DNA from: Acidobacteriota bacterium
GTDB taxonomy: Bacteria; Acidobacteriota; Terriglobia; Terriglobales; Acidobacteriaceae
DNA: 64,000 bases
Reading direction: 5' to 3'
Assembly: GCA_031296115.1 (NCBI GenBank)
Contig: JARLGI010000057.1
Span: 1-64,000 of the forward strand
A program made the position numbers and the translations under genes. Positions 1 through 64,000 of this stretch are shown in pieces. The notes under the pieces were generated by a model that saw only the letters and a list, made by a program, of their open reading frames with translations, was not told where the DNA came from and did no database searches. How positions within the stretch are numbered: position 1 is the stretch's first letter; each line of letters starts with the position of its first letter.

Positions 1-225
1 CGCTTTGCCATGGTAGTCGCCAACGGCCAGGGCGAGATGAAGGGCAAGCTGTTCCGCGTCGCTCACCTTGGTTACTACGACTACCTCGATGCCATCGGCG
101 TGATTGGCGCTCTGGAGCACGTGCTGCTCAAGGTTGCGCCCGCACATCAATCCCAGCTCGGGACCGGCGTCCGCGCCGTGCAGGAAACCTTCGCCGAGCA
201 ATTCGCTGAGGCGGTGAAAGCATGA
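1..225 (+). CDS. Class V aminotransferase, C-terminal end (serine-glyoxylate/alanine-glyoxylate type)
   Basis: The reading frame is open from the first base and ends at a TGA at 223-225, so only the last 74 residues are present. The visible part (RFAMVVANGQGEMKGKLFRV followed by HLGYYDYLDAIGVIGALE) matches the end of the PLP-dependent class V aminotransferases that act on serine, alanine or aspartate with glyoxylate. The PLP lysine lies outside the window. The stop overlaps the serA start in an ATGA arrangement, so the two are almost certainly co-transcribed and translationally coupled. The pairing with serA suggests a role in serine/phosphoserine or glyoxylate metabolism; the exact substrate cannot be set from this fragment. 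Confidence 0.75.
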   Translation, partial: RFAMVVANGQGEMKGKLFRVAHLGYYDYLDAIGVIGALEHVLLKVAPAHQSQLGTGVRAVQETFAEQFAEAVKA

Positions 226-1844
226 AAATCATAATTGCCGACAAAATCTCCTCCTCCGCGTCCGCCATCTTTGGCGAACACAGTGACTGGGAAGTCGTAA
301 CCACCGATAAAGAAACGCTGCCCGGCCAACTGGCCGATGCCGATGCCATCCTGGTCCGCTCGGCCACCTTCGTCGACGCTGCCATGATGGACAAGGCTTC
401 CAAGCTGCGCGTCATCGGGCGCGCCGGCGTGGGCGTGGACAACGTGGATCTCGACGCCGCCACCAAGCGCGGCATCGTCGTGATGAACACCCCCGGCGGC
501 AACGCGGTTGCCGTCGCCGAGCACACCTTTGCCCTTATGCTGGCCCTCGCGCGGCACCTGGTGCGCGCCGACGTGACCATGCATGCCGGCAAATGGGAAA
601 AGAAAACGCTGCAAGGCTCGGAACTTCGCGGCAAAACGCTGGGCATCGTAGGCCTCGGCCGTGTCGGAGTCGAAGTGTCCAAGCGGGCGCTTGCCTTTGG
701 CATGAAGGTCATCGCCCACGACCCGTATGTAGCGCCGAGTCTCGCTCAACAGTTGAGCATCACCCTGGCGCCGCTCGATGAGGTCTTCGCGCAGTCTGAC
801 TACATCACACTGCACGTCGGCCTGACGCCGCAGACGCAGGGCATGATCAACGCCGAGGCCATCGCCAAGATGAAAAAGGGCGTGCGCCTCGTCAACTGCG
901 CACGTGGCGAGTTGCTGAATGAACCCGCCATCATCGAGGCCCTACAGTCCGGACAACTCGGCGGCGCGGCGCTCGACGTTTACGCTCACGAGCCGGTCAA
1001 GGACTCTCCGCTGGCGACCCTGCCCAACGTCATCCTGACGCCGCACATCGCGGGCTCAACCAAGGAGGCGTCGGAGGCCGTCGGCGTTCAGATTGCCCTT
1101 CAGGTGCGTGAGTACCTGCTGAAAGGCGTCATCCAGAACGCGGTCAACGTGCCTTCCATCAGCGAGGAAGAGTACCAGGCGATGCTGCCTTACATCGTGC
1201 TGGGCGAGCGCCTGGGTGCGTTCCTGGCGCAGTCCAGCGAAGGCGGCGTGGAGGAGATCGCGCTTAGCTACAGCGGTGAGATCACCGAGTGGAAGACGGC
1301 ACTCATCCGCAACGCTGCCGTGGCCGGCGCGCTCAACCAGATTGCGCATGCTCACGAGCGGGCCAACCTGGTGAACGCCGTGTCCATCGCCGAGGAGCGC
1401 GGCATTCGCATCGCCGAGCGCAAGAAAGCGCCCGGCGCCGGCGCTGCCGGCAACGTGCTGCGCGTCACCTTCAAGACCGGCCAGCAGGAAAACACGGTGG
1501 CCGGATGCGTTCTGGCGGGTGGTATCCCGAGGTTGCTGGAAATTGACGGCATCAACGTGGAAGCGCCGCTGGAAGGCACGTTCATTTACCTGCGCAATCT
1601 CGATGTGCCCGGTGTGGTGGGCCGCGTGGGAACGGTGCTGGGGCAGCACAACGTCAACATCGCCAACTTCTCCCTCGGCCGCAGCCGGCAGGGGCAGGAG
1701 GCATCGGCCGTCGCGGTGGTACAGGTGGATGGCGAAATCAGCGACAAGGTGCTGGAAGCCTTGCGCGGCATCGAGACCGTCCTGCTGGCCAAGGCGATTC
1801 GCTTCGTCGCGCCGGAGAGAAAACTGGCAGGCGCCGCGAAGTAG
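222..1844 (+). CDS. serA: D-3-phosphoglycerate dehydrogenase
   Basis: This enzyme oxidises 3-phosphoglycerate to 3-phosphohydroxypyruvate with NAD+, the first step of serine synthesis in the cytoplasm. At 540 residues it is the long (type 1) form. The Rossmann motif GIVGLGRVG lies at residues 141-149, and the catalytic Arg, Glu and His are visible at about R228 (NCARGE), E257 (YAHEP) and H275 (TPHIAGST). After the catalytic core comes an intervening domain (about 320-450) and a C-terminal ACT domain (about 455-530, IYLRNLDVPGVVGRVG), the usual serine-feedback module. The ATG overlaps the stop of the upstream aminotransferase. A bidirectional terminator follows about 130 bases downstream. Confidence 0.97.
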   Translation: MKIIIADKISSSASAIFGEHSDWEVVTTDKETLPGQLADADAILVRSATFVDAAMMDKASKLRVIGRAGVGVDNVDLDAATKRGIVVMNTPGGNAVAVAEHTFALMLALARHLVRADVTMHAGKWEKKTLQGSELRGKTLGIVGLGRVGVEVSKRALAFGMKVIAHDPYVAPSLAQQLSITLAPLDEVFAQSDYITLHVGLTPQTQGMINAEAIAKMKKGVRLVNCARGELLNEPAIIEALQSGQLGGAALDVYAHEPVKDSPLATLPNVILTPHIAGSTKEASEAVGVQIALQVREYLLKGVIQNAVNVPSISEEEYQAMLPYIVLGERLGAFLAQSSEGGVEEIALSYSGEITEWKTALIRNAAVAGALNQIAHAHERANLVNAVSIAEERGIRIAERKKAPGAGAAGNVLRVTFKTGQQENTVAGCVLAGGIPRLLEIDGINVEAPLEGTFIYLRNLDVPGVVGRVGTVLGQHNVNIANFSLGRSRQGQEASAVAVVQVDGEISDKVLEALRGIETVLLAKAIRFVAPERKLAGAAK

Positions 1845-1975
1845 AGAGCTTGCGATCGCGGGAGGGCGCGGATTTCGCGGGATTGCGCTGCAACGTTCGC
1901 CGTAGCAGCGTTGCCGCCATTCCGGCGGAGTTCGCGTCCATCCGCAGTTGTATTGTGAGATCGCAGGCAAAAGAA

Positions 1976-2001
1976 AACGCGCCAAACTCTGGCGCGTTTT
2001 T
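1976..2001. terminator. Bidirectional intrinsic terminator between serA and atpC
   Basis: A perfect 9-bp stem (AACGCGCCA at 1976-1984, TGGCGCGTT at 1990-1998) with loop AACTC is followed by T residues on the plus strand and preceded by A-rich sequence that gives U residues on the minus-strand transcript. It sits between convergent serA and atpC, so it probably serves both. Confidence 0.85.
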
Positions 2002-2016
2002 ATTGCTGACTTCAGA

Positions 2017-2442
2017 TTAGTGTGCGGGTGCTACGTGCCCAGCATGCGCGGCCACTTGCAGGCGCACTTCGGCGCGGCGCAGCGCATACTGCAAGGCCTC
2101 GTAATGAGTGTCGGCACCGGCTTGCTTCAGTTCGGCCTCAGCCCGCGCCTTGGCTTCCTGCGCGCGCTTGATGTCAATCTCCTCCGCGCGCTCCGCGGTG
2201 TCGGCCAGGATGATCACTCTGTTGGGCAGCACCTCGGCGAAGCCCCACGCGACCGAGAGATAGTGCAGCGTTCCGCCCTGCATGTAGCGGATTTCGCCGA
2301 TGGTCAGCTCGGTGATGAGCGGCGCGTGTCCGGGCAAAATGCCAAGTTCGCCGCGCTTGCCCGGAATCTGCACCTGGTCCACCTGCTCGCGGACGAGTAG
2401 CTTGTCGGGCGCGACGATATCGAGTTGCAGCGTGTCGTCCAT
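2017..2442 (-). CDS. atpC: F1 ATP synthase epsilon subunit
   Basis: Epsilon subunit of the F-type ATP synthase central stalk, which couples rotation of gamma to the c-ring and can inhibit ATP hydrolysis. The 141-residue length and the N-terminal beta-sandwich signatures (LQLDIVAPDKLL, GELGILPGHAPLITEL) are typical, followed by the alpha-helical hairpin rich in Ala/Glu/Lys. It is the last gene of the operon, starting 6 bases after the stop of atpD, and is followed by the terminator at 1976-2001. Confidence 0.96.
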   Translation of the reverse strand: MDDTLQLDIVAPDKLLVREQVDQVQIPGKRGELGILPGHAPLITELTIGEIRYMQGGTLHYLSVAWGFAEVLPNRVIILADTAERAEEIDIKRAQEAKARAEAELKQAGADTHYEALQYALRRAEVRLQVAAHAGHVAPAH

Positions 2443-2448
2443 GGCGGT

Positions 2449-3918
<1,470 letters not shown>

Positions 3919-3979
3919 TTAGCCGTCAGCCCATCACTTCCAAACTGTCACGTCCGACAACTGGAAACTCGAAACTGCC

Positions 3980-5017
<1,038 letters not shown>

Positions 5018-5023
5018 GGTTGT

Positions 5024-7143
<2,120 letters not shown>

Positions 7144-7146
7144 GGC

Positions 7147-7902
7147 TTACTTGCCGTCCTTTCCCAGTTGGTCAACGAATTCCCGCACCAGCGATTGGTC
7201 GGTGGGTTCGTCCACGCGAATCTGGCGGGTCGCCAGGTCGACCGCCAACGAAGCAGCGTAGGATTTCAGCTCGCGGCGAGCGTTGCGCGCCACCGCAGCG
7301 ATTTCCGCCTCGGCACCCTGCACTACTTTGCGCTTGTCGTCTTCCGCGGCCTCGCGAATGCGCTGTTCTTCCGCAGCGGCTTCACTTTCTGCCGCGGTGC
7401 GAATGTCTGCGACTTCGCTGTCTAGTTTCGCCAGGCGCGCTTCAATCTCGCTCAAGCGGCGCGCCGCGTCGGCACTGGCGGCTTCCGCCTCGCGGATGCC
7501 CTTCTGGATGGCTGCTGTGCGTTCACGGAATGCCTGCGGCAGCCGCGACCTGAGCAGCAGATAAAAAATGACCGCAATACCAGCAAAATTTAAGGCCAGC
7601 GATATGGCAAACGATACATCCGGGCCGATGCCGAGTTTGCGGCCCCACGTCTCCGCCCTGGAAGCGGCCGTCTCGGTGGTTTTGGCCAGGATCTCTCCCA
7701 CACCGGCATTGGGACCTTCGCCCGCCGGTTCGGCCGCAGCGTCGCCATGCTCGGGTTTTGCCTGCGGAGCTTCTGCAGAGTCGCCATGCTCGGGCTTTGC
7801 TTGCGTGGCCTCTTGGGCGCGAACACTTCCCAAAAACAGACAGGAAAGAAAGACGACTAGGGCGAATGAGCTGGTAAGTCGGCGAAAGGAAATGTTCTTC
7901 AC
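7147..7902 (-). CDS. atpF: F-type ATP synthase b subunit with N-terminal signal-peptide-like extension
   Basis: Peripheral-stalk b subunit: a membrane helix (about residues 95-117, VSFAISLALNFAGIAVIFYL) followed by a long Ala/Glu/Arg-rich coiled coil. At 251 residues it is much longer than a standard b subunit (~160). The surplus is N-terminal: a signal-peptide-like start (FALVVFLSCLFLGSVRAQEA) and then an imperfect tandem repeat, QAKPEHGDSAEAP / QAKPEHGDAAAEP, at about residues 34-60. This would place a ~70-residue low-complexity segment outside the membrane if the signal is cleaved. The ATG overlaps the end of the upstream b' gene. The fold assignment is secure; the role of the extension is unknown. 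Confidence 0.88.
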   Translation of the reverse strand: MKNISFRRLTSSFALVVFLSCLFLGSVRAQEATQAKPEHGDSAEAPQAKPEHGDAAAEPAGEGPNAGVGEILAKTTETAASRAETWGRKLGIGPDVSFAISLALNFAGIAVIFYLLLRSRLPQAFRERTAAIQKGIREAEAASADAARRLSEIEARLAKLDSEVADIRTAAESEAAAEEQRIREAAEDDKRKVVQGAEAEIAAVARNARRELKSYAASLAVDLATRQIRVDEPTDQSLVREFVDQLGKDGK

Positions 7903-8372
7903 GATTGACCGCCGATCGCGGGAGCCGCGCCTGCCGGTCGCAGGATGGTGCGGATGATCTCGGAAGCCAGGTGCTCGACCTCGCTTTGCAGGCCGACTTT
8001 GGCGGCGGCCATATCCTGTTCGAGGGCGGTACGCGCTTCCTGGATCTGCTGCTGGGCGCGTGAACGGGCCTGTGCCACGGCCTCCGCGCGGGCCTGTTGC
8101 GCGACTTGGCGGCGTGCTTCCTGGGCCTTGAAGATGGTCAGCCGCGCTTCCCGCAAGCGCTGCTCGTAATCCTGAGTCTTGGCTTCCGCTGTGGCCACGG
8201 CGGCGCGCGACTTCTGAACGGCCCCCTCGGTACGCTCCCGGCGTTCACTGCTGATCCGCACCAGTGGTTTGCGGACGAGCGTGTTGTAGATGGCGTATAG
8301 CAGCAGCAACAGAATGACCGTCGGAATGGCTCCGAGCAGTAATTCGCCTACTTGTCTGAGAGTCGTATCCAT
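7899..8372 (-). CDS. F-type ATP synthase second b-type (b') subunit
   Basis: A second peripheral-stalk subunit of about 157 residues: one N-terminal membrane helix (GAIPTVILLLLLYAIYNTLV) and a long charged coiled coil ending in a short Ala/Gly-rich tail. Paired b and b' genes form a heterodimeric stalk in many photosynthetic and other bacteria. The ATG at 8370-8372 (MDTTLRQVGELL) is chosen because the frame upstream to a TTG at 8438 adds only unconserved residues. It is the first gene of the operon here; atpB (a) and atpE (c), which usually precede the b genes, are absent. The end overlaps the atpF start by 4 bases. Confidence 0.88.
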   Translation of the reverse strand: MDTTLRQVGELLLGAIPTVILLLLLYAIYNTLVRKPLVRISSERRERTEGAVQKSRAAVATAEAKTQDYEQRLREARLTIFKAQEARRQVAQQARAEAVAQARSRAQQQIQEARTALEQDMAAAKVGLQSEVEHLASEIIRTILRPAGAAPAIGGQS

Positions 8373-8438
8373 ATTTGTTCGTGAGTGCCTGCCGCTGGGA
8401 TGCACAGAGGGCGCTACGGCTAGTACTGGAACCATCAA

Positions 8439-8467
8439 AGCTAACAGGGCTTAAGCCTGGGTGTCAA
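8439..8467 (-). promoter_or_regulatory. Possible sigma70-type promoter for the atp operon
   Basis: Reading the minus strand, TTGACA (8467-8462) is followed after 18 bases by TAGCTT (8443-8438 region), about 65 bases before the b' start codon. The -35 match is perfect and the -10 is weak, so this is tentative. Confidence 0.35.
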
Positions 8468-8763
8468 CGGATGGAAGACCAGTGCCATTCGTTCGTCCCT
8501 CTAACCTTTTTGCATGTGCAGCGAAGGCGAGCGTCCGTCCTGGCGAGGCTCCGAAGCTCTTGCAAAATGTTGTGTTTGTGCGTGTCGGAACGCCAGCCCG
8601 CCTGCTCGATTGCCGTGTGTAACGCAAAGTTACCAATTGACAGCTGCGAAGGCCTGGGGGCCAAACTCCAATCCGCAGCCACGTGTTAAGCCATGTCTTA
8701 GGTTTCGGCTCATTTCCATGATGAGTCCCGTGAAGAATGCTGCGTGATCGATGGGAGGCGAGC
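8468..8763. other. Non-coding gap between divergent atp operon and SPFH gene
   Basis: About 300 bases without a supportable gene. Short frames exist on both strands but lack ribosome binding sites and recognisable protein sequence. It must hold the promoters of the two divergent units; no convincing plus-strand -35/-10 pair was found. Confidence 0.5.
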
Positions 8764-8997
8764 GTGGATCTGATCTCATTATTTGGTACGCTGCTTTTAG
8801 TTTTTTTCGGCATGAGCATCCTGTTCGGTTCGATGTTCACCGTCAGCCAGACGGAGCGCGCCCTCATCGAGCGCAATTCCCGGTTCCTGCGGGTCACTGG
8901 CCGGGGTCTTCAGTTCAAGGTCCCTTTCATCGACGGGATACGACGGATCAATACTCAGATCCAGCAGTACGATGTAAAAGTCGAGACCAAGACCTAA
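8764..8997 (+). CDS. SPFH/band 7 protein, N-terminal part (gene interrupted by one extra base)
   Basis: The first 77 codons of an SPFH (stomatin/prohibitin/flotillin/HflK) protein. It begins with a GTG at 8764, 5 bases after a strong GGGAGG (8753-8758), encodes one N-terminal membrane helix (LISLFGTLLLVFFGMSILFG) and enters the SPFH domain (FTVSQTERALIERNSRFLRV, then QYDVKVETKT). A TAA at 8995-8997 ends it abruptly. In the family the sequence continues TKDNVFVT, and exactly that (KDNVFVT) is encoded in the +1 frame immediately after. Deleting the single T at 8995 restores one continuous gene to 9835. It is either a real frameshift mutation, an assembly error, or a programmed slip. Confidence 0.85.
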   Translation: MDLISLFGTLLLVFFGMSILFGSMFTVSQTERALIERNSRFLRVTGRGLQFKVPFIDGIRRINTQIQQYDVKVETKT

Positions 8998-9004
8998 GGA
9001 CAAC

Positions 9005-9835
9005 GTGTTCGTGACCATCTTTGTCTCCATCCAGTTGTACGTGCTGGAGGATACGACCGATCACATTCGTAATGCGTACTACAAGCTTTACAATCCGGAG
9101 GCGCAAATTCAGTCCTACGTCGCAAACGCCATCCTGGGACACGTTCCCAGCATGGATTTTGACGAGGTTTTCACAAGCCAGATCGGTATCGCCGACTTCA
9201 TCAAGGCCGCTCTCGACGGACCGATGGAGGAATTTGGACGCGGTGTGCAGAAAGTGCAGGTCACGAAGATCACGCCGCCCGACAACGTGCGTGAAGCCAT
9301 GGACAATATCAACGCCGCGCGCCGCGATCAGGAAGCCGCCAAGGCCAAGGGCGAAGCAGACAAAATCATCGTGGTAAAGGAAGCCGAGGCCCAGATGGAG
9401 CGCGATATCTTGTTAGGCAAAGGCACGGCCGGGCAGCGCGCCGCCATCGTCGAAGGTCTGGCCAAGTCGGTCGAGGATTTCAAAGACAAGCTGGCCGGCA
9501 TCGATCCTACCGAGATTTTGAAGTTTGTGGTCATCACCAACTACTTCGATACGCTCAAGGAAGTCGCCTCGAAGTCGCACACCAACACCCTCTTTATGAA
9601 TCACTCTCCAGGTTCGGTGGACGACGTTTACCAGCGGCTGACCTCGAGCTTGATCGCCGGGGGTGGGCTGCTGAAGAATGGAGACCAGCCGGGCGCGGAA
9701 GAGCAGCGGCCTGAGCCTGCCGCAGCCGCGGCGGGAGGAGCCGGACGTGGAGGACGAAGTGTGCAGAGCGTAGTCGGGCCCAAAGCGAGCGTGGGTGACC
9801 TATCTGACTTCACGCTTTCCGACAGGGATACCTAG
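9005..9835 (+). CDS. SPFH/band 7 protein, C-terminal part (continuation after frameshift)
   Basis: The remainder of the SPFH protein: the domain continues (IRNAYYKLYNPEAQIQSYV, VPSMDFDEVF), followed by the Ala/Glu/Lys-rich coiled coil (INAARRDQEAAKAKGEADKI) and a Gly/Ala/Pro-rich tail. Homologues are membrane-anchored scaffolds that form large oligomers. As written it can start at GTG 9005, because the bases spanning the upstream stop (TAAGGA, 8995-9000) double as a Shine-Dalgarno 4 bases away. Such a product would lack the membrane helix. It converges on the M48 protease gene with a 14-base gap. Confidence 0.88.
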   Translation: MFVTIFVSIQLYVLEDTTDHIRNAYYKLYNPEAQIQSYVANAILGHVPSMDFDEVFTSQIGIADFIKAALDGPMEEFGRGVQKVQVTKITPPDNVREAMDNINAARRDQEAAKAKGEADKIIVVKEAEAQMERDILLGKGTAGQRAAIVEGLAKSVEDFKDKLAGIDPTEILKFVVITNYFDTLKEVASKSHTNTLFMNHSPGSVDDVYQRLTSSLIAGGGLLKNGDQPGAEEQRPEPAAAAAGGAGRGGRSVQSVVGPKASVGDLSDFTLSDRDT

Positions 9836-9849
9836 CGCGACGGCCTGCC

Positions 9850-11181
9850 TCAGGGAGCGTTCTTGACGAACTCCGGCTGCCACCCTTCGCCCCAGGGATC
9901 GTAACTCTGAACGAAAATCATGCGATCGCGAATGGTCGGATGGCTCCATGACCAGAACTCGGCCAGCTTACCAACATAGGGATAATCCAGCGAACGCTCG
10001 CCGAGGATCTGGAAAGCTTGCGCGGCCGCGAGATGAGCATCAGGTACGAGACCATGAATGACCTCAAGGCCGTACTGGTCGGCTTGGTGCTCATAATGGC
10101 GCGAGATGCCGTTCACGATAGGAGTGTCAAGGAAAGCGAGCACTGAGAGGATCAGGACAAGCAAGGGCAGGGAGGCCCGGTCGCTCAGACTGCGAATGCC
10201 CCATCGTGATCCGTAACGAGTTACTGCCCAATTTGCAAGCCGGCAGCCGACATACATCAGGACCAGCAGTTGGATCAGGATCAGCGTGAGTTCCTTGGGA
10301 ATGTGGCCGAGGACATAGTGCCCCATCTCGTGGCCGAAGACGAACAGGGTTTGCGGGATTGTCATGTGCTCCATGGTCGTGTCCCAAACCACCACGCGCT
10401 TCGTCCGGCCGAATCCGGTGACGTAGGCATTCAACTCGTTGGTCTTCTCGCTGGCCTTCATCTCGAACATGCGCTGCTCAGGGATGTTCATGCCGCCGCG
10501 GTGAACCACGCGCTCGATCTGCGCCACCAGATCGGCGTGATGGCCGGTAAGCGGCTCGAACCTGTTGAACAACGGCTCAATCCAGATGGGTGCAATGAAC
10601 ATGACCAACACGAGGATGGGGACCATCGCCAGCCAGAAATAAAACCACCACCGTTGCGGGCTGCGTCGCAAAACGGCGTACAAAATCCAGCCCGCGATGC
10701 TGGCAAACAAAACTTCGAGCAGGAGGCCCTTACCCCAATCGCCAAACCACGATACCCAGGTTTGCACCGACAGCCCGTATTGCAAGCCGACGCTGTGTGC
10801 GTAAGCCGCGAAGGGAAGCTGGGTCAGCTCCAGAATCAGGACAAAGAGCGACATGACGATCACGGCCTGGAGAATGCGGTAGCGGGAAACCCGTTCGGCC
10901 CAGTCTCGCAGCCGCCCGCCAAAACGAGACCGCAGCATCAGCAGCAGGACGACCAGGCTCCACAGGGTCGTCGCGAAATACAACGTGAAGTCCAACCGGT
11001 AAAGCGCATAGGACTTCTGTAGCTTGTCGGGCGGCAGAGCGTACTGCAGGAGCCGCCGCGAGGATGCGGACGTGGGCGCGTTCGCCGGAACCTGCCGGCC
11101 CGAGATGACGGTAGGAGCGATTGCAGCTAGGGCGGCAACCAGGACATAGACCAGGAAAGCGCCGCGCCAGGCAGGTTTCAT
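9850..11181 (-). CDS. M48 family metalloprotease, Ste24/CAAX prenyl protease 1-like membrane protein
   Basis: An integral-membrane zinc endopeptidase of 443 residues with several hydrophobic helices before and after the catalytic site. The HEXXH motif is HEMGH at residues 284-288, and the third zinc ligand is E364 in RHYEHQADQYG, the arrangement of the Ste24/M48A branch. Bacterial members act in membrane protein quality control rather than prenyl processing. The ATG at 11181 is preferred to an upstream start because GGAGGAG lies 6-12 bases before it. It is divergent from the YeiH-like gene and convergent with the SPFH gene. The presence of both a stomatin-type scaffold and a membrane protease side by side recalls known stomatin-protease pairings, although those usually involve NfeD. 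Confidence 0.9.
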   Translation of the reverse strand: MKPAWRGAFLVYVLVAALAAIAPTVISGRQVPANAPTSASSRRLLQYALPPDKLQKSYALYRLDFTLYFATTLWSLVVLLLMLRSRFGGRLRDWAERVSRYRILQAVIVMSLFVLILELTQLPFAAYAHSVGLQYGLSVQTWVSWFGDWGKGLLLEVLFASIAGWILYAVLRRSPQRWWFYFWLAMVPILVLVMFIAPIWIEPLFNRFEPLTGHHADLVAQIERVVHRGGMNIPEQRMFEMKASEKTNELNAYVTGFGRTKRVVVWDTTMEHMTIPQTLFVFGHEMGHYVLGHIPKELTLILIQLLVLMYVGCRLANWAVTRYGSRWGIRSLSDRASLPLLVLILSVLAFLDTPIVNGISRHYEHQADQYGLEVIHGLVPDAHLAAAQAFQILGERSLDYPYVGKLAEFWSWSHPTIRDRMIFVQSYDPWGEGWQPEFVKNAP

Positions 11182-11343
11182 AAGTGCTCCTCCGTCGGGA
11201 GCAGATGCGCAGTGTAGCACCCGAGGACAGGACAGATTTTTCGTTCACCGTAGCTTTGCCTGCAAACCAAAGATAGCGGGTAATCCCGCTCCTTTTCATA
11301 GACTTACGAGGTCCGCGAAGACAGCTGACGAGCACGATTTACC

Positions 11344-11371
11344 TTGACATTTCCACAGCCCGGCGTAGGAT
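11344..11371 (+). promoter_or_regulatory. Sigma70-type promoter upstream of the YeiH-like transporter
   Basis: TTGACA (11344-11349), a 16-base spacer and TAGGAT (11366-11371) form a good vegetative promoter reading toward the transporter gene, in the 360-base gap that separates it from the divergent M48 gene. Transcription would start near 11378. Nothing else was recognised in the gap (11182-11541). Confidence 0.6.
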
Positions 11372-11541
11372 GAAAGTATCACCTCCGATCCGCTTCAGGA
11401 TCGAGTGGGCTCGAGGCCAAGGAAATGTCACCGCTCCTTGGCAACGGGCCCATTTTAATTTGGTCGGACGTCCGCCTCCGGCCCAGGGCCGCTACCACGT
11501 ACAATGGACGACGCCAGAACAACCGGGCCAGCCTCCAACTG

Positions 11542-12465
11542 ATGAATTCCAGAATCCTCTTTGCTTTGGGACTGTTCTTTTGTCTTACGCCGTGGGCCAC
11601 GCCGCCGCTGGCCTTGCTCGCTGGTCTGGCTTTTGGAGCAATCTCCACTCACCCCTACAAGGCAGAATCGCAGAAGCTGTCGAAGGTCCTCCTGCAATCG
11701 GCGGTGGTGGGCCTGGGGTTCGGGATGAACCTGCAAGAGGTAGTACGCGCGGGACGAAGCGGATTTGTCTACACGGCGCTGGGCATCGGGTTTGCGCTAA
11801 TCGTAGGCACGCTGCTGGGGAAATTGCTGGCGGTGCAACCGCGGCCGGCATTTCTTATCTCGACCGGTACGGCTATCTGCGGCGGCAGCGCCATCGCGGC
11901 CGTGGGGCCCATTACCGGCGCGACGGAAGACGAGATGTCCGTCTCGCTCGGCACCATTTTCATGCTCAATTCGGTTGCCCTGCTGACGTTTCCGACCATC
12001 GGCTTAATGCTCAAGCTCTCGCAAAATCAGTTTGGACTGTGGGCGGCGCTGGCGATTCATGACACCAGTTCGGTCGTGGGAGCTTCGGCGAAGTATGGCG
12101 CCGTTGCGCTGGCGGTTGGGACTACGGTAAAGCTGGCGCGCGCGCTGTGGATTGTCCCCTTGTCCATCGGTACTGCCGCGGTCAAGGGCAGCAAGACACG
12201 CATCCAGTGGCCTTGGTTCATCCTGTTCTTCTGCTTGGCGGCCGTGGCAAACACTTACTTCCATCCGGGTGCCGCTGCTTATCATTTCCTGAGCAACGCC
12301 GGAAAGCTCATGCTGGTAATCACGCTGTTCCTCATCGGCGCCAGCCTCTCGCCGGTGGCGTTGCGAAAAGTCGGCCCGCGTCCGCTACTGCAGGGAATCT
12401 TGCTGTGGGTTGTTGTGGCCTTGGCCAGCCTGCTGGCAATTCGCGCTGGATGGATTGGAATTTAG
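11542..12465 (+). CDS. YeiH/UPF0324-family putative sulfate exporter, multi-spanning membrane protein
   Basis: A polytopic inner-membrane protein of 307 residues with about 9-10 hydrophobic helices and the family signatures LLQSAVVGLGFGMNL, ISTGTAICGGSAIAAVGPI and LWAALAIHDTSSVVGAS. The family (PSE, putative sulfate exporter; E. coli YeiH) is poorly characterised; some members are linked to sulfur oxyanion or taurine metabolism. The frame is open upstream to 11425, but those residues are polar and unconserved, so ATG 11542 (MNSRILFALGLFF) is preferred even though no clear Shine-Dalgarno precedes it. It ends 16 bases before the convergent ABC-F gene. The transported substrate here is unknown. 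Confidence 0.86.
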   Translation: MNSRILFALGLFFCLTPWATPPLALLAGLAFGAISTHPYKAESQKLSKVLLQSAVVGLGFGMNLQEVVRAGRSGFVYTALGIGFALIVGTLLGKLLAVQPRPAFLISTGTAICGGSAIAAVGPITGATEDEMSVSLGTIFMLNSVALLTFPTIGLMLKLSQNQFGLWAALAIHDTSSVVGASAKYGAVALAVGTTVKLARALWIVPLSIGTAAVKGSKTRIQWPWFILFFCLAAVANTYFHPGAAAYHFLSNAGKLMLVITLFLIGASLSPVALRKVGPRPLLQGILLWVVVALASLLAIRAGWIGI

Positions 12466-12481
12466 GCGGATCAGGGCATAG

Positions 12482-14419
<1,938 letters not shown>

Positions 14420-14425
14420 GAAGCT

Positions 14426-14860
14426 CTAGTTGCTCTTCTTCTGGCCGCGCAGAATCCGCTCGTCAATCGGCTTCCGGCCGGCAAAGCCTTCCGTGGTGTT
14501 GTGCCAGTGGGTGACGTCTTTCTCGCCCATCTTCCAGCACAGCAAGATGACTTCGTCGTCGACGATACAGGGAAAATCCAGCAGGCCGACGTCGAGGTCC
14601 TTCACCTGCACGCCGGTTGCGTCGATCTCGGCCACGGCGTCTTTGGCCCGCTGGACGGCTTTCTCGCGCTCGGCCTTGCGCCGCGCGACCGACACCACGT
14701 CGACCATGGTGCCGCCGTTGATAAAGATGCGGCTCGACAGCGATTGGATCTCGCCGTCAACTTCTTCGATCAGTGCCTTGGCCTGCATGGCGGAGCGTAA
14801 CAACGACTCCAGTACCGGCAGCAGAGTCTTCGCTTCCATGACTGTGAAGGTGCGCGACAT
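14426..14860 (-). CDS. DUF2203 family protein
   Basis: A 144-residue protein matching the uncharacterised DUF2203 family: an N-terminal helical pair (FTVMEAKTLLPVLESLLRSA) and the C-terminal signature VGLLDFPCIVDDEVILLCWK followed by WHNTTEGFAGRKPID. ATG 14860 is chosen because GGGAAG lies 7 bases upstream and the family starts here. The same frame, however, continues upstream to an ATG at 14995 that overlaps the nadA stop as ATGA; that version adds 45 strongly basic residues. The gene lies between nadA and the ABC-F gene, all on one strand. Function unknown. Confidence 0.8.
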   Translation of the reverse strand: MSRTFTVMEAKTLLPVLESLLRSAMQAKALIEEVDGEIQSLSSRIFINGGTMVDVVSVARRKAEREKAVQRAKDAVAEIDATGVQVKDLDVGLLDFPCIVDDEVILLCWKMGEKDVTHWHNTTEGFAGRKPIDERILRGQKKSN

Positions 14861-14991
14861 ATCGATACTTCCCAACTCTTCCTGCTTATGCGCCTTGCGG
14901 CGATTGAGGACGCGACGCCGGTAGAACCGCAGATCGGACCAATACCGCGGCATTCGACGCCAATATTTTTCACGAGGACGCTTGCGAACAA

Positions 14992-16110
14992 TCATTGGAT
15001 CTCTAACATCCTATCAAGTGCGACCCGCGCCCACTGTTTTACGTTATCCCTCACCTTGATTTGGTTGACCACGTTGCCATCCACCAGGCTCTCCAGCGCC
15101 CAGCATAAATGCTGTGGCGATATGCGAAACATGGTAGTACACAAACACCCGGAATCGTCGAGCGTAATGACGTGTTTATCCGGGTTCTCCTTCGCCAGGC
15201 GGTTGATGAGGTGGATCTCGGTGCCGATGGCAAATGACCTGCCCGCCGGGGCCGCTTTCACCGTTTTGATGAGATGATCGGTCGAGCCGATTCCGTCGGC
15301 CTTCTGGCAGACCTCCCAGCGGCACTCGGGATGAACGATAACCTGGATGCCGGGATGCTTTGCCCTGACCTTGTCCACGTGCTCCGGCAGAAAGCGCTGA
15401 TGCACCGAGCAATGCCCCTTCCACAGGATCACCTTGGCTTTTCTGAGCCGTTCGACGGTCTGCCCGCCTTGCAGCATGTACGGATCCCACACAACCATCT
15501 CGTCCAGCGGAATGCCGCGCGCGAATCCGGTGTTGCGGCCCAGGTGCTGGTCGGGAAGGAAAAAGATCTTTTCGTTGCGGCTGAAGCCCCAATCGAATGC
15601 ACCTTTTGCATTCGACGAGGTGCACACCAGTCCGCCGCGTTCGCCACAAAATGCCTTGATGGCCGCGGTGGAATTCATGTAGGTAATCGGCGTGATACCG
15701 GTACCGTTGTCGTCGGTAAGTCCGAGGCTGACGAACTGTTCCCAGGCGTCTTCGACTTGCGAGATCTCGGCCATGTCGGCCATGGAGCAGCCGGCGTTGA
15801 GATCGGGCAGCACGACCGCTTGTCCAGGCCGGGCCAGGATATCGGCGCTTTCTGCCATAAAATGCACGCCGCAGAAAACGATGTAACTCCCCTTGGCTTG
15901 CGCGGCCATCTGCGAGAGACGGTAGCTGTCGCCCCGGTAATCCGCGAAGCGAATGACTTCATCGCGTTGATAATGGTGTCCGAGGACTACGCACTCGCTG
16001 CCCAAGGCTTTTCTGGCGGCCGCAATACGGCCGTTCATGGAAAAATCTGGAAGTACCAGATAGTTTTCCAGCGAACACGATTCTGCTTCTCTAATGAGTG
16101 CTGTTGCCAC
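14992..16110 (-). CDS. nadA: Quinolinate synthase A
   Basis: NadA condenses iminoaspartate with dihydroxyacetone phosphate to quinolinate in de novo NAD synthesis, using an oxygen-sensitive [4Fe-4S] cluster. The 372-residue protein shows the threefold domain arrangement, with the expected cluster cysteines in CGVHFMAE (C80), VCTSSNAKG (C163) and the C-terminal GCLCTTMFRIS (C322/C324). The substrate motif GHHYQRDEV is at about 44-52. nadB and nadC are not in the window. The stop overlaps a possible start of the DUF2203 gene, suggesting one transcript nadA-DUF2203-ABC-F. Confidence 0.96.
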   Translation of the reverse strand: MATALIREAESCSLENYLVLPDFSMNGRIAAARKALGSECVVLGHHYQRDEVIRFADYRGDSYRLSQMAAQAKGSYIVFCGVHFMAESADILARPGQAVVLPDLNAGCSMADMAEISQVEDAWEQFVSLGLTDDNGTGITPITYMNSTAAIKAFCGERGGLVCTSSNAKGAFDWGFSRNEKIFFLPDQHLGRNTGFARGIPLDEMVVWDPYMLQGGQTVERLRKAKVILWKGHCSVHQRFLPEHVDKVRAKHPGIQVIVHPECRWEVCQKADGIGSTDHLIKTVKAAPAGRSFAIGTEIHLINRLAKENPDKHVITLDDSGCLCTTMFRISPQHLCWALESLVDGNVVNQIKVRDNVKQWARVALDRMLEIQ

Positions 16111-16541
16111 GTTTTGTCTCTGCCTTCAGTCCCGGCCGCGTAGCCTGATCGAAACCCACGCCCCGGAACGGGGATGTTGAAAGCTGACCGGCGGCTCCAG
16201 TAAGTCCACTACGCGATTACGCGCCCGACCTACGGGGATGTTGAAGCTGCAAGTTGACGCTCTTTACAACTCACTTCATTCGATGACCCGGAAAGCGCGT
16301 TCGTCACAAAATCGAAACTCGCGCCTCACCCGGCGCCAGCCGCAAGCGCGCGCTCTGTATAGGGAATCGAACCCGCTACTATTGTTGCGCTTTGGGCGTG
16401 TGATTGCAAGGAAATCGGTAGTTGGCAATTGGTCATTCGCAGTGGGACCCAGCGCCTTCGCGCCTGGTTGCGAGAATGCCTGGTTAACTCAACCTGGCGA
16501 CCACCAATCATCAAGCACCAACTGCCAAATGCCGATTACCA
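16111..16541. other. Repeat-containing intergenic region between nadA and moaA
   Basis: 430 bases without a credible gene. It holds a direct repeat of ACGGGGATGTTGAA (16168-16181 and 16232-16245), a 26-base imperfect inverted repeat (see separate entry) and a fragment near 16372 that looks like a tRNA T-arm but has no tRNA around it. Confidence 0.6.
16413..16537. repeat. Imperfect inverted repeat, TTGGCA-type, downstream of moaA
   Basis: The arm at 16413-16438 (starting AATCGGTAGTTGGCAATTGG) and the reverse complement of 16512-16537 (starting AATCGGCATTTGGCAGTTGG) agree at 20 of 26 positions. The internal TTGGCA/AATTGG pattern recalls short-period, decayed intergenic repeats. No open reading frame lies between the arms. 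Confidence 0.6.
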
Positions 16542-17531
16542 CTACCCCCCGATATGCACCATGGTGCGCGAGGCAGGGATGAAGCCAGCTTCGCCGATGT
16601 GGTGACGCTCTTCCTTCTGATCGACGGCGCGCTGAATGAACGCAATCATCTCTTCGTCGCTGGCGCCATTGAGCATTAGGGCTGCCAGGTCGTGTTCACG
16701 TACAGAGAACAGGCAGGTGCGGATCTTGCCGTCAGAGGTAACGCGGATGCGGCTGCAGTGTCCGCAAAACGGCTGCGACACCGGAGCGATGATGCCAATC
16801 TCCCCGACGCCGTCCTCGAAGCGATAACGTCGCGCGGTCTCACTGCGGCTGTGCTCCACTTCCCTCAGGGGCATAAACGCGGCCATGCGGCGCACGATCT
16901 CGTCCAGCGTGATCACGATCTCGGGCGTCCACACGCGGTCTTCTTCCAGCGGCATGAACTCGATGAAGCGAACGATGGCACCTTCCTCGCGCGCGAACAC
17001 GCCGAAGGGTATGATCTGGTCGTCGTTGAAGCCGCGCAGCAGCACGCAGTTGACTTTGACGGGATGCAGGCCGGCCCGCTGCGCCGCCCGAATTCCGGCC
17101 AGCACACGCTCATAGCCGTTGGGCACACGCGTGATGCGCGCGAAGTGCTCAGGGTCTACCGCATCCATGGAGACGGTCACGCGCGTCAGCCCGGCATCGG
17201 CTAGCGGCTGCGCCAGTTCGGCCAGCAGGTGCCCGTTGGTGGTGATAGCGATGTCGAGCGGCCGCCCCTCCAGTGTTCGCATCCCGCCTAACTCGCGCAC
17301 CATTTCGACGAGACCCTTGCGCAGCAGCGGCTCGCCGCCCGTGAGTCGCACCTTGGTGATGCCGAGCTCAACGAAAATGCGCGCGATGCGCAGATATTCG
17401 GCGATATCCATCTCGGAAAACTGCGGCCCATCATTGCCTGAACGGCAATAGACGCACTTGTAGTTGCAGCGATCGGTGATGGAGATCCGCAGGTCGCTAA
17501 TGCGCCGCCCGAATTTGTCAGTGAGATGCAT
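16542..17531 (-). CDS. moaA: GTP 3',8-cyclase (molybdenum cofactor biosynthesis protein A)
   Basis: Radical-SAM enzyme that starts molybdenum cofactor synthesis by converting GTP to 3',8-cyclo-GTP, acting with MoaC. The N-terminal SAM cluster motif is CNYKCVYC (C22, C26, C29), followed by LTGGEPLLR; the second, substrate-side cluster uses C256, C259 and C273 (CGHC and RTC). The protein is 329 residues and ends in Gly-Gly (HIGG), the conserved MoaA tail that reaches into the active site. No other moa/moe gene is adjacent. The upstream 390 bases contain a GGCGGCC/GGCCGCC hairpin but no recognised Moco riboswitch. Confidence 0.96.
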   Translation of the reverse strand: MHLTDKFGRRISDLRISITDRCNYKCVYCRSGNDGPQFSEMDIAEYLRIARIFVELGITKVRLTGGEPLLRKGLVEMVRELGGMRTLEGRPLDIAITTNGHLLAELAQPLADAGLTRVTVSMDAVDPEHFARITRVPNGYERVLAGIRAAQRAGLHPVKVNCVLLRGFNDDQIIPFGVFAREEGAIVRFIEFMPLEEDRVWTPEIVITLDEIVRRMAAFMPLREVEHSRSETARRYRFEDGVGEIGIIAPVSQPFCGHCSRIRVTSDGKIRTCLFSVREHDLAALMLNGASDEEMIAFIQRAVDQKEERHHIGEAGFIPASRTMVHIGG

Positions 17532-17922
17532 GCGGAACGCTGTTCGCTCTTCGCGACTCGCTATTGACCGTTGGTCATCAGCGACTCATGCCTGTCATCG
17601 CGGAGGCGGCCCGCTGTTGGCCGCCGGAGTCGAAGGACCCCTATTGCCCCCACGAACCATGCTTCAGCCCATCGGCTACTTAATTTGTGCGGGGGAAGGA
17701 GGCGTGACGGCGCGCGCGAGGGCACGCGGCGCGCTAATCGTCTCCTTTCCAAGCACGGGAGGCGTGGACGTTTCCCTCCACACCCTCGGTCCCGCAGCTA
17801 CACCGCGGAACACCGCCGCCGCAGCCATCGGTAAGCCCATTAGGCTGCGGAGGTCGGAAACAGTATTCCTGATTATAGATGACCGTCGGTTGAAAGGCCG
17901 CAAGCTTGAGAGCAGTTTTCCG
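17532..17922. other. Non-coding gap with a GC-rich hairpin upstream of moaA
   Basis: About 390 bases without a supportable gene. A 7-bp hairpin, GGCGGCC (17605-17611) and GGCCGCC (17619-17625), is flanked by GACTC/GAGTC sequences. The stretch 17540-17590 has the TTCGCT/GACTCGCT character of decayed intergenic repeats. Confidence 0.5.
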
Positions 17923-19638
17923 CTACATGCCTTCGTAATTCGGGCCGCCGCCGCCCTCGGGCGGCACCCAGGTGATGACCTCGTACGGATCCATGATGTC
18001 GCAGGTCTTGCAATGCACGCAGTTGGACGGGTTCAGGTGAATTTGCAAGCCACTCGGCGTGTCCGTCGCCTCCACCATCTCATACACGTTGGCCGGGCAG
18101 AAATTCTTGCAGGGATTACCGAACTCCTTCACGCAGCGTTCGTTGCAGATGTCGGTATCGTGGATGACCAGGTGCGCTGGCTGATCTTCTTCGTGCTTGG
18201 TGCCCGAGTAATAGAGGTCAGTCAGCTTGTCGAAGGTCAGCTTGCCATCGCCTTTTGCCGGACCGATGATACGCGCCTCAGCCCCGCCATCGGCTGGCAG
18301 CTGGTTGAGATGCTTCATGCGCAGGTGACCCGCTTTGTTGGGATAGTGCTCGTGCAGGCCGCGTCCGCTGGTGAATTGCTGAATCCCAGCGTTTATCATG
18401 CCGGAAACAAAGCCATGCTCGAAGCCCTGATGGAAGTTGCGCACCGGCCATAGCTCAGTCTTGATCCAGCTCTCCTCGACCCGATCCTGGAAGCTTTCCA
18501 GCACCGGAAGTGAGAAATCGTTCTTGGCCATTGCCTCGAAGGCGGTCTCGGCTGCCAGCATGCCACTCTTGATGGCGAGATGAATGCCCTTCAGCCTCTG
18601 AGAATTCAGGAAGCCGGCGGAATCGCCCAGGATCATCCAGCCGTCGCCGGCCAGCGGCGGCACGCACCACCAGCCGCCGTACGGCAGTGACTTCGCGCCG
18701 TAGCGCACCATCTTGCCGCCCTCCAACAACTTGGCGATGAAGGGGTGCTTCTTGAACTCCTGCAGAACGTGTTGGGGATCAATTCGCGGATCCGGATAGT
18801 CGAGTCCGGTGACGAAGCCAAGCGACGCTGTGTTGTCTTTTGCTCCGTAGATCCAGGCGCCGCCGTACTCGTTGAAGCTCAGCGGATAGCCCATAGTGTA
18901 GATGACTTCGCCCGGCGCGATACGCCCGGCGGGGAGTTCCCAGAGTTCTTTCACGCCAACGCCGTAGGTTTGAGGATTTCTTTCCCGGTCGAGCTGAAAG
19001 CGGCCAACCAGCTGCTTGGTCAGCGAGCCGCGTGTGCCTTCGGCGAGGATGACGACCTTGGCCTTCAGATCGTAGCCCGGCTCGAAGTTCGACTTCTGCT
19101 CACCGCTCTTGTCCACCCCTTTGTCGTCGGTGCGAACACCCACCACACGGCCAGTCTCAAAGATAAGCTCGGAGCCGGCAAAGCCGGTGAACACCGTGAT
19201 CCCTGCCTCCTCCACCTTGCTGCCCAGCCACTTCACGAACTTGTTGATCGAAATGACGTAGTTGCCGTGGTCGCGCATGGGGGGCGGCGTGACGGGGAAT
19301 TTGAACTTGCCGGTACGCGTCAGGTAGTAAACGGACTCCTTAATAACGGCCGCGTCGAGCGGTGCCTCCTTCTCGAAGTCCGGCAGCAGCTCGCGCATGG
19401 AACGCGGATCCAGCAGGGCGCCGGAGAGACAATGCGCTCCTATTTCACGCGCCTTCTCCAGCAGGTAGATATTTTCCTTGCTCAGTGGCGCGTCGGGATG
19501 CTTCGCGTTGTGCTCGTCGATAAGCTGCGACAGACGCAGGGCGCAGGCCATGCCTGCCGGGCCCCCGCCGACGATGACTACGTCGGCCTCCATGGCCGGA
19601 CGTTCCACGCCCGTAAGTGGCTTACGAAAGACGATCAT
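17923..19638 (-). CDS. Electron transfer flavoprotein-ubiquinone oxidoreductase (ETF-QO)
   Basis: Membrane-associated flavoprotein that passes electrons from reduced ETF to the quinone pool. The 571-residue protein begins with an FAD-binding Rossmann motif (VVIVGGGPAGMACALRL, glycines at about 24-29) and ends in a ferredoxin-like domain with the cysteines of the [4Fe-4S] cluster (CVKEFGNPCKNFCP and NCVHCKTCDIMDP). No transmembrane helix is expected; binding is monotopic. It follows etfA, separated by an intrinsic terminator at 19769-19795, so it may have its own promoter in the ~130 bases downstream of that. Together with etfA and etfB it gives a complete route for acyl-CoA dehydrogenase electrons; no dehydrogenase is encoded nearby. 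Confidence 0.95.
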   Translation of the reverse strand: MIVFRKPLTGVERPAMEADVVIVGGGPAGMACALRLSQLIDEHNAKHPDAPLSKENIYLLEKAREIGAHCLSGALLDPRSMRELLPDFEKEAPLDAAVIKESVYYLTRTGKFKFPVTPPPMRDHGNYVISINKFVKWLGSKVEEAGITVFTGFAGSELIFETGRVVGVRTDDKGVDKSGEQKSNFEPGYDLKAKVVILAEGTRGSLTKQLVGRFQLDRERNPQTYGVGVKELWELPAGRIAPGEVIYTMGYPLSFNEYGGAWIYGAKDNTASLGFVTGLDYPDPRIDPQHVLQEFKKHPFIAKLLEGGKMVRYGAKSLPYGGWWCVPPLAGDGWMILGDSAGFLNSQRLKGIHLAIKSGMLAAETAFEAMAKNDFSLPVLESFQDRVEESWIKTELWPVRNFHQGFEHGFVSGMINAGIQQFTSGRGLHEHYPNKAGHLRMKHLNQLPADGGAEARIIGPAKGDGKLTFDKLTDLYYSGTKHEEDQPAHLVIHDTDICNERCVKEFGNPCKNFCPANVYEMVEATDTPSGLQIHLNPSNCVHCKTCDIMDPYEVITWVPPEGGGGPNYEGM

Positions 19639-19768
19639 CGTGCCTTTCCAATAATGGGACCATCGCGCCGGAACTCTCGCAAACCGACATTGTCAAAAGT
19701 CAGACTGAAGAAACCCTTAAGTTGGTATTGAGACGGTACTAATTCTGAGCTTTCCAGAGCTTTTATGC

Positions 19769-19795
19769 AAAAAAAATGGCGCAGTTCATGCGCCA
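19769..19795 (-). terminator. Intrinsic terminator after etfA
   Basis: On the minus strand a 7-bp stem (TGGCGCA/TGCGCCA, 19795-19777) is followed by eight U residues (A run at 19769-19776). It lies about 40 bases past the etfA stop. Confidence 0.85.
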
Positions 19796-19835
19796 CTCTA
19801 CTGTTGAGCAAGAACCTCGTTGCCTTGAAGCCTTC

Positions 19836-20828
19836 TTACGCGCCCTTCGCTTTCTTCACCTCTTCAATTAGCGGCGGCACGATGTCGAACAGATTGCCGA
19901 CTACTGCCACGTCGGCGATCTCGAAGATAGGCGCTTCCCCATCCTTGTTAACCGCAATGATGGTGCGCGCTCCTTTCATGCCGACCACATGCTGAATGGC
20001 GCCGCTGATACCGAGCGCCAGGTAAAGCTTAGGCGCAACCGTCTGGCCCGACGAGCCGACTTGGCGGTCCATAGGCAGCCAGCCAGAATCGCAGATGGGA
20101 CGGGAGGCGGCAATCTCGCCGCCCAGGGCGTCCGCCAGTTGCTTGGCCAGATCGATGTTTTTCTGCTCCTTGATGCCGCGGCCTACGGCCACAATGATCT
20201 CGGCCTGGGTGAGGTCCACCGCCTGTTTGGCTTCTTTGAATGGCGCTTCTGGCTTATTGCGCACGGCGCCATCGGGTACGTCGACAGTGACGGTCTCCAC
20301 TGGAGCTGCGCTGCTGCCTGCCTCGACCTGGTCGCCCCGGAAGGCGCCATTCTGAAACGTAGCGAAATAAGGAGGCTCGCCGACGAACGAGACGTCGGCG
20401 GCGAACTTACCCTGGAACATCTGGCGGGTGAACAGCAGCTTGCCGCCCTCGTATTTGTAGCCGATGGCGTCGCTGATGAGCGCCCGGTTGAGCGCCGTCG
20501 CCAGTTTGGGCGCGAAGTCGCGCACCTGGTAGGTGTGCGGCATCAGCACCAGGCGAGGCTGCTTCTGCTCAATGAACTGCCTGAGCGCAGCCACAAAGCC
20601 ATCCGGCGTGTAAGGCTCCAGCTTGACCGATTCAAGGTCGTAGACCTTGGCGACTCTTTTCGCTGCCAGCTCACTCGCGATATCGCCGACGCCGCTGCCC
20701 ACCACGGCCGCTTCCAGCGTCCAGCCTGTCTGGTTCGCGATAGCCTGTGCTCCGGCGAGAGTTTCCCCGGAGACGCGGTTCAACTTGCCTTCCCGCTGCT
20801 CCACTACGACCAGGATCGTATCTGCCAT
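19836..20828 (-). CDS. etfA: Electron transfer flavoprotein alpha subunit
   Basis: FAD-carrying alpha subunit of the ETF heterodimer, which accepts electrons from acyl-CoA and other dehydrogenases. The N-terminal domain opens with ADTILVVVEQREGKLNRV; the C-terminal FAD-binding domain has the diagnostic LALGISGAIQHVVGMKGA, then INKDGEAPIFEIAD-type sequence and VVGNLFDIVPPL. ATG 20828 (MADTILVV) fits the family start and gives 330 residues; ATG 20852 (MAKKNGPKMADT) is also possible. Neither has a strong Shine-Dalgarno. It is separated from etfB by a small membrane-protein gene, which is unusual because the subunit genes are normally adjacent. Confidence 0.95.
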   Translation of the reverse strand: MADTILVVVEQREGKLNRVSGETLAGAQAIANQTGWTLEAAVVGSGVGDIASELAAKRVAKVYDLESVKLEPYTPDGFVAALRQFIEQKQPRLVLMPHTYQVRDFAPKLATALNRALISDAIGYKYEGGKLLFTRQMFQGKFAADVSFVGEPPYFATFQNGAFRGDQVEAGSSAAPVETVTVDVPDGAVRNKPEAPFKEAKQAVDLTQAEIIVAVGRGIKEQKNIDLAKQLADALGGEIAASRPICDSGWLPMDRQVGSSGQTVAPKLYLALGISGAIQHVVGMKGARTIIAVNKDGEAPIFEIADVAVVGNLFDIVPPLIEEVKKAKGA

Positions 20829-20937
20829 TTTGGGTCCGTTCTTCTTTGCCATATCTGAAACCGACCAACGCAATCGTCGGGTTCCGATTCGGCCGTGATG
20901 AAAAGATGAATTCTGTTTAAGACCTAACGCGAAGCCG

Positions 20938-21147
20938 TTAACGGTTTCGTGCCCGTGCGCGGGCGCCGACGATGTTCAGCACCAAACCCACTACCACCAG
21001 TATCCCGGCCACAACTTCGAACCGAATCTCGCCGAGTTTCCTGGCTGCCGGGTGAAAAAACATCACCAGCATTGCGAACAGCACCAGCACCCAGCCGATA
21101 ATCATCATGGCTGAGCCCGTTTCACGCTTTTCTTCTGACGATGCCAT
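20938..21147 (-). CDS. Small two-helix membrane protein between etfB and etfA
   Basis: A 69-residue protein with two predicted membrane helices (MMIIGWVLVLFAMLVMFF and FEVVAGILVVVGLVLNIVG) joined by a short loop and ending in a very basic tail (ARARARNR). ATG 21147 is supported by GGAGG 5 bases upstream. No family is recognised. Its position between the two ETF subunit genes on the same strand suggests co-expression, but a functional link is only inference. Confidence 0.7.
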   Translation of the reverse strand: MASSEEKRETGSAMMIIGWVLVLFAMLVMFFHPAARKLGEIRFEVVAGILVVVGLVLNIVGARARARNR

Positions 21148-21236
21148 AGCCACCTCCTGCCTGCCGTAGCAGGCTTGTGTGCTGCGACTCGCCCACCCTT
21201 AAGGCTATCCCGCCGTCATAGCCGCTTTCACATTGC

Positions 21237-22007
21237 CTAGATTACCCGCATTTCGTTACGCAGCTTGTCCACCAGCTTCTTGGCGATTTCTGCCGGAGGA
21301 CCTTCCAAGATCTCGGTCTTCTTGGTCTTCTGCGGGACGTACAGCTTCTCAATCTTCTGTAGGTTGCCGCTCAGCGCCGAAGAGACTTCCTCGAACGCGA
21401 CCTTCTTGAGGGGCTTGTTCTTCGCTTGCTTGATGCCGATCAGCGTTGCGTACCGCAGCTTGTTGATGCCCGACTGGATGGTGAGGACCGCCGGCAGCGG
21501 CATGTCAACAAACTGAAAGAAGCCGGCCTCGAGCTCGCGCTTGACCCGGATGCCGCCATCGCTTTTTTCGATTTGCATGATGATTGTGGCGTGGGGCGAG
21601 CCCAGCAGCTCTGCCAGGATTACGCCGGTCTGGGCAAAGCCGTAGTCGTCCGACTGCAGGCCCGTGAAGATGAGGTCGAACCGCTCATCTTTGATCGCAG
21701 CCGCAAAGGCTTTCGCGGTGTTGAAAGCGTCGAGCGTGACGAAACTGTCACCTTCGAGATGAATGGCGCGGTCGGCGCCCTTGGCCAGCGCTTCGCGCAA
21801 GACCTGCTGCGCCCGTGCCGGGCCGCTGGTGATGACCACAACTTCGCCGCCGTGCTTTCCCTTCTGGCGCAGCGCCTCTTCCAACGCGTAAGCGTCGGGC
21901 TCATTGACTTCGTAGGAAACGTCTTCGCGAATCCACGTGCCGCTCTCGTTGAGCTTGAGCGGCGCATCCTTCTGCGGAACCTGCTTCATGCAGACCAGGA
22001 TTTTCAC
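21237..22007 (-). CDS. etfB: Electron transfer flavoprotein beta subunit
   Basis: Beta subunit of ETF, contributing the AMP-binding site and docking loop for partner dehydrogenases. The opening KILVCMKQVPQKDAPLKL and the block GLQSDDYGFAQTGVILAELLG are diagnostic, and the C-terminal recognition region is present. The start is taken as GTG 22007 because GGGGAG lies 6 bases upstream; the frame remains open to 22037 without conserved residues. A TATACT sequence on the minus strand about 55-60 bases upstream could be the -10 of the etf promoter, but no matching -35 was found. Confidence 0.95.
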   Translation of the reverse strand: MKILVCMKQVPQKDAPLKLNESGTWIREDVSYEVNEPDAYALEEALRQKGKHGGEVVVITSGPARAQQVLREALAKGADRAIHLEGDSFVTLDAFNTAKAFAAAIKDERFDLIFTGLQSDDYGFAQTGVILAELLGSPHATIIMQIEKSDGGIRVKRELEAGFFQFVDMPLPAVLTIQSGINKLRYATLIGIKQAKNKPLKKVAFEEVSSALSGNLQKIEKLYVPQKTKKTEILEGPPAEIAKKLVDKLRNEMRVI

Positions 22008-22196
22008 AGAGCACTCCCCATGTTTCCCTGACTGCAATCAACACCTGTGGGGAAACGAGCAAGTATAAATGAGTGGAGTGAGGATAGGGAAACGCTGCTC
22101 TTATCCGCATTCCAAAATGGGAAAGTGGAGTCGGAGGTTTGACTGAGAGTCGAACTCCAGGTGCGCATTTCAGCGAAAACAGCGCACCTAAATCGC

Positions 22197-23237
22197 TCAG
22201 GAGTCCGCGCGCTCTCCGGCCAGCAGCTTCTTCTTCCTTTCAATTCCCCAGCGGTATCCGGCCAGGTCTCCGCCGCCGCGAATGACGCGGTGGCAGGGCA
22301 CCGCCAGCGCCACCGGGTTGAACGCACAGGCGCGGGCCACGGCGCGGACCGCCTTGGGGTCGCCGATCTCACGCGCGATTTCGGTATAGCTACGAGTCTC
22401 GCCGCGCGGAATCTGGCGCAACGCATCCCAGACCTTCTTCTGGAACGCAGTAGCGCGCACGTCGAGCGGTAAGTCGATGGTCGTCTTCTCGCCGCGAAGA
22501 CTGGCGACCAATGGCTCGACATACTGGCGGATGGCTGCCTCATCGCGATGCAGTTCGGCGGCGTGGAACTCCTGCCGCAGATCGCGCTCCAACTCAATTG
22601 CGCTATCGCCGAAGCGGACAGCACACAGGCCCCGCTCGGTTGCCGCAACCAGCATGAGTCCCAACGGCGATGGCACGACGGCGAACGTGATGGTTGCACC
22701 TGCCCCGCCGCGGCGATAGGTCCCGGGCGTCATGCCTAGTTGTTGGGTGGCAGTCTCATAGAGCCGGCTGGGCGAGCCAAAACCTGCTTCATACAATGCG
22801 GTCGTCACGTCTTCTCCTTTGCGCAGTTCGCGCTTGACCTGCTGCATGCGGCGTGCCGATTGATACTCGCGCGGGCTCAGGCCGGTTGCGCGTTTGAACA
22901 GCCGTTGCAGATGAAAGGGGCTTAGCCCAACCTGCTTACTCAGTTGTGCCAGGGTGACCACTCCCTCCGCGCTGTCCAGCAATTGCCGGGCGCTATACAC
23001 GTACTGCGCCTGCTCGGAAATCTGCGTCGGCTTGCAGCGGAGGCAGGCCCGGTACCCGGCGCGTTCCGCCTCATGCGGACCAGCAAAGAACTCAACCGAA
23101 TCGCGGCGCGGCCGGCGGCTCGGACAGGACGGCCGGCAGAAGATCCCCGTGGTGCGCACTGCGAACACAAAGCGCCCATCCTGCCGGGCATCGCGGGCCA
23201 GCACTTGTTGCCATTGGTTCTGAAGTTCGGTTTGCAT
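22197..23237 (-). CDS. ada: Ada: methylphosphotriester/O6-methylguanine DNA methyltransferase and AraC-type regulator
   Basis: Bifunctional DNA-alkylation repair protein and transcription factor of 346 residues. The N-terminal Ada zinc domain has cysteines C34, C38, C65 and C68 (GIFCRPSC and CLRCKP); C34 is the expected methyl acceptor from phosphotriesters. An AraC-type helix-turn-helix follows (about 85-165, LSKQVGLSPFHLQRLFKR). The C-terminal O6-alkylguanine transferase domain has the active-site PCHRV, with the acceptor Cys at about 315. The MQTELQ start is preferred because upstream residues are unconserved and would overlap the neighbouring gene. Known Ada proteins activate their own promoter after self-methylation; no Ada box was identified here. 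Confidence 0.95.
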   Translation of the reverse strand: MQTELQNQWQQVLARDARQDGRFVFAVRTTGIFCRPSCPSRRPRRDSVEFFAGPHEAERAGYRACLRCKPTQISEQAQYVYSARQLLDSAEGVVTLAQLSKQVGLSPFHLQRLFKRATGLSPREYQSARRMQQVKRELRKGEDVTTALYEAGFGSPSRLYETATQQLGMTPGTYRRGGAGATITFAVVPSPLGLMLVAATERGLCAVRFGDSAIELERDLRQEFHAAELHRDEAAIRQYVEPLVASLRGEKTTIDLPLDVRATAFQKKVWDALRQIPRGETRSYTEIAREIGDPKAVRAVARACAFNPVALAVPCHRVIRGGGDLAGYRWGIERKKKLLAGERADS

Positions 23238-23328
23238 GTTCACAGGGTAAGACGCTTCCGCTGGCGGAGCTATCCGGCTCTTGCGGGCAAAGCGTTTCTG
23301 TGGAGGGTTGCGGACGACCGCCTTCGGA

Positions 23329-24906
23329 TTAGTCCCAGTTTTTCTCATGCTCCCAGATATCGTGCAGATTCACCTTCGGGCCCTGGGCGTACCAGATGTC
23401 GAAATTCTCCAGCGCGTACGGATACTCGAAGTGCCCAACCTTCTCGGCGTGCTCGCTGATTTGCTTGAGGTGCCTCCCCTCGTTTCCCTCATCCACCACG
23501 ATGATGCTCTCGCCGGTGTAGCCGTGGATTCCCCAATACCAATAATTCTGATGGAAGCAGACCGCTGGTGGCAGTCCGTACTTCGGCCCAAAGTAGTCGA
23601 TCGCGCCAGCCTGTCCGTAATCGCTGGTCTTGATGGCGGTTTTCGCCTGAACCTCCGGCGGGAGGCTGTGATAGATGCGAGCCACCTCGGCTACCATCGC
23701 CTCCCAGCCCAGCTCGTCGGAATAGTACTGCGGCAGGGGCGAGCGCGCGTGGCTGTGCTCGCTGACCGGCGGCTTGAAGTGAATCGCCTGGGTGAAAGCG
23801 ACGAACTGCTCCGGGCTGACGACGGGTGCGATGAGCGGCAAGAACGCCACCGCCGGCAGTATCAGCACCAGCACAAATACCGGCTTCAGCCAGCGCAGGC
23901 TTCTGCGCTCGATCCATTGTTCGCATACTACGGCGCCAGCGGCGAGGAGCATGGGATAGGCGGGGGCGACATAGTAGTCCTTGCCGTAGAGAACCATGAA
24001 CACGGCGAAGGTGACCACAAATGCCCAGCCCAGCACCCGATATCGTCTACCTTCTCGGCCGAAGAACATCCAGCCTAACCCCGTCAGCCATAGCGGTAGC
24101 GCGAAGGGATTCACCATGAGAATCTGCTGCAGGATGAACTGAAGCGGATTCAGTTCGACATCGCGGCCGCTGGCGCGGATATTGTGCATCAACTGCACGA
24201 ACGGCCAGTCGCGATGGACGTTCCACAGCAGGTTCGGCAGGAAAATCACAACCGCCAGAAGTCCGCCGATCCAGATCCACTTGTGCGCAAAGGCTTTGCG
24301 TTCCGGCGTCATCAGCAGCCCCACGACAATGCCAAGACCAAACGCCGCCACCGAATACTTGTTCTGCAGGCCGATGCCCGACAGAATGCCGAACCACAGC
24401 CACAGCTTCTGGTTACCGGTCTGGATGATGCGAATGACGATGGAGGCGCAGCCCATCCAGATGAGTGCCTCGAAGTCGTTAGTGCCAAGCAGGTGGCCGT
24501 TGATGACGAAGACGGCGGAGACCGCCATCGCCAGAGCTGCTAATCCCATCGCGAAGCGTTTTCCGCCGAACTGGTAAGCCTGGTAGCCGGTGATTGCAAT
24601 TGCGCCGCAGCCTGCGATTGCAGGTATCACGCGAATCACGAATAGCGAAGATCCGAACAGCGTGGTGAAAAGCCATGTCACCGCCGGGACGAATGGTGGC
24701 ATGTCCACATAACCCCAATCCAGATGCCGGCTGCATGCGATGTAATAGAGTTCGTCGCGAAAGATGCCGTAGCGGTTGGCGGTAAACAGGTGCAACAGCA
24801 AGCGCAGCAATACGATCAAAACAACCACGGCGAAGCCGCTGGCCCACCAGCGCAGAGACTCCGCGCGTTCCCTTGGTTCATTGTGGACGGAAGCAACGGA
24901 GGTCAA
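23329..24906 (-). CDS. GT39-type glycosyltransferase (ArnT/PMT-like polyprenyl-phosphate sugar transferase)
   Basis: A 525-residue membrane protein with about 9-11 predicted helices in the first two thirds and a soluble C-terminal part. The first outer loop contains FRDELYYIACSRHLDWGYVD followed by MPP, the DE-containing catalytic loop typical of GT-C enzymes of the PMT_2/ArnT group, which use polyprenyl-phosphate-linked sugars. The start is a TTG at 24906 preceded by GGAGAG. The acceptor (lipid, glycan or protein) cannot be inferred. It is upstream of ada on the same strand with a ~90-base gap. Confidence 0.85.
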   Translation of the reverse strand: MTSVASVHNEPRERAESLRWWASGFAVVVLIVLLRLLLHLFTANRYGIFRDELYYIACSRHLDWGYVDMPPFVPAVTWLFTTLFGSSLFVIRVIPAIAGCGAIAITGYQAYQFGGKRFAMGLAALAMAVSAVFVINGHLLGTNDFEALIWMGCASIVIRIIQTGNQKLWLWFGILSGIGLQNKYSVAAFGLGIVVGLLMTPERKAFAHKWIWIGGLLAVVIFLPNLLWNVHRDWPFVQLMHNIRASGRDVELNPLQFILQQILMVNPFALPLWLTGLGWMFFGREGRRYRVLGWAFVVTFAVFMVLYGKDYYVAPAYPMLLAAGAVVCEQWIERRSLRWLKPVFVLVLILPAVAFLPLIAPVVSPEQFVAFTQAIHFKPPVSEHSHARSPLPQYYSDELGWEAMVAEVARIYHSLPPEVQAKTAIKTSDYGQAGAIDYFGPKYGLPPAVCFHQNYWYWGIHGYTGESIIVVDEGNEGRHLKQISEHAEKVGHFEYPYALENFDIWYAQGPKVNLHDIWEHEKNWD

Positions 24907-25308
24907 TGGCTCTCCTGTCGATCGCTGACGACAGGATAATACGCATCAGACTGATGCCGAGTTCGTTAGTGATGTGGATGGCCTAGCCGAAGCGAAAAAT
25001 TGTTGCCGCAACCGGCAGACAGAAATAACAACTTATAGACGCTGTCGCTGCAATCGAAAAGGCCACCCGGCAACTGGGTGGCCTTCTCTTCAAGGGAGAA
25101 TAGTTCCAACGGAGGCTAGACCGTCAAAACTTTCTGCACAAATACTAGGGTCACGGGAAAGCGCGTGTCAAGCAATTTCTAGGACTTAAATCGCTGTGTT
25201 TTCTATAACTTACGCTGGATTCAACGAATCGGCAGAAATTAGCCGAAAAGAGCCGGTTTCACAAGGGAATCGTATAACCATCATCTTTTCAATAGCTTGA
25301 CTGAGGTC
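24907..25308. other. Non-coding gap with a terminator
   Basis: About 400 bases with no supportable gene. It contains the strong hairpin at 25059-25085 and otherwise low-information, comparatively AT-rich sequence (25140-25290). Confidence 0.5.
25059..25085 (-). terminator. Strong intrinsic terminator
   Basis: A perfect 10-bp stem (AAGGCCACCC at 25059-25068 and GGGTGGCCTT at 25076-25085, loop GGCAACT) with U residues on the minus-strand side. It lies about 220 bases beyond the 25309 gene, so the transcript either has a long 3' UTR or carries an unrecognised small RNA. Confidence 0.75.
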
Positions 25309-26367
25309 TCACTCCAGGTGCAAGCGGATGATGTCGTTGTCCTCGGACCGGGCAAAGCCGCCCCTGGGGAACACTCGCGTCAGCAGAACGCGGATGCCTC
25401 CGAAGAAAATGCCGAAGATGAGACCGACGAGCAAAAGAATTCCGATCAGTGTGAAGATGGCGACGATCAGATTTCCGATGTTGTCGCGCTTGCTCATCGA
25501 GGTGGCTTCGTTCCATGTCACCTCGGCTTCGTAGTTGACTGAATTCAGTAGCGCCTGTGCTTCGCTGCTTCCAATCGTTCCAGTTACCACGTCCACCAGC
25601 GGACCGCTGCGTCTCACCAGAAACGAGTTCGGGCTTGCTTGCGCCGCACCCTGCAAGACCCGCAAACGTTCGCCGGCAATTTGCGGTGTCGGATACGCGA
25701 TCACCATCAGGGTGAGAGGGCCGCTCTTGGTCGAGTAGTTCTGCGTCAGTATCTCCGGCTCGTGACTGAAGTCCACCTGCTCCGGAGACAGCGGTATCTT
25801 CGTGGCCAGCAAAGCCTGAGGTCCGAGGATGTACTTCGCAGAATTCTGTACAGCATCGTTCTTAGGCAGATACTCCGGGAGGTTCGGCAAGTTCCCGGCC
25901 GCGCCTTTCGCCGCGGGCAGCTGGGCCGCGAGATCGCGCAACTCCGCAGCCGACATCCCGGTCACCCGGTCGAAGTTCGCGTCAATCAAGACGTTATCGC
26001 GGAAGAACAGAATGCGCCGATTGGCAGAAGCGGCCTTGGTGCCAATCTGTTCCGTTGTCATCTCCGGGTGGCGATAAAAAGTGAACGCACCGTAAGCGCC
26101 GGTGGCGTCGTTGAACGTCGCCGCCTTGACGGTCAACCGGCGACCATCGGCGCGAGTGTAGGTGGCGGTTTCAGCGCCCGAGAATCCGTACTCCTTTAGG
26201 ACCGCCGGATAGGCTGCGTCCACTTGTGCCGCGTCGGTGATCGTTTGGGGTGTTTCAGACAGGGTCCATCCAGCAAAGGACTTCGGCAGTACGCCCTTAC
26301 CATCAGCCGCCAGAGCTAAGCCAGATAGCAAAATGGAAAGGAGCGCGACGGTGACGTAGCGTTTCAT
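25309..26367 (-). CDS. Secreted/membrane-anchored DUF6599-like protein
   Basis: A 352-residue envelope protein with an N-terminal signal peptide (MKRYVTVALLSILLSGLALA followed by AD), a large extracytoplasmic domain, and one C-terminal membrane helix (LIVAIFTLIGILLLVGLIFG) before a short basic cytoplasmic tail. The extracytoplasmic part resembles the uncharacterised DUF6599 proteins that I associate with Acidobacteriota (SFAGWTLSETPQTI, YGAFTFYRHPEM, LPEYLPKNDAVQNSAKYILG). That family name is from memory and unverified. ATG 26367 is preferred because it begins the signal peptide. It is transcribed toward the terminator at 25059-25085. Confidence 0.75.
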   Translation of the reverse strand: MKRYVTVALLSILLSGLALAADGKGVLPKSFAGWTLSETPQTITDAAQVDAAYPAVLKEYGFSGAETATYTRADGRRLTVKAATFNDATGAYGAFTFYRHPEMTTEQIGTKAASANRRILFFRDNVLIDANFDRVTGMSAAELRDLAAQLPAAKGAAGNLPNLPEYLPKNDAVQNSAKYILGPQALLATKIPLSPEQVDFSHEPEILTQNYSTKSGPLTLMVIAYPTPQIAGERLRVLQGAAQASPNSFLVRRSGPLVDVVTGTIGSSEAQALLNSVNYEAEVTWNEATSMSKRDNIGNLIVAIFTLIGILLLVGLIFGIFFGGIRVLLTRVFPRGGFARSEDNDIIRLHLE

Positions 26368-26566
26368 GGAACTGCAGAGCAGGGTTTGGCCTCGCAACTA
26401 CAGAATTAGACTACTGCGGCGGGAACAAAGTTTCCAGAAAGCAGGACGCACTCAGTATTCAGCCGGAATGAATACAGCGCATGTTGCAGGCCTTGAGAAC
26501 TCCCAGCGGTTGGAGTCGTTGTGAATTACTGAATGCGCCAGAGGACCAACCGCTAGCTGCTAATTG

Positions 26567-28909
26567 CTAATTGCTGTTTTCCTTGCTGATCTTCGAGGCC
26601 ACCTTCACCCCGCTCAGCCCTCCGGCGTACTTCGCGATGCCCTTATAGAGAGACTCCGCGATTTTCTCCCGGTACTCGGGCGTTTCCAGCTTGGCGGCGT
26701 CCGTGGGATTGGAGACAAAGGAGATTTCCGCGAGGATGCTGGGCATATTGGCGCCGATGAGCACCACAAAGGGTGCCTTTTTCACGCCGCGGTCGCGCAG
26801 AGTCGAGTGCTTGCCGCCTAGTCCGCTGTAAAGCGATTGCTGAACGTCGCTGGCCAGCTCGCGCGACTCCTCGATTTTCTCCTTCAGCGTGATCTTCTTG
26901 ACCAGATCCTGCAGCTCGAAGATCGACTTCTCGGAGACCGCATTCTCGCGCGCCGCCACTTCCAGCGCATCCGGATTCGAGGTGAAGTTCAGGTAGTAGG
27001 TCTCCACCCCTCGTGCGGACGGATCATGACTGGAGTTGGCATGCACCGAGATGAACAGATCGGCCTGGTGCTCGTTCGCTAGTGCGGTGCGGGTTTCCAG
27101 CGGAATAAACGTATCGTCGTCGCGGGTATAGATGACATCTGCTCCCAAGCGCGTTTCCAGCAGCCGACCCAGCCGTAGCGACACATCGAGGACCAGGTCT
27201 TTCTCCTGCAATCCGTTCGGCCCGATGGTTCCCGTGTCATGTCCGCCGTGTCCGGCGTCGATCATAATGCGGCCGATTTTGAGGCCGAGCGCGCGGATGA
27301 GGTTGCGCTCGCCAGCCGAGGTCGGAGCGGCTTCCCGCGTCGACGGCACATCGCTGCTTGCGGTCTTGGTTGTCTTCTTCCGGTCCTTGCTGCGCGGAGC
27401 CACCGCTACGGCGGTGGGTGCCGTCGTCGGCGGGGTGGTGGGCTTCACCTCGGATCCGTTCGTATCGCCGTTACCGGTGAACAGTGTGTCGTCGGCGTCG
27501 GTTTTGCGCGCCGTCGTGACTGGGGCCGGTTTGCTGCTGGTCTTGCTGGCGGTGGTTGTGTTCTTCTTGGCGGGCGTGTCGGCGGTATCGGTTTTTCTCG
27601 CCAAGTTGTCATTCTCGTCGATGATAACCTTGCGCGGAGGTGTTCTCGTATCGCTCGGCTTGCTGGCAACGGTTGCTCCGCCGGACGCCGCATTTCCGCT
27701 CTCGTCGGCGGCCTGAACGGCTTTACCGGCTGGACTGCTGTCGGGAGCCTTCGCCGGAGCTTTGGCGGTCACCGGCGCTGGCGGTTTCTTCTGCTCGATG
27801 GCATTTGGCCCGATGTCTTCGTCGTTGAAAGCCGTGCCGCCTTGTGACTGCGCTATCTGGTTCTCTGATTTGGACTTACGCCCGTGAATATCGATGATTA
27901 GGCGGTAAGGGTTGGGCAGCAGAAACGCCGAATAGTCAGAGACATCGGCAACCTCCAAGACCACCCGGCTGGATCCCGGCTGGTACTGTGCCACGCGGAT
28001 CTTCTTTAGGAAGCCATCCTGCACGTCGAAACTCTTGCCGACTAGGATGGAGGCCAGCCTGGTGTTGGGCAGGTCGAAGAAAATGCGATCTGGATTGGGA
28101 ACTCTGCCCGTTTCGTATTGTACTTCTCGATCCAGGTCGATGGCCACGCGGGTGTAATCCGGGGTGGACCAGTGACGGATGCTGGTCACCATCGGCAGAC
28201 CCGGCTTCTTTTGGCTTGCCGGTTGCGTGCCATCGGTCGAACTCGATGCGTCAGCGGGGTCGGCATGGGCCTGCTCAACCGGTTTCTTAACTGGCTTGGG
28301 ACTGTTGAGTTCCGCCAACGCCTCCTTGGCCTCGCGGGCCAGGGGATTGCGCGGATAGCGTGTCAGGAACTCGTCGAAGGTCTGGCGGGCCTCGTCCTCG
28401 TCGCCGAGGTCCTCTTTGTATATCTGGCCAATGGTGAACAGCGCCTGGAAGCGGTACTTGCTCCCGGGGTATTCCCGGCGCAGGAACTCGTATTCCTTGA
28501 TGGCCGATTGCAGGTCCTTGTCCCCGGGCTGAAACTGCCGGCCCATCTCCGCCAGGATCTCGGCGACTGCGACCACGCTGGCGTCGGCTTTGCTCGATGC
28601 CGGCGCGACGTAGTAGACCTTGCGGTAAGCGTCGGCCACACGCTGGTAGTCGCGCCGTGTCCGTTCCTCTTCGGGACGGCCGTTGAGCGCTTCCCGCGTC
28701 TGTTCGGCCTTTTCGAACTGGCTGGCGGCCTCCTGTTTGCGGGATGCCGGGGTCCTCGCAAAGCACTCAAGACTGGCGCTGGTCAAGAGCAGGAGTAGGC
28801 CGAAAACGGCCCATAACGGCAAGCGAAAGAAAGCTGCCGCATTGAAATGCGAGGAAAGTAGGCGCGGAGAACAACTTCCGCCGAATCGTGAAGACCAAGT
28901 CATCGCCAC
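26567..28909 (-). CDS. N-acetylmuramoyl-L-alanine amidase with TPR-like and AMIN domains
   Basis: A secreted cell-wall hydrolase of about 780 residues. Order: signal peptide/anchor (about 28-52), TPR-like helical repeats (about 58-200, including EYEFLRREYPGSKYRFQALF), an AMIN domain (about 235-345, SIRHWSTPDYTRVAIDLD), a long Pro/Ala/Thr-rich linker with many Lys and Asp (about 350-545), and a C-terminal zinc amidase_3 domain. The zinc ligands and catalytic Glu are visible in MIDAGHGGHDTG, LQEKDL, ISVHANSS and LAEISFVSN. AMIN-amidases split peptidoglycan during division. The start is GTG 28909 or ATG 28903, with no clear ribosome site. The fusion with TPRs is uncommon outside this type of organism. 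Confidence 0.92.
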   Translation of the reverse strand: MAMTWSSRFGGSCSPRLLSSHFNAAAFFRLPLWAVFGLLLLLTSASLECFARTPASRKQEAASQFEKAEQTREALNGRPEEERTRRDYQRVADAYRKVYYVAPASSKADASVVAVAEILAEMGRQFQPGDKDLQSAIKEYEFLRREYPGSKYRFQALFTIGQIYKEDLGDEDEARQTFDEFLTRYPRNPLAREAKEALAELNSPKPVKKPVEQAHADPADASSSTDGTQPASQKKPGLPMVTSIRHWSTPDYTRVAIDLDREVQYETGRVPNPDRIFFDLPNTRLASILVGKSFDVQDGFLKKIRVAQYQPGSSRVVLEVADVSDYSAFLLPNPYRLIIDIHGRKSKSENQIAQSQGGTAFNDEDIGPNAIEQKKPPAPVTAKAPAKAPDSSPAGKAVQAADESGNAASGGATVASKPSDTRTPPRKVIIDENDNLARKTDTADTPAKKNTTTASKTSSKPAPVTTARKTDADDTLFTGNGDTNGSEVKPTTPPTTAPTAVAVAPRSKDRKKTTKTASSDVPSTREAAPTSAGERNLIRALGLKIGRIMIDAGHGGHDTGTIGPNGLQEKDLVLDVSLRLGRLLETRLGADVIYTRDDDTFIPLETRTALANEHQADLFISVHANSSHDPSARGVETYYLNFTSNPDALEVAARENAVSEKSIFELQDLVKKITLKEKIEESRELASDVQQSLYSGLGGKHSTLRDRGVKKAPFVVLIGANMPSILAEISFVSNPTDAAKLETPEYREKIAESLYKGIAKYAGGLSGVKVASKISKENSN

Positions 28910-29098
28910 GCGAAAAAGTTGCCGGATACACCTGTGCCGTTGCCGCGGTTGACCGCGAGTGCACCGGGATGTGGTCCGGCGGAGACTTGTTCGTCAGAGC
29001 ACTTCGATTATAGGTGCGGGAGCAGGGTGAACGAACCTGCTAAAACAGCCCGAATCAGGGGAGTGACCCCACCTAAGAGGTACTGGCCAATCATGCCT

Positions 29099-29554
29099 TC
29101 AAACCTGCGGCACCGCTACTGGGCTTCGTTGGAAAAGCACTTTGACCTCTGGCTGAACTAAATACCATATGATCAGCACGCTGATGGCAATGCGGATGAG
29201 GCGGTATCCGCCCATAAAGAGGCCAAGGTGCACACCCATCATCAGTAGTCCGGGAATAGAGAACAGCAACGCGATGGCTGCGAGCACAATGCACAAGATT
29301 CGGCCCCATTCGCGCAGGTTCCAGACTCCATAGCCCGCCAACCCGGCGATAACGGCGAATACTAACGTAAACACCGCCCCAACGATCCCTATGAAGAGTC
29401 CCACACCCATACCACCGATGGAACGATGGCCGCCAGCTCCAAACATGGCGCCAAGTAAGCTGCCGCCTACCATGAGCGCAACCGACAGCAGCACTAAAAA
29501 AATTGCACCCACGAAATGGTAAATCGCGATGAGGGTTACACCTGTCGGCCGCAT
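29099..29554 (-). CDS. Small four-helix membrane protein of unknown function
   Basis: A 151-residue hydrophobic protein with about four membrane helices; the first (VTLIAIYHFVGAIFLVLLSV) and third (VWNLREWGRILCIVLAAIAL) resemble small DUF-type membrane proteins common in Acidobacteriota. GGGAGGT lies 6 bases before the ATG, supporting the start. It is divergent from trpC, whose start lies about 100 bases away. No enzymatic motif is visible. Confidence 0.75.
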   Translation of the reverse strand: MRPTGVTLIAIYHFVGAIFLVLLSVALMVGGSLLGAMFGAGGHRSIGGMGVGLFIGIVGAVFTLVFAVIAGLAGYGVWNLREWGRILCIVLAAIALLFSIPGLLMMGVHLGLFMGGYRLIRIAISVLIIWYLVQPEVKVLFQRSPVAVPQV

Positions 29555-29632
29555 CTGGGACCTCCCTGGGCTATTAGGATTTCACGGGGACACTATGCTC
29601 GGGCTGTGAGCAAGTCAAGCTTATCTCTTCGG

Positions 29633-29638
29633 TATACT
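29633..29638 (+). promoter_or_regulatory. Possible -10 element of the trp operon
   Basis: TATACT lies 12 bases before the trpC ATG. If used, trpC would have a very short leader of about 6 bases. No matching -35 was found, so it is tentative. Confidence 0.3.
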
Positions 29639-29650
29639 CTCTCTACGCCC

Positions 29651-30502
29651 ATGCCCACCAAGTTGGAAGAAATCACAGCCGCCAGCCGCCAACGAGTCGC
29701 CACCACCAAGGCTTCGGCAGACCTCCGGGTGCTCGGCGCGGCTGCGGAACGGCACCAGCCGCGGGGTTTTCGTGGCAACCTTCAGCAGGTCGCCAAGGGC
29801 GGAGTAGCAGTAATCGCCGAGCTGAAGAAGGCGTCGCCGTCAAAAGGCTTGATTCGGGCTGACTTCCGGGTAGCCGATCTGGCGCGAGAGCTGGCAGAGG
29901 CCGGGGCGGCGGCGCTCTCGGTCCTGACGGACGCGCAGTTTTTTCAGGGCTCGCTCGAGAATCTGCGGGTGGCATCACAGGCGACCTCCGTCCCCTGTCT
30001 CCGCAAGGACTTCATTGTCGACGAATTTCAGTTGCTGGAAGCCCGGGCGAACAGGGCGGATGCCGTGCTGTTGATTGTGGCCGTCTTGACTCAGACCGAG
30101 CTGACTGGCCTGCTGCGTCGCGCGGGAGAACTGCACCTTGACGTTCTGTGCGAGGTCCACGACGGGCCCGAGTTGCAGCGGGCGCTCGACGCCGGTTGCG
30201 TAACCATCGGGGTCAACAATCGCGACCTGCACACCTTTCGCGTCGATCTCAATACCTCGCTGCAATTGGCTGAATTGTTGCCGCCCGGCGTGGTGAAGGT
30301 GGCGGAGAGCGGCATCGAGACCGCCGAAGATATCGCCCGACTGCGTGATGCCGGGTTCGATGCGTTTCTGATCGGCGAATCGCTGATGCGCGCCCAGCAT
30401 CCGGGCGAGGCACTGCCGGAGTTGCTCAGGGCAGCGATTTCATTTGACAGAGAAAAGACGGCCTACCGCAGATTGAGCCCCCGAAGGGGCGACTTAGTTT
30501 AG
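29651..30502 (+). CDS. trpC: Indole-3-glycerol phosphate synthase
   Basis: TIM-barrel enzyme closing the indole ring in tryptophan synthesis. The catalytic motifs are conserved: AVIAELKKASPSKGLI near the N-terminus, CLRKDFIVDEFQ, GVNNRDLHTF and the phosphate-binding VAESGIET and AFLIGESLM. ATG 29651 (MPTKLEEITAA) gives 283 residues; the open frame back to 29516 is unconserved. The last ~11 residues (RRLSPRRGDLV) and the stop codon are encoded by the beginning of the composite repeat that starts at 30477, so the C-terminus appears to have been altered by repeat insertion. First gene of the aromatic cluster here. Confidence 0.95.
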   Translation: MPTKLEEITAASRQRVATTKASADLRVLGAAAERHQPRGFRGNLQQVAKGGVAVIAELKKASPSKGLIRADFRVADLARELAEAGAAALSVLTDAQFFQGSLENLRVASQATSVPCLRKDFIVDEFQLLEARANRADAVLLIVAVLTQTELTGLLRRAGELHLDVLCEVHDGPELQRALDAGCVTIGVNNRDLHTFRVDLNTSLQLAELLPPGVVKVAESGIETAEDIARLRDAGFDAFLIGESLMRAQHPGEALPELLRAAISFDREKTAYRRLSPRRGDLV

Positions 30503-30569
30503 CCCAGCACGGAGCCGCAGGCGGAGTGCTGGGTAAAGCGGAAGATTGACCGGAGCCCCGGCAGGGGCG
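30477..30569. repeat. Three-hairpin composite repeat, copy 1 (trpC end to trpF leader)
   Basis: Three consecutive hairpins: GCCCC/GGGGC (30477-30481, 30486-30490), CCCAGCAC/GTGCTGGG (30503-30510, 30526-30533) and GCCCC/GGGGC (30555-30559, 30564-30568). The same order, arm sequences and an ATTGAC between hairpins 2 and 3 recur at 33672-33752. It ends about 20 bases before the trpF ATG. Confidence 0.85.
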
Positions 30570-30591
30570 CACAACAAGAGAGTACCGCGCG

Positions 30592-31275
30592 ATGACCTGG
30601 GTAAAGATCTGCGCTACCACCAATCTTCCCGACGCGCTGGCGAGCGTCGCCGCAGGCGCCAATGCGCTGGGCTTCATTTTCGCCCCCAGCACGCGCCGGA
30701 TAACGGTTGAGGCGGCGGCCGGAATTATTGCGGAACTCCCTCCGTCGGTCGAGAAGATCGGCGTGTTTGTGAACGAAACGCCCACGGACCTGGCGGAGGT
30801 GGCTGAAAAGGCGGGCTTAACCGGCGCGCAACTGCACGGCGATGAGCTAGCCACGCAAATAGCCGATTTCAGACGCGCCCTAGGCCAGAGAAAGATCATC
30901 AAGACCTTGCAGGCCCGGCAGTTGCTGGAGAACGACGCCAGGGAGCAGGTCATCGGCGAGTATCTGAAGGCGCGCGAGCACTTTGACGCCGTTCTCCTCG
31001 ATTCCGGATGGCCGCAGCAGCGGGGAGGAACCGGCATTCCCTTCGATTGGGAGCTGGCCGTTCCGATCGCCGGGGCGATAGGGTCGGTCATGCGGTTGAT
31101 CATCGCCGGCGGTCTGAATGCCGAAAATGTTAGCAAGGCGATCCGCCTGTTCAGACCGTTCGGCGTGGATGTTGTATCGGGCGTCGAAGGCGCCATCGGC
31201 AAGAAAGACGAAGCCAGGTTGGATAGTTTTCTGGCGTCGGTAAGGCAGGCGGAACAATTGGAACCCATATCATGA
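30592..31275 (+). CDS. trpF: Phosphoribosylanthranilate isomerase
   Basis: TIM-barrel isomerase converting phosphoribosylanthranilate to CdRP, the step before TrpC. The start WVKICATTN (catalytic Cys in KICATT instead of the commoner KICGIT), the block ALGFIFAPSTRRI and the C-terminal IIAGGLNAENV identify it. At 227 residues it is slightly long for the family. The Ala-Thr replacement of Gly-Ile after the catalytic Cys is a small oddity. The ATG follows the composite repeat closely, with only a weak AAGAGAG ribosome site. trpB follows after ~106 bases containing palindromes. Confidence 0.93.
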   Translation: MTWVKICATTNLPDALASVAAGANALGFIFAPSTRRITVEAAAGIIAELPPSVEKIGVFVNETPTDLAEVAEKAGLTGAQLHGDELATQIADFRRALGQRKIIKTLQARQLLENDAREQVIGEYLKAREHFDAVLLDSGWPQQRGGTGIPFDWELAVPIAGAIGSVMRLIIAGGLNAENVSKAIRLFRPFGVDVVSGVEGAIGKKDEARLDSFLASVRQAEQLEPIS

Positions 31276-31289
31276 ATCCGACTTGAAGG

Positions 31290-31342
31290 GGCACGGCTTC
31301 AGCTGTGCCGTAGAGAGCGTCTAAAGTGCAGGGCTTTAGCCC
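31290..31342. repeat. Paired REP-like palindromes between trpF and trpB
   Basis: Two palindromes with a CTTYAG centre: GGCACGGCTTCAGCTGTGCC (31290-31309) and GGGCTTTAGCCC (31331-31342), followed by CTGAGGT. Both the arms and the ~20-base spacer resemble the left half of the element at 36786-36927. Confidence 0.85.
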
Positions 31343-31381
31343 CTGAGGTACTTCGCTCTTGAGAGTTACGAAGTTTATTGA

Positions 31382-32671
31382 ATGGATTCTAGTAATCAGC
31401 AACGAACGAGAATAAAGCAAGCGACCATGGACCCAATCAGCGATGCACAAACATTGGCGCCGGACGGCGATCAGAGTAAGCGGCCCAAGCGCCCGCGCGC
31501 CGTTCCCGGCCGCTTTGGCTCCTACGGCGGACGCTACGTCCCCGAGACGCTCATGGCCGCCTTGCAGGAGCTCGAGGCCTCCTATGCTAAGGCGCGCAAG
31601 GACAAGTCATTCCGCGATGAATACCATCGCCTGCTCGCCGACTTTGCCGGACGCCCAACGCCGCTGTTTCTTGCCGAGCGCCTGACCCAGCAATTGGGCG
31701 GCGCGAAGATTTATCTCAAGCGCGAAGACCTGCTGCACACCGGCGCGCACAAGATCAACAACTGCATCGGGCAGGCGCTGCTGGCGCGGCGCATGGGCAA
31801 GCACCGCATTATCGCGGAAACCGGCGCGGGCCAGCACGGCGTCGCCACCGCCACGGTGTGCGCGCTCTTCGGCATGGAGTGCGTGGTCTACATGGGCACC
31901 GAAGACATGCGGCGGCAGGAACTGAACGTTTTCCGTATGAGACTGCTGGGCGCCGAGGTGCGCGGCGTCGAATCCGGCTCGCGCACGCTGAAAGACGCCA
32001 TCAACGAGGCCATGCGCGACTGGGTCACTAACGTCCGCACGACCCATTACCTGCTGGGCAGCGTGCTGGGCGCGCATCCCTATCCGACCATGGTGCGCGA
32101 TTTTCATCGCGTCATCGGCCAGGAAGCCCGCAAGCAGATTCTGAAGGCCGAAGGTCGGCTGCCGTCGGCGATTATTGCCTGCGTCGGCGGCGGCTCCAAC
32201 GCGATCGGCATCTTCCACGCGTTCCTCAAGGACCGCGAGGTGAAGCTGATAGGCGTCGAGGCCGGCGGCCGGGGTCATGTGCTGGGCGAACATGCCGCGC
32301 GCTTCGATGGCGGCGGCGCGGGAGTGCTGCAAGGGACGTATTCGTACGTTTTACAGGACGAAGCCGGCCAGATCGCCAATACCCACTCAGTCTCGGCGGG
32401 ATTGGACTATCCTGCGATTGGGCCCGAGCACGCATGGCTGCACGACCAAGGCCGCGCTGAGTACGTATCAGCCAGTGACCAGGAAGCGCTCGACGCCTGC
32501 CAGACACTGGCCCGCATGGAGGGTATCATTCCCGCGCTGGAGTCGGCACACGCGGTAGCCGAGGTCATGAAGCGCGCGCCCAGGATGGAGAAGTCGGACG
32601 TCGTTATCGTGAACATCTCCGGCCGAGGCGACAAAGATATCGGAATTCTGCGGGAGAATTTGAAGTTCTAG
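31382..32671 (+). CDS. trpB: Tryptophan synthase beta chain
   Basis: PLP enzyme joining indole and serine to give tryptophan, in the alpha2-beta2 complex. The PLP lysine is in HTGAHKINN (K124), the phosphate-binding loop is GGGSNAIG, and the substrate residues REDLLHTG and [10 protein letters not shown] are intact. Counted from ATG 31382 it has 429 residues, about 30 more than typical; the first ~40 residues are polar and unconserved, and ATG 31427 (MDPISD) is an alternative start. Neither has a strong Shine-Dalgarno. The gene follows a pair of palindromes. Confidence 0.97.
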
Positions 32672-32691
32672 ATCCACGATACGGTGGAGCA

Positions 32692-32783
32692 GGCCTTCAG
32701 GCCCGCAGTTAGCTGTTCTTTCTTGTCATCACGAGCGGGCTCGGTAGTCCGGAGCTTCAGCTCCGGACGACGAAGCCGCCCGC
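32692..32783. repeat. REP-like palindromes between trpB and trpA
   Basis: GGCCT-TC-AGGCC at 32692-32703, then TCCGGAGCTTCAGCTCCGGA at 32748-32767, the latter enclosed by outer arms GCGGGC (32735-32740) and GCCCGC (32778-32783). Both share the CTTCAG centre. The outer arm ends at the base before the trpA ribosome binding site. Confidence 0.85.
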
Positions 32784-32795
32784 GAGGGATCTGCT

Positions 32796-33575
32796 TTGGC
32801 AATCAAGTTCCACAAACCCGGCCTGGTGGCTTACATCACTTGCGGCGACCCTGACCTCGGCATCTCGCGGGATGTCGCGCTTGCCGCGATTCAGGCTGGC
32901 GCTGACGTCATCGAGCTCGGTGTCCCCTTCAGCGATCCGGTGGCGGACGGGCCGGTGATCCAGCGCGCCAGCGAGCGCGCGTTGAAGCATGGAACCAATC
33001 TTCCCGGCGTCCTTGACATCGCAAAACAAATAAGAGCGCAGACCAAGGCCGGTCTCATCATCTTTTCCTACTTGAACCCCATCCTCCAGTTCGGGCTGGA
33101 GAAGTTCTGTGCCGCCGCCAAAGAAGCCCGCGTTGACGGCGCATTGGTCACCGATCTTCCGGTGGAAGAAGCGGGCGAATATCTGAAGGCCATGAAGGTG
33201 CACAAGCTCGCTCCGGTATTTCTCGCCGCACCTACCAGCACGGACGAGCGACTGCGGGATGTTGCGCGGCACTCTCGCGGATTTGTTTACGCGATCTCTC
33301 GCACGGGAATCACCGGTACTCGCCAGGAGCTTGCCGGCGACGCGCGCTCCCTGGTCGAGCGGCTGCGGGCATTTACCAAGCTGCCCATCGCGGTTGGTTT
33401 TGGAGTGTCCACGCCGCAGCAATTTTCCGAAGTCAACACATTTGCCGATGCCGCAGTGGTGGGCAGTGCAATCGTGCAGACCGTGGAGCAAAATCCGGGC
33501 CGCGAAGCCGAGGCTGTGGGACAATTTCTGTTGAAGCTTACCGGAACGGCACAAACGGCGACTGCCGGCGGGTAG
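32796..33575 (+). CDS. trpA: Tryptophan synthase alpha chain
   Basis: Alpha subunit of tryptophan synthase, splitting indole-3-glycerol phosphate to indole, which is channelled to TrpB. The catalytic Glu (E40) and Asp (D47) lie in VIELGVPFSDPVADGP, and the phosphate loop is GVSTPQQF plus VVGSAIV. At 259 residues it is of normal length. The start is an unusual TTG (32796), supported by GAGGGA at 32784-32789, six bases upstream, and by the family start. It follows trpB with ~120 bases of palindrome-rich sequence rather than the tight coupling usual for trpBA. Confidence 0.96.
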   Translation: MAIKFHKPGLVAYITCGDPDLGISRDVALAAIQAGADVIELGVPFSDPVADGPVIQRASERALKHGTNLPGVLDIAKQIRAQTKAGLIIFSYLNPILQFGLEKFCAAAKEARVDGALVTDLPVEEAGEYLKAMKVHKLAPVFLAAPTSTDERLRDVARHSRGFVYAISRTGITGTRQELAGDARSLVERLRAFTKLPIAVGFGVSTPQQFSEVNTFADAAVVGSAIVQTVEQNPGREAEAVGQFLLKLTGTAQTATAGG

Positions 33576-33596
33576 ACGCGGGAGGGTACGGGTAGA

Positions 33597-33614
33597 GCGG
33601 CGCTTTAGCGCCGC
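33597..33614. repeat. REP-like palindrome after trpA
   Basis: GCGGCGCT-TT-AGCGCCGC, centred on CTTTAG and preceded by GTAG-A like the other palindromes of this type. It lies 20 bases after the trpA stop. Confidence 0.75.
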
Positions 33615-33671
33615 GTTGCCGCGGGCGAACCTGCAGGGTTTGCGAACGCGGTTTGCAGTGGCACTCAACCA

Positions 33672-33752
33672 GCCCCGCAGGGGCGGTTCAGGATAGCCCA
33701 GCGCGGCAGCGCTGGGTAGGATGAATAATTGACTAGAGCCCCTTTAGGGGCG
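33672..33752. repeat. Three-hairpin composite repeat, copy 2 (before chorismate mutase)
   Basis: Hairpins GCCCC/GGGGC (33672-33676, 33680-33684), CCCAGCGC/GCGCTGGG (33697-33704, 33709-33716) and GCCCC/GGGGC (33738-33742, 33747-33751), with TTGAC between the second and third. The order and arms match 30477-30569. It ends 5 bases before the AAGG ribosome site of the next gene. Confidence 0.85.
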
Positions 33753-33767
33753 GCACAAGGTTTCCAG

Positions 33768-34082
33768 GTGGACATCGCGGACTGGCGGAAGAAAATCGAC
33801 GAGCTGGACCGCAAGCTGGTGGACTTGCTGAACCAGCGCGCGCAGTTCGCCCATGAGATCGGCAAGCTGAAAGCCAACTCGTCCATGCCAATCTACGAGC
33901 CGGACCGCGAAAGGATCATCTTTCAGAACATTGCCGGCATGAACCAAGGCCCGTTATCGCAAGCCCAGTTGCGCATGGTGTACGAGCGGCTGGTGGACGT
34001 AATGCGGCAGATCCAACGCGAGGAAATGGCACCCGAACCGCAGGACAAGGCTGAAGCGACCGAATTGGAGCCCAACGACTAA
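33768..34082 (+). CDS. Chorismate mutase (AroQ type)
   Basis: An all-helical AroQ-fold chorismate mutase of 104 residues, making prephenate for phenylalanine and tyrosine. The signature helix 1 (WRKKIDELDRKLVDLLNQRA), the QFAHEIGKLK motif and IYEPDRERIIF are present, with the usual Arg, Lys, Asp and Glu active-site residues in place. The GTG at 33768 is chosen because AAGG lies 7 bases upstream; the frame extends into the repeat, where translation is unlikely. The stop overlaps the aroF start (TAATG), indicating tight coupling, and AroQ-DAHP synthase pairs often interact so that prephenate inhibits the synthase; that is inference here. Confidence 0.93.
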   Translation: MDIADWRKKIDELDRKLVDLLNQRAQFAHEIGKLKANSSMPIYEPDRERIIFQNIAGMNQGPLSQAQLRMVYERLVDVMRQIQREEMAPEPQDKAEATELEPND

Positions 34083-35101
34083 TGATTGTTGCCATGCTCG
34101 AAACCGCGGGCGAAGACCAGATCCAGGGCGTCATCGACCACCTGGTGAAGATGGGCTTCGAGGTGCACCGCAGCACCGGCGCGCGTCAGACCGTGCTGGG
34201 AGCGGTGGGGCGCCGCATTGATTTCGATATCCGCGACATCGAAGTGCTCTCTGGTGTGCAACTGGTGCACCGCATCAGCTCGCCGTACAAGCTGGTGGGA
34301 CGAAGTTTCCGGCCCGAAGGCACGAGGGTAATACTGCCGAATGGAGTGGAGATTGGCGGCAAGGAAATCATTGTCATGGCTGGGCCATGCTCGGTGGAGT
34401 CTCGGGAGCAGCTCTTCGCCGCAGCGGAGCACGTGAGCAAGGCTGGCGCAAAAGTCCTGCGTGGCGGCGCGTTCAAACCGCGCAGTTCACCATACACGTT
34501 TCAGGGGATGGGGCTTGATGGGCTCAAGCTGCTGCGCGAAGCCGGAGACCGTTACGGTCTGATGGTCATCAGCGAGGTCATGGAGATCTCGCAGATCGAG
34601 CTCATGTTGCCGTACATCGATATCTTCCAGATCGGCGCGCGCAACATGCAGAACTTCAACCTGTTGCGCGAGCTGGGCAAGATCCGCAAGCCAGTCCTGC
34701 TGAAACGCGGCATCGCCGCCACCATCGAGGAGATGCTGCTCTCCGCGGAGTACATCATGTCAGGCGGAAACTACCAGGTCATCCTGTGCGAGCGCGGCAT
34801 CCGCACTTTCGAAACTTACACCCGCAACACGCTTGACATCTCGGCCATTCCCGTCGTGCACAAGCTGTCGCATCTGCCCATGACCTCCGACCCGTCGCAC
34901 GGCACCGGCATCCGCGACAAGGTCGCACCGATGGCCTGCGCCTCCATTGCCGCGGGCGCCGACGCGCTGCTGATTGAAGTGCATCCCAATCCCGACCAGG
35001 CACTTTCCGACGGCGCGCAGTCGCTCTATCCAGAGCAATTCTCCGAACTGATGGGCCAGTTACGAATGATCGCTCCCGCTGTGGGCCGGACGATCGGGTG
35101 A
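34082..35101 (+). CDS. aroF: 3-deoxy-7-phosphoheptulonate (DAHP) synthase, type I-beta with N-terminal ferredoxin-like domain
   Basis: First enzyme of the shikimate pathway, condensing PEP with erythrose 4-phosphate. At 339 residues it has an N-terminal ferredoxin-like regulatory domain (about 1-70, MIVAMLETAGEDQIQGVIDH) and a TIM barrel with the motifs VMAGPCSVES, VLRGGAFKPRSSPYTFQG, LKRG and DPSHGTG. This is the Thermotoga-type architecture in which the N-domain mediates feedback inhibition by Tyr/Phe. The ATG overlaps the upstream stop by one base. Nearby chorismate mutase and tyrA fit a Phe/Tyr branch unit. Confidence 0.96.
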   Translation: MIVAMLETAGEDQIQGVIDHLVKMGFEVHRSTGARQTVLGAVGRRIDFDIRDIEVLSGVQLVHRISSPYKLVGRSFRPEGTRVILPNGVEIGGKEIIVMAGPCSVESREQLFAAAEHVSKAGAKVLRGGAFKPRSSPYTFQGMGLDGLKLLREAGDRYGLMVISEVMEISQIELMLPYIDIFQIGARNMQNFNLLRELGKIRKPVLLKRGIAATIEEMLLSAEYIMSGGNYQVILCERGIRTFETYTRNTLDISAIPVVHKLSHLPMTSDPSHGTGIRDKVAPMACASIAAGADALLIEVHPNPDQALSDGAQSLYPEQFSELMGQLRMIAPAVGRTIG

Positions 35102-35138
35102 TTCTGGCGATGGTTCACCCACAAAGCAGGAATAGCCG

Positions 35139-35999
35139 ATGCCGATTCGCCAAATCACGATCGTAGGAACAGGGTTGATCGGCGGGTCGCTGGGACTCGC
35201 CATGCGGCAGCGCGGGTTTGCCGGAACCATCATGGGCTGTGACAAGCCCGAGGTTCTGCATGCGGCCATTCTTCGCGGCGCCATCGACCGCGGAGCGACC
35301 CACGCCCCAGAGGCGGTACAGGGAAGTGACGTGGTGGTGTTGGCTACTCCCGTCGGAACGGTTCTTTCGCTCTTCGAGAAGCTCGCGCCCACGCTTCCTC
35401 CAGGCACCCTCATCACCGACACCGGGAGCACCAAGCAGCCATTCGTCGAGCGCGCGCGGATGGTGCTCGGCGCGGCCGCGTCGGAACGCGTTCTGCCTGG
35501 GCATCCCATGGCAGGCAAAGAGCACGGCGGCATTGAGAACGCCGACGCCGAGTTGTTTCGCGATGCGGCCTGGCTGATTACCCCTGTCAGCGACTCGCAT
35601 CCCTATACCCCGCGACAGCAGGAATATATTGACCTGCTGCAAGCCATCGGCGCGCGCATCATCTCCCTCGACGCCGAGCGTCACGACCGGATCTGCGCGT
35701 GGGTCAGCCACCTGCCGCAGATGATCGCTACCGCGTTGGCCTCGCTGCTTCGCGAGGAACTGAGCGACGAGGAAGCCGTCGCGCAAATTGGTGGACGCGC
35801 CCTGTGCGAGATGACGCGCATTGCCGGCAGCCCGTACACGATGTGGCGCGACATCGCGCTGACCAACGCCGAAAATATTGACGAGGCGCTTTTGCGCTTC
35901 GAGCAGCAGTTAGCCCACCTGCGTGAGAACCTGCGTGGGCCGGGTCTGCGCGAGATGTTTGAGAGCGCGAATGAATTTGGACGAAAGCAGGCTGGCTGA
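35139..35999 (+). CDS. tyrA: Prephenate dehydrogenase
   Basis: NAD(P)-dependent oxidative decarboxylase of the tyrosine branch. The Rossmann motif ITIVGTGLIGGSLGLAMR is at residues 7-24; the catalytic His is in PLPGHPMAGKE-type sequence (GHPMAGKEHGG) and HLPQMIATAL marks the dimerisation domain. The protein is 286 residues, a monofunctional TyrA without fused mutase or ACT domain, consistent with a separate chorismate mutase two genes upstream. It is the last aromatic gene; the CoA-transferase genes follow after 36 bases. Confidence 0.95.
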   Translation: MPIRQITIVGTGLIGGSLGLAMRQRGFAGTIMGCDKPEVLHAAILRGAIDRGATHAPEAVQGSDVVVLATPVGTVLSLFEKLAPTLPPGTLITDTGSTKQPFVERARMVLGAAASERVLPGHPMAGKEHGGIENADAELFRDAAWLITPVSDSHPYTPRQQEYIDLLQAIGARIISLDAERHDRICAWVSHLPQMIATALASLLREELSDEEAVAQIGGRALCEMTRIAGSPYTMWRDIALTNAENIDEALLRFEQQLAHLRENLRGPGLREMFESANEFGRKQAG

Positions 36000-36035
36000 A
36001 TACAATCGGCTCGGTTCGAGTTAGAGAATCTTCCT

Positions 36036-36737
36036 ATGGCAATGAACAAGGTAGTGGCGAATGCAGACGAGGCCATCCACGACATCAAGGACGGCGACAC
36101 ACTCATGGTCGGTGGCTTCGGGCTGTGCGGCATCCCCGAGAACCTCATTCGCGCGCTGGTGAAGAAGGGCGTGAAGAACCTGCATACCATCAGCAACAAC
36201 GTCGGCGTGGACGACTTCGGTCTCGGCCTCATGCTCGCCGCCGGGCAGATTACTTCGCACAAGGGAAGCTACGTCGGCGAGAACCGTTTGCTGGAAGAGA
36301 TGGTGTTGACCGGCCGCATCGATCTGGAACTGATCCCGCAGGGAACGTTTGCCGAACGCATTCGCGCCGGCGGAGCTGGCATTCCGGCGTTCTTTACGCC
36401 GGCAGGCTTCGGCACCGTCGTGGCTGAAGGCAAGGAGACGCGCGAGTTCAACGGGCGCCCGTACGTCATGGAACGCGGGCTCACGGCGGATTTCGCGCTC
36501 ATCAAGGCATGGAAGGGCGATCGCTGGGGTAATCTGGTCTATCGCAAGACCGCGCGGAACTTCAATCCCATGATGGCGACTGCGGCGAAGGTCACCATCG
36601 TCGAGGTCGAGCACCTGGTGGAGCCGGGGGAGATCGATCCCGAGATGGTGCACACGCCTAGCGTGTACGTGCACCGCATTTTCCAGGGCACGGATTACGA
36701 GAAGCGCATCGAACGCAGGACGTTGCGTAAGGCATGA
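36036..36737 (+). CDS. 3-oxoacid CoA-transferase subunit A
   Basis: Alpha subunit of a class I CoA-transferase (succinyl-CoA:3-ketoacid type, ScoA/AtoD), 233 residues. The signatures [33 protein letters not shown] and [16 protein letters not shown] are conserved. With subunit B it moves CoA from succinyl-CoA to acetoacetate or related acids, allowing ketone-body or acetoacetate use. It starts 36 bases after tyrA but is separated from its partner subunit by 226 bases of repeat, whereas such subunits are normally adjacent or fused. Confidence 0.95.
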
Positions 36738-36785
36738 GCATCGAGAAGCGAGCCTGCGGAATCTGCCTTGCAAGTGTTTTGAAAG

Positions 36786-36927
36786 GGCACGGCTTTTAGC
36801 CGTGCCGTAGTGGGTCGTGAAGGATTTGGGGCTTTAGCCCTGAGGTCATTCGGGTTTGAAAAGCGAGACCCCTCAGCGGCTGGAGCCGGGACGCTGAGCC
36901 GATTGACGGCACGGCTGAAGCCGTGCC
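36786..36927. repeat. BIME-like element with inverted terminal palindromes between the two CoA-transferase genes
   Basis: Four palindromes: GGCACGGCT/AGCCGTGCC (36786-36806), GGGCT/AGCCC (36829-36840), CTCAGCG/CGCTGAG (36872-36878, 36892-36898) and GGCACGGCTGAAGCCGTGCC (36908-36927). The last is the inverted copy of the first, including its flank (CTTGAAGGGGCAC in reverse complement), so the element is bounded by inverted REP-like units, as in enterobacterial BIMEs. Confidence 0.85.
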
Positions 36928-36963
36928 CCTTCAAGGTTAGCAAAGCTAGTTGCAGGAGATCGA

Positions 36964-37653
36964 ATGGCAACGCCACCGAATATCGGCAAGCAGAAAGACA
37001 CGGAAAAACGCGACCGCATCGTGCGCCGCGTGGCGCAGGAACTGCGCGATGGCTTCTACGTGAACCTCGGCATCGGCATGCCCACGCTGGTCGCGAACTG
37101 CGTCCCTCCAGGCATGGAGCTCGTGCTGCAGAGCGAGACCGGCATGCTGGGTGTTGGGCCGTATCCCATCTCCGGCGAGGAAGACGCCGACCTGATCAAC
37201 GCGGGCAAGGAAACCGTGACCGAGATTCCCGGTACAGGGTATTTCTCCAGCGCCGAGTCGTTTGCCATGATTCGCGGCGGCCACATTGACCTCAGCGTAT
37301 TGGGTGCGATGGAAGTGGACGAAGAGGGGAACCTGGCTAATTGGATGATTCCCGGCAAGATGGTCAAAGGCATGGGAGGTGCGATGGACTTGGTCGCAAG
37401 CGCCCGGCGCGTGATTGTGGCCATGGAACATACCACCCGCGACGGCGCGCCTAAGATACTGCAGCGCTGCACTCTACCCATTACGGGACTGCGCGTGGTA
37501 CACAACATAGCCACCGAGATGGCGTGGATTCGCGTGACCCAGAGCGGCCTAGTACTGGAAGAGATCGCGCCGGGCCTGACGCCCGAGGACGTGCAGCGCG
37601 CTACCGAGGCGCCGCTCATCATGAGCCCTGAATTGAGGACGATGCTGTGCTAA
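36964..37653 (+). CDS. 3-oxoacid CoA-transferase subunit B
   Basis: Beta subunit of the class I CoA-transferase (ScoB/AtoA), 229 residues. It carries the catalytic glutamate that forms the glutamyl-CoA thioester in [12 protein letters not shown] (E58), and the conserved [27 protein letters not shown] and [17 protein letters not shown] is placed 5 bases before the ATG. It completes the enzyme with the subunit encoded upstream. Confidence 0.96.
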
Positions 37654-37777
37654 AGGCTGATTCCCAAAATGGGAAGAGCGCACACCTGCCTTGTGATGCG
37701 TGTCGCTGACTCGTTACGATCAACGGGCCATAGTGAAATGTTAATCGGTTTTTGATATGACCGGAAGGAAGGCCATT

Positions 37778-38245
37778 ATGCGCTTACGTGCCGTATGTCT
37801 GGCAACCGCTCTCATATTCCTACTCGCGATTTCCCTGGCTGCGCAGACTGGTTCCAACGTGCAGTCCTCCTCTGCGCAGGCGACCAAGCCGGAGATCAAG
37901 AACGTCCCTGCGCGCTACACCGACCCGAGCTCCGGTAAAGAGATGTACCTCGCCTATTGCGCGTCCTGCCACGGCGCCGACGGCAAGGGGAACGGTCCGG
38001 CGGCGCCGGCGCTGAAGACGCCTCCCACCGGCTTAACTCAGCTAACAGCGAAGAATGGCGGCAAGTTCCCCGATGCCCACATCGCGCAAGTCATCAAGGG
38101 CGACGTCGTGACCGCCGCCCACGGCAACAAGGAGATGCCGGTCTGGGGCCCGGTGCTTTTCTGGCTGGGACAGCATGACCCGGCACAGCAGCAGTTGCGT
38201 ATTCGCAACCTGACGAAATATATCGAATCGATTCAGCAGAAATAG
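37778..38245 (+). CDS. Secreted monohaem cytochrome c
   Basis: A 155-residue exported c-type cytochrome. A signal peptide (RLRAVCLATALIFLLAISLA) is followed by a Ser/Gln-rich linker and one cytochrome c domain with haem motif CASCH (C61, C64, H65) and a probable axial methionine at M120 (NKEMPVWGP). The ATG at 37778 is chosen over 37757 because GGAAGGAAGG sits just upstream. Similar small cytochromes serve periplasmic electron transfer; the partner is not identifiable from the neighbours. Confidence 0.92.
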   Translation: MRLRAVCLATALIFLLAISLAAQTGSNVQSSSAQATKPEIKNVPARYTDPSSGKEMYLAYCASCHGADGKGNGPAAPALKTPPTGLTQLTAKNGGKFPDAHIAQVIKGDVVTAAHGNKEMPVWGPVLFWLGQHDPAQQQLRIRNLTKYIESIQQK

Positions 38246-38394
38246 GGCGTTGGCCTACACATTGGCGGGGACGATTACACTGCCTTTCGCCGAAACAGGG
38301 TCAATTTGCATCTTCTGCGGTACCGCATACAATGTTGTGAATCGAGTCGGTTCCTCTTGCCGGTGTCGGCGCAAAGATCAGCGAGGAGATTGTC

Positions 38395-38793
38395 ATGGCA
38401 GCTTCGATTCCCGAGAATTATCTTGACCTCTTTCAGAAGAAGGCATTCGGCAGCCTGAGTACGCTCATGCCCGACGGCAGCCCGCAAACCAATCCCGTTT
38501 GGGTTGACTATCAGAACGGCGAGCTCTGGGTGAATTCCGCGGTGGGCCGGCTAAAAGACCGCAACATCAAGCGCGATCCTCGCGTCTCGGTCGCGGTGAT
38601 TGACCCTGATAACCCTTACCGCTTCCTCGAGGTGCGCGGAAGTGTGCATGAGATTACGCAGCAAGGCGCCCCCGAACATATCGACAAGATGGCGAAGAAA
38701 TACCTGGGAAAAGACAAGTATCCGTTTGCACAACCCGGTGAGCAACGCGTGCTTTATAAGATCAAGCCTGAGCACGTTCACACCATGGGATAG
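38395..38793 (+). CDS. PPOX-class (F420/FMN split-barrel) oxidoreductase family protein
   Basis: A 132-residue split beta-barrel protein of the pyridoxamine 5'-phosphate oxidase-like superfamily, with the characteristic FGSLSTLMPDGSPQTNPVWV, GRLKDRNIKRDPRVSVAV and FLEVRGSVHEI blocks. Many such proteins in Actinobacteria and other phyla bind F420; others bind FMN or haem, and the cofactor here is undetermined. GAGGAG lies 7-8 bases before the ATG. It is apparently monocistronic. Confidence 0.88.
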   Translation: MAASIPENYLDLFQKKAFGSLSTLMPDGSPQTNPVWVDYQNGELWVNSAVGRLKDRNIKRDPRVSVAVIDPDNPYRFLEVRGSVHEITQQGAPEHIDKMAKKYLGKDKYPFAQPGEQRVLYKIKPEHVHTMG

Positions 38794-39010
38794 TACCGTT
38801 CGAACTCAGGGAAGCTGGCCGCGAGCCCGCTTCCTTGCGTTCAGTCCGCATTGGAGTTGTTTTTCTTGGATTCGGCAGCCACAAAGCCGTAAGGACAATG
38901 TCTACATCCTGATTCGCAGCAGTAGCCGCGATTGCGCAGATAGTGTGCGGTGAAAACCATGAATCCGTTCTCGATCTAGTAGTCGATGCCTTCGGCGAAT
39001 TGTTCCGCCA

Positions 39011-42000
39011 TTACTGCGCCGCCTCAAGCAATGCCGACCGTTCAGCGGCTGCGACGGCAACGCCGTCGCGGAAGGTGACGTACTTGCCGGAGATTGCGGG
39101 CACGCGTTCGCCGGGGACAATGAAGCCGACCAGGTTGAGTGGATCGGCGGCCGAGACCGTTACCATTTCGCCGCTGGCGGCGAGGTTGCGCATTGCGCGC
39201 ACCGACTCAACTGCTTCTGGCAGCGCAAACTGCTCGCCAAGAAATCCATTTACGAAGCGTCCGCAGCGCACTTCGCCGCGATCCTCCAGGCGGCGAAACA
39301 TGATCAGCAGTTCACGCCACTTAGGCAGGTTCGATTCCCGCGCCAGCACCTCGCGGAAGACCACGCCATATCGGCGCAACAGCACCCAACATGTGGCTTC
39401 GACCATCCTGTTGCGATCGTTACCCTCCGCCGGATACAGCAGCGACCAGCGTCCTGCCGTGTGTCGCGGACGCGGCTGCTTCGGCGTGCCCAACGCGTTG
39501 CGCCGCCTGGGATTGATGAGCGAACGCAGGTTGTCGAAGCCGTCGGCCGCGACCATTCCTGCAGCAACCAGTTCCCAAAGCGAGGTCTCGATCTCGGCCT
39601 TGAGCTTGCTGGTGCCGCGCACGATGTCGGCGAAGAATGATGCTCCGCGCCGCCGCAGGAACTCCAGCACCACCCGCGCTCCCTCGCTCAACACACGTTC
39701 GTAATTCTGCTCTTCCTCGGCCAGTCGCGGCTGCATCCAGTCCGAATCCTCGCGGACGAACAGCGTGATAGGAGCGACACTGGTCGGTACGATGCGCCGG
39801 CGGCCCTCGCCCGACTTTTCCAGCGTTGCCGGATGTGGCGACAAGCGTCCCCAACCGACAGCGCCAGTCAGGCAAAGTTGGTCCAAAGCAACAGGATCGT
39901 ACTTGCCGACTCGCGGCGCGAGAATCTGCTTCTCCCATGCGTTCGCCGGAACCTCAAATCCCTGAAGCTGGCGAATCGCTTCCAGCAGGCCACGCTCTCC
40001 TGCCAACTGCGAGCCGGTCGTCACATGCTGCCAGCGCAACAGCCAGCGCATGTACTGCGCGGCCGTAACCGGCTCGACCTGCTTGCGTAGCGTGGCGACG
40101 GTGAGGTGATGAATGCGCGCCAGCAATCGCCGGTCGCACCATTCGGCGGTGTTCGGCTCGTTGCCTCTGGCAAGCCCGGTGAAGTTGCCGCGCAGAACCG
40201 ATCCCGCGGCTTCCATGCGCAGCAGAGCATTCCCAACATCGGAGTCGGGCAGCCCAAGCCAGTAGGCCAGTGCCGATGCAGTGACTGGTCCGCTATGCAT
40301 CATCCATCCCGTTGTCATGGCGAGAACCGCATCATCGTGGGAGCTGATTGCGGACGGCAAATCCGGCGGCACAACCTCGAACTGTGCTTCGGGGAAGATC
40401 AGCGCGAAGTCCTTGGCGCGCTCCGAGGCAACGAAATAATGCCGCTGGTCTACCCTCGCGCGTACCACGCGCCAGCCTTCCAGCAGCTCGGCGAAGAATG
40501 GTTTCCAACTGTCCACCGCCTCCTGCCAGCCAGGATCGCCTAACTCCTCGGGCAACCCGACCAGCGTCTGCAGCACGTCATGCAGTTCATCGCTGTCCCG
40601 GACGTCCGGCCGTGCCTCTTCGCGTACGCGGCCAATTGCGCTCTGATCGAGCCTGCCGACCTCCTGCAGTACGGCTTCAGGCAGCACTCGCCGCATCTGG
40701 ACCGCCCGCGCCCGCCGCTCTTCCAGCGGGGCGTCATCGAGATATGCGTACGGATTCGCGTTCAGGATCTCGTGCGAGAACTGTGACGGAACCGGCGTGT
40801 CCACCGCGAGACACCGGATCGATCCATCGCGGACGCCATTCAGCACCGCCCGTAAGCCATCAATGTCCATCGCCTCGGTGAGGACATCCTTCATGACCTC
40901 CTGGACCAGCGGGTGATCGGGAATCTTGATGTCGCCTTCGATGTTTTCAAAGCAGGCGGCCACGTCGGGAAAGACCGATGCCAGAAGGTCGTCACTGCGG
41001 ATGCGCTGGATTTGCGGGGGGACTTTCTTGCCGCCCTGGAAGCGCAGCAGGGCCAGCGAGCGATTGGCGTCCCAACGCCAGCGCGTGGCGAAGATAGGCG
41101 AGGCCAGCGCGGCCTGTTCCAGGATCTCCTGCACCGTTTCAGTCTGGAGATAATGGAACACATCGCTCAGCGGGAAACTGTGCTGTTCAGCCAGGGCGAT
41201 GTTGATGCCGTTGTCGGTCGCAGCCGCCTGCAACTCAAAGTTGAAGGAGCGGCAGAAGCGCTTGCGCAGCGCCAGTCCCCAAGCTTTGTTGATGCGCGCG
41301 CCAAACGGGGCGTGGATGATGAGCTGCATCCCGCCGCCCTCGTCGAAGAAGCGTTCGGCGATGATGGTCTGCTTGGTCGGCACTTCGCCCAGCACGGCAC
41401 GGCCGGTGACGATGTACTCGATGAGTTGTTCCGCACCGGCATCGTCCAGCCCGCACTCGTCCTTCAGCCAAGCGACGGCATTCTGCACTTCGGGACTGGA
41501 TGCGATGCCGCGCAAGCGAACACATCCGGTGGAAGAGAGGGACGGCTCGGGCGCAGACCTAAAGGTCCGCTCTACCCGGGCCTCGCCATCGAGCTCGGGA
41601 TTTGCCGGCACGGGCAGCGGCGCGGTGCTCGGCAGCAGCGCGCTGACCCGCTCGCGCAGTTCGCCGACTTGCTGCGACAGCTCATCGGTGCGCGCCGGTG
41701 CCTCGCCGCGCCAGAAGGGAATTGTCGGCGGTGAGCCGTGTGCGTCTTCCACCAGCATGCGTCCGGACCTGTTCTCGACGCGGTGAATGCGCCACGAAGT
41801 ATTGCCCAGCAGCATGATGTCGCCCGCGTTGCTCTCCACCGCGAAGTCTTCGTCGACCGTGCCGACGACAACCTCGTCCGGCTGCGCCACCACCGTGAAC
41901 AGCGCCGTTTCCGGGATGGCGCCACCGCTGGTGATGGCCGCTAGTCGGGCGCCTCGCCGGGCGCGCAGACGACGGTTCACCATGTCGCGGAACAGATATG

Positions 42001-43411
42001 ACCCATAACGTCCGCGCTTGGCAGCGATGCCTTGCGACAGCATCTCCAAAATGCGGTCATATTCCTCGCGGAGGAGTTCGCGATACGGATACGCGCGCCG
42101 CACGCAGTCGAAGAGCGCGTCCTCATCCCAATCCTCGCAGGCGCACATGGCGACAATCTGCTGCGCCAGAATATCGAGCGGCGAGATGGGAATCTGCAGG
42201 CGATCCAGGTCGCCCTGCTTGATGGCACGCACCGCCGCCGCACATTCCACAAGGTCGTCGCGCGTGGTGGCGAACAGGCGTCCCTTGGGGATTGCGCCGC
42301 GCCAGTGGCCTGCCCGGCCGACGCGCTGCAAGGTGACTGCGATGGAGCGCGGGGAGTTGATCTGGCAGACCAGATCGACCGAGCCGATGTCGATTCCGAG
42401 TTCCAACGAGGCCGTCGCCACCAGCAGGCGTATCTCGCCATTCTTCAGCTTGCGCTCAGCATTGAGACGCAACTTTCGGGCGAGGCTGCCATGATGCGCA
42501 GCGACAAGCACTTCCCCAATGCGCTCCCCCAAGTGCATCGCTACACGCTCGGCCAGACGCCGCGTGTTCACGAACACCAGGGTCGAGCGGTGCTGCAATG
42601 CCAGCTCTGCAAGACGGTCGTAAATCTCGCCCCACATCTCATTGGTGGCGATGGGGCCGAGTTCCGAAGGCGGAACCTCTACCGCCAGGTCGAGCGTGCG
42701 GCGATGACCGATGTTCACGATTGCAGGTGCGGGGCGTCCCGCGCCAGTTATGAAGTGTGCGACCTCTTCGATGGGCTTCTGCGTGGCCGAGAGCCCGATG
42801 CGGGTCGGCCGGTTTGCCAGCAGGTCCAGCCGTTCGAGGGACAGGCTGAGATGCGCGCCGCGCTTATCATCGGCGACCGCGTGGATTTCGTCGACGATCA
42901 CGGTTTGCACATGAGTCAGGATGGCGCGACTGCTGTTGGCGGTCAGCAGAATATAGAGCGACTCCGGCGTGGTGACCAGGATGTGCGGCGGCCGCTTCAA
43001 CATCTCGCGGCGCTCTTTCATTAGCGTGTCGCCGGTGCGCACGGCTGTGCGGATCTCCGGCATCAGCAGGCCACGTTCGCCCGCGAGCGCGAGAATCTCT
43101 CCTAGAGGGATCTCCAGGTTTTTCTGGATGTCATTGCCCAGCGCCTTCAGCGGAGAAACGTAGAGGACCTCGGTGCAGTCGTGCAGATCGCCAGCCAAGG
43201 CCTTGCGCACCAGCCGGTCAATGCAGATGAGAAACGCGGCGAGCGTCTTGCCGGAACCCGTAGGAGCGGAGATCAGCGTGGTTCGGCCGGCGAGGATCTC
43301 TGGCCAGCCTTGCTCCTGCGGTTCTGTGGGCGAACCGAATCGCCCCAGAAACCACTCGGCAACCAGCGGATGCGCCCAGGCCAGCGCGACCGGAATGTTC
43401 CCCACAGACAC
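39011..43411 (-). CDS. lhr: Lhr-like superfamily 2 DNA helicase
   Basis: A 1466-residue ATP-dependent DNA helicase of the Lhr family. The SF2 core has Walker A SAPTGSGKT (48-56), motif II VDEIH, motif III LSATQ, and motif VI QRVGRAGHWRG, followed by winged-helix and Lhr-core domains; the long C-terminal part corresponds to the full-length Lhr C-terminal domain. Lhr acts in DNA repair and is induced by DNA damage in mycobacteria. The start appears to be GTG 43411 (or a second GTG two codons later). A TAGAAT about 13-18 bases upstream on the minus strand suggests a short-leader or leaderless transcript. It is encoded alone; no nuclease or Endo VIII gene is adjacent. Confidence 0.93.
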   Translation of the reverse strand: MSVGNIPVALAWAHPLVAEWFLGRFGSPTEPQEQGWPEILAGRTTLISAPTGSGKTLAAFLICIDRLVRKALAGDLHDCTEVLYVSPLKALGNDIQKNLEIPLGEILALAGERGLLMPEIRTAVRTGDTLMKERREMLKRPPHILVTTPESLYILLTANSSRAILTHVQTVIVDEIHAVADDKRGAHLSLSLERLDLLANRPTRIGLSATQKPIEEVAHFITGAGRPAPAIVNIGHRRTLDLAVEVPPSELGPIATNEMWGEIYDRLAELALQHRSTLVFVNTRRLAERVAMHLGERIGEVLVAAHHGSLARKLRLNAERKLKNGEIRLLVATASLELGIDIGSVDLVCQINSPRSIAVTLQRVGRAGHWRGAIPKGRLFATTRDDLVECAAAVRAIKQGDLDRLQIPISPLDILAQQIVAMCACEDWDEDALFDCVRRAYPYRELLREEYDRILEMLSQGIAAKRGRYGSYLFRDMVNRRLRARRGARLAAITSGGAIPETALFTVVAQPDEVVVGTVDEDFAVESNAGDIMLLGNTSWRIHRVENRSGRMLVEDAHGSPPTIPFWRGEAPARTDELSQQVGELRERVSALLPSTAPLPVPANPELDGEARVERTFRSAPEPSLSSTGCVRLRGIASSPEVQNAVAWLKDECGLDDAGAEQLIEYIVTGRAVLGEVPTKQTIIAERFFDEGGGMQLIIHAPFGARINKAWGLALRKRFCRSFNFELQAAATDNGINIALAEQHSFPLSDVFHYLQTETVQEILEQAALASPIFATRWRWDANRSLALLRFQGGKKVPPQIQRIRSDDLLASVFPDVAACFENIEGDIKIPDHPLVQEVMKDVLTEAMDIDGLRAVLNGVRDGSIRCLAVDTPVPSQFSHEILNANPYAYLDDAPLEERRARAVQMRRVLPEAVLQEVGRLDQSAIGRVREEARPDVRDSDELHDVLQTLVGLPEELGDPGWQEAVDSWKPFFAELLEGWRVVRARVDQRHYFVASERAKDFALIFPEAQFEVVPPDLPSAISSHDDAVLAMTTGWMMHSGPVTASALAYWLGLPDSDVGNALLRMEAAGSVLRGNFTGLARGNEPNTAEWCDRRLLARIHHLTVATLRKQVEPVTAAQYMRWLLRWQHVTTGSQLAGERGLLEAIRQLQGFEVPANAWEKQILAPRVGKYDPVALDQLCLTGAVGWGRLSPHPATLEKSGEGRRRIVPTSVAPITLFVREDSDWMQPRLAEEEQNYERVLSEGARVVLEFLRRRGASFFADIVRGTSKLKAEIETSLWELVAAGMVAADGFDNLRSLINPRRRNALGTPKQPRPRHTAGRWSLLYPAEGNDRNRMVEATCWVLLRRYGVVFREVLARESNLPKWRELLIMFRRLEDRGEVRCGRFVNGFLGEQFALPEAVESVRAMRNLAASGEMVTVSAADPLNLVGFIVPGERVPAISGKYVTFRDGVAVAAAERSALLEAAQ

Positions 43412-43837
43412 AGTTCGTATATTCTAGCAGGTCTTCGCTAATTGTTCGCCTGATAGAAGCGGGTTGGACGCAGGCTCTACCGAAACAAGTACCCGTATAA
43501 ACAGAACTTTGGTAACTTGCATTTGATTACTATTTGGGCTATTCTGTCCGGTCGCGAGCGGGGAGAGCGACAGCCGCCGACCAGTCGGGCGGGCCGAACG
43601 TTCTTTGACAAGTTGATGCTTGTTCCTTGACCAACAGACAATCATCACGACGATCCCGGCGGTGCGAATCGCCGTATTTTACGCGAGTAAGTCGTTTGTT
43701 TTCAATAGCATGATGTAACTCGTTTATTTGAACGACTTTGCGCGGGAATTACGGATAAAGTCGTGATTCTGTTGATACGGGTAGGGGGGAGGGGTACTGT
43801 ACAGACAGTCTCGAATCCCTCCTGCTAAGATTCTCCA
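43412..43837. promoter_or_regulatory. Divergent regulatory region with repeated AAGTCGT motif
   Basis: A 425-base, relatively AT-rich gap between divergent lhr and the KdsC-like gene. It contains AAGTCGTT (43689-43696), its inverted copy AACGACTT (43731-43738), and a third AAGTCGT (43758-43764). No gene is supported. The motif could be an operator; that is inference. Confidence 0.4.
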
Positions 43838-44470
43838 ATGTCAGACGAGCGCGCCAAGAAAATAAAACTGATGCTGTTCGATGTGGACGGTGTCATGACC
43901 GACGGGACCATTTTCCTCTTTCCAGCGCCCGCCGGCGCAGAGCACGGCGTCCGCGAACATCGCGAAAAGATGGCCGACAAGGGCGGCTTCAGCATTCCAG
44001 CCGGGCCGATGATCGAAGCGAAGGGCTTTAACGCCCATGATGGCGCGGGGGTTTCGCTGGCCCGGCTGGGAGGTTTGAAGACCGGCATCATTACCAAACG
44101 CATCTCGGAGACGGTAGCTCTCCGTGCTCGTGACCTCAGAATCGAACATGTCTACCAGGGCCAGCAAGACAAAGCGGCGGCTTTCTACGAAATCCGGGAA
44201 AAGGAAGGCCTGGAGCCGGAGCAGGTCTGCTACGTCGGCGACGATGTGATTGACCTGCCGGTCATGCGGCTGTGCGGCTTGGCGATCGCCGTCAAGAATT
44301 CCCGCGCGGAAGTGCTCGTGGAAGCGCATTATGTTACCCCGCATGAAGGCGGACACGGGGCCGTACGGGACGCCATCGAATACGTGCTGCGGGCACAAGG
44401 CTCGCTACAGCGTGTCATCGACCAGTACATCCAAGGGAAAAGAACGGATCCGGCATCCGACGTTCAATAG
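43838..44470 (+). CDS. KdsC-like HAD phosphatase (3-deoxy-D-manno-octulosonate 8-phosphate phosphatase family)
   Basis: A HAD-superfamily phosphatase of the KdsC (C0, capless) type, 210 residues. Motif I is LFDVDGVMTDG (D15, D17), motif II TGIITKR, and motif III/IV CYVGDDVIDLPVM, with the KdsC-specific VTPHEGGHGAVRDAIEYVL tail. KdsC removes phosphate from KDO8P in LPS core synthesis. Between motif I and the conserved KGFNAHDGAGV there is an insertion of about 25-30 residues (FPAPAGAEHGVREHR and beyond) not seen in the standard enzyme, so substrate specificity may differ. No kdsA, kdsB or kdsD is nearby. Confidence 0.85.
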   Translation: MSDERAKKIKLMLFDVDGVMTDGTIFLFPAPAGAEHGVREHREKMADKGGFSIPAGPMIEAKGFNAHDGAGVSLARLGGLKTGIITKRISETVALRARDLRIEHVYQGQQDKAAAFYEIREKEGLEPEQVCYVGDDVIDLPVMRLCGLAIAVKNSRAEVLVEAHYVTPHEGGHGAVRDAIEYVLRAQGSLQRVIDQYIQGKRTDPASDVQ

Positions 44471-45020
44471 GCACAAAAAACCCCTCCGAAGCACAGGGGC
44501 GAGTTGCACCTCGGAGGGTTTAGCCGTTGTTACACGACCATTCTCAGGGTTGTTACCTGCCTAAACACAGCACATTTGCCGAAGTTTCGCGGAGCCAAAA
44601 AAAGTTCTCCGAATTGGATAACCTCCCGCCGTCCCAAACTCGCTCAGTCTGAAGTCTTACTGAACAGCCCTCGCTGACGGGCGATTACCAAATCGGGAAC
44701 CGTCCGCTGAGAGCCGAATTGGGCGACTTTACGGCAGGAACCAGCATCGTTACGGTCGCGAAAGAGAAGAAATGTGATAAGTATCAAGTAGGCAATCGAG
44801 CGAGGATTGCCGATTACTTTTTAGACGACGCGCGTCTTTGTGAGTACAAGCATCGCTTGGTTTGTGCGCGAGACTTTAGTTGTATGCAGCGCAGTTCATG
44901 ATTGCAATCGATCGCGAGAGCACCTAGGATAGGCCTCTTGCGGCGGCGTAAGGCGATCGACCTGAACGGTAAGGTTGTTACTAGGCGGCAAATTTTCGGG
45001 GAGGGTTAGGGACCTTCACA
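44471..45020. other. Long gene-free region with a terminator
   Basis: 550 bases without a credible protein gene. After the hairpin at 44478-44521 the sequence has few structured features I can assign; one 60-codon frame starting with TTG at 44719 has no homology I recognise and no ribosome site. It could hold an untranslated leader or small RNA for the following gene. Confidence 0.45.
44478..44521 (+). terminator. Probable intrinsic terminator after the KdsC-like gene
   Basis: Arms AAACCC(C)TCCGA (44478-44489) and TCGGAGGGTTT (44511-44521) pair over 11 bp with one bulged C, enclosing a 21-base loop. The U tract is short on the plus strand; the A-rich left flank would give a better one on the minus strand. 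Confidence 0.6.
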
Positions 45021-46244
45021 ATGTTTAAGCGCTTTACCATATCCATGGTAGGCAGTTTGCTAGCGCTGCTGGCCTCGTTCGACGCCTCCGCCGCCACGAT
45101 TGCGACTCACAAGAGCCACAGCAAGTCGCACAAGATCACCGAAACCGGCGCCGCACAGAAGAAGATGGCGCGCATGAGCCACAGCAGCAAGTCTTCCGCA
45201 AAGCTGAATAGCACCAGCTATCGCGTGTCAAGGGGCCATCGTTACTACGAGCGCTTCTCCGTCAGTTCCTTCGCTGACAATCAGGTGGAGGGCGATATCA
45301 CGGCGGGCGAAGATCCCATAGTTCGCGCCGCCGCAGTGGAAGCGCTCGGCAACATGAACGGCACCATCGTCGCGATCGATCCCGACAGCGGCCGTGTCTT
45401 GGCGATGGTCAACCAGAAGATGGCTCTTTCGGCGGGTGCTCAGCCTTGCTCCACCATCAAAGTCGCAGTAGCGCTGGCCGCTCTTAGCGAAAACGTCATC
45501 ACTAAAGACACCCAGGTTCCGCTTGGCAAGTATTACCGCGTGGATTTAACGACGGCGCTGGCCCATTCCAACAATGCCTATTTTGAGGCCGTCGGACGCA
45601 AGCTGGGATTCGAGAAAGTCAGCTACTACGCCCGCCAGTTTGGGCTGGGCGAACTCGCTGGATGGAACATCGAAGGTGAGCATCTAGGCACTTTCCCGTC
45701 CACTGTTCTCGACGAGAAACTCGGCGGCGTGGGCAAGATGTGCTCGTTTGGCGAGAGCATATCGCTCACCCCATTACAATTGGCAGCGCTCATCAGCGCC
45801 ATCGCCAATGGCGGCACGCTGTACTATCTGCAACACCCGACCACGCCCGAGGAAGTTACGAACTTCGCTCCCAAGGCCAAGCGCAAGCTGGTCATTGGTC
45901 CTATCATCCCGGAGATTGCTGACGGAATGGCTGGCGCGGTCGACTATGGCACGGCGCGTCTGCTGAAGACGAATTTCATGGAGGAGCCGGTTCTCGGCAA
46001 GACGGGGACCTGTTCCAAGGACGGAACTCGGTTCGGATGGTTTGGTTCGTTCGCCAACACCCAATATGGCCGGATCGTTACCGTGGTCTTCCTCGAGGGT
46101 GGCCGCCCGACCTTCGGTCCGAAGGCCGCCGAGCTGGCGGGCCACTTGTATCGCAACCTCTATGATCACGACTTCTTCACGGTGAAGCCGTCCACGGTGC
46201 CCGTCCGAACCGCAGGCACGGCGCCGGTTGGCGCGGTACAGTAA
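45021..46244 (+). CDS. Stand-alone penicillin-binding protein transpeptidase domain
   Basis: A 407-residue exported protein with signal peptide (FTISMVGSLLALLASFDASA), a basic His/Ser/Lys-rich stretch (about 28-75), and a single penicillin-binding transpeptidase domain. The active-site motifs are STIK (S144-K147), SNN (S183-N185) and KTGT (K327-T330), all intact. No PBP dimerisation (pedestal), glycosyltransferase, PASTA or SH3 domain is seen, so it is a minimal transpeptidase or carboxypeptidase; a penicillin-sensor or beta-lactamase-like role cannot be excluded. It is monocistronic, with a bidirectional terminator shortly after. Confidence 0.88.
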   Translation: MFKRFTISMVGSLLALLASFDASAATIATHKSHSKSHKITETGAAQKKMARMSHSSKSSAKLNSTSYRVSRGHRYYERFSVSSFADNQVEGDITAGEDPIVRAAAVEALGNMNGTIVAIDPDSGRVLAMVNQKMALSAGAQPCSTIKVAVALAALSENVITKDTQVPLGKYYRVDLTTALAHSNNAYFEAVGRKLGFEKVSYYARQFGLGELAGWNIEGEHLGTFPSTVLDEKLGGVGKMCSFGESISLTPLQLAALISAIANGGTLYYLQHPTTPEEVTNFAPKAKRKLVIGPIIPEIADGMAGAVDYGTARLLKTNFMEEPVLGKTGTCSKDGTRFGWFGSFANTQYGRIVTVVFLEGGRPTFGPKAAELAGHLYRNLYDHDFFTVKPSTVPVRTAGTAPVGAVQ

Positions 46245-46264
46245 CGCAATCTGGATCCAAAATA

Positions 46265-46290
46265 AAAGGCCTCCCCGTTGGGACGCCTTT
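46265..46290. terminator. Bidirectional intrinsic terminator
   Basis: Arms AAAGGCCTCCC (46265-46275) and GGGACGCCTTT (46280-46290), loop CGTT, one C-C mismatch. It separates the convergent transpeptidase gene and the 46311 gene and has A/T tracts on both sides. Confidence 0.75.
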
Positions 46291-46310
46291 AGCTTTGAAC
46301 CTGTGCATGG

Positions 46311-46892
46311 CTAGGGAGCAGGCGTTGCACCCGGTGTCTGGAGCTGTCGTAAGGCGTCCTCGTAGATTTTTCTGGCCGCTGCATCCGTCGTCCCACTGAT
46401 CCTTGAGTTCAGCCACTTGATCATCGCAGGGCGCGAAGGATGGGGCATCGTGTTGTCGGCGTCCAGGATGCGCCATTCGCCATTCACCGCCGAGACTGTG
46501 TAATTCACTTCCTGTACTGAATTTGCCGGCTCACGGACATAGCCTGTGACAAGATCGAAGATTCCCAAAGTGCGGTACTGCACAGTCACGTTGTATTTGC
46601 CGCGGTTGGGACTCGGCTCACCTTCAACCGTATACCGTGTGACGATGTCCATTTGCGTGTAATCCGGGTTGGTCTTCCACCACACCAGAGGCTGAAGTTT
46701 GCTCCAATCCGGAGCATTCAGCCGAGCGCCTTCATAGTCGAGGCGGCAGTATTTCGAAACCAGTTCGCGGGTTTCTGCGCTCTTATCGACCTGTTCGTGC
46801 TGGCCTAGCGGGAAGTCGAATTGTGCAAGGACAAGCTCAGAGGGCCCGGCCAAAAGGACGATGATGAAGAGAAGCCTGTAGTAAAGGAACAC
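46311..46892 (-). CDS. Secreted protein of unknown function downstream of a MacB-type ATPase
   Basis: A 193-residue exported protein. The signal peptide (FLYYRLLFIIVLLAGPSELV followed by LAQ) precedes a globular domain with alternating hydrophobic pattern (YNVTVQYRTLGIFDLVTGYV, WRILDADNTMPHPSRPAMIK). I recognise no family. GTG 46892 is chosen because GGAG lies 9 bases upstream and the signal peptide begins there; the frame continues upstream into the ABC transporter gene but is unlikely to be used. It follows the ATPase gene by about 110 bases on the same strand, where a permease would normally be. Confidence 0.6.
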   Translation of the reverse strand: MFLYYRLLFIIVLLAGPSELVLAQFDFPLGQHEQVDKSAETRELVSKYCRLDYEGARLNAPDWSKLQPLVWWKTNPDYTQMDIVTRYTVEGEPSPNRGKYNVTVQYRTLGIFDLVTGYVREPANSVQEVNYTVSAVNGEWRILDADNTMPHPSRPAMIKWLNSRISGTTDAAARKIYEDALRQLQTPGATPAP

Positions 46893-47001
46893 AGAATTGC
46901 ACTCCACACGGAACCATCTACACTGGCAGGTTACACCGAACTGCGGTACAAAAAGAAGCGCCTGACGATACGCCGGGCGCCAAGTCTGCACAGAAAGGAG
47001 T

Positions 47002-47748
47002 TTAGGCTCTAGCCGTTTTCTGATCGCTGAACACCTGTCCGTCACGGATGTGGATGACCCGGTGGGCGTACTCGGCAATGTCGTGCTCGTGGGTGACGAG
47101 AACGATCGTGTTGCCTTGCGCATGCAGGCGGTCGAGCAAAGCCATGATCTCAACGCCGGTCTGGGAGTCGAGATTACCAGTGGGCTCGTCGGCGAGAAGG
47201 ATCGAGGGGTTGTTCACCAGCGCGCGCGCGATGGCCACCCTCTGGCGTTGCCCTCCGGACAGTTCGTTGGGTTTGTGGTTCATTCGCTCTTCCATTCCCA
47301 CCGAGGCTAGCGTCTTCTTGGCGCGTTCGATACGCTCCTCGGCCGGAACGCCGGCGTAAATCAAGGGCAGCTCGACATTGTGCAGCGACGTGGCGCGAGC
47401 CAGTAGATTGAAGGTCTGGAAGACGAACCCAATCTCCTTGTTGCGAATGCGCGCCAGCTCGTCGTCGTCAAGTTCGCTGACCATCTGTCCATTAAGCCAA
47501 TAGCTGCCTTTGCTCGGAGTGTCGAGACAGCCAATCAGGTTCATCAGGGTCGATTTCCCCGAACCTGACGGGCCCATGATGGCCACATACTCGTTGCGCT
47601 GGATGCGAAGGGTCAGTCCCCGCAGAGCATGGACCTGCTGTTCCGACCCCATGTCATACGTCTTCCACAAGTCTTCCGTTGCGATGATGCTCTGCTCTGG
47701 GGCTATCACGGGTTGCGGTTCGGCTAAGCTTGCCAATTCCGTTGCCAT
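47002..47748 (-). CDS. ABC transporter ATP-binding protein, MacB/LolD type
   Basis: Cytoplasmic ATPase subunit of about 248 residues, of the MacB/LolD/FtsE subfamily. Walker A is GPSGSGKST, the Q-loop is FVFQTFNLL, the signature [15 protein letters not shown], Walker [13 protein letters not shown], and the switch His is in THEHDIA. ATG 47748 (MATELASL) is chosen because AAGGAG lies 6 bases upstream. It lies downstream of the adaptor gene, giving the usual MacA-then-ATPase order, but no MacB-type permease is fused or adjacent, so its membrane partner must be encoded elsewhere. Confidence 0.92.
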
Positions 47749-47838
47749 CCTCTGCTCCTTATTCGACTGGTCCGGGCTGGTCATGAACGCATTCTCTGTT
47801 TCCTTACGTACGGCCGTTCTTGCTCGCTCGACGCCTTA

Positions 47839-49218
47839 CTACGACTCTTCTTCCTTCTTAGCTCCGGCTGTGTTGTCCACCTTAACGCTAGCGCCGTTAC
47901 GCAGTGTTCGAAGCACCTTGTAGCTGCCGGTGACGATCTCGTCACCCTCTTTGAGCCCGTTGGTCACCTCGATGTCGGTCGTACCGCTAATCCCGGTGGT
48001 TACAGGCACGAAGACGGCGTCTTTTTTGTTCTTTAGGACAAAAACTCCCTGCAGCTCCTCCTTGGTGTGGGGATCAGGTGGCGCGGTCTGTGCAGCCTGG
48101 GCCTTGCCCTTTTTCTCGGGTTCGAGTTCGCCGCGCTGGCGAATAGTCAAAGCCTGAATTGGAATTGCCAGTGCGCTGCTGCGCGTGGCAGTTGTGATGC
48201 GGGCAGTAGCCGACAGACCGGGAAGGAGGTCCGGCGGTGGATCCTGCAACGCCACTACGACCTTGAAATCCTTGGCTTCCTGCCCGCTGGACGTCGTTTG
48301 GGCCGTGGAAACGCCGGTCGACCGCAGCACGGCATTGCGGCCGATCTCGGTCACTATGCCATTGAACTTTTTCTTAGGGATAGCGTCGATGGAAACCTCG
48401 GCAGTCTGCCCAATCTGCACATTCACTATGTCGGTCTCATCCACCTTCACTTCTGCGGTGATGACCGAGGTGTCGGCGATCGTCATCAGCGTGCTTCCCG
48501 GAGAGTTCTGAATTCCGACCACAACGGTTTCGCCTTCACGGACCGGCAGGTTGGTGATCACGCCATCAAACGGCGCCTGGTACTCCGTCTTGCTGAGCAC
48601 GTCGCTCACGCGACGTAGCGCAGCGGCATTCTGTTTGATGCGAACCTGGGATGAATCAAGCTGCGCCTTGGACTGCGCCAGCTTTGCCTTGGCTTGACCG
48701 AGCTGGGCTTGGGCAGTACCGAAAGCCGCCTTCTTGGTATCGAAATCAGCCTTGGCAATCAGTTGGGAATCGTAAAGACTCTTGGCACGGTCGTAGTCGA
48801 GCTTAGCTCGCTCGAACTCGGCTTCGGCCTGGTTCAGTTCGGCTGCGGCGGTGTTGACTGCCGCATCTGAGGCGACGGCATCGGTACGGGAAACGTTCAG
48901 GGCTGCTTCACCGGCAGCGACGTCGGAAGCCGACTGTATGTTATCCAGGGTAGCCAGCATTTGGCCTTTCTTCACCCGGTCGCCTTCCTTGACGTACAAG
49001 TGCGTGACCTTTGCGAAAGCATTCGCACCAATGTTGACGTAGACTTTCGGCTTGATTTCGCCTGACGCCGTGACCACCGAAGTCAAGCCCTCACGGACGA
49101 CTTTGCCGGTCTGCACGGTTACGACGCCCTTGCGGGTTTGCTGTACGGTGAACCCGACAATTGCCAGCAAAACAACTATGCCGCCGATAATCAGTGCGAG
49201 TTTCTTCCAGTTCTTCAT
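47839..49218 (-). CDS. MacA-like periplasmic adaptor (membrane fusion protein)
   Basis: A 459-residue membrane fusion protein of the RND/MacA adaptor family. It has one N-terminal membrane anchor (LALIIGGIVVLLAIVGFTV), a biotinyl-lipoyl-like segment (ASGEIKPKVYVNIGANAF), a long alpha-helical hairpin rich in Ala, Gln and Lys (about 110-215, QAEAEFERAKLDYDRAKSLY), and beta-barrel and membrane-proximal domains (TNLPVREGETVVVG and QALTIRQRG). It would bridge an inner-membrane transporter to an outer-membrane channel. The next gene is a MacB-type ATPase, so an ABC rather than RND pump is likely; no TolC-like gene is in the window. Confidence 0.92.
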   Translation of the reverse strand: MKNWKKLALIIGGIVVLLAIVGFTVQQTRKGVVTVQTGKVVREGLTSVVTASGEIKPKVYVNIGANAFAKVTHLYVKEGDRVKKGQMLATLDNIQSASDVAAGEAALNVSRTDAVASDAAVNTAAAELNQAEAEFERAKLDYDRAKSLYDSQLIAKADFDTKKAAFGTAQAQLGQAKAKLAQSKAQLDSSQVRIKQNAAALRRVSDVLSKTEYQAPFDGVITNLPVREGETVVVGIQNSPGSTLMTIADTSVITAEVKVDETDIVNVQIGQTAEVSIDAIPKKKFNGIVTEIGRNAVLRSTGVSTAQTTSSGQEAKDFKVVVALQDPPPDLLPGLSATARITTATRSSALAIPIQALTIRQRGELEPEKKGKAQAAQTAPPDPHTKEELQGVFVLKNKKDAVFVPVTTGISGTTDIEVTNGLKEGDEIVTGSYKVLRTLRNGASVKVDNTAGAKKEEES

Positions 49219-49657
49219 CGGTCCTCAATCGGGGAAACCGTGACACAAAACGCACTTCCACCCACAGCATGATACGCAGTGAGACGACCCAAGGTTCCTT
49301 TAGAAAGCAACGACTTAGTGGCAGGGGCGTTGCTAGTCAACAGAACGCCTGGTGGTAACAGCCAGTGCAGACGGTTTCTTTGCAACCTCCCGAACGGCTC
49401 ATTATAGCCGCTAGCATGGGAAATCCTCGATAACATCTGTATTTTCAGCCCGTCCTAAGCATCGCGAGGCTCGTCCAATGACGAAGTCAGCGGTTTGCAG
49501 CCATGCGACTTTCGAGCTCGAGGTGGGCTTGAAGAACCGCAAGAAGGCGGGGCCAACCTGGCCCTCGGCGACAGCCTGCCGTAACCTTGCTTTCACCGTC
49601 CCTAAAACATACAATTTACTAAGTCGAAGTTTTGTCTCGCGGGTGGGTTTCTAACAC
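49219..49657. other. Intergenic region between divergent adaptor and GWxTD genes
   Basis: About 440 bases without a supportable gene; a 67-codon minus-strand frame (49411-49614) has no ribosome site or recognisable sequence. It should contain the two divergent promoters, but no clear -35/-10 pair was found. Confidence 0.45.
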
Positions 49658-51451
49658 ATGAAGTTTGGCATCTTACGTCTTATTTTTTCGTTGCTTCTGG
49701 CCGGAGGCCTGGCGACCGCTTCAGCTACAGCCCAAAGTACCTCCATCCCTGCTTCGGATACCCCATCCGCCAAACCGGCGGACCAGTCTGTAACTCCCAA
49801 GACCAGCGATACTCCCGCGGCGGCGGGTCAGTCTGGACAGGCGCAGACCGGTGGCGAGCAAGCCGACCCTCTCAAACGGCCAGTTCCGGAGAAGCAGAAA
49901 AAGGCCAACTCCAAGGCCATGAAGCAGGAGTTGAGTTCCACCTACAAGAAGTGGCTCAATGAGGACGTACGCTACATCATCTCGCCGGAGGAAATGTCGG
50001 CCTTCAAGCAGCTCTCCAACGACGAGGAACGCGATCAGTTCATCGAGCAGTTCTGGTTGCGTCGCGACCCCACTCCTGACACGCCGGAGAACGAATACAA
50101 GGAAGAACATTACCGCCGTATCGCTTACGCCAACGAACATTTCGCGGCTGGCGTCCCGGGTTGGCGTACGGACCGGGGCCGTATTTACATCATGTGGGGC
50201 CCGCCCGACCAGATCGACACGCATCCGTCGGGCGGACAATACCAGCGGCCGATCGAAGAAGGCGGCGGTTCGACGTCCACATTTCCGTTCGAGGATTGGC
50301 GGTATCGCTACCTGGAAGGGGTCGGCCAGGAAGTCAATTTGGAATTCGTCGACACCTGCATGTGCGGCGATTACCACCTGACTATCGATCCCAACGAGAA
50401 GGACGCCCTACTGCACACTCCTAATGCTGGTCTAACCCTCTATGAACAGATGGGCATATCCAGCAAGACCTCGCGTGTCGCTAACAGCGGCTCCGGCGGT
50501 GCCAATGCCGGTCCGGAAGCTGGACTAATGAGCAACAACGAGTTCACCAGGCTTGAGCTGCTGGCCAAGGTCCAGACCCCGCCAAAGGTCAAATTCAAGG
50601 ACCTCGAAGAAGTTGTCAGCCACAAGATTAACGTGAACCTGATGCCCTTCGAAATCCGTACCGATTTCGTTAAGGTCACTGGGGACACGGTGTTAGTTCC
50701 GGTCACCTTGCAGGTGAAGAACAAGGACATCACCTTCGTCAGCAAGGACGGCATTCAACGTGGCACGGTTAACATCTTTGGTCGAGTGACAGGTCTTACG
50801 GGACGCATCGCGCAGACGTTCGAAGACACTGTGCAGGTGGATGTGCCTTCGGAGTTGCTGGAAAAAACCATGGAGCACGTTTCTCTCTATTGGAAGGCGA
50901 TTCCCTTACGGCCCGGCAGATATCGCTTTGACGTGGTGGTCAAGGACGTAAACGGTGATCGTGTCGGAACCTGGAGCCGCGGGGTTTTGGTACCGGAGTT
51001 CAATGAAGACAAGCTGGCTTCCTCGTCAATGATTCTGGCCGATCACATGGAGAAGGTGCCCACCAAGAACGTTGGATCGGGAAGTTTTACCATCGGGGAG
51101 ACCAGGTTTGCGTATCCCCACCTCGAGTCCCCCGACGGGAAGCCGGCCAGCTTCAAACGCGATCAGCGTGTGAACCTGTGGATGCAGGTTTATAATTTGC
51201 AGGCGGACGAAAAAACTAAGAAATCGTCGGCCAAAATCGAGTACGAGATTGTAAACTTGGCAAATAATCAAGCGGTGCTGCACTCTTTGGAGTCCACCGA
51301 GGCGATGGGGAATGTTGGTGACCAGGTCACCTTGGAGAAGAGCTTGGCCTTGAACAGCTTTCAGCCAGGTACGTACAGGCTGACGGTGAAGGTCGACGAC
51401 AATATCTCAAAGCAGCAGATTGCTCCTTCGGTACGGTTTGCGGTTGAGTAG
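49658..51451 (+). CDS. GWxTD domain-containing secreted protein
   Basis: A 597-residue exported protein with signal peptide (ILRLIFSLLLAGGLATASAT), a Pro/Ala/Thr/Gln-rich linker and then the GWxTD domain, whose hallmark GWRTD (168-172) continues RGRIYIMWGPPDQ. The domain is found mainly in Acidobacteriota and related phyla and has no established function. The C-terminal half is beta-rich (FEIRTDFVKVTGDTVLVPVT, LRPGRYRFDVVVKDVNGDRV), suggesting stacked beta-sandwich domains. The end overlaps the open frame of the following gene but not its likely start. Neighbouring carboxypeptidase-regulatory/beta-barrel gene suggests envelope function, by context only. Confidence 0.92.
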   Translation: MKFGILRLIFSLLLAGGLATASATAQSTSIPASDTPSAKPADQSVTPKTSDTPAAAGQSGQAQTGGEQADPLKRPVPEKQKKANSKAMKQELSSTYKKWLNEDVRYIISPEEMSAFKQLSNDEERDQFIEQFWLRRDPTPDTPENEYKEEHYRRIAYANEHFAAGVPGWRTDRGRIYIMWGPPDQIDTHPSGGQYQRPIEEGGGSTSTFPFEDWRYRYLEGVGQEVNLEFVDTCMCGDYHLTIDPNEKDALLHTPNAGLTLYEQMGISSKTSRVANSGSGGANAGPEAGLMSNNEFTRLELLAKVQTPPKVKFKDLEEVVSHKINVNLMPFEIRTDFVKVTGDTVLVPVTLQVKNKDITFVSKDGIQRGTVNIFGRVTGLTGRIAQTFEDTVQVDVPSELLEKTMEHVSLYWKAIPLRPGRYRFDVVVKDVNGDRVGTWSRGVLVPEFNEDKLASSSMILADHMEKVPTKNVGSGSFTIGETRFAYPHLESPDGKPASFKRDQRVNLWMQVYNLQADEKTKKSSAKIEYEIVNLANNQAVLHSLESTEAMGNVGDQVTLEKSLALNSFQPGTYRLTVKVDDNISKQQIAPSVRFAVE

Positions 51452-51530
51452 CATCGCGGGATGGCGGACGCGCCGGAAAGTTCTGGTCGCGCATGAGTTT
51501 TGCTTCCGGGAGGCTCTGACTGGAGGTCGA

Positions 51531-53228
51531 ATGATGATGCGAACTCTGGGTTGTTTTGCGGTAGCGATCGTACTGTGCGTCGCCGCAACCGCTGGGGTTG
51601 CTCCAGGCTCGATCTCAGGATACGTCAGGAACTCGGCGGGCGTCGCCCAAATGGGTGCCACGGTTGAGTTGCTGGGCGAGACCGGGCAACACCAGACTGC
51701 CTATACCGACACGAAAGGCTTCTTCCGGTTGGCGGGCTTGCAGGCAGGCAGTTATAACCTGCGCGTCTCCGCTCCCTCCTTCCTTCCCGCGCTTCGCGAA
51801 GACGTCGCTCTGGCTTCGGGTGCCAGCAAAGTTCTAAACATCACCTTGAACACGCTGTTCGAAGCCATCCGCATGATGCCCGAGCTTAAACGCAGCGGGG
51901 ATGACGACGACAGTTGGAAGTGGACGCTGCGCTCCACGGCGAACCGCCCAATTCTGCGGTTTGACGATGGGAATGCCGTGGTCCTGGAAACTGCCTCCCA
52001 GGACAAGTCGATGAAGGGAACGATGGCATTCATGGCGGGTGCCACCAATGAAGGCTACGGCAGTCCTTCTGACCTGGGAACGGTCTTTGCGGTGGAACAC
52101 TCCCTGTTTCGTACAGCGACCGTTGGGTTGGATGGGAACCTGGGATACGGAACCGGCACGCCCGACGGCGTGCTCCGCGTGTCCTACCGCCGGAACAGTC
52201 AGGAGGGCTGGACCCCGACAGTGGCTTTGCTGGTTCGTCGCTTTGCCAATCCGGATGCCGTTCCGCGCCGGGGAGCTCTACAGGCGGCGGCGCTGTCGTA
52301 CGCAGACGGTTTCTCAATTGGAGACCTCTTCGATTTCCAATTCGGTGGCGACGCTGAGGCGATCCAGTTCCTGGGTGAGGAGTCTAACGCCTTTCGTCCC
52401 ACCGGAACGGCCGACCTGCACCTGACTTCAAACACCATCCTTGAGTACCGGTATGCCACCACGGAACCTACCATGCGCGCGCGAAAGGGCTTTGATACGG
52501 CCCCAGCCGACCTCAGCGAGAGTGCGCCGCGCATGACTATGGTTGACGGGCAGCCGCTGTTGGAGAACGCTCATCATCACGAGATGTCGCTGTCACAACG
52601 CCTCGGTGAAAACAATAAAGTTCAGGTCGCATACTTCAACGACCGCATCGCCGACACCGCATTACTGGGGGTTGGGCAAATCGGCTTCGACCCCGGCGAC
52701 ATTTTGCCGGATGTATATTCTGGCACCTTCAACTACAACGGAGGGACCCTACAGGCCCAGGGCGTGCGCTTGGTGTTTCAGCATCGGTTCAGCAATGGGA
52801 CTGCGGCCACGCTGGATTACGCATACGGCGGCGTGCTGGATTTGGAACAACCAGGTGTTGCCTGGTGCGATGTGCGGAACACGATTCAGCATGGCTGGCG
52901 ACATACAGCAGCGTTGAAGTTCAATGGTACGGTACCTCGCTCCAAGACGCGCTGGATAGCGTCCTACCGCTATACAAGCGGCGAGAATACGCTGCTGCCG
53001 GTCGACCTGTTCAATGCTTCCGCCGGACAGGCGGACCCGTTTTTCAATTTGTTTATCCGCCAGCCTCTGCCGCATTTTCACGGTATGCCGCTGAACATGG
53101 AAATGCTGATTGACATTCGCAACCTGCTGGCGCAAGGCTACGTCCCGGTGATGGGCCCGGATGGGCACACGGTTTACCTGATGCAATCAGCTCGCAGCGT
53201 GCGTGGCGGACTGGCATTCACCTTCTAA
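51531..53228 (+). CDS. Carboxypeptidase-regulatory-like domain protein with a beta-barrel-like C-terminus
   Basis: A 565-residue exported protein: signal peptide (MRTLGCFAVAIVLCVAATAG), a carboxypeptidase regulatory-like (Ig-like) domain (about 20-110, SISGYVRNSAGVAQMGATVE, GFFRLAGLQAGSYNLRVSAP), and a long part with alternating beta-strand pattern ending in an aromatic residue (GLAFTF), as in outer-membrane beta-barrels. It lacks a recognisable TonB plug. ATG 51531 is preferred because GGAGG is 4 bases upstream; ATG 51534 is equally possible. It follows the GWxTD gene closely (79 bases) and probably shares its transcript, which ends at the hairpin 53250-53284. Confidence 0.8.
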   Translation: MMMRTLGCFAVAIVLCVAATAGVAPGSISGYVRNSAGVAQMGATVELLGETGQHQTAYTDTKGFFRLAGLQAGSYNLRVSAPSFLPALREDVALASGASKVLNITLNTLFEAIRMMPELKRSGDDDDSWKWTLRSTANRPILRFDDGNAVVLETASQDKSMKGTMAFMAGATNEGYGSPSDLGTVFAVEHSLFRTATVGLDGNLGYGTGTPDGVLRVSYRRNSQEGWTPTVALLVRRFANPDAVPRRGALQAAALSYADGFSIGDLFDFQFGGDAEAIQFLGEESNAFRPTGTADLHLTSNTILEYRYATTEPTMRARKGFDTAPADLSESAPRMTMVDGQPLLENAHHHEMSLSQRLGENNKVQVAYFNDRIADTALLGVGQIGFDPGDILPDVYSGTFNYNGGTLQAQGVRLVFQHRFSNGTAATLDYAYGGVLDLEQPGVAWCDVRNTIQHGWRHTAALKFNGTVPRSKTRWIASYRYTSGENTLLPVDLFNASAGQADPFFNLFIRQPLPHFHGMPLNMEMLIDIRNLLAQGYVPVMGPDGHTVYLMQSARSVRGGLAFTF

Positions 53229-53249
53229 TCGTTCGAGCTTCTACAGTAA

Positions 53250-53284
53250 GAGCCCGCGGCGCGCAGCGGGCTCTTTGCTTTTTT
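53250..53284 (+). terminator. Intrinsic terminator after the beta-barrel-like gene
   Basis: Perfect 8-bp stem GAGCCCGC (53250-53257) and GCGGGCTC (53266-53273) followed by TTTGCTTTTTT. Confidence 0.9.
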
Positions 53285-53354
53285 ACGCGACCGAAGTGAA
53301 TTGGCATGCGCAAAGGCTGACAGTGGTTTAGCCGCTCGGTTTGATACTAGTGTG

Positions 53355-53388
53355 GCGCCAACGGCGCCCCTCAGCAGCTCGTGCTGCA
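53355..53388. repeat. Two short palindromes between the terminator and ftsK
   Basis: GGCGCC-AAC-GGCGCC (53355-53369) and GCAGC-TCGT-GCTGC (53375-53388), arranged like the hairpin pairs of the trp region but without the CTTYAG centre. Confidence 0.55.
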
Positions 53389-53408
53389 AACGGCAGAAGT
53401 AGCAGCAG

Positions 53409-55868
53409 CTAACGCAACGCGTCCTCGACTTCGCTTAGCCAGTCAGGACGCTTCAGCAATTCACGCGGTTTGGGACCGTCCGCAGCGCCGACGATGCCGT
53501 CACGCTCCATGAGGTCAATAAGATGCGCCGCGCGGCCATAGCCGATGCGAAGCCGCCGCTGAAGCAGAGAAGTTGACGCTTTGCCGTATTCCAGAACGAT
53601 TCGCACCGCATCCTGATAAAGCTCGTCATTCTCGTCGCCACCTTCGCCGTCGGACCCAGAGCTGCCGGCTGCAGACTCGCCGTCGTCGCGCGGGGGCGCC
53701 AGGAAGTTCTCCTCATACTGCGCTTGGGCTTGCGACCGCCAGAACTCGACCACCGCAGCGATTTCTTTCTCCGTAACAAGCGGAGCATGTAAGCGGTGGA
53801 CTCGGGCCGACCCATTCGGCAGGTACAGCATGTCTCCGCGGCCCAGCAGCGCTTCTGCACCGTTGGCATCGAGAATCGTTCGCGAATCGATTTTTGTGGC
53901 CACGCGAAATGACATCCGGGACGGGAAATTGGCCTTGATGAGCCCGGTGATGACATCCACCGACGGGCGCTGGGTGGCGAGCACAAGATGGATCCCGACC
54001 GCGCGCGCCATCTGCGCTAGGCGCGTAATGGAAGCCTCAACGTTCTGCCCATCGAGCATCATCAAGTCGGCGAGCTCGTCGATGATGATGACGATGTAAG
54101 GCAAGGGCCGCGCCTCGCTGCCTTCGTCGAACAAGCTCGGCGTGCTGGTGTCGAAGAGCCGGTTGTACTGATCGATGTTGCGCACGCCTTTTTCGGCGAG
54201 CAGTTTCAGCCGGCGTTCCATTTCGCGCACCGCGTTGCGCAGCGCATTAGAGGCCAGCTTCGGCTCGGTGATAATGGGCGTGTGCAGGTGCGGCACGCCC
54301 TCGTAATTCCACAACTCTAGCCGCTTGGGGTCAACCAGGATAAGGCGGACTTCCTCCGGCGTCGCTTTGTACAGGATGGACATGATGAACGCATTGATGG
54401 CTACGCTCTTGCCGGAGCCGGTCGAGCCTGCGATCAGCAGGTGCGGCATGGTATTCAGTTCGGCAGTCACGATCCGGCCGTTGATGTCCTTGCCCATGGC
54501 CAGCGTGATTTTCGACTTCGACGCCAGGAACTCCTGCGCCTCGACCACCTCGCGCAGCCAGATGGTTTCGCGCTCGTGGTTAGGAACTTGGATGCCGACG
54601 GTCGATTTGCCGGCCATGCGCTCGATAAGGATGCTTTCGGCACGCAGTGCCAGGCAGAGATCGTCGCACAGGCTGGTGACGCGGCTGTACTTAATGCCAG
54701 CCTCAGGCTTGAACTCGAAGGTGGTCACCACCGGCCCGGGATTGATTTGTACGACCTGGCCGCGCACATCGAACTCAGCGCATTTTTCCGCCAGGACCTG
54801 TGCCAGGTTCTTGAGTTCAAGTTCGTTGATGTCGCTGTGCTCGTCAGCACGATGCAGCAACGCGGTCGAAGGCAGCTTGTAGCTCCCCGCAAGGCGTGGC
54901 ATCGTGGTCTTGCCATGCGGCGTGCTGTCAGCGCGAGTCGTGACCTCGATGGCCTCGGCAGCTACTTCGTTTGGAAAGTCTGCTACATCGGGCTTGGCGC
55001 TCTCGTTCTCGAAAGTGCGCTCGATACCGCTCTTTGCGCTTTTCGTTGACTGCGGCAGCGGAACACCAATCCCAGCCAGCTGCATGTTGGCCCCAGGTAC
55101 CTCTTCCGCTTGCCGGCGCGGAACCAGCTGCGCCGTAACCACCGGTTTGGTATTGGCGGCGGCAGCGCGCTTCTTCTCCAGGTCCTTGGCTGCCTTCTTG
55201 CGGGCGCGTTCTGCGCGCCAGTCAGCAAATCGGTCAAGTGCCGCGTAAGCAAAGGAGAAACCCGTTTGCGACCAGATCTGAAGCGCTCCGAAAGAGAAAG
55301 CAGTCGACAGATAGAGCGCAACTGCGATGACCGCCAGACAGACCAGGTAGGCGCCGACCAGGTTGAAATAATGGATCAGAGCATCCGCCACGATGCGCCC
55401 GAGCAGGCCTTCTGACGGTATGGCAGCCATCCAGCGCACGTGCCACGGCAACAGCCCGATGAATGCGGCCAAGAACGTAATGAGTGCCAGCGCGCCCAGT
55501 GTTTTGGCGTATGGCACCGCGATAAGTCGTGAACGGAACCAGCGCACCGCGTAAAGCGTGAGGAAAAGCGGCACCAGGAAAACCGCAACGCCGAAGAACT
55601 GCAGCGCGAGATCGCTGACCACGGCTCCGAAGGGCCCGATCCAGTTGTGGGCGGGCCGGCCAGCGGGGGGATTGGCTGCGGTGTTCAGCGAAGGATCCAG
55701 CGGCGAATAGGAAACCAGCGCGAGGACAAGGAGGACCGCGAAAACGAAGACCAGGAAGCCGATCAGCTCATTGAGCCGGCGGTTGGCCGTCGGAGTGAAT
55801 GCGCGCGAGATAACGTTCATGTTGGCGTTCGGCCGTTTCGGGAAACTACGGCGTTTGGTAGCGCTCAT
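53409..55868 (-). CDS. ftsK: DNA translocase FtsK
   Basis: Septum-located DNA pump that segregates chromosome ends and activates XerCD at dif. From ATG 55868 it has 819 residues. Order: four N-terminal membrane helices (about 30-200, starting LIGFLVFVFAVLLVLALVSY), a shorter-than-E. coli linker rich in Ala and Lys, the alpha/beta motor with Walker A IAGSTGSGKSVA and Walker B YIVIIIDELADLMM, and the C-terminal gamma winged helix (ASTSLLQRRLRIGYGRAAHL) that reads KOPS. The start is uncertain (alternative ATG 55820); the frame continues to 55964 with unconserved residues. Confidence 0.94.
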   Translation of the reverse strand: MSATKRRSFPKRPNANMNVISRAFTPTANRRLNELIGFLVFVFAVLLVLALVSYSPLDPSLNTAANPPAGRPAHNWIGPFGAVVSDLALQFFGVAVFLVPLFLTLYAVRWFRSRLIAVPYAKTLGALALITFLAAFIGLLPWHVRWMAAIPSEGLLGRIVADALIHYFNLVGAYLVCLAVIAVALYLSTAFSFGALQIWSQTGFSFAYAALDRFADWRAERARKKAAKDLEKKRAAAANTKPVVTAQLVPRRQAEEVPGANMQLAGIGVPLPQSTKSAKSGIERTFENESAKPDVADFPNEVAAEAIEVTTRADSTPHGKTTMPRLAGSYKLPSTALLHRADEHSDINELELKNLAQVLAEKCAEFDVRGQVVQINPGPVVTTFEFKPEAGIKYSRVTSLCDDLCLALRAESILIERMAGKSTVGIQVPNHERETIWLREVVEAQEFLASKSKITLAMGKDINGRIVTAELNTMPHLLIAGSTGSGKSVAINAFIMSILYKATPEEVRLILVDPKRLELWNYEGVPHLHTPIITEPKLASNALRNAVREMERRLKLLAEKGVRNIDQYNRLFDTSTPSLFDEGSEARPLPYIVIIIDELADLMMLDGQNVEASITRLAQMARAVGIHLVLATQRPSVDVITGLIKANFPSRMSFRVATKIDSRTILDANGAEALLGRGDMLYLPNGSARVHRLHAPLVTEKEIAAVVEFWRSQAQAQYEENFLAPPRDDGESAAGSSGSDGEGGDENDELYQDAVRIVLEYGKASTSLLQRRLRIGYGRAAHLIDLMERDGIVGAADGPKPRELLKRPDWLSEVEDALR

Positions 55869-56174
55869 GCAGCTTGTCTTCTCATGCGCAAGCAGACAGC
55901 GCCGCGCAACGCGCAGCGAAACCCAACGCGTGATTCCAGAGAATGCCGATTGCGGGGCGCCCAACGACGGGCGCGCAGATAAACCAGAGCCAAGTGATTA
56001 TCCCAAAAAGGCAGGCCATTGTTGTAAGAAATAGTAACCCAAGTGTTGCCGTTCTAGACGCCTACCCCAGACGCATGCGAAGGGAAGAGGGTTTCGAGCC
56101 CCGATCGGTGAGCGTGGTCGCGACCTTCAATGTAGAATTCCGTCACAAAGCGCCAATCGCCTACGGAGATCCGG
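55869..56174. other. Intergenic region between divergent ftsK and the TPR gene
   Basis: About 305 bases with no supportable gene and no clear promoter or repeat. Confidence 0.4.
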
Positions 56175-57665
56175 ATGTCCCATCTATGGCGTCTATTACT
56201 CACCCTGCTGTTCGCGGTTCGCCTCTCGGCAGCGCAAGAGACACACAGTCACAGCGCCCCTGAGAAACTGGGGAAAGTGTCGTTTCCGATTTCTTGCACA
56301 CCCGCGGATCAGGAAGAGTTCGATCGGGGCGTGGCTCTGCTTCACTCCTTCGCTTATACTGCTGCCGAAAATGCATTTCAGGCCGTGGCCGAACTGGATC
56401 CACAGTGTGCGATGGCACATTGGGGAATGGCCATGGCGTATTTTCACCAGCTTTGGGAGCCGCCCATTTCGCCCGCGAAGGTTCCGCTTGCGCAACGCCA
56501 AATCCAGCGGGCGCAGCAGATCGGGGCGGGCTCGGAACGAGAACGCCAGTTCATCAGTGCGCTGGGCTTGATATATCAGGACGCTGCCGCCGTTCCGTAC
56601 CGCACGCGCGCGTTGAACTACGAGCACGCCATGAGCGATCTCGCTGCGGCGAATAGGAAAGATGTCGAAGCGCAAGTGTTTTACGCGCTCGCACTGTTGG
56701 CGAACGCATCTCCTGCCGACAAGACGCATGCGAAGCAGAAACAGGCGGCCGATCTGCTTGAGCCGCTGGATCGCACCTACCCGCAGCACCCGGGGATCCC
56801 GCACTACCTCATCCATGCTTACGACAATGCGGAACTCGCACCCCGAGGCCTCCCTGCGGCAAGAGCCTACTCCCAGATTGCACCGTCGGCGCCGCATGCA
56901 TTGCACATGCCATCGCATATATTCACACGACTCGGCCTATGGGACGACTCCATCACATCCAACCAGGCGGCACGGGATGCGGCACAGCGGCAGGGCGACA
57001 CAGGAGAAGAGCTGCACGCGATGGATTATCTGGTGTATGCCTATCTGCAAACGGGACGCGACAATGAGGCTGCTCAGGTCATTCAGCAACTTAAGAACAT
57101 GCCGCAGCTGAATGTTGGCGAGTTCAAGATAGCGTACGCTTCTATCGCGATGCCGGTCCGCTACATGGTTGAGCGGGGTCAATGGCCTGATGCTGCCGGC
57201 ATCGTTCCTCCGACAGGAGCCCCGCCTCATGTTATGGCAATTGCGGTCTGGGCTCGGGGGATCGGGCTTGCTCGGAGCGGACGCGCAACCGAGGCGCGCG
57301 TGGAAGTCGATAAATTGTGGCGGATCGAAGAGCAGCTTCGAGCGTCAGGTAACGACTATTGGGCCACTCAGGTGGGGATCCTGACGCGCGAAGTTATGGC
57401 ATGGTCAGCCCAGGCGGACAAGAAGCCGGATGAAGCCTCAGCCTTGATGCGCACGTCAGCCGACGAGGAGGATGCTGTCGAGAAGCTTCCGGTGACGCCG
57501 GGGCCGATTGTTCCGGCCCGCGAACAGCTCGGCTACCTGCTTCTGGAGCAGAATCACCCGGGTGCCGCGCTCAAGGAATTCCAGACGGCACTCGAAAATG
57601 CTCCGGGCCGGCGCGGAGCGTTGCGGGGAGCGGCGCAGGCCGTCGAGCTCTCCGGCCAGAACTAG
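56175..57665 (+). CDS. Secreted TPR-repeat protein
   Basis: A 496-residue exported protein with signal peptide (LWRLLLTLLFAVRLSAAQE) and a helical-repeat body. Tetratricopeptide-like units begin near residue 45 (FDRGVALLHSFAYTAAENAF), and a characteristic GIPHYLIHAYDN followed by ALHMPSHIFTRLGLWDD occurs mid-protein. His-rich elements of this kind occur in a widespread but uncharacterised group of TPR proteins in Acidobacteriota and other soil bacteria (from memory, unverified). No catalytic function is assigned. It ends 32 bases before the convergent uppP gene. Confidence 0.82.
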   Translation: MSHLWRLLLTLLFAVRLSAAQETHSHSAPEKLGKVSFPISCTPADQEEFDRGVALLHSFAYTAAENAFQAVAELDPQCAMAHWGMAMAYFHQLWEPPISPAKVPLAQRQIQRAQQIGAGSERERQFISALGLIYQDAAAVPYRTRALNYEHAMSDLAAANRKDVEAQVFYALALLANASPADKTHAKQKQAADLLEPLDRTYPQHPGIPHYLIHAYDNAELAPRGLPAARAYSQIAPSAPHALHMPSHIFTRLGLWDDSITSNQAARDAAQRQGDTGEELHAMDYLVYAYLQTGRDNEAAQVIQQLKNMPQLNVGEFKIAYASIAMPVRYMVERGQWPDAAGIVPPTGAPPHVMAIAVWARGIGLARSGRATEARVEVDKLWRIEEQLRASGNDYWATQVGILTREVMAWSAQADKKPDEASALMRTSADEEDAVEKLPVTPGPIVPAREQLGYLLLEQNHPGAALKEFQTALENAPGRRGALRGAAQAVELSGQN

Positions 57666-57697
57666 ACTCCAGCCTGGAACTTTCTCGTGGCGCAAGG

Positions 57698-58588
57698 TCA
57701 GCCCGGCAGCCGGGCCACCCACCACAGCACAAACCCGCCCAGCAGTATCCGGTAGATGGCAAAGACCGTGAATCCGCGGGTGCGGACCCAGTTCATGAAC
57801 CAAGCCACCACGCCGTAGGCGACAATGAACGACACGACGAATCCGATGGCCAGCACGATCCACGAATGCGCGTCGCTGGGCATGGAGCCAATAGCGCTAG
57901 GCTCGCCGTGGTGCGGCCGCAGCGACTTGAACAGGTCGTAAACCGTCGCAACCACCATGGTTGGAATCGAGAGAAAGAACGAGAACTCCAAGGCAGCGGG
58001 GCGGCTCATGCCGGCCAACTCACCGCCTGTGATGGTGGACATCGATCGGGAGGTCCCGGGAAAGACCGCCGAGAAGATCTGGCAGAAGCCAATCCAAACG
58101 GCCTGCGCCACCGACATCTGCTCCATGTCTTCCGTAAGCTTGCCGCGGGCGAAGGCCTTATGTGTGGAGCGCTCATAAACAGCGTCCACCACCCACATGA
58201 TTGCGCCGCCGATTATCAGTGCCCAAGCCATTAAATGCAGGCTTTCCAAGTGCTTACCGATGATCTTGGTGAGCAGGAAGGCCGGGATCGCGGTGACCAC
58301 AAACGCGATAAGTGTGAGCGTGAGAGGGTGGTTCACGACGGTGCGATCGCCGCGTTTGCCCTGCGGGAAATCGCGCAGCAGTTCGACGATGCGATTCCAG
58401 AAATAAATAGGCAGGCAAAGGATCGCGCCCAACTGGATGACGATGGAGAACATCTTCCAGTAGCCATTGCCCAGATCGAGCCCGAGGAAAGCCTCGACGA
58501 TGCGCAGATGAGCGGTTGAACTGACAGGCAGAAACTCGGTGAGACCCTCGACAACACCCAGCAGGACAGACAACAAATACTCGTTCAA
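57698..58588 (-). CDS. uppP: Undecaprenyl-diphosphatase
   Basis: BacA/UppP-type integral-membrane phosphatase that recycles undecaprenyl pyrophosphate for peptidoglycan and other glycan synthesis; overexpression gives bacitracin resistance. The 296-residue protein has about seven to eight helices and both signatures: EGLTEFLPVSSTAHL (Glu-rich motif, about 14-28) and PGTSRSMSTI, the re-entrant loop with the catalytic Arg/Ser. The gene is isolated between unrelated genes on the same strand. Confidence 0.96.
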   Translation of the reverse strand: MNEYLLSVLLGVVEGLTEFLPVSSTAHLRIVEAFLGLDLGNGYWKMFSIVIQLGAILCLPIYFWNRIVELLRDFPQGKRGDRTVVNHPLTLTLIAFVVTAIPAFLLTKIIGKHLESLHLMAWALIIGGAIMWVVDAVYERSTHKAFARGKLTEDMEQMSVAQAVWIGFCQIFSAVFPGTSRSMSTITGGELAGMSRPAALEFSFFLSIPTMVVATVYDLFKSLRPHHGEPSAIGSMPSDAHSWIVLAIGFVVSFIVAYGVVAWFMNWVRTRGFTVFAIYRILLGGFVLWWVARLPG

Positions 58589-58633
58589 ATCGCCTCCGCG
58601 CGACAGAATTCAGACGTTATAGGAATTGATACG

Positions 58634-59608
58634 CTATTCGTTAGCAGGCCCGTAGGTAGGCATGTTGTTCTGAACCATATATACCAGACGTTCGCCGCGG
58701 TTGGACCAGTCGGTGTCATTGGGGTATTGCGAAACCAGTTTCTTCCCCACCGCTAAGGCGCGTGCCGTGGACTCGTCCGCCTTCTTTTGCTCATTGGCGG
58801 TCTTGTAAATGGTAATGAGCGCCGAGTAGCGCCACGCCGCCTTGTAAAGGGCCTCGGCAGCTTTCGGGGACTGCGGGCGCTCTTCGGCGTACTTCATGTA
58901 AATCTGCGCCTCCATCTCCGGACACTTGGCCTCGGCCTGCCAGTCGCCGCAAAGCTTGTTGTCGATGAGGTGATACGCAGCGAGATCGGCCCACTTCGTT
59001 CCGGGATACTTCTTCATCACCCGCTTCATCCGCTCCTCGTCGATAGGCAGACGCAGACTGGGGTCGCGCATCTTGGCCGAAGGGCGCGTAGCCAGGTCCT
59101 CGGCCTCGATCTGCCAGCGTATGTCGGCAGCACGATAGGCAGCTTGCGGCGCCAGTGGCGAAGCAGGGAAATACTCCGCCAGGCCCGCATACAATCGCAT
59201 GGCGTCCTGCGCCGCCCCACGCCGTCCGCCGCGATGGCTGGCTTCCATCTCGGAGTCGAAAGCCTCGCCAAAAAGAACTTTGTCGCCATCGACAGTCTTT
59301 GGGGTAATCACACCTTTGTCGACGACCCAGCCGGTAACATTGCGGTCGGTCCGCTCTTCCTCGCCGACCTCAATGTTGAACGTGACGTCTACCGTCCCGA
59401 CAATGTGCGCCCAGCCGGGGGTACGCTCGATCACCGCGACTTCGCGTCCGCGGCCAATGTCCGACAGCTTCGCCGAAGATGTGTCGGGGGAGATGTAGAT
59501 TACTCCCTGTCGCAGCATTACACCGCGTTCCGCAGCAAAGGCAACCAGCGAAAAGCAAATGATCAGGCAAAACGACGAAGTCGAAGCAAGTGAATGTCTC
59601 TGTGACAC
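58634..59608 (-). CDS. Exported SH3-like/TPR protein of unknown function
   Basis: A 324-residue exported protein. Signal peptide (LASTSSFCLIICFSLVAFAA), then an SH3-like beta module (about 30-100, YISPDTSSAKLSDIGRGREV, GWAHIVGTVDVTFN), then a helical region with TPR character (LAEYFPASPLAPQAAYRAAD, YPGTKWADLAAYHLI, EALYKAAWRYSALI). GTG 59608 is chosen because GGAG lies 5 bases upstream and the signal peptide starts there. No enzymatic motif. It may help bind peptidoglycan or act as a scaffold; that is inference. Confidence 0.7.
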   Translation of the reverse strand: MSQRHSLASTSSFCLIICFSLVAFAAERGVMLRQGVIYISPDTSSAKLSDIGRGREVAVIERTPGWAHIVGTVDVTFNIEVGEEERTDRNVTGWVVDKGVITPKTVDGDKVLFGEAFDSEMEASHRGGRRGAAQDAMRLYAGLAEYFPASPLAPQAAYRAADIRWQIEAEDLATRPSAKMRDPSLRLPIDEERMKRVMKKYPGTKWADLAAYHLIDNKLCGDWQAEAKCPEMEAQIYMKYAEERPQSPKAAEALYKAAWRYSALITIYKTANEQKKADESTARALAVGKKLVSQYPNDTDWSNRGERLVYMVQNNMPTYGPANE

Positions 59609-59634
59609 GGTGACTCCTGAAACTTGACGTGCGG

Positions 59635-60618
59635 CTAGCTTGGCCGACTTTGCTCCGACAAAATCTGCGCCAGCAACTGTGGTTCGACATTGCCGCCGCT
59701 CACCACCGCGACGGCCCGGATCGATTCCGGCAACTCGCCGGCATGGAACACCCACGCCGCAAAGGTGACAGCACCGCTGGGCTCGGCGACAATCCGCGCG
59801 CTAACAATCATCCGCTGCATCGCACTGCGAATCTCGTCTTCGGTTACAGTGATGATGTCGTCGACGAATTGCCGGATGTGCTCAAAATTCAGCGGTCCAA
59901 TCGACTGCGTACGCAGGCCGTCGGCTAAAGTGCTGGACACCCGTTCCGGCGAAAGTTCGACGATCTCGCCCTTGCGAAAACTCTGCTGCGCGTCGTTCGC
60001 CAGTTCGGGCTCAACGCCAATCACCTTGGCTTTCGACCCGCTCAGCTTGATTGCCGACGATATGCCACTAATCAGTCCACCGCCACCGACGGGGACCAGA
60101 ACCAGATCCACGTCCGGCATGTCTTCCCAAATCTCGAGCCCGGCGGTTCCTTGCCCAGCGATGATCTGCTCGTCGTTGTAAGGAGGAACAATGGCGTAGC
60201 CATGCTCCACGGCAAGCTCTTCCGCCCTCTGCCGGCGCTCCGAGCTGCCAGGTCCCACCGTCACAATCTCCGCTCCCAGAGCGGCTGTGCTGTCCACTTT
60301 GATTTTGGGGGCGTTGCGCGGCATAACGATGACCGCCTTCACGCCCAGCACGCGCGCAGCGTAAGCCACGCCCTGCGCATGATTGCCGCTGGAGTAGGAA
60401 ATAACCCCGCGCTGCCGCTCTTGTTCCGTGAGCGAGGCGATCTTGTTATAGGCGCCGCGCAGCTTGAACGAGCCGATAGGCTGAAAGCTCTCAGGCTTAA
60501 ACCAAAGTTCGCCGGCCCTCGGGTCGCTTTCCGGCGCAAAGAGGCACACCAGCGGCGTGCGGGCCGCGACACCGCGTAATCGCACTTGCGCCACCCTGAT
60601 TTGTTCGAGGTCAACCAT
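59635..60618 (-). CDS. Threonine/serine dehydratase (PLP fold II, without ACT domain)
   Basis: A PLP-dependent threonine ammonia-lyase-like enzyme of 327 residues, deaminating threonine to 2-oxobutanoate (or serine to pyruvate). The PLP lysine is K52 in GSFKLRGAYNK, with the phosphate-binding loop VPVGGGGLISG and the asparagine loop SSGNHAQGVAYAA. The length and lack of a C-terminal ACT domain fit the catabolic TdcB-like class rather than IlvA. ATG 60618 (MVDLEQIRV) is preferred to an upstream start that would overlap the next gene. The gene is 4 bases after the alpha/beta hydrolase. Confidence 0.93.
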   Translation of the reverse strand: MVDLEQIRVAQVRLRGVAARTPLVCLFAPESDPRAGELWFKPESFQPIGSFKLRGAYNKIASLTEQERQRGVISYSSGNHAQGVAYAARVLGVKAVIVMPRNAPKIKVDSTAALGAEIVTVGPGSSERRQRAEELAVEHGYAIVPPYNDEQIIAGQGTAGLEIWEDMPDVDLVLVPVGGGGLISGISSAIKLSGSKAKVIGVEPELANDAQQSFRKGEIVELSPERVSSTLADGLRTQSIGPLNFEHIRQFVDDIITVTEDEIRSAMQRMIVSARIVAEPSGAVTFAAWVFHAGELPESIRAVAVVSGGNVEPQLLAQILSEQSRPS

Positions 60619-60622
60619 GGTG

Positions 60623-61858
60623 TCAGTGTGTCCTTGCGGGCGCGGTTGCAAACCACGCTCCGGCAGGCAACAGAGCTGCCCGGCCGCTGTCGGTGGATCT
60701 GGCCGTGTGCAGCATCAACGACATCCAGTGTACAAGTGCCAGCCGGTCGCGCAGGTTCACCCTGTTGCCGACCTCTGCATGAGTAATCGCCAGGCTGACG
60801 AGAGCCTCCAGCAGGCGGCCCTTGGGAATGTCCGGCTCCAGCCACAACAGCTCGGTGGGAGGAATCACGGTGTCGTCGGAGCCGTGCAACAACAACACCG
60901 GCATGGTCAGAGCGCTCAGATGTCCCGCAGGGGAGGCTGCAGCGAGCTGGTCGCGCCGCTTGTCAATTTCGGCAAGAATGGCCGGCGCTAAGGTCCCGCG
61001 TTGCTTGTGATAGAGGAGTTGCATGGTCTCCTGACCCGCCGATGACATAGTTCTGGTCAGCTCTTCGGACTCTTTGCCGTTGCCGGCCAGCAGAAGCCTA
61101 ATCGCATCGTGCGCAGCCTGCGCATCCTGCGGGGCAAAGAAGTCCTGTGGCTCGTCGTAAACCACGATCAGCGGACCATATTCGTGGGCCGGTAGATGCT
61201 CAAGGCTTCCGTCCGGGCGAACCGCGTCACCGGTAGCGAAGAAGCGAAGCACGTGCGCCAGGTCGTAATGCGCTCCAACTGTGGCGACCCAGGCGATACA
61301 GGACGAATACTGCGGGTCGCTCGCCGCCAACAGCGCCAGTCCTCCCGAGAAGCTGATTGCCAGCACGCCGACGTTCGGCACTTGTAACTGGCGCGTGAAG
61401 TCTTTCGCTGCCGTGCCAATGAGGTCGGCGGATTCAGCTTCCACCCGATAGTCAGCCAGGCCGGGGATTTGCGGAGTCATCACGAAGAAGCCGCTGGCAG
61501 CCAGAGAGCGCGCGAAAGTTACCAGCCGCGGCTCATTGATGCCGAGCTCATGCATGCCATGCACGACGACGATGCCAGGTGCGAAACCGACGCCGTGCGG
61601 AGTGTAGGTGCGCGCCGGGAGCGCCTTTCCGCGGAAATCGAAGGTAGAGTCGCGCACGTCCACGGGGTGCACGTCGTAATTGGCGATCCATCCGCCGGAA
61701 TGCGGGTCGGAAATCCGTTGCAGCAAAGCGGCAGCTCGCAGGTAGTCGTGGACGATCGGATAAAGCAGAACGACGATGACAGGCAACAGCAGCAGGAGCC
61801 AAACGATCCAACGGGCACTGCGCGATGGGTTACGGCCTTGCCAGGGAACGGTCGTCAT
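60623..61858 (-). CDS. Membrane-anchored alpha/beta hydrolase
   Basis: A 411-residue alpha/beta-hydrolase with an N-terminal membrane helix (IVWLLLLLPVIVVLLYPIV). The nucleophile elbow is AISFSGGLALL, the acid is in LLHGSDDTVIPP, and the histidine in ITHAEVG; the oxyanion region is VVVHGMHELG. It may act as an esterase or lipase; the substrate is unknown. It probably shares a transcript with the adjacent dehydratase, but no functional link is evident. RNase J follows upstream on the same strand. Confidence 0.8.
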   Translation of the reverse strand: MTTVPWQGRNPSRSARWIVWLLLLLPVIVVLLYPIVHDYLRAAALLQRISDPHSGGWIANYDVHPVDVRDSTFDFRGKALPARTYTPHGVGFAPGIVVVHGMHELGINEPRLVTFARSLAASGFFVMTPQIPGLADYRVEAESADLIGTAAKDFTRQLQVPNVGVLAISFSGGLALLAASDPQYSSCIAWVATVGAHYDLAHVLRFFATGDAVRPDGSLEHLPAHEYGPLIVVYDEPQDFFAPQDAQAAHDAIRLLLAGNGKESEELTRTMSSAGQETMQLLYHKQRGTLAPAILAEIDKRRDQLAAASPAGHLSALTMPVLLLHGSDDTVIPPTELLWLEPDIPKGRLLEALVSLAITHAEVGNRVNLRDRLALVHWMSLMLHTARSTDSGRAALLPAGAWFATAPARTH

Positions 61859-61882
61859 ACGCAGGCGCGCGGCGGTGACACT

Positions 61883-63559
61883 TCAAATTTCCAGGATGAC
61901 CGGCATAATGAGCGGGCGCCGCGAGGTGTTCTTCACGATGAAGCGTTTTAGGTCCTGGCGAATCTTCTCCTTGATCATGCCGTAATCACCCTTCTCTTCA
62001 TCGCTTGACGCTTCCAGGGTATTCATCACGGTCGTGCGCGCCTGCTCCAGGAAGCCATCTTCGTTGGTGCTGGCGGCGAACCCGCGCATCACGATCTCCG
62101 GGGTACTCTCAACCCGGCCGGTGAGCTTGTTGATGGCGATGATCGGCAGCACGATGCCATCTTCGCTCAGATGCCGCCGGTCTTTGATGACGAGGTCTTC
62201 AACCACGTCGCCCATGGAGTTGGAGTCGATGCAGATGCGGCCGATGGCGATCCGTCCGGCCTTGCGCGCCCCCATCTCGTCGAACTCCAGGACGTCTCCG
62301 CTCTCAATCATCATCACCTGGCCGACCGAGCCGTGCATGGCTCCGGCCAGCTCAGCATGCAGCTTGAGTTGACGATATTCGCCGTGAATCGGTATGAAGT
62401 ACCGCGGCTTGACCAGGTTGATGATGAGCTTCAGCTCTTCCTGGCTGGCGTGTCCGCTGACATGCACCGGCGGCTGCGAGCCGTCGTCGTAGATGACGTG
62501 GGCATCGCGGCGGAACAAGTGATCCACCACGCGATAGATCGCCTTCTCGTTGCCGGGTATGATGCGCGACGACAACACGACCGTGTCGCCCGGTTGGATG
62601 CGCGCGTGCTTGTGGTTGTCCACAGCTGCGCGCGACAGAGCCGACATGGGCTCGCCCTGAGTGCCGCTGATCAGCACGCAGACTTTCTCCGGCGGAAAAT
62701 CACGAATCTGCGAAGGATGAATCAACACGCCTTCCGGGATTTCGATATACCCGAGGTCCTGCGCAATCTCCGTGGACTCCATCATGGAGCGCCCTACCAG
62801 CGAAACCTTGCGGCCGGCTTCAAAAGCCTCGTCAATCGCCAGCTTAATGCGATGGATCGACGATGAGAAGCAGGAGATAAACAAGCGCCGCTCGGCGCGG
62901 GCAAAAATCTCCTGGAAGCGGGCGCGGACCGCCCGCTCGCTGGGCGTGTAGCCGCGGCGCTCGACGTTGGTCGAGTCCTGAAACAGCGCCAGCACGCCTT
63001 CCTTGCCGTACTCGGCAAAGGAGTGCAGATCGAAAAGGCGGTTATCTGTCGGAGTCGGGTCGACCTTGAAATCGCCAGTGTGAATGATGACACCGATGGG
63101 CGTGTGAATGGCCAGCGCGACGCAATCCACCAGGCTATGCGTAACCTGGATAGGGTTGACCGTGAAAGGGCCGATCTTAAATCGTTCGCCCGCCTGGATC
63201 TCATTCAGCACCACGTCATCGAGCAGACCGTGCTCTTCCAGCTTGCCTTCCACGTAAGCCAGGGTGAACTCAGTACCGTAGACCGGCACGTTGAGATCGG
63301 AAAGAATGTAGGGCAGCGCGCCAATGTGGTCTTCGTGTCCGTGGGTAAGGATGATCCCGCGAACGTGGTCGCGGTTTTCAATCAGGTAGGCGATGTCGGG
63401 GACAACGATGTCCACGCCAAGCAACTCAGCTTCGGGGAACATGAGCCCGGCGTCGATGACGATGATGTCGTCAGCCCAGCGAATGGCCATGCAATTCATG
63501 CCAAATTCGCCAAGTCCGCCGAGGGGAACAACCTGGAGTTTTCCGGTGGGCATCTTCAA
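61883..63559 (-). CDS. rnj: Ribonuclease J
   Basis: A metallo-beta-lactamase/beta-CASP ribonuclease of 558 residues with 5'-3' exonuclease and endonuclease activity, central to mRNA decay and rRNA maturation. The zinc motif is THGHEDHIG (H73, H75, D77, H78), followed by HSLVDCVALAIHTPIG, GDFKVD, and the beta-CASP motif HVSGHASQEELK; the C-terminal dimerisation domain follows. It is divergent from the EcsC-family gene, with an 86-base gap. Confidence 0.96.
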   Translation of the reverse strand: MKMPTGKLQVVPLGGLGEFGMNCMAIRWADDIIVIDAGLMFPEAELLGVDIVVPDIAYLIENRDHVRGIILTHGHEDHIGALPYILSDLNVPVYGTEFTLAYVEGKLEEHGLLDDVVLNEIQAGERFKIGPFTVNPIQVTHSLVDCVALAIHTPIGVIIHTGDFKVDPTPTDNRLFDLHSFAEYGKEGVLALFQDSTNVERRGYTPSERAVRARFQEIFARAERRLFISCFSSSIHRIKLAIDEAFEAGRKVSLVGRSMMESTEIAQDLGYIEIPEGVLIHPSQIRDFPPEKVCVLISGTQGEPMSALSRAAVDNHKHARIQPGDTVVLSSRIIPGNEKAIYRVVDHLFRRDAHVIYDDGSQPPVHVSGHASQEELKLIINLVKPRYFIPIHGEYRQLKLHAELAGAMHGSVGQVMMIESGDVLEFDEMGARKAGRIAIGRICIDSNSMGDVVEDLVIKDRRHLSEDGIVLPIIAINKLTGRVESTPEIVMRGFAASTNEDGFLEQARTTVMNTLEASSDEEKGDYGMIKEKIRQDLKRFIVKNTSRRPLIMPVILEI

Positions 63560-63645
63560 CTTTCGATGCTAGCACACGAAAGCGCCTCAGTTTGTGATGT
63601 GGCTGCGCGCCGGCGAGCAATCCGCCTATACTGGAAGCAGGCAGG

Positions 63646-64000
63646 ATGGCAAGCCAGGACAATAAGTCGGGGATGAGGAACCGCCTCGAAGGCGTGATCC
63701 GCACCGCCTTCATGAAGGCCTACCAGACCATCAAGGTCGACCCGGAGAAGTACCTGGAACACCTGCGAATGGCCTATAACTTGCCGGCGCTTACCTACAA
63801 CGGCGTGTACTCGGTCAATCCCGACCTGCTGGACCACATCGCCGGACAAACCATTCGCGCCAGCATGCGGCTGGCGTCCCTTGAGGGCGCCGGTCTCGGC
63901 ATGGGCGGGATGTTGACCATCGTTCCGGACCTCGGGATCCTGTCTGCCATCACGTTGCGCATGCTCCAGAAACTTAGCTTGATTTACGGCTTTCCTTACA
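63646..64000 (+). CDS. EcsC family protein, N-terminal part (runs off the window)
   Basis: The frame opens at ATG 63646 and is still open at the end of the window (118 codons seen). The sequence (PEKYLEHLRMAYNLPALTYN, VPDLGILSAITLRMLQKLSL, IYGFPY) matches the EcsC protein family, named after the product linked to the Ecs ABC transporter in Bacillus; bacterial homologues are often found outside transporter operons and their biochemical role is not established. GAAGCAGG is placed upstream of the start. Truncated here only by the window edge. Confidence 0.82.
   Translation, partial: MASQDNKSGMRNRLEGVIRTAFMKAYQTIKVDPEKYLEHLRMAYNLPALTYNGVYSVNPDLLDHIAGQTIRASMRLASLEGAGLGMGGMLTIVPDLGILSAITLRMLQKLSLIYGFPY

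Follow-up and report, generated by a model that had tools for sequence, protein, structure and literature searches.

Results

Structure of the SPFH locus

The window, which is the whole stretch of 64,000 nucleotides that was analyzed, carries an SPFH (Band_7) gene that, by sequence reading, starts at GTG 8764, runs into TAA 8995–8997 and resumes one frame over to end at 9835. The 5′ frame comprises 77 codons and ends in VETKT immediately before the TAA, where the first-pass annotation had also placed the end of the N-terminal part. The 3′ frame, read from 8996, begins with KDNVFVTIFVS, encodes 279 aa and is closed by TAG 9833–9835. The features of the locus are as follows.

8467..9849 (approximate), no strand assigned: segment missing from the syntenic site of congener G001; accessory insert with the SPFH gene
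8753..8758, + strand: GGGAGG, 5 bases ahead of GTG 8764 and probably the native ribosome binding site of the gene (sequence reading)
8764..8997, + strand: 5′ part of the SPFH gene, with the GTG start, the N-terminal hydrophobic segment and the first third of Band_7; its TAA is made by the frameshift
8995..8995, + strand: extra base T8995 relative to the nearest orthologue (G004); single gap in 840 aligned bases
8996..9835, + strand: 3′ part of the SPFH gene, with the remaining Band_7, the helical region and a variable C-terminal tail, ending at TAG 9833–9835
8996..9007, + strand: AAGGACAACGTG, the Lys-Asp-Asn-Val codons of the family motif; proposed Shine-Dalgarno (SD) sequence and GTG restart

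Both parts exceeded the curated cut-off of 23.6 bits for Pfam Band_7 (PF01145), the 5′ part with 33.5 bits (E=5.5e-8, profile positions 2–51 of 176) and the 3′ part with 57.3 bits (E=2.7e-15, positions 55–175 of 176). The two profile ranges are complementary, and the break falls after approximately one third of the profile. The gene resembles members of the SPFH/Band_7 family (relatives of HflK, QmcA and stomatin) in its N-terminal hydrophobic segment, SPFH domain and helical region but differs from them in being interrupted by one base in the present assembly. An intact orthologue (P0002) matched PDB chains of QmcA (E=7.7e-12), HflK and stomatin. On the HflK equivalog model (NCBIfam TIGR01933), the intact orthologue scored 71.3 bits, far under the cut-off of 159.4, and the gene therefore belongs to a separate SPFH subgroup and not to HflK. 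In the acidobacterial subgroup (L017, L038, L003 and L039–L058), the motif ETKT-x-DNVFV is nearly invariant; it may also occur in plant hypersensitive induced reaction (HIR) proteins. No second intact SPFH copy of the same type was found in the genome to which the window belongs, which holds only distant SPFH relatives.

Orthologues and selection

Searches of relatives and of the phylum yielded 27 close orthologues and 5 distant homologues, all of which cover the break site. Every one of them (27/27 and 5/5) passes through the site in a single frame, so that the one continuous Band_7 frame missing from the window gene is present at the site in all of its close orthologues; none of these 27 is split there. 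The ETKT-x-DNVFV motif is also present in 27/27 close orthologues. Stops were flagged in three orthologues, at query residues 305–322, and these lie in the C-terminal tail, away from the break site. Because all orthologues are read through in one frame, neither a split nor a frameshift arrangement is conserved. The first-pass annotation had named intact orthologues at this site, together with a lack of peptide evidence for restart, as counting against its reading; the orthologues are indeed intact.

In the congeneric genome G004, the gene is intact and forms a single open frame. Aligned with the window gene, this copy showed 79% DNA identity over 840 bases, with a single gap opposite T8995; the earlier observation that dropping this base restores the family sequence is accurate. 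T8995 lies outside any homopolymer.

By codon position, the 5′ part differs from G004 at 20/7/41 sites and the 3′ part at 32/21/130. The corresponding dN/dS values were 0.106 and 0.039, which are rough estimates given that synonymous sites are near saturation. Against G004, both halves thus show strong purifying selection. No second lesion was observed in either half, and the 3′ part contains no further stop or frame change over its 279 codons; in the window genes, out-of-frame reading runs for a median of 32 codons before it reaches a stop. The low dN/dS in both halves and the lack of a second lesion led us to reject a long-standing pseudogene. Purifying selection together with the clean sequence indicates that the change is either very recent or not real, and the gene would have been under normal selection until very recently, or would still be if the base is an error.

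The SD-like string at the stop

AAGGA occupies positions 8996–9000, 4 bases before GTG 9005, exactly as the first-pass annotation had described. These bases are coding in the family: AAGGAC represents the Lys-Asp codons within the motif ETKTKDNVFV, and AAGGA is found at the site in 6 of 27 intact orthologues. The string AAGGACAACGTG, GTG included, is identical in two intact orthologues, L019 (G006) and L038 (G228), and is therefore not a product of the break. Since the SD-like string is fixed by conserved Lys-Asp codons, it offers no independent evidence for a restart.

The background rate of such restart signals was estimated from 1083 in-frame NTG codons in 40 intact genes of the window. A 5-letter SD sequence at 4–9 bases preceded 13 of the 1083 codons, and a 4-letter SD sequence at 4–10 bases preceded 75. 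A restart candidate is accordingly expected near a random break position in about 1% (5-letter SD) or about 6% (4-letter SD) of cases, and approximately 5% of insertions at a codon boundary give an immediate stop. A nearby restart candidate is uncommon yet unremarkable, and the overlap of the stop with a ribosome binding site is coincidental.

Genomic context

Congener G001 shares the gene order atpA-atpH-atpF-atpF-M48-YeiH-like-ABCF with the window, and its atpF-M48 gap is only about 140 bases. In G003, the end of the M48 gene adjoins atpF and the SPFH gene is absent. Homology to G001 stops at about 8466 and restarts at about 9850, and the SPFH gene therefore lies in an optional segment. This segment (window 8467–9849) is located between an ATP synthase b-subunit gene and an M48 (Ste24-like) peptidase gene; the site without the SPFH gene occurs in two congeners, at the listed loci L076 2711–2851 and L080 1767–2036. 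Upstream, two ATP synthase b-type subunit genes stand in tandem (window 7147–8372), the first of which contains a repeated QAKPEHGD stretch close to the N terminus. In the congener draft G006, the M48 peptidase gene is itself split by a frame change near codons 226–251 (L079 365–1475, G006:C501).

The SPFH copy of G004 has a different gene neighborhood. Of the 396 genomes searched in the phylum, 27 had a match at E <= 1e-20; within the genus, 3 of 9 genomes had a close match. The SPFH gene is thus an accessory insert, patchy and dispensable. Prokaryotic SPFH genes are known to be patchily distributed and to undergo lateral transfer (PMC2636767). Losing such a gene need not be very costly, and a real null mutation would fit this picture.

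Quality of the assembly

The genome is a Terriglobales draft in 125 contigs, 93.6% complete and 3.8% contaminated. Coding-potential gene calling divided the window into about 52 segments. When 20 adjacent same-strand or short genes were compared with Pfam, they matched distinct families, mostly over full profiles, and the main G001 genes with a syntenic match in the window, over approximately 6.6–24.9 kb, are each in a single frame there. No further broken gene or split family was found among the window genes checked, and T8995 is the only frame break seen. We therefore rejected a generally error-ridden stretch of assembly.

Discussion

Overall, the data point very strongly to an ordinary accessory SPFH membrane-protein gene with one extra base at 8995, which reflects either an assembly or consensus error or a very recent loss-of-function mutation. 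The first-pass annotation had left four options side by side, namely a sequencing error, a fresh mutation, a programmed frameshift and a functional two-protein arrangement. The first two are supported; the latter two find no support, given the intact orthologues, the coding role of the SD-like bases in them and the lack of a known +1 slippery signal.

A programmed +1 ribosomal frameshift at ACC-TAA-G, which would join both frames, is the most improbable of the explanations considered. Such shifts can occur at a zero-frame stop from which a single +1 step brings back the protein frame, and the window gene shares this trait with prfB, the gene for release factor 2. Re-pairing from ACC to CCT is poor, which counts against a shift here. 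The RNA folding of 8950–9080 is ordinary (z = -1.53, with 11 of 200 shuffles equally good). In prfB, an SD-like AGGGGG lies three bases upstream of the CTTT slippery sequence (PMC12421855). Unlike prfB, the window gene has neither an upstream AGGGGG nor a CTTT at the stop (GTCGAGACCAAGACCTAAG; motif from PMC12421855), and both are likewise missing from its GAGACCAAG-ACC-TAA-G. Furthermore, the stop and shift site is not conserved, as the 27 close and 5 distant homologues read through it. With no known +1 slippery or SD element upstream, no conservation and unexceptional folding, we rejected this possibility.

A deliberate two-protein output is very unlikely; it would comprise a short membrane fragment and a soluble second half whose translation restarts at GTG 9005, directed by the SD sequence that spans the stop. 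AAGGA 4 bases ahead of a GTG is a plausible bacterial initiation signal, and only about 1% of random positions have a 5-letter signal nearby. However, no orthologue is split, the identical string is present in intact orthologues, in which the SD-like bases are coding, and the break would cut Band_7 after only about a third of its profile. A recent one-base insertion by which, in this one lineage, an SPFH gene came to yield two products, one a short membrane fragment and the other a soluble half made by restart, is, if anything, still harder to credit.

Within the preferred reading of an error or a fresh mutation, the chance that the extra base is an assembly error, with the gene intact in the cell, is marginally better than even. 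Neither half shows decay and the gene is otherwise whole; the genome is a draft in 125 contigs with 3.8% contamination, and in the G006 draft a frame change likewise interrupts the M48 gene. Frameshifts made by assembly are common in public genomes and well documented in isolate genomes, metagenome-assembled genomes lying outside the study concerned (PMC11017572). The window gene resembles the frameshift pseudogenes, spurious or recent, that occur in bacterial assemblies in its single-base indel, its otherwise intact and conserved sequence and its intact orthologues; it differs in the position of the extra base, which lies outside the homopolymers where sequencing indels usually fall. This position and the lack of any other break among the window genes checked argue somewhat against a generally error-prone assembly and leave a real mutation open. 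It is accordingly a serious possibility, although its chance falls somewhat short of even, that the base is real and has only just inactivated a dispensable accessory gene. The gene is patchy in both the genus and the phylum and lies within an optional insert, and the surrounding sequence is otherwise clean. Notwithstanding, the extra base occurs in no independent genome of the same species, and the absence of further decay requires the mutation to be very young.

Should the base be real, ribosomes starting at GTG 8764 would halt after 77 codons, and we infer that the membrane-anchored, ring-forming protein expected of the family would not be made. The overlap of TAAGGA with the downstream GTG simply follows from the conserved codons AAG GAC AAC GTG. 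This overlap may at most permit some leaky internal initiation, and the resulting fragment would lack both the membrane anchor and the first third of the SPFH domain.

The finding is ordinary and of little importance in itself. It serves as an example that an SD-like string beside a frameshift speaks only weakly for a restart where Lys-Asp codons (AAG GAC) force the string, and that single-genome frameshifts of draft assemblies should first be compared with relatives.
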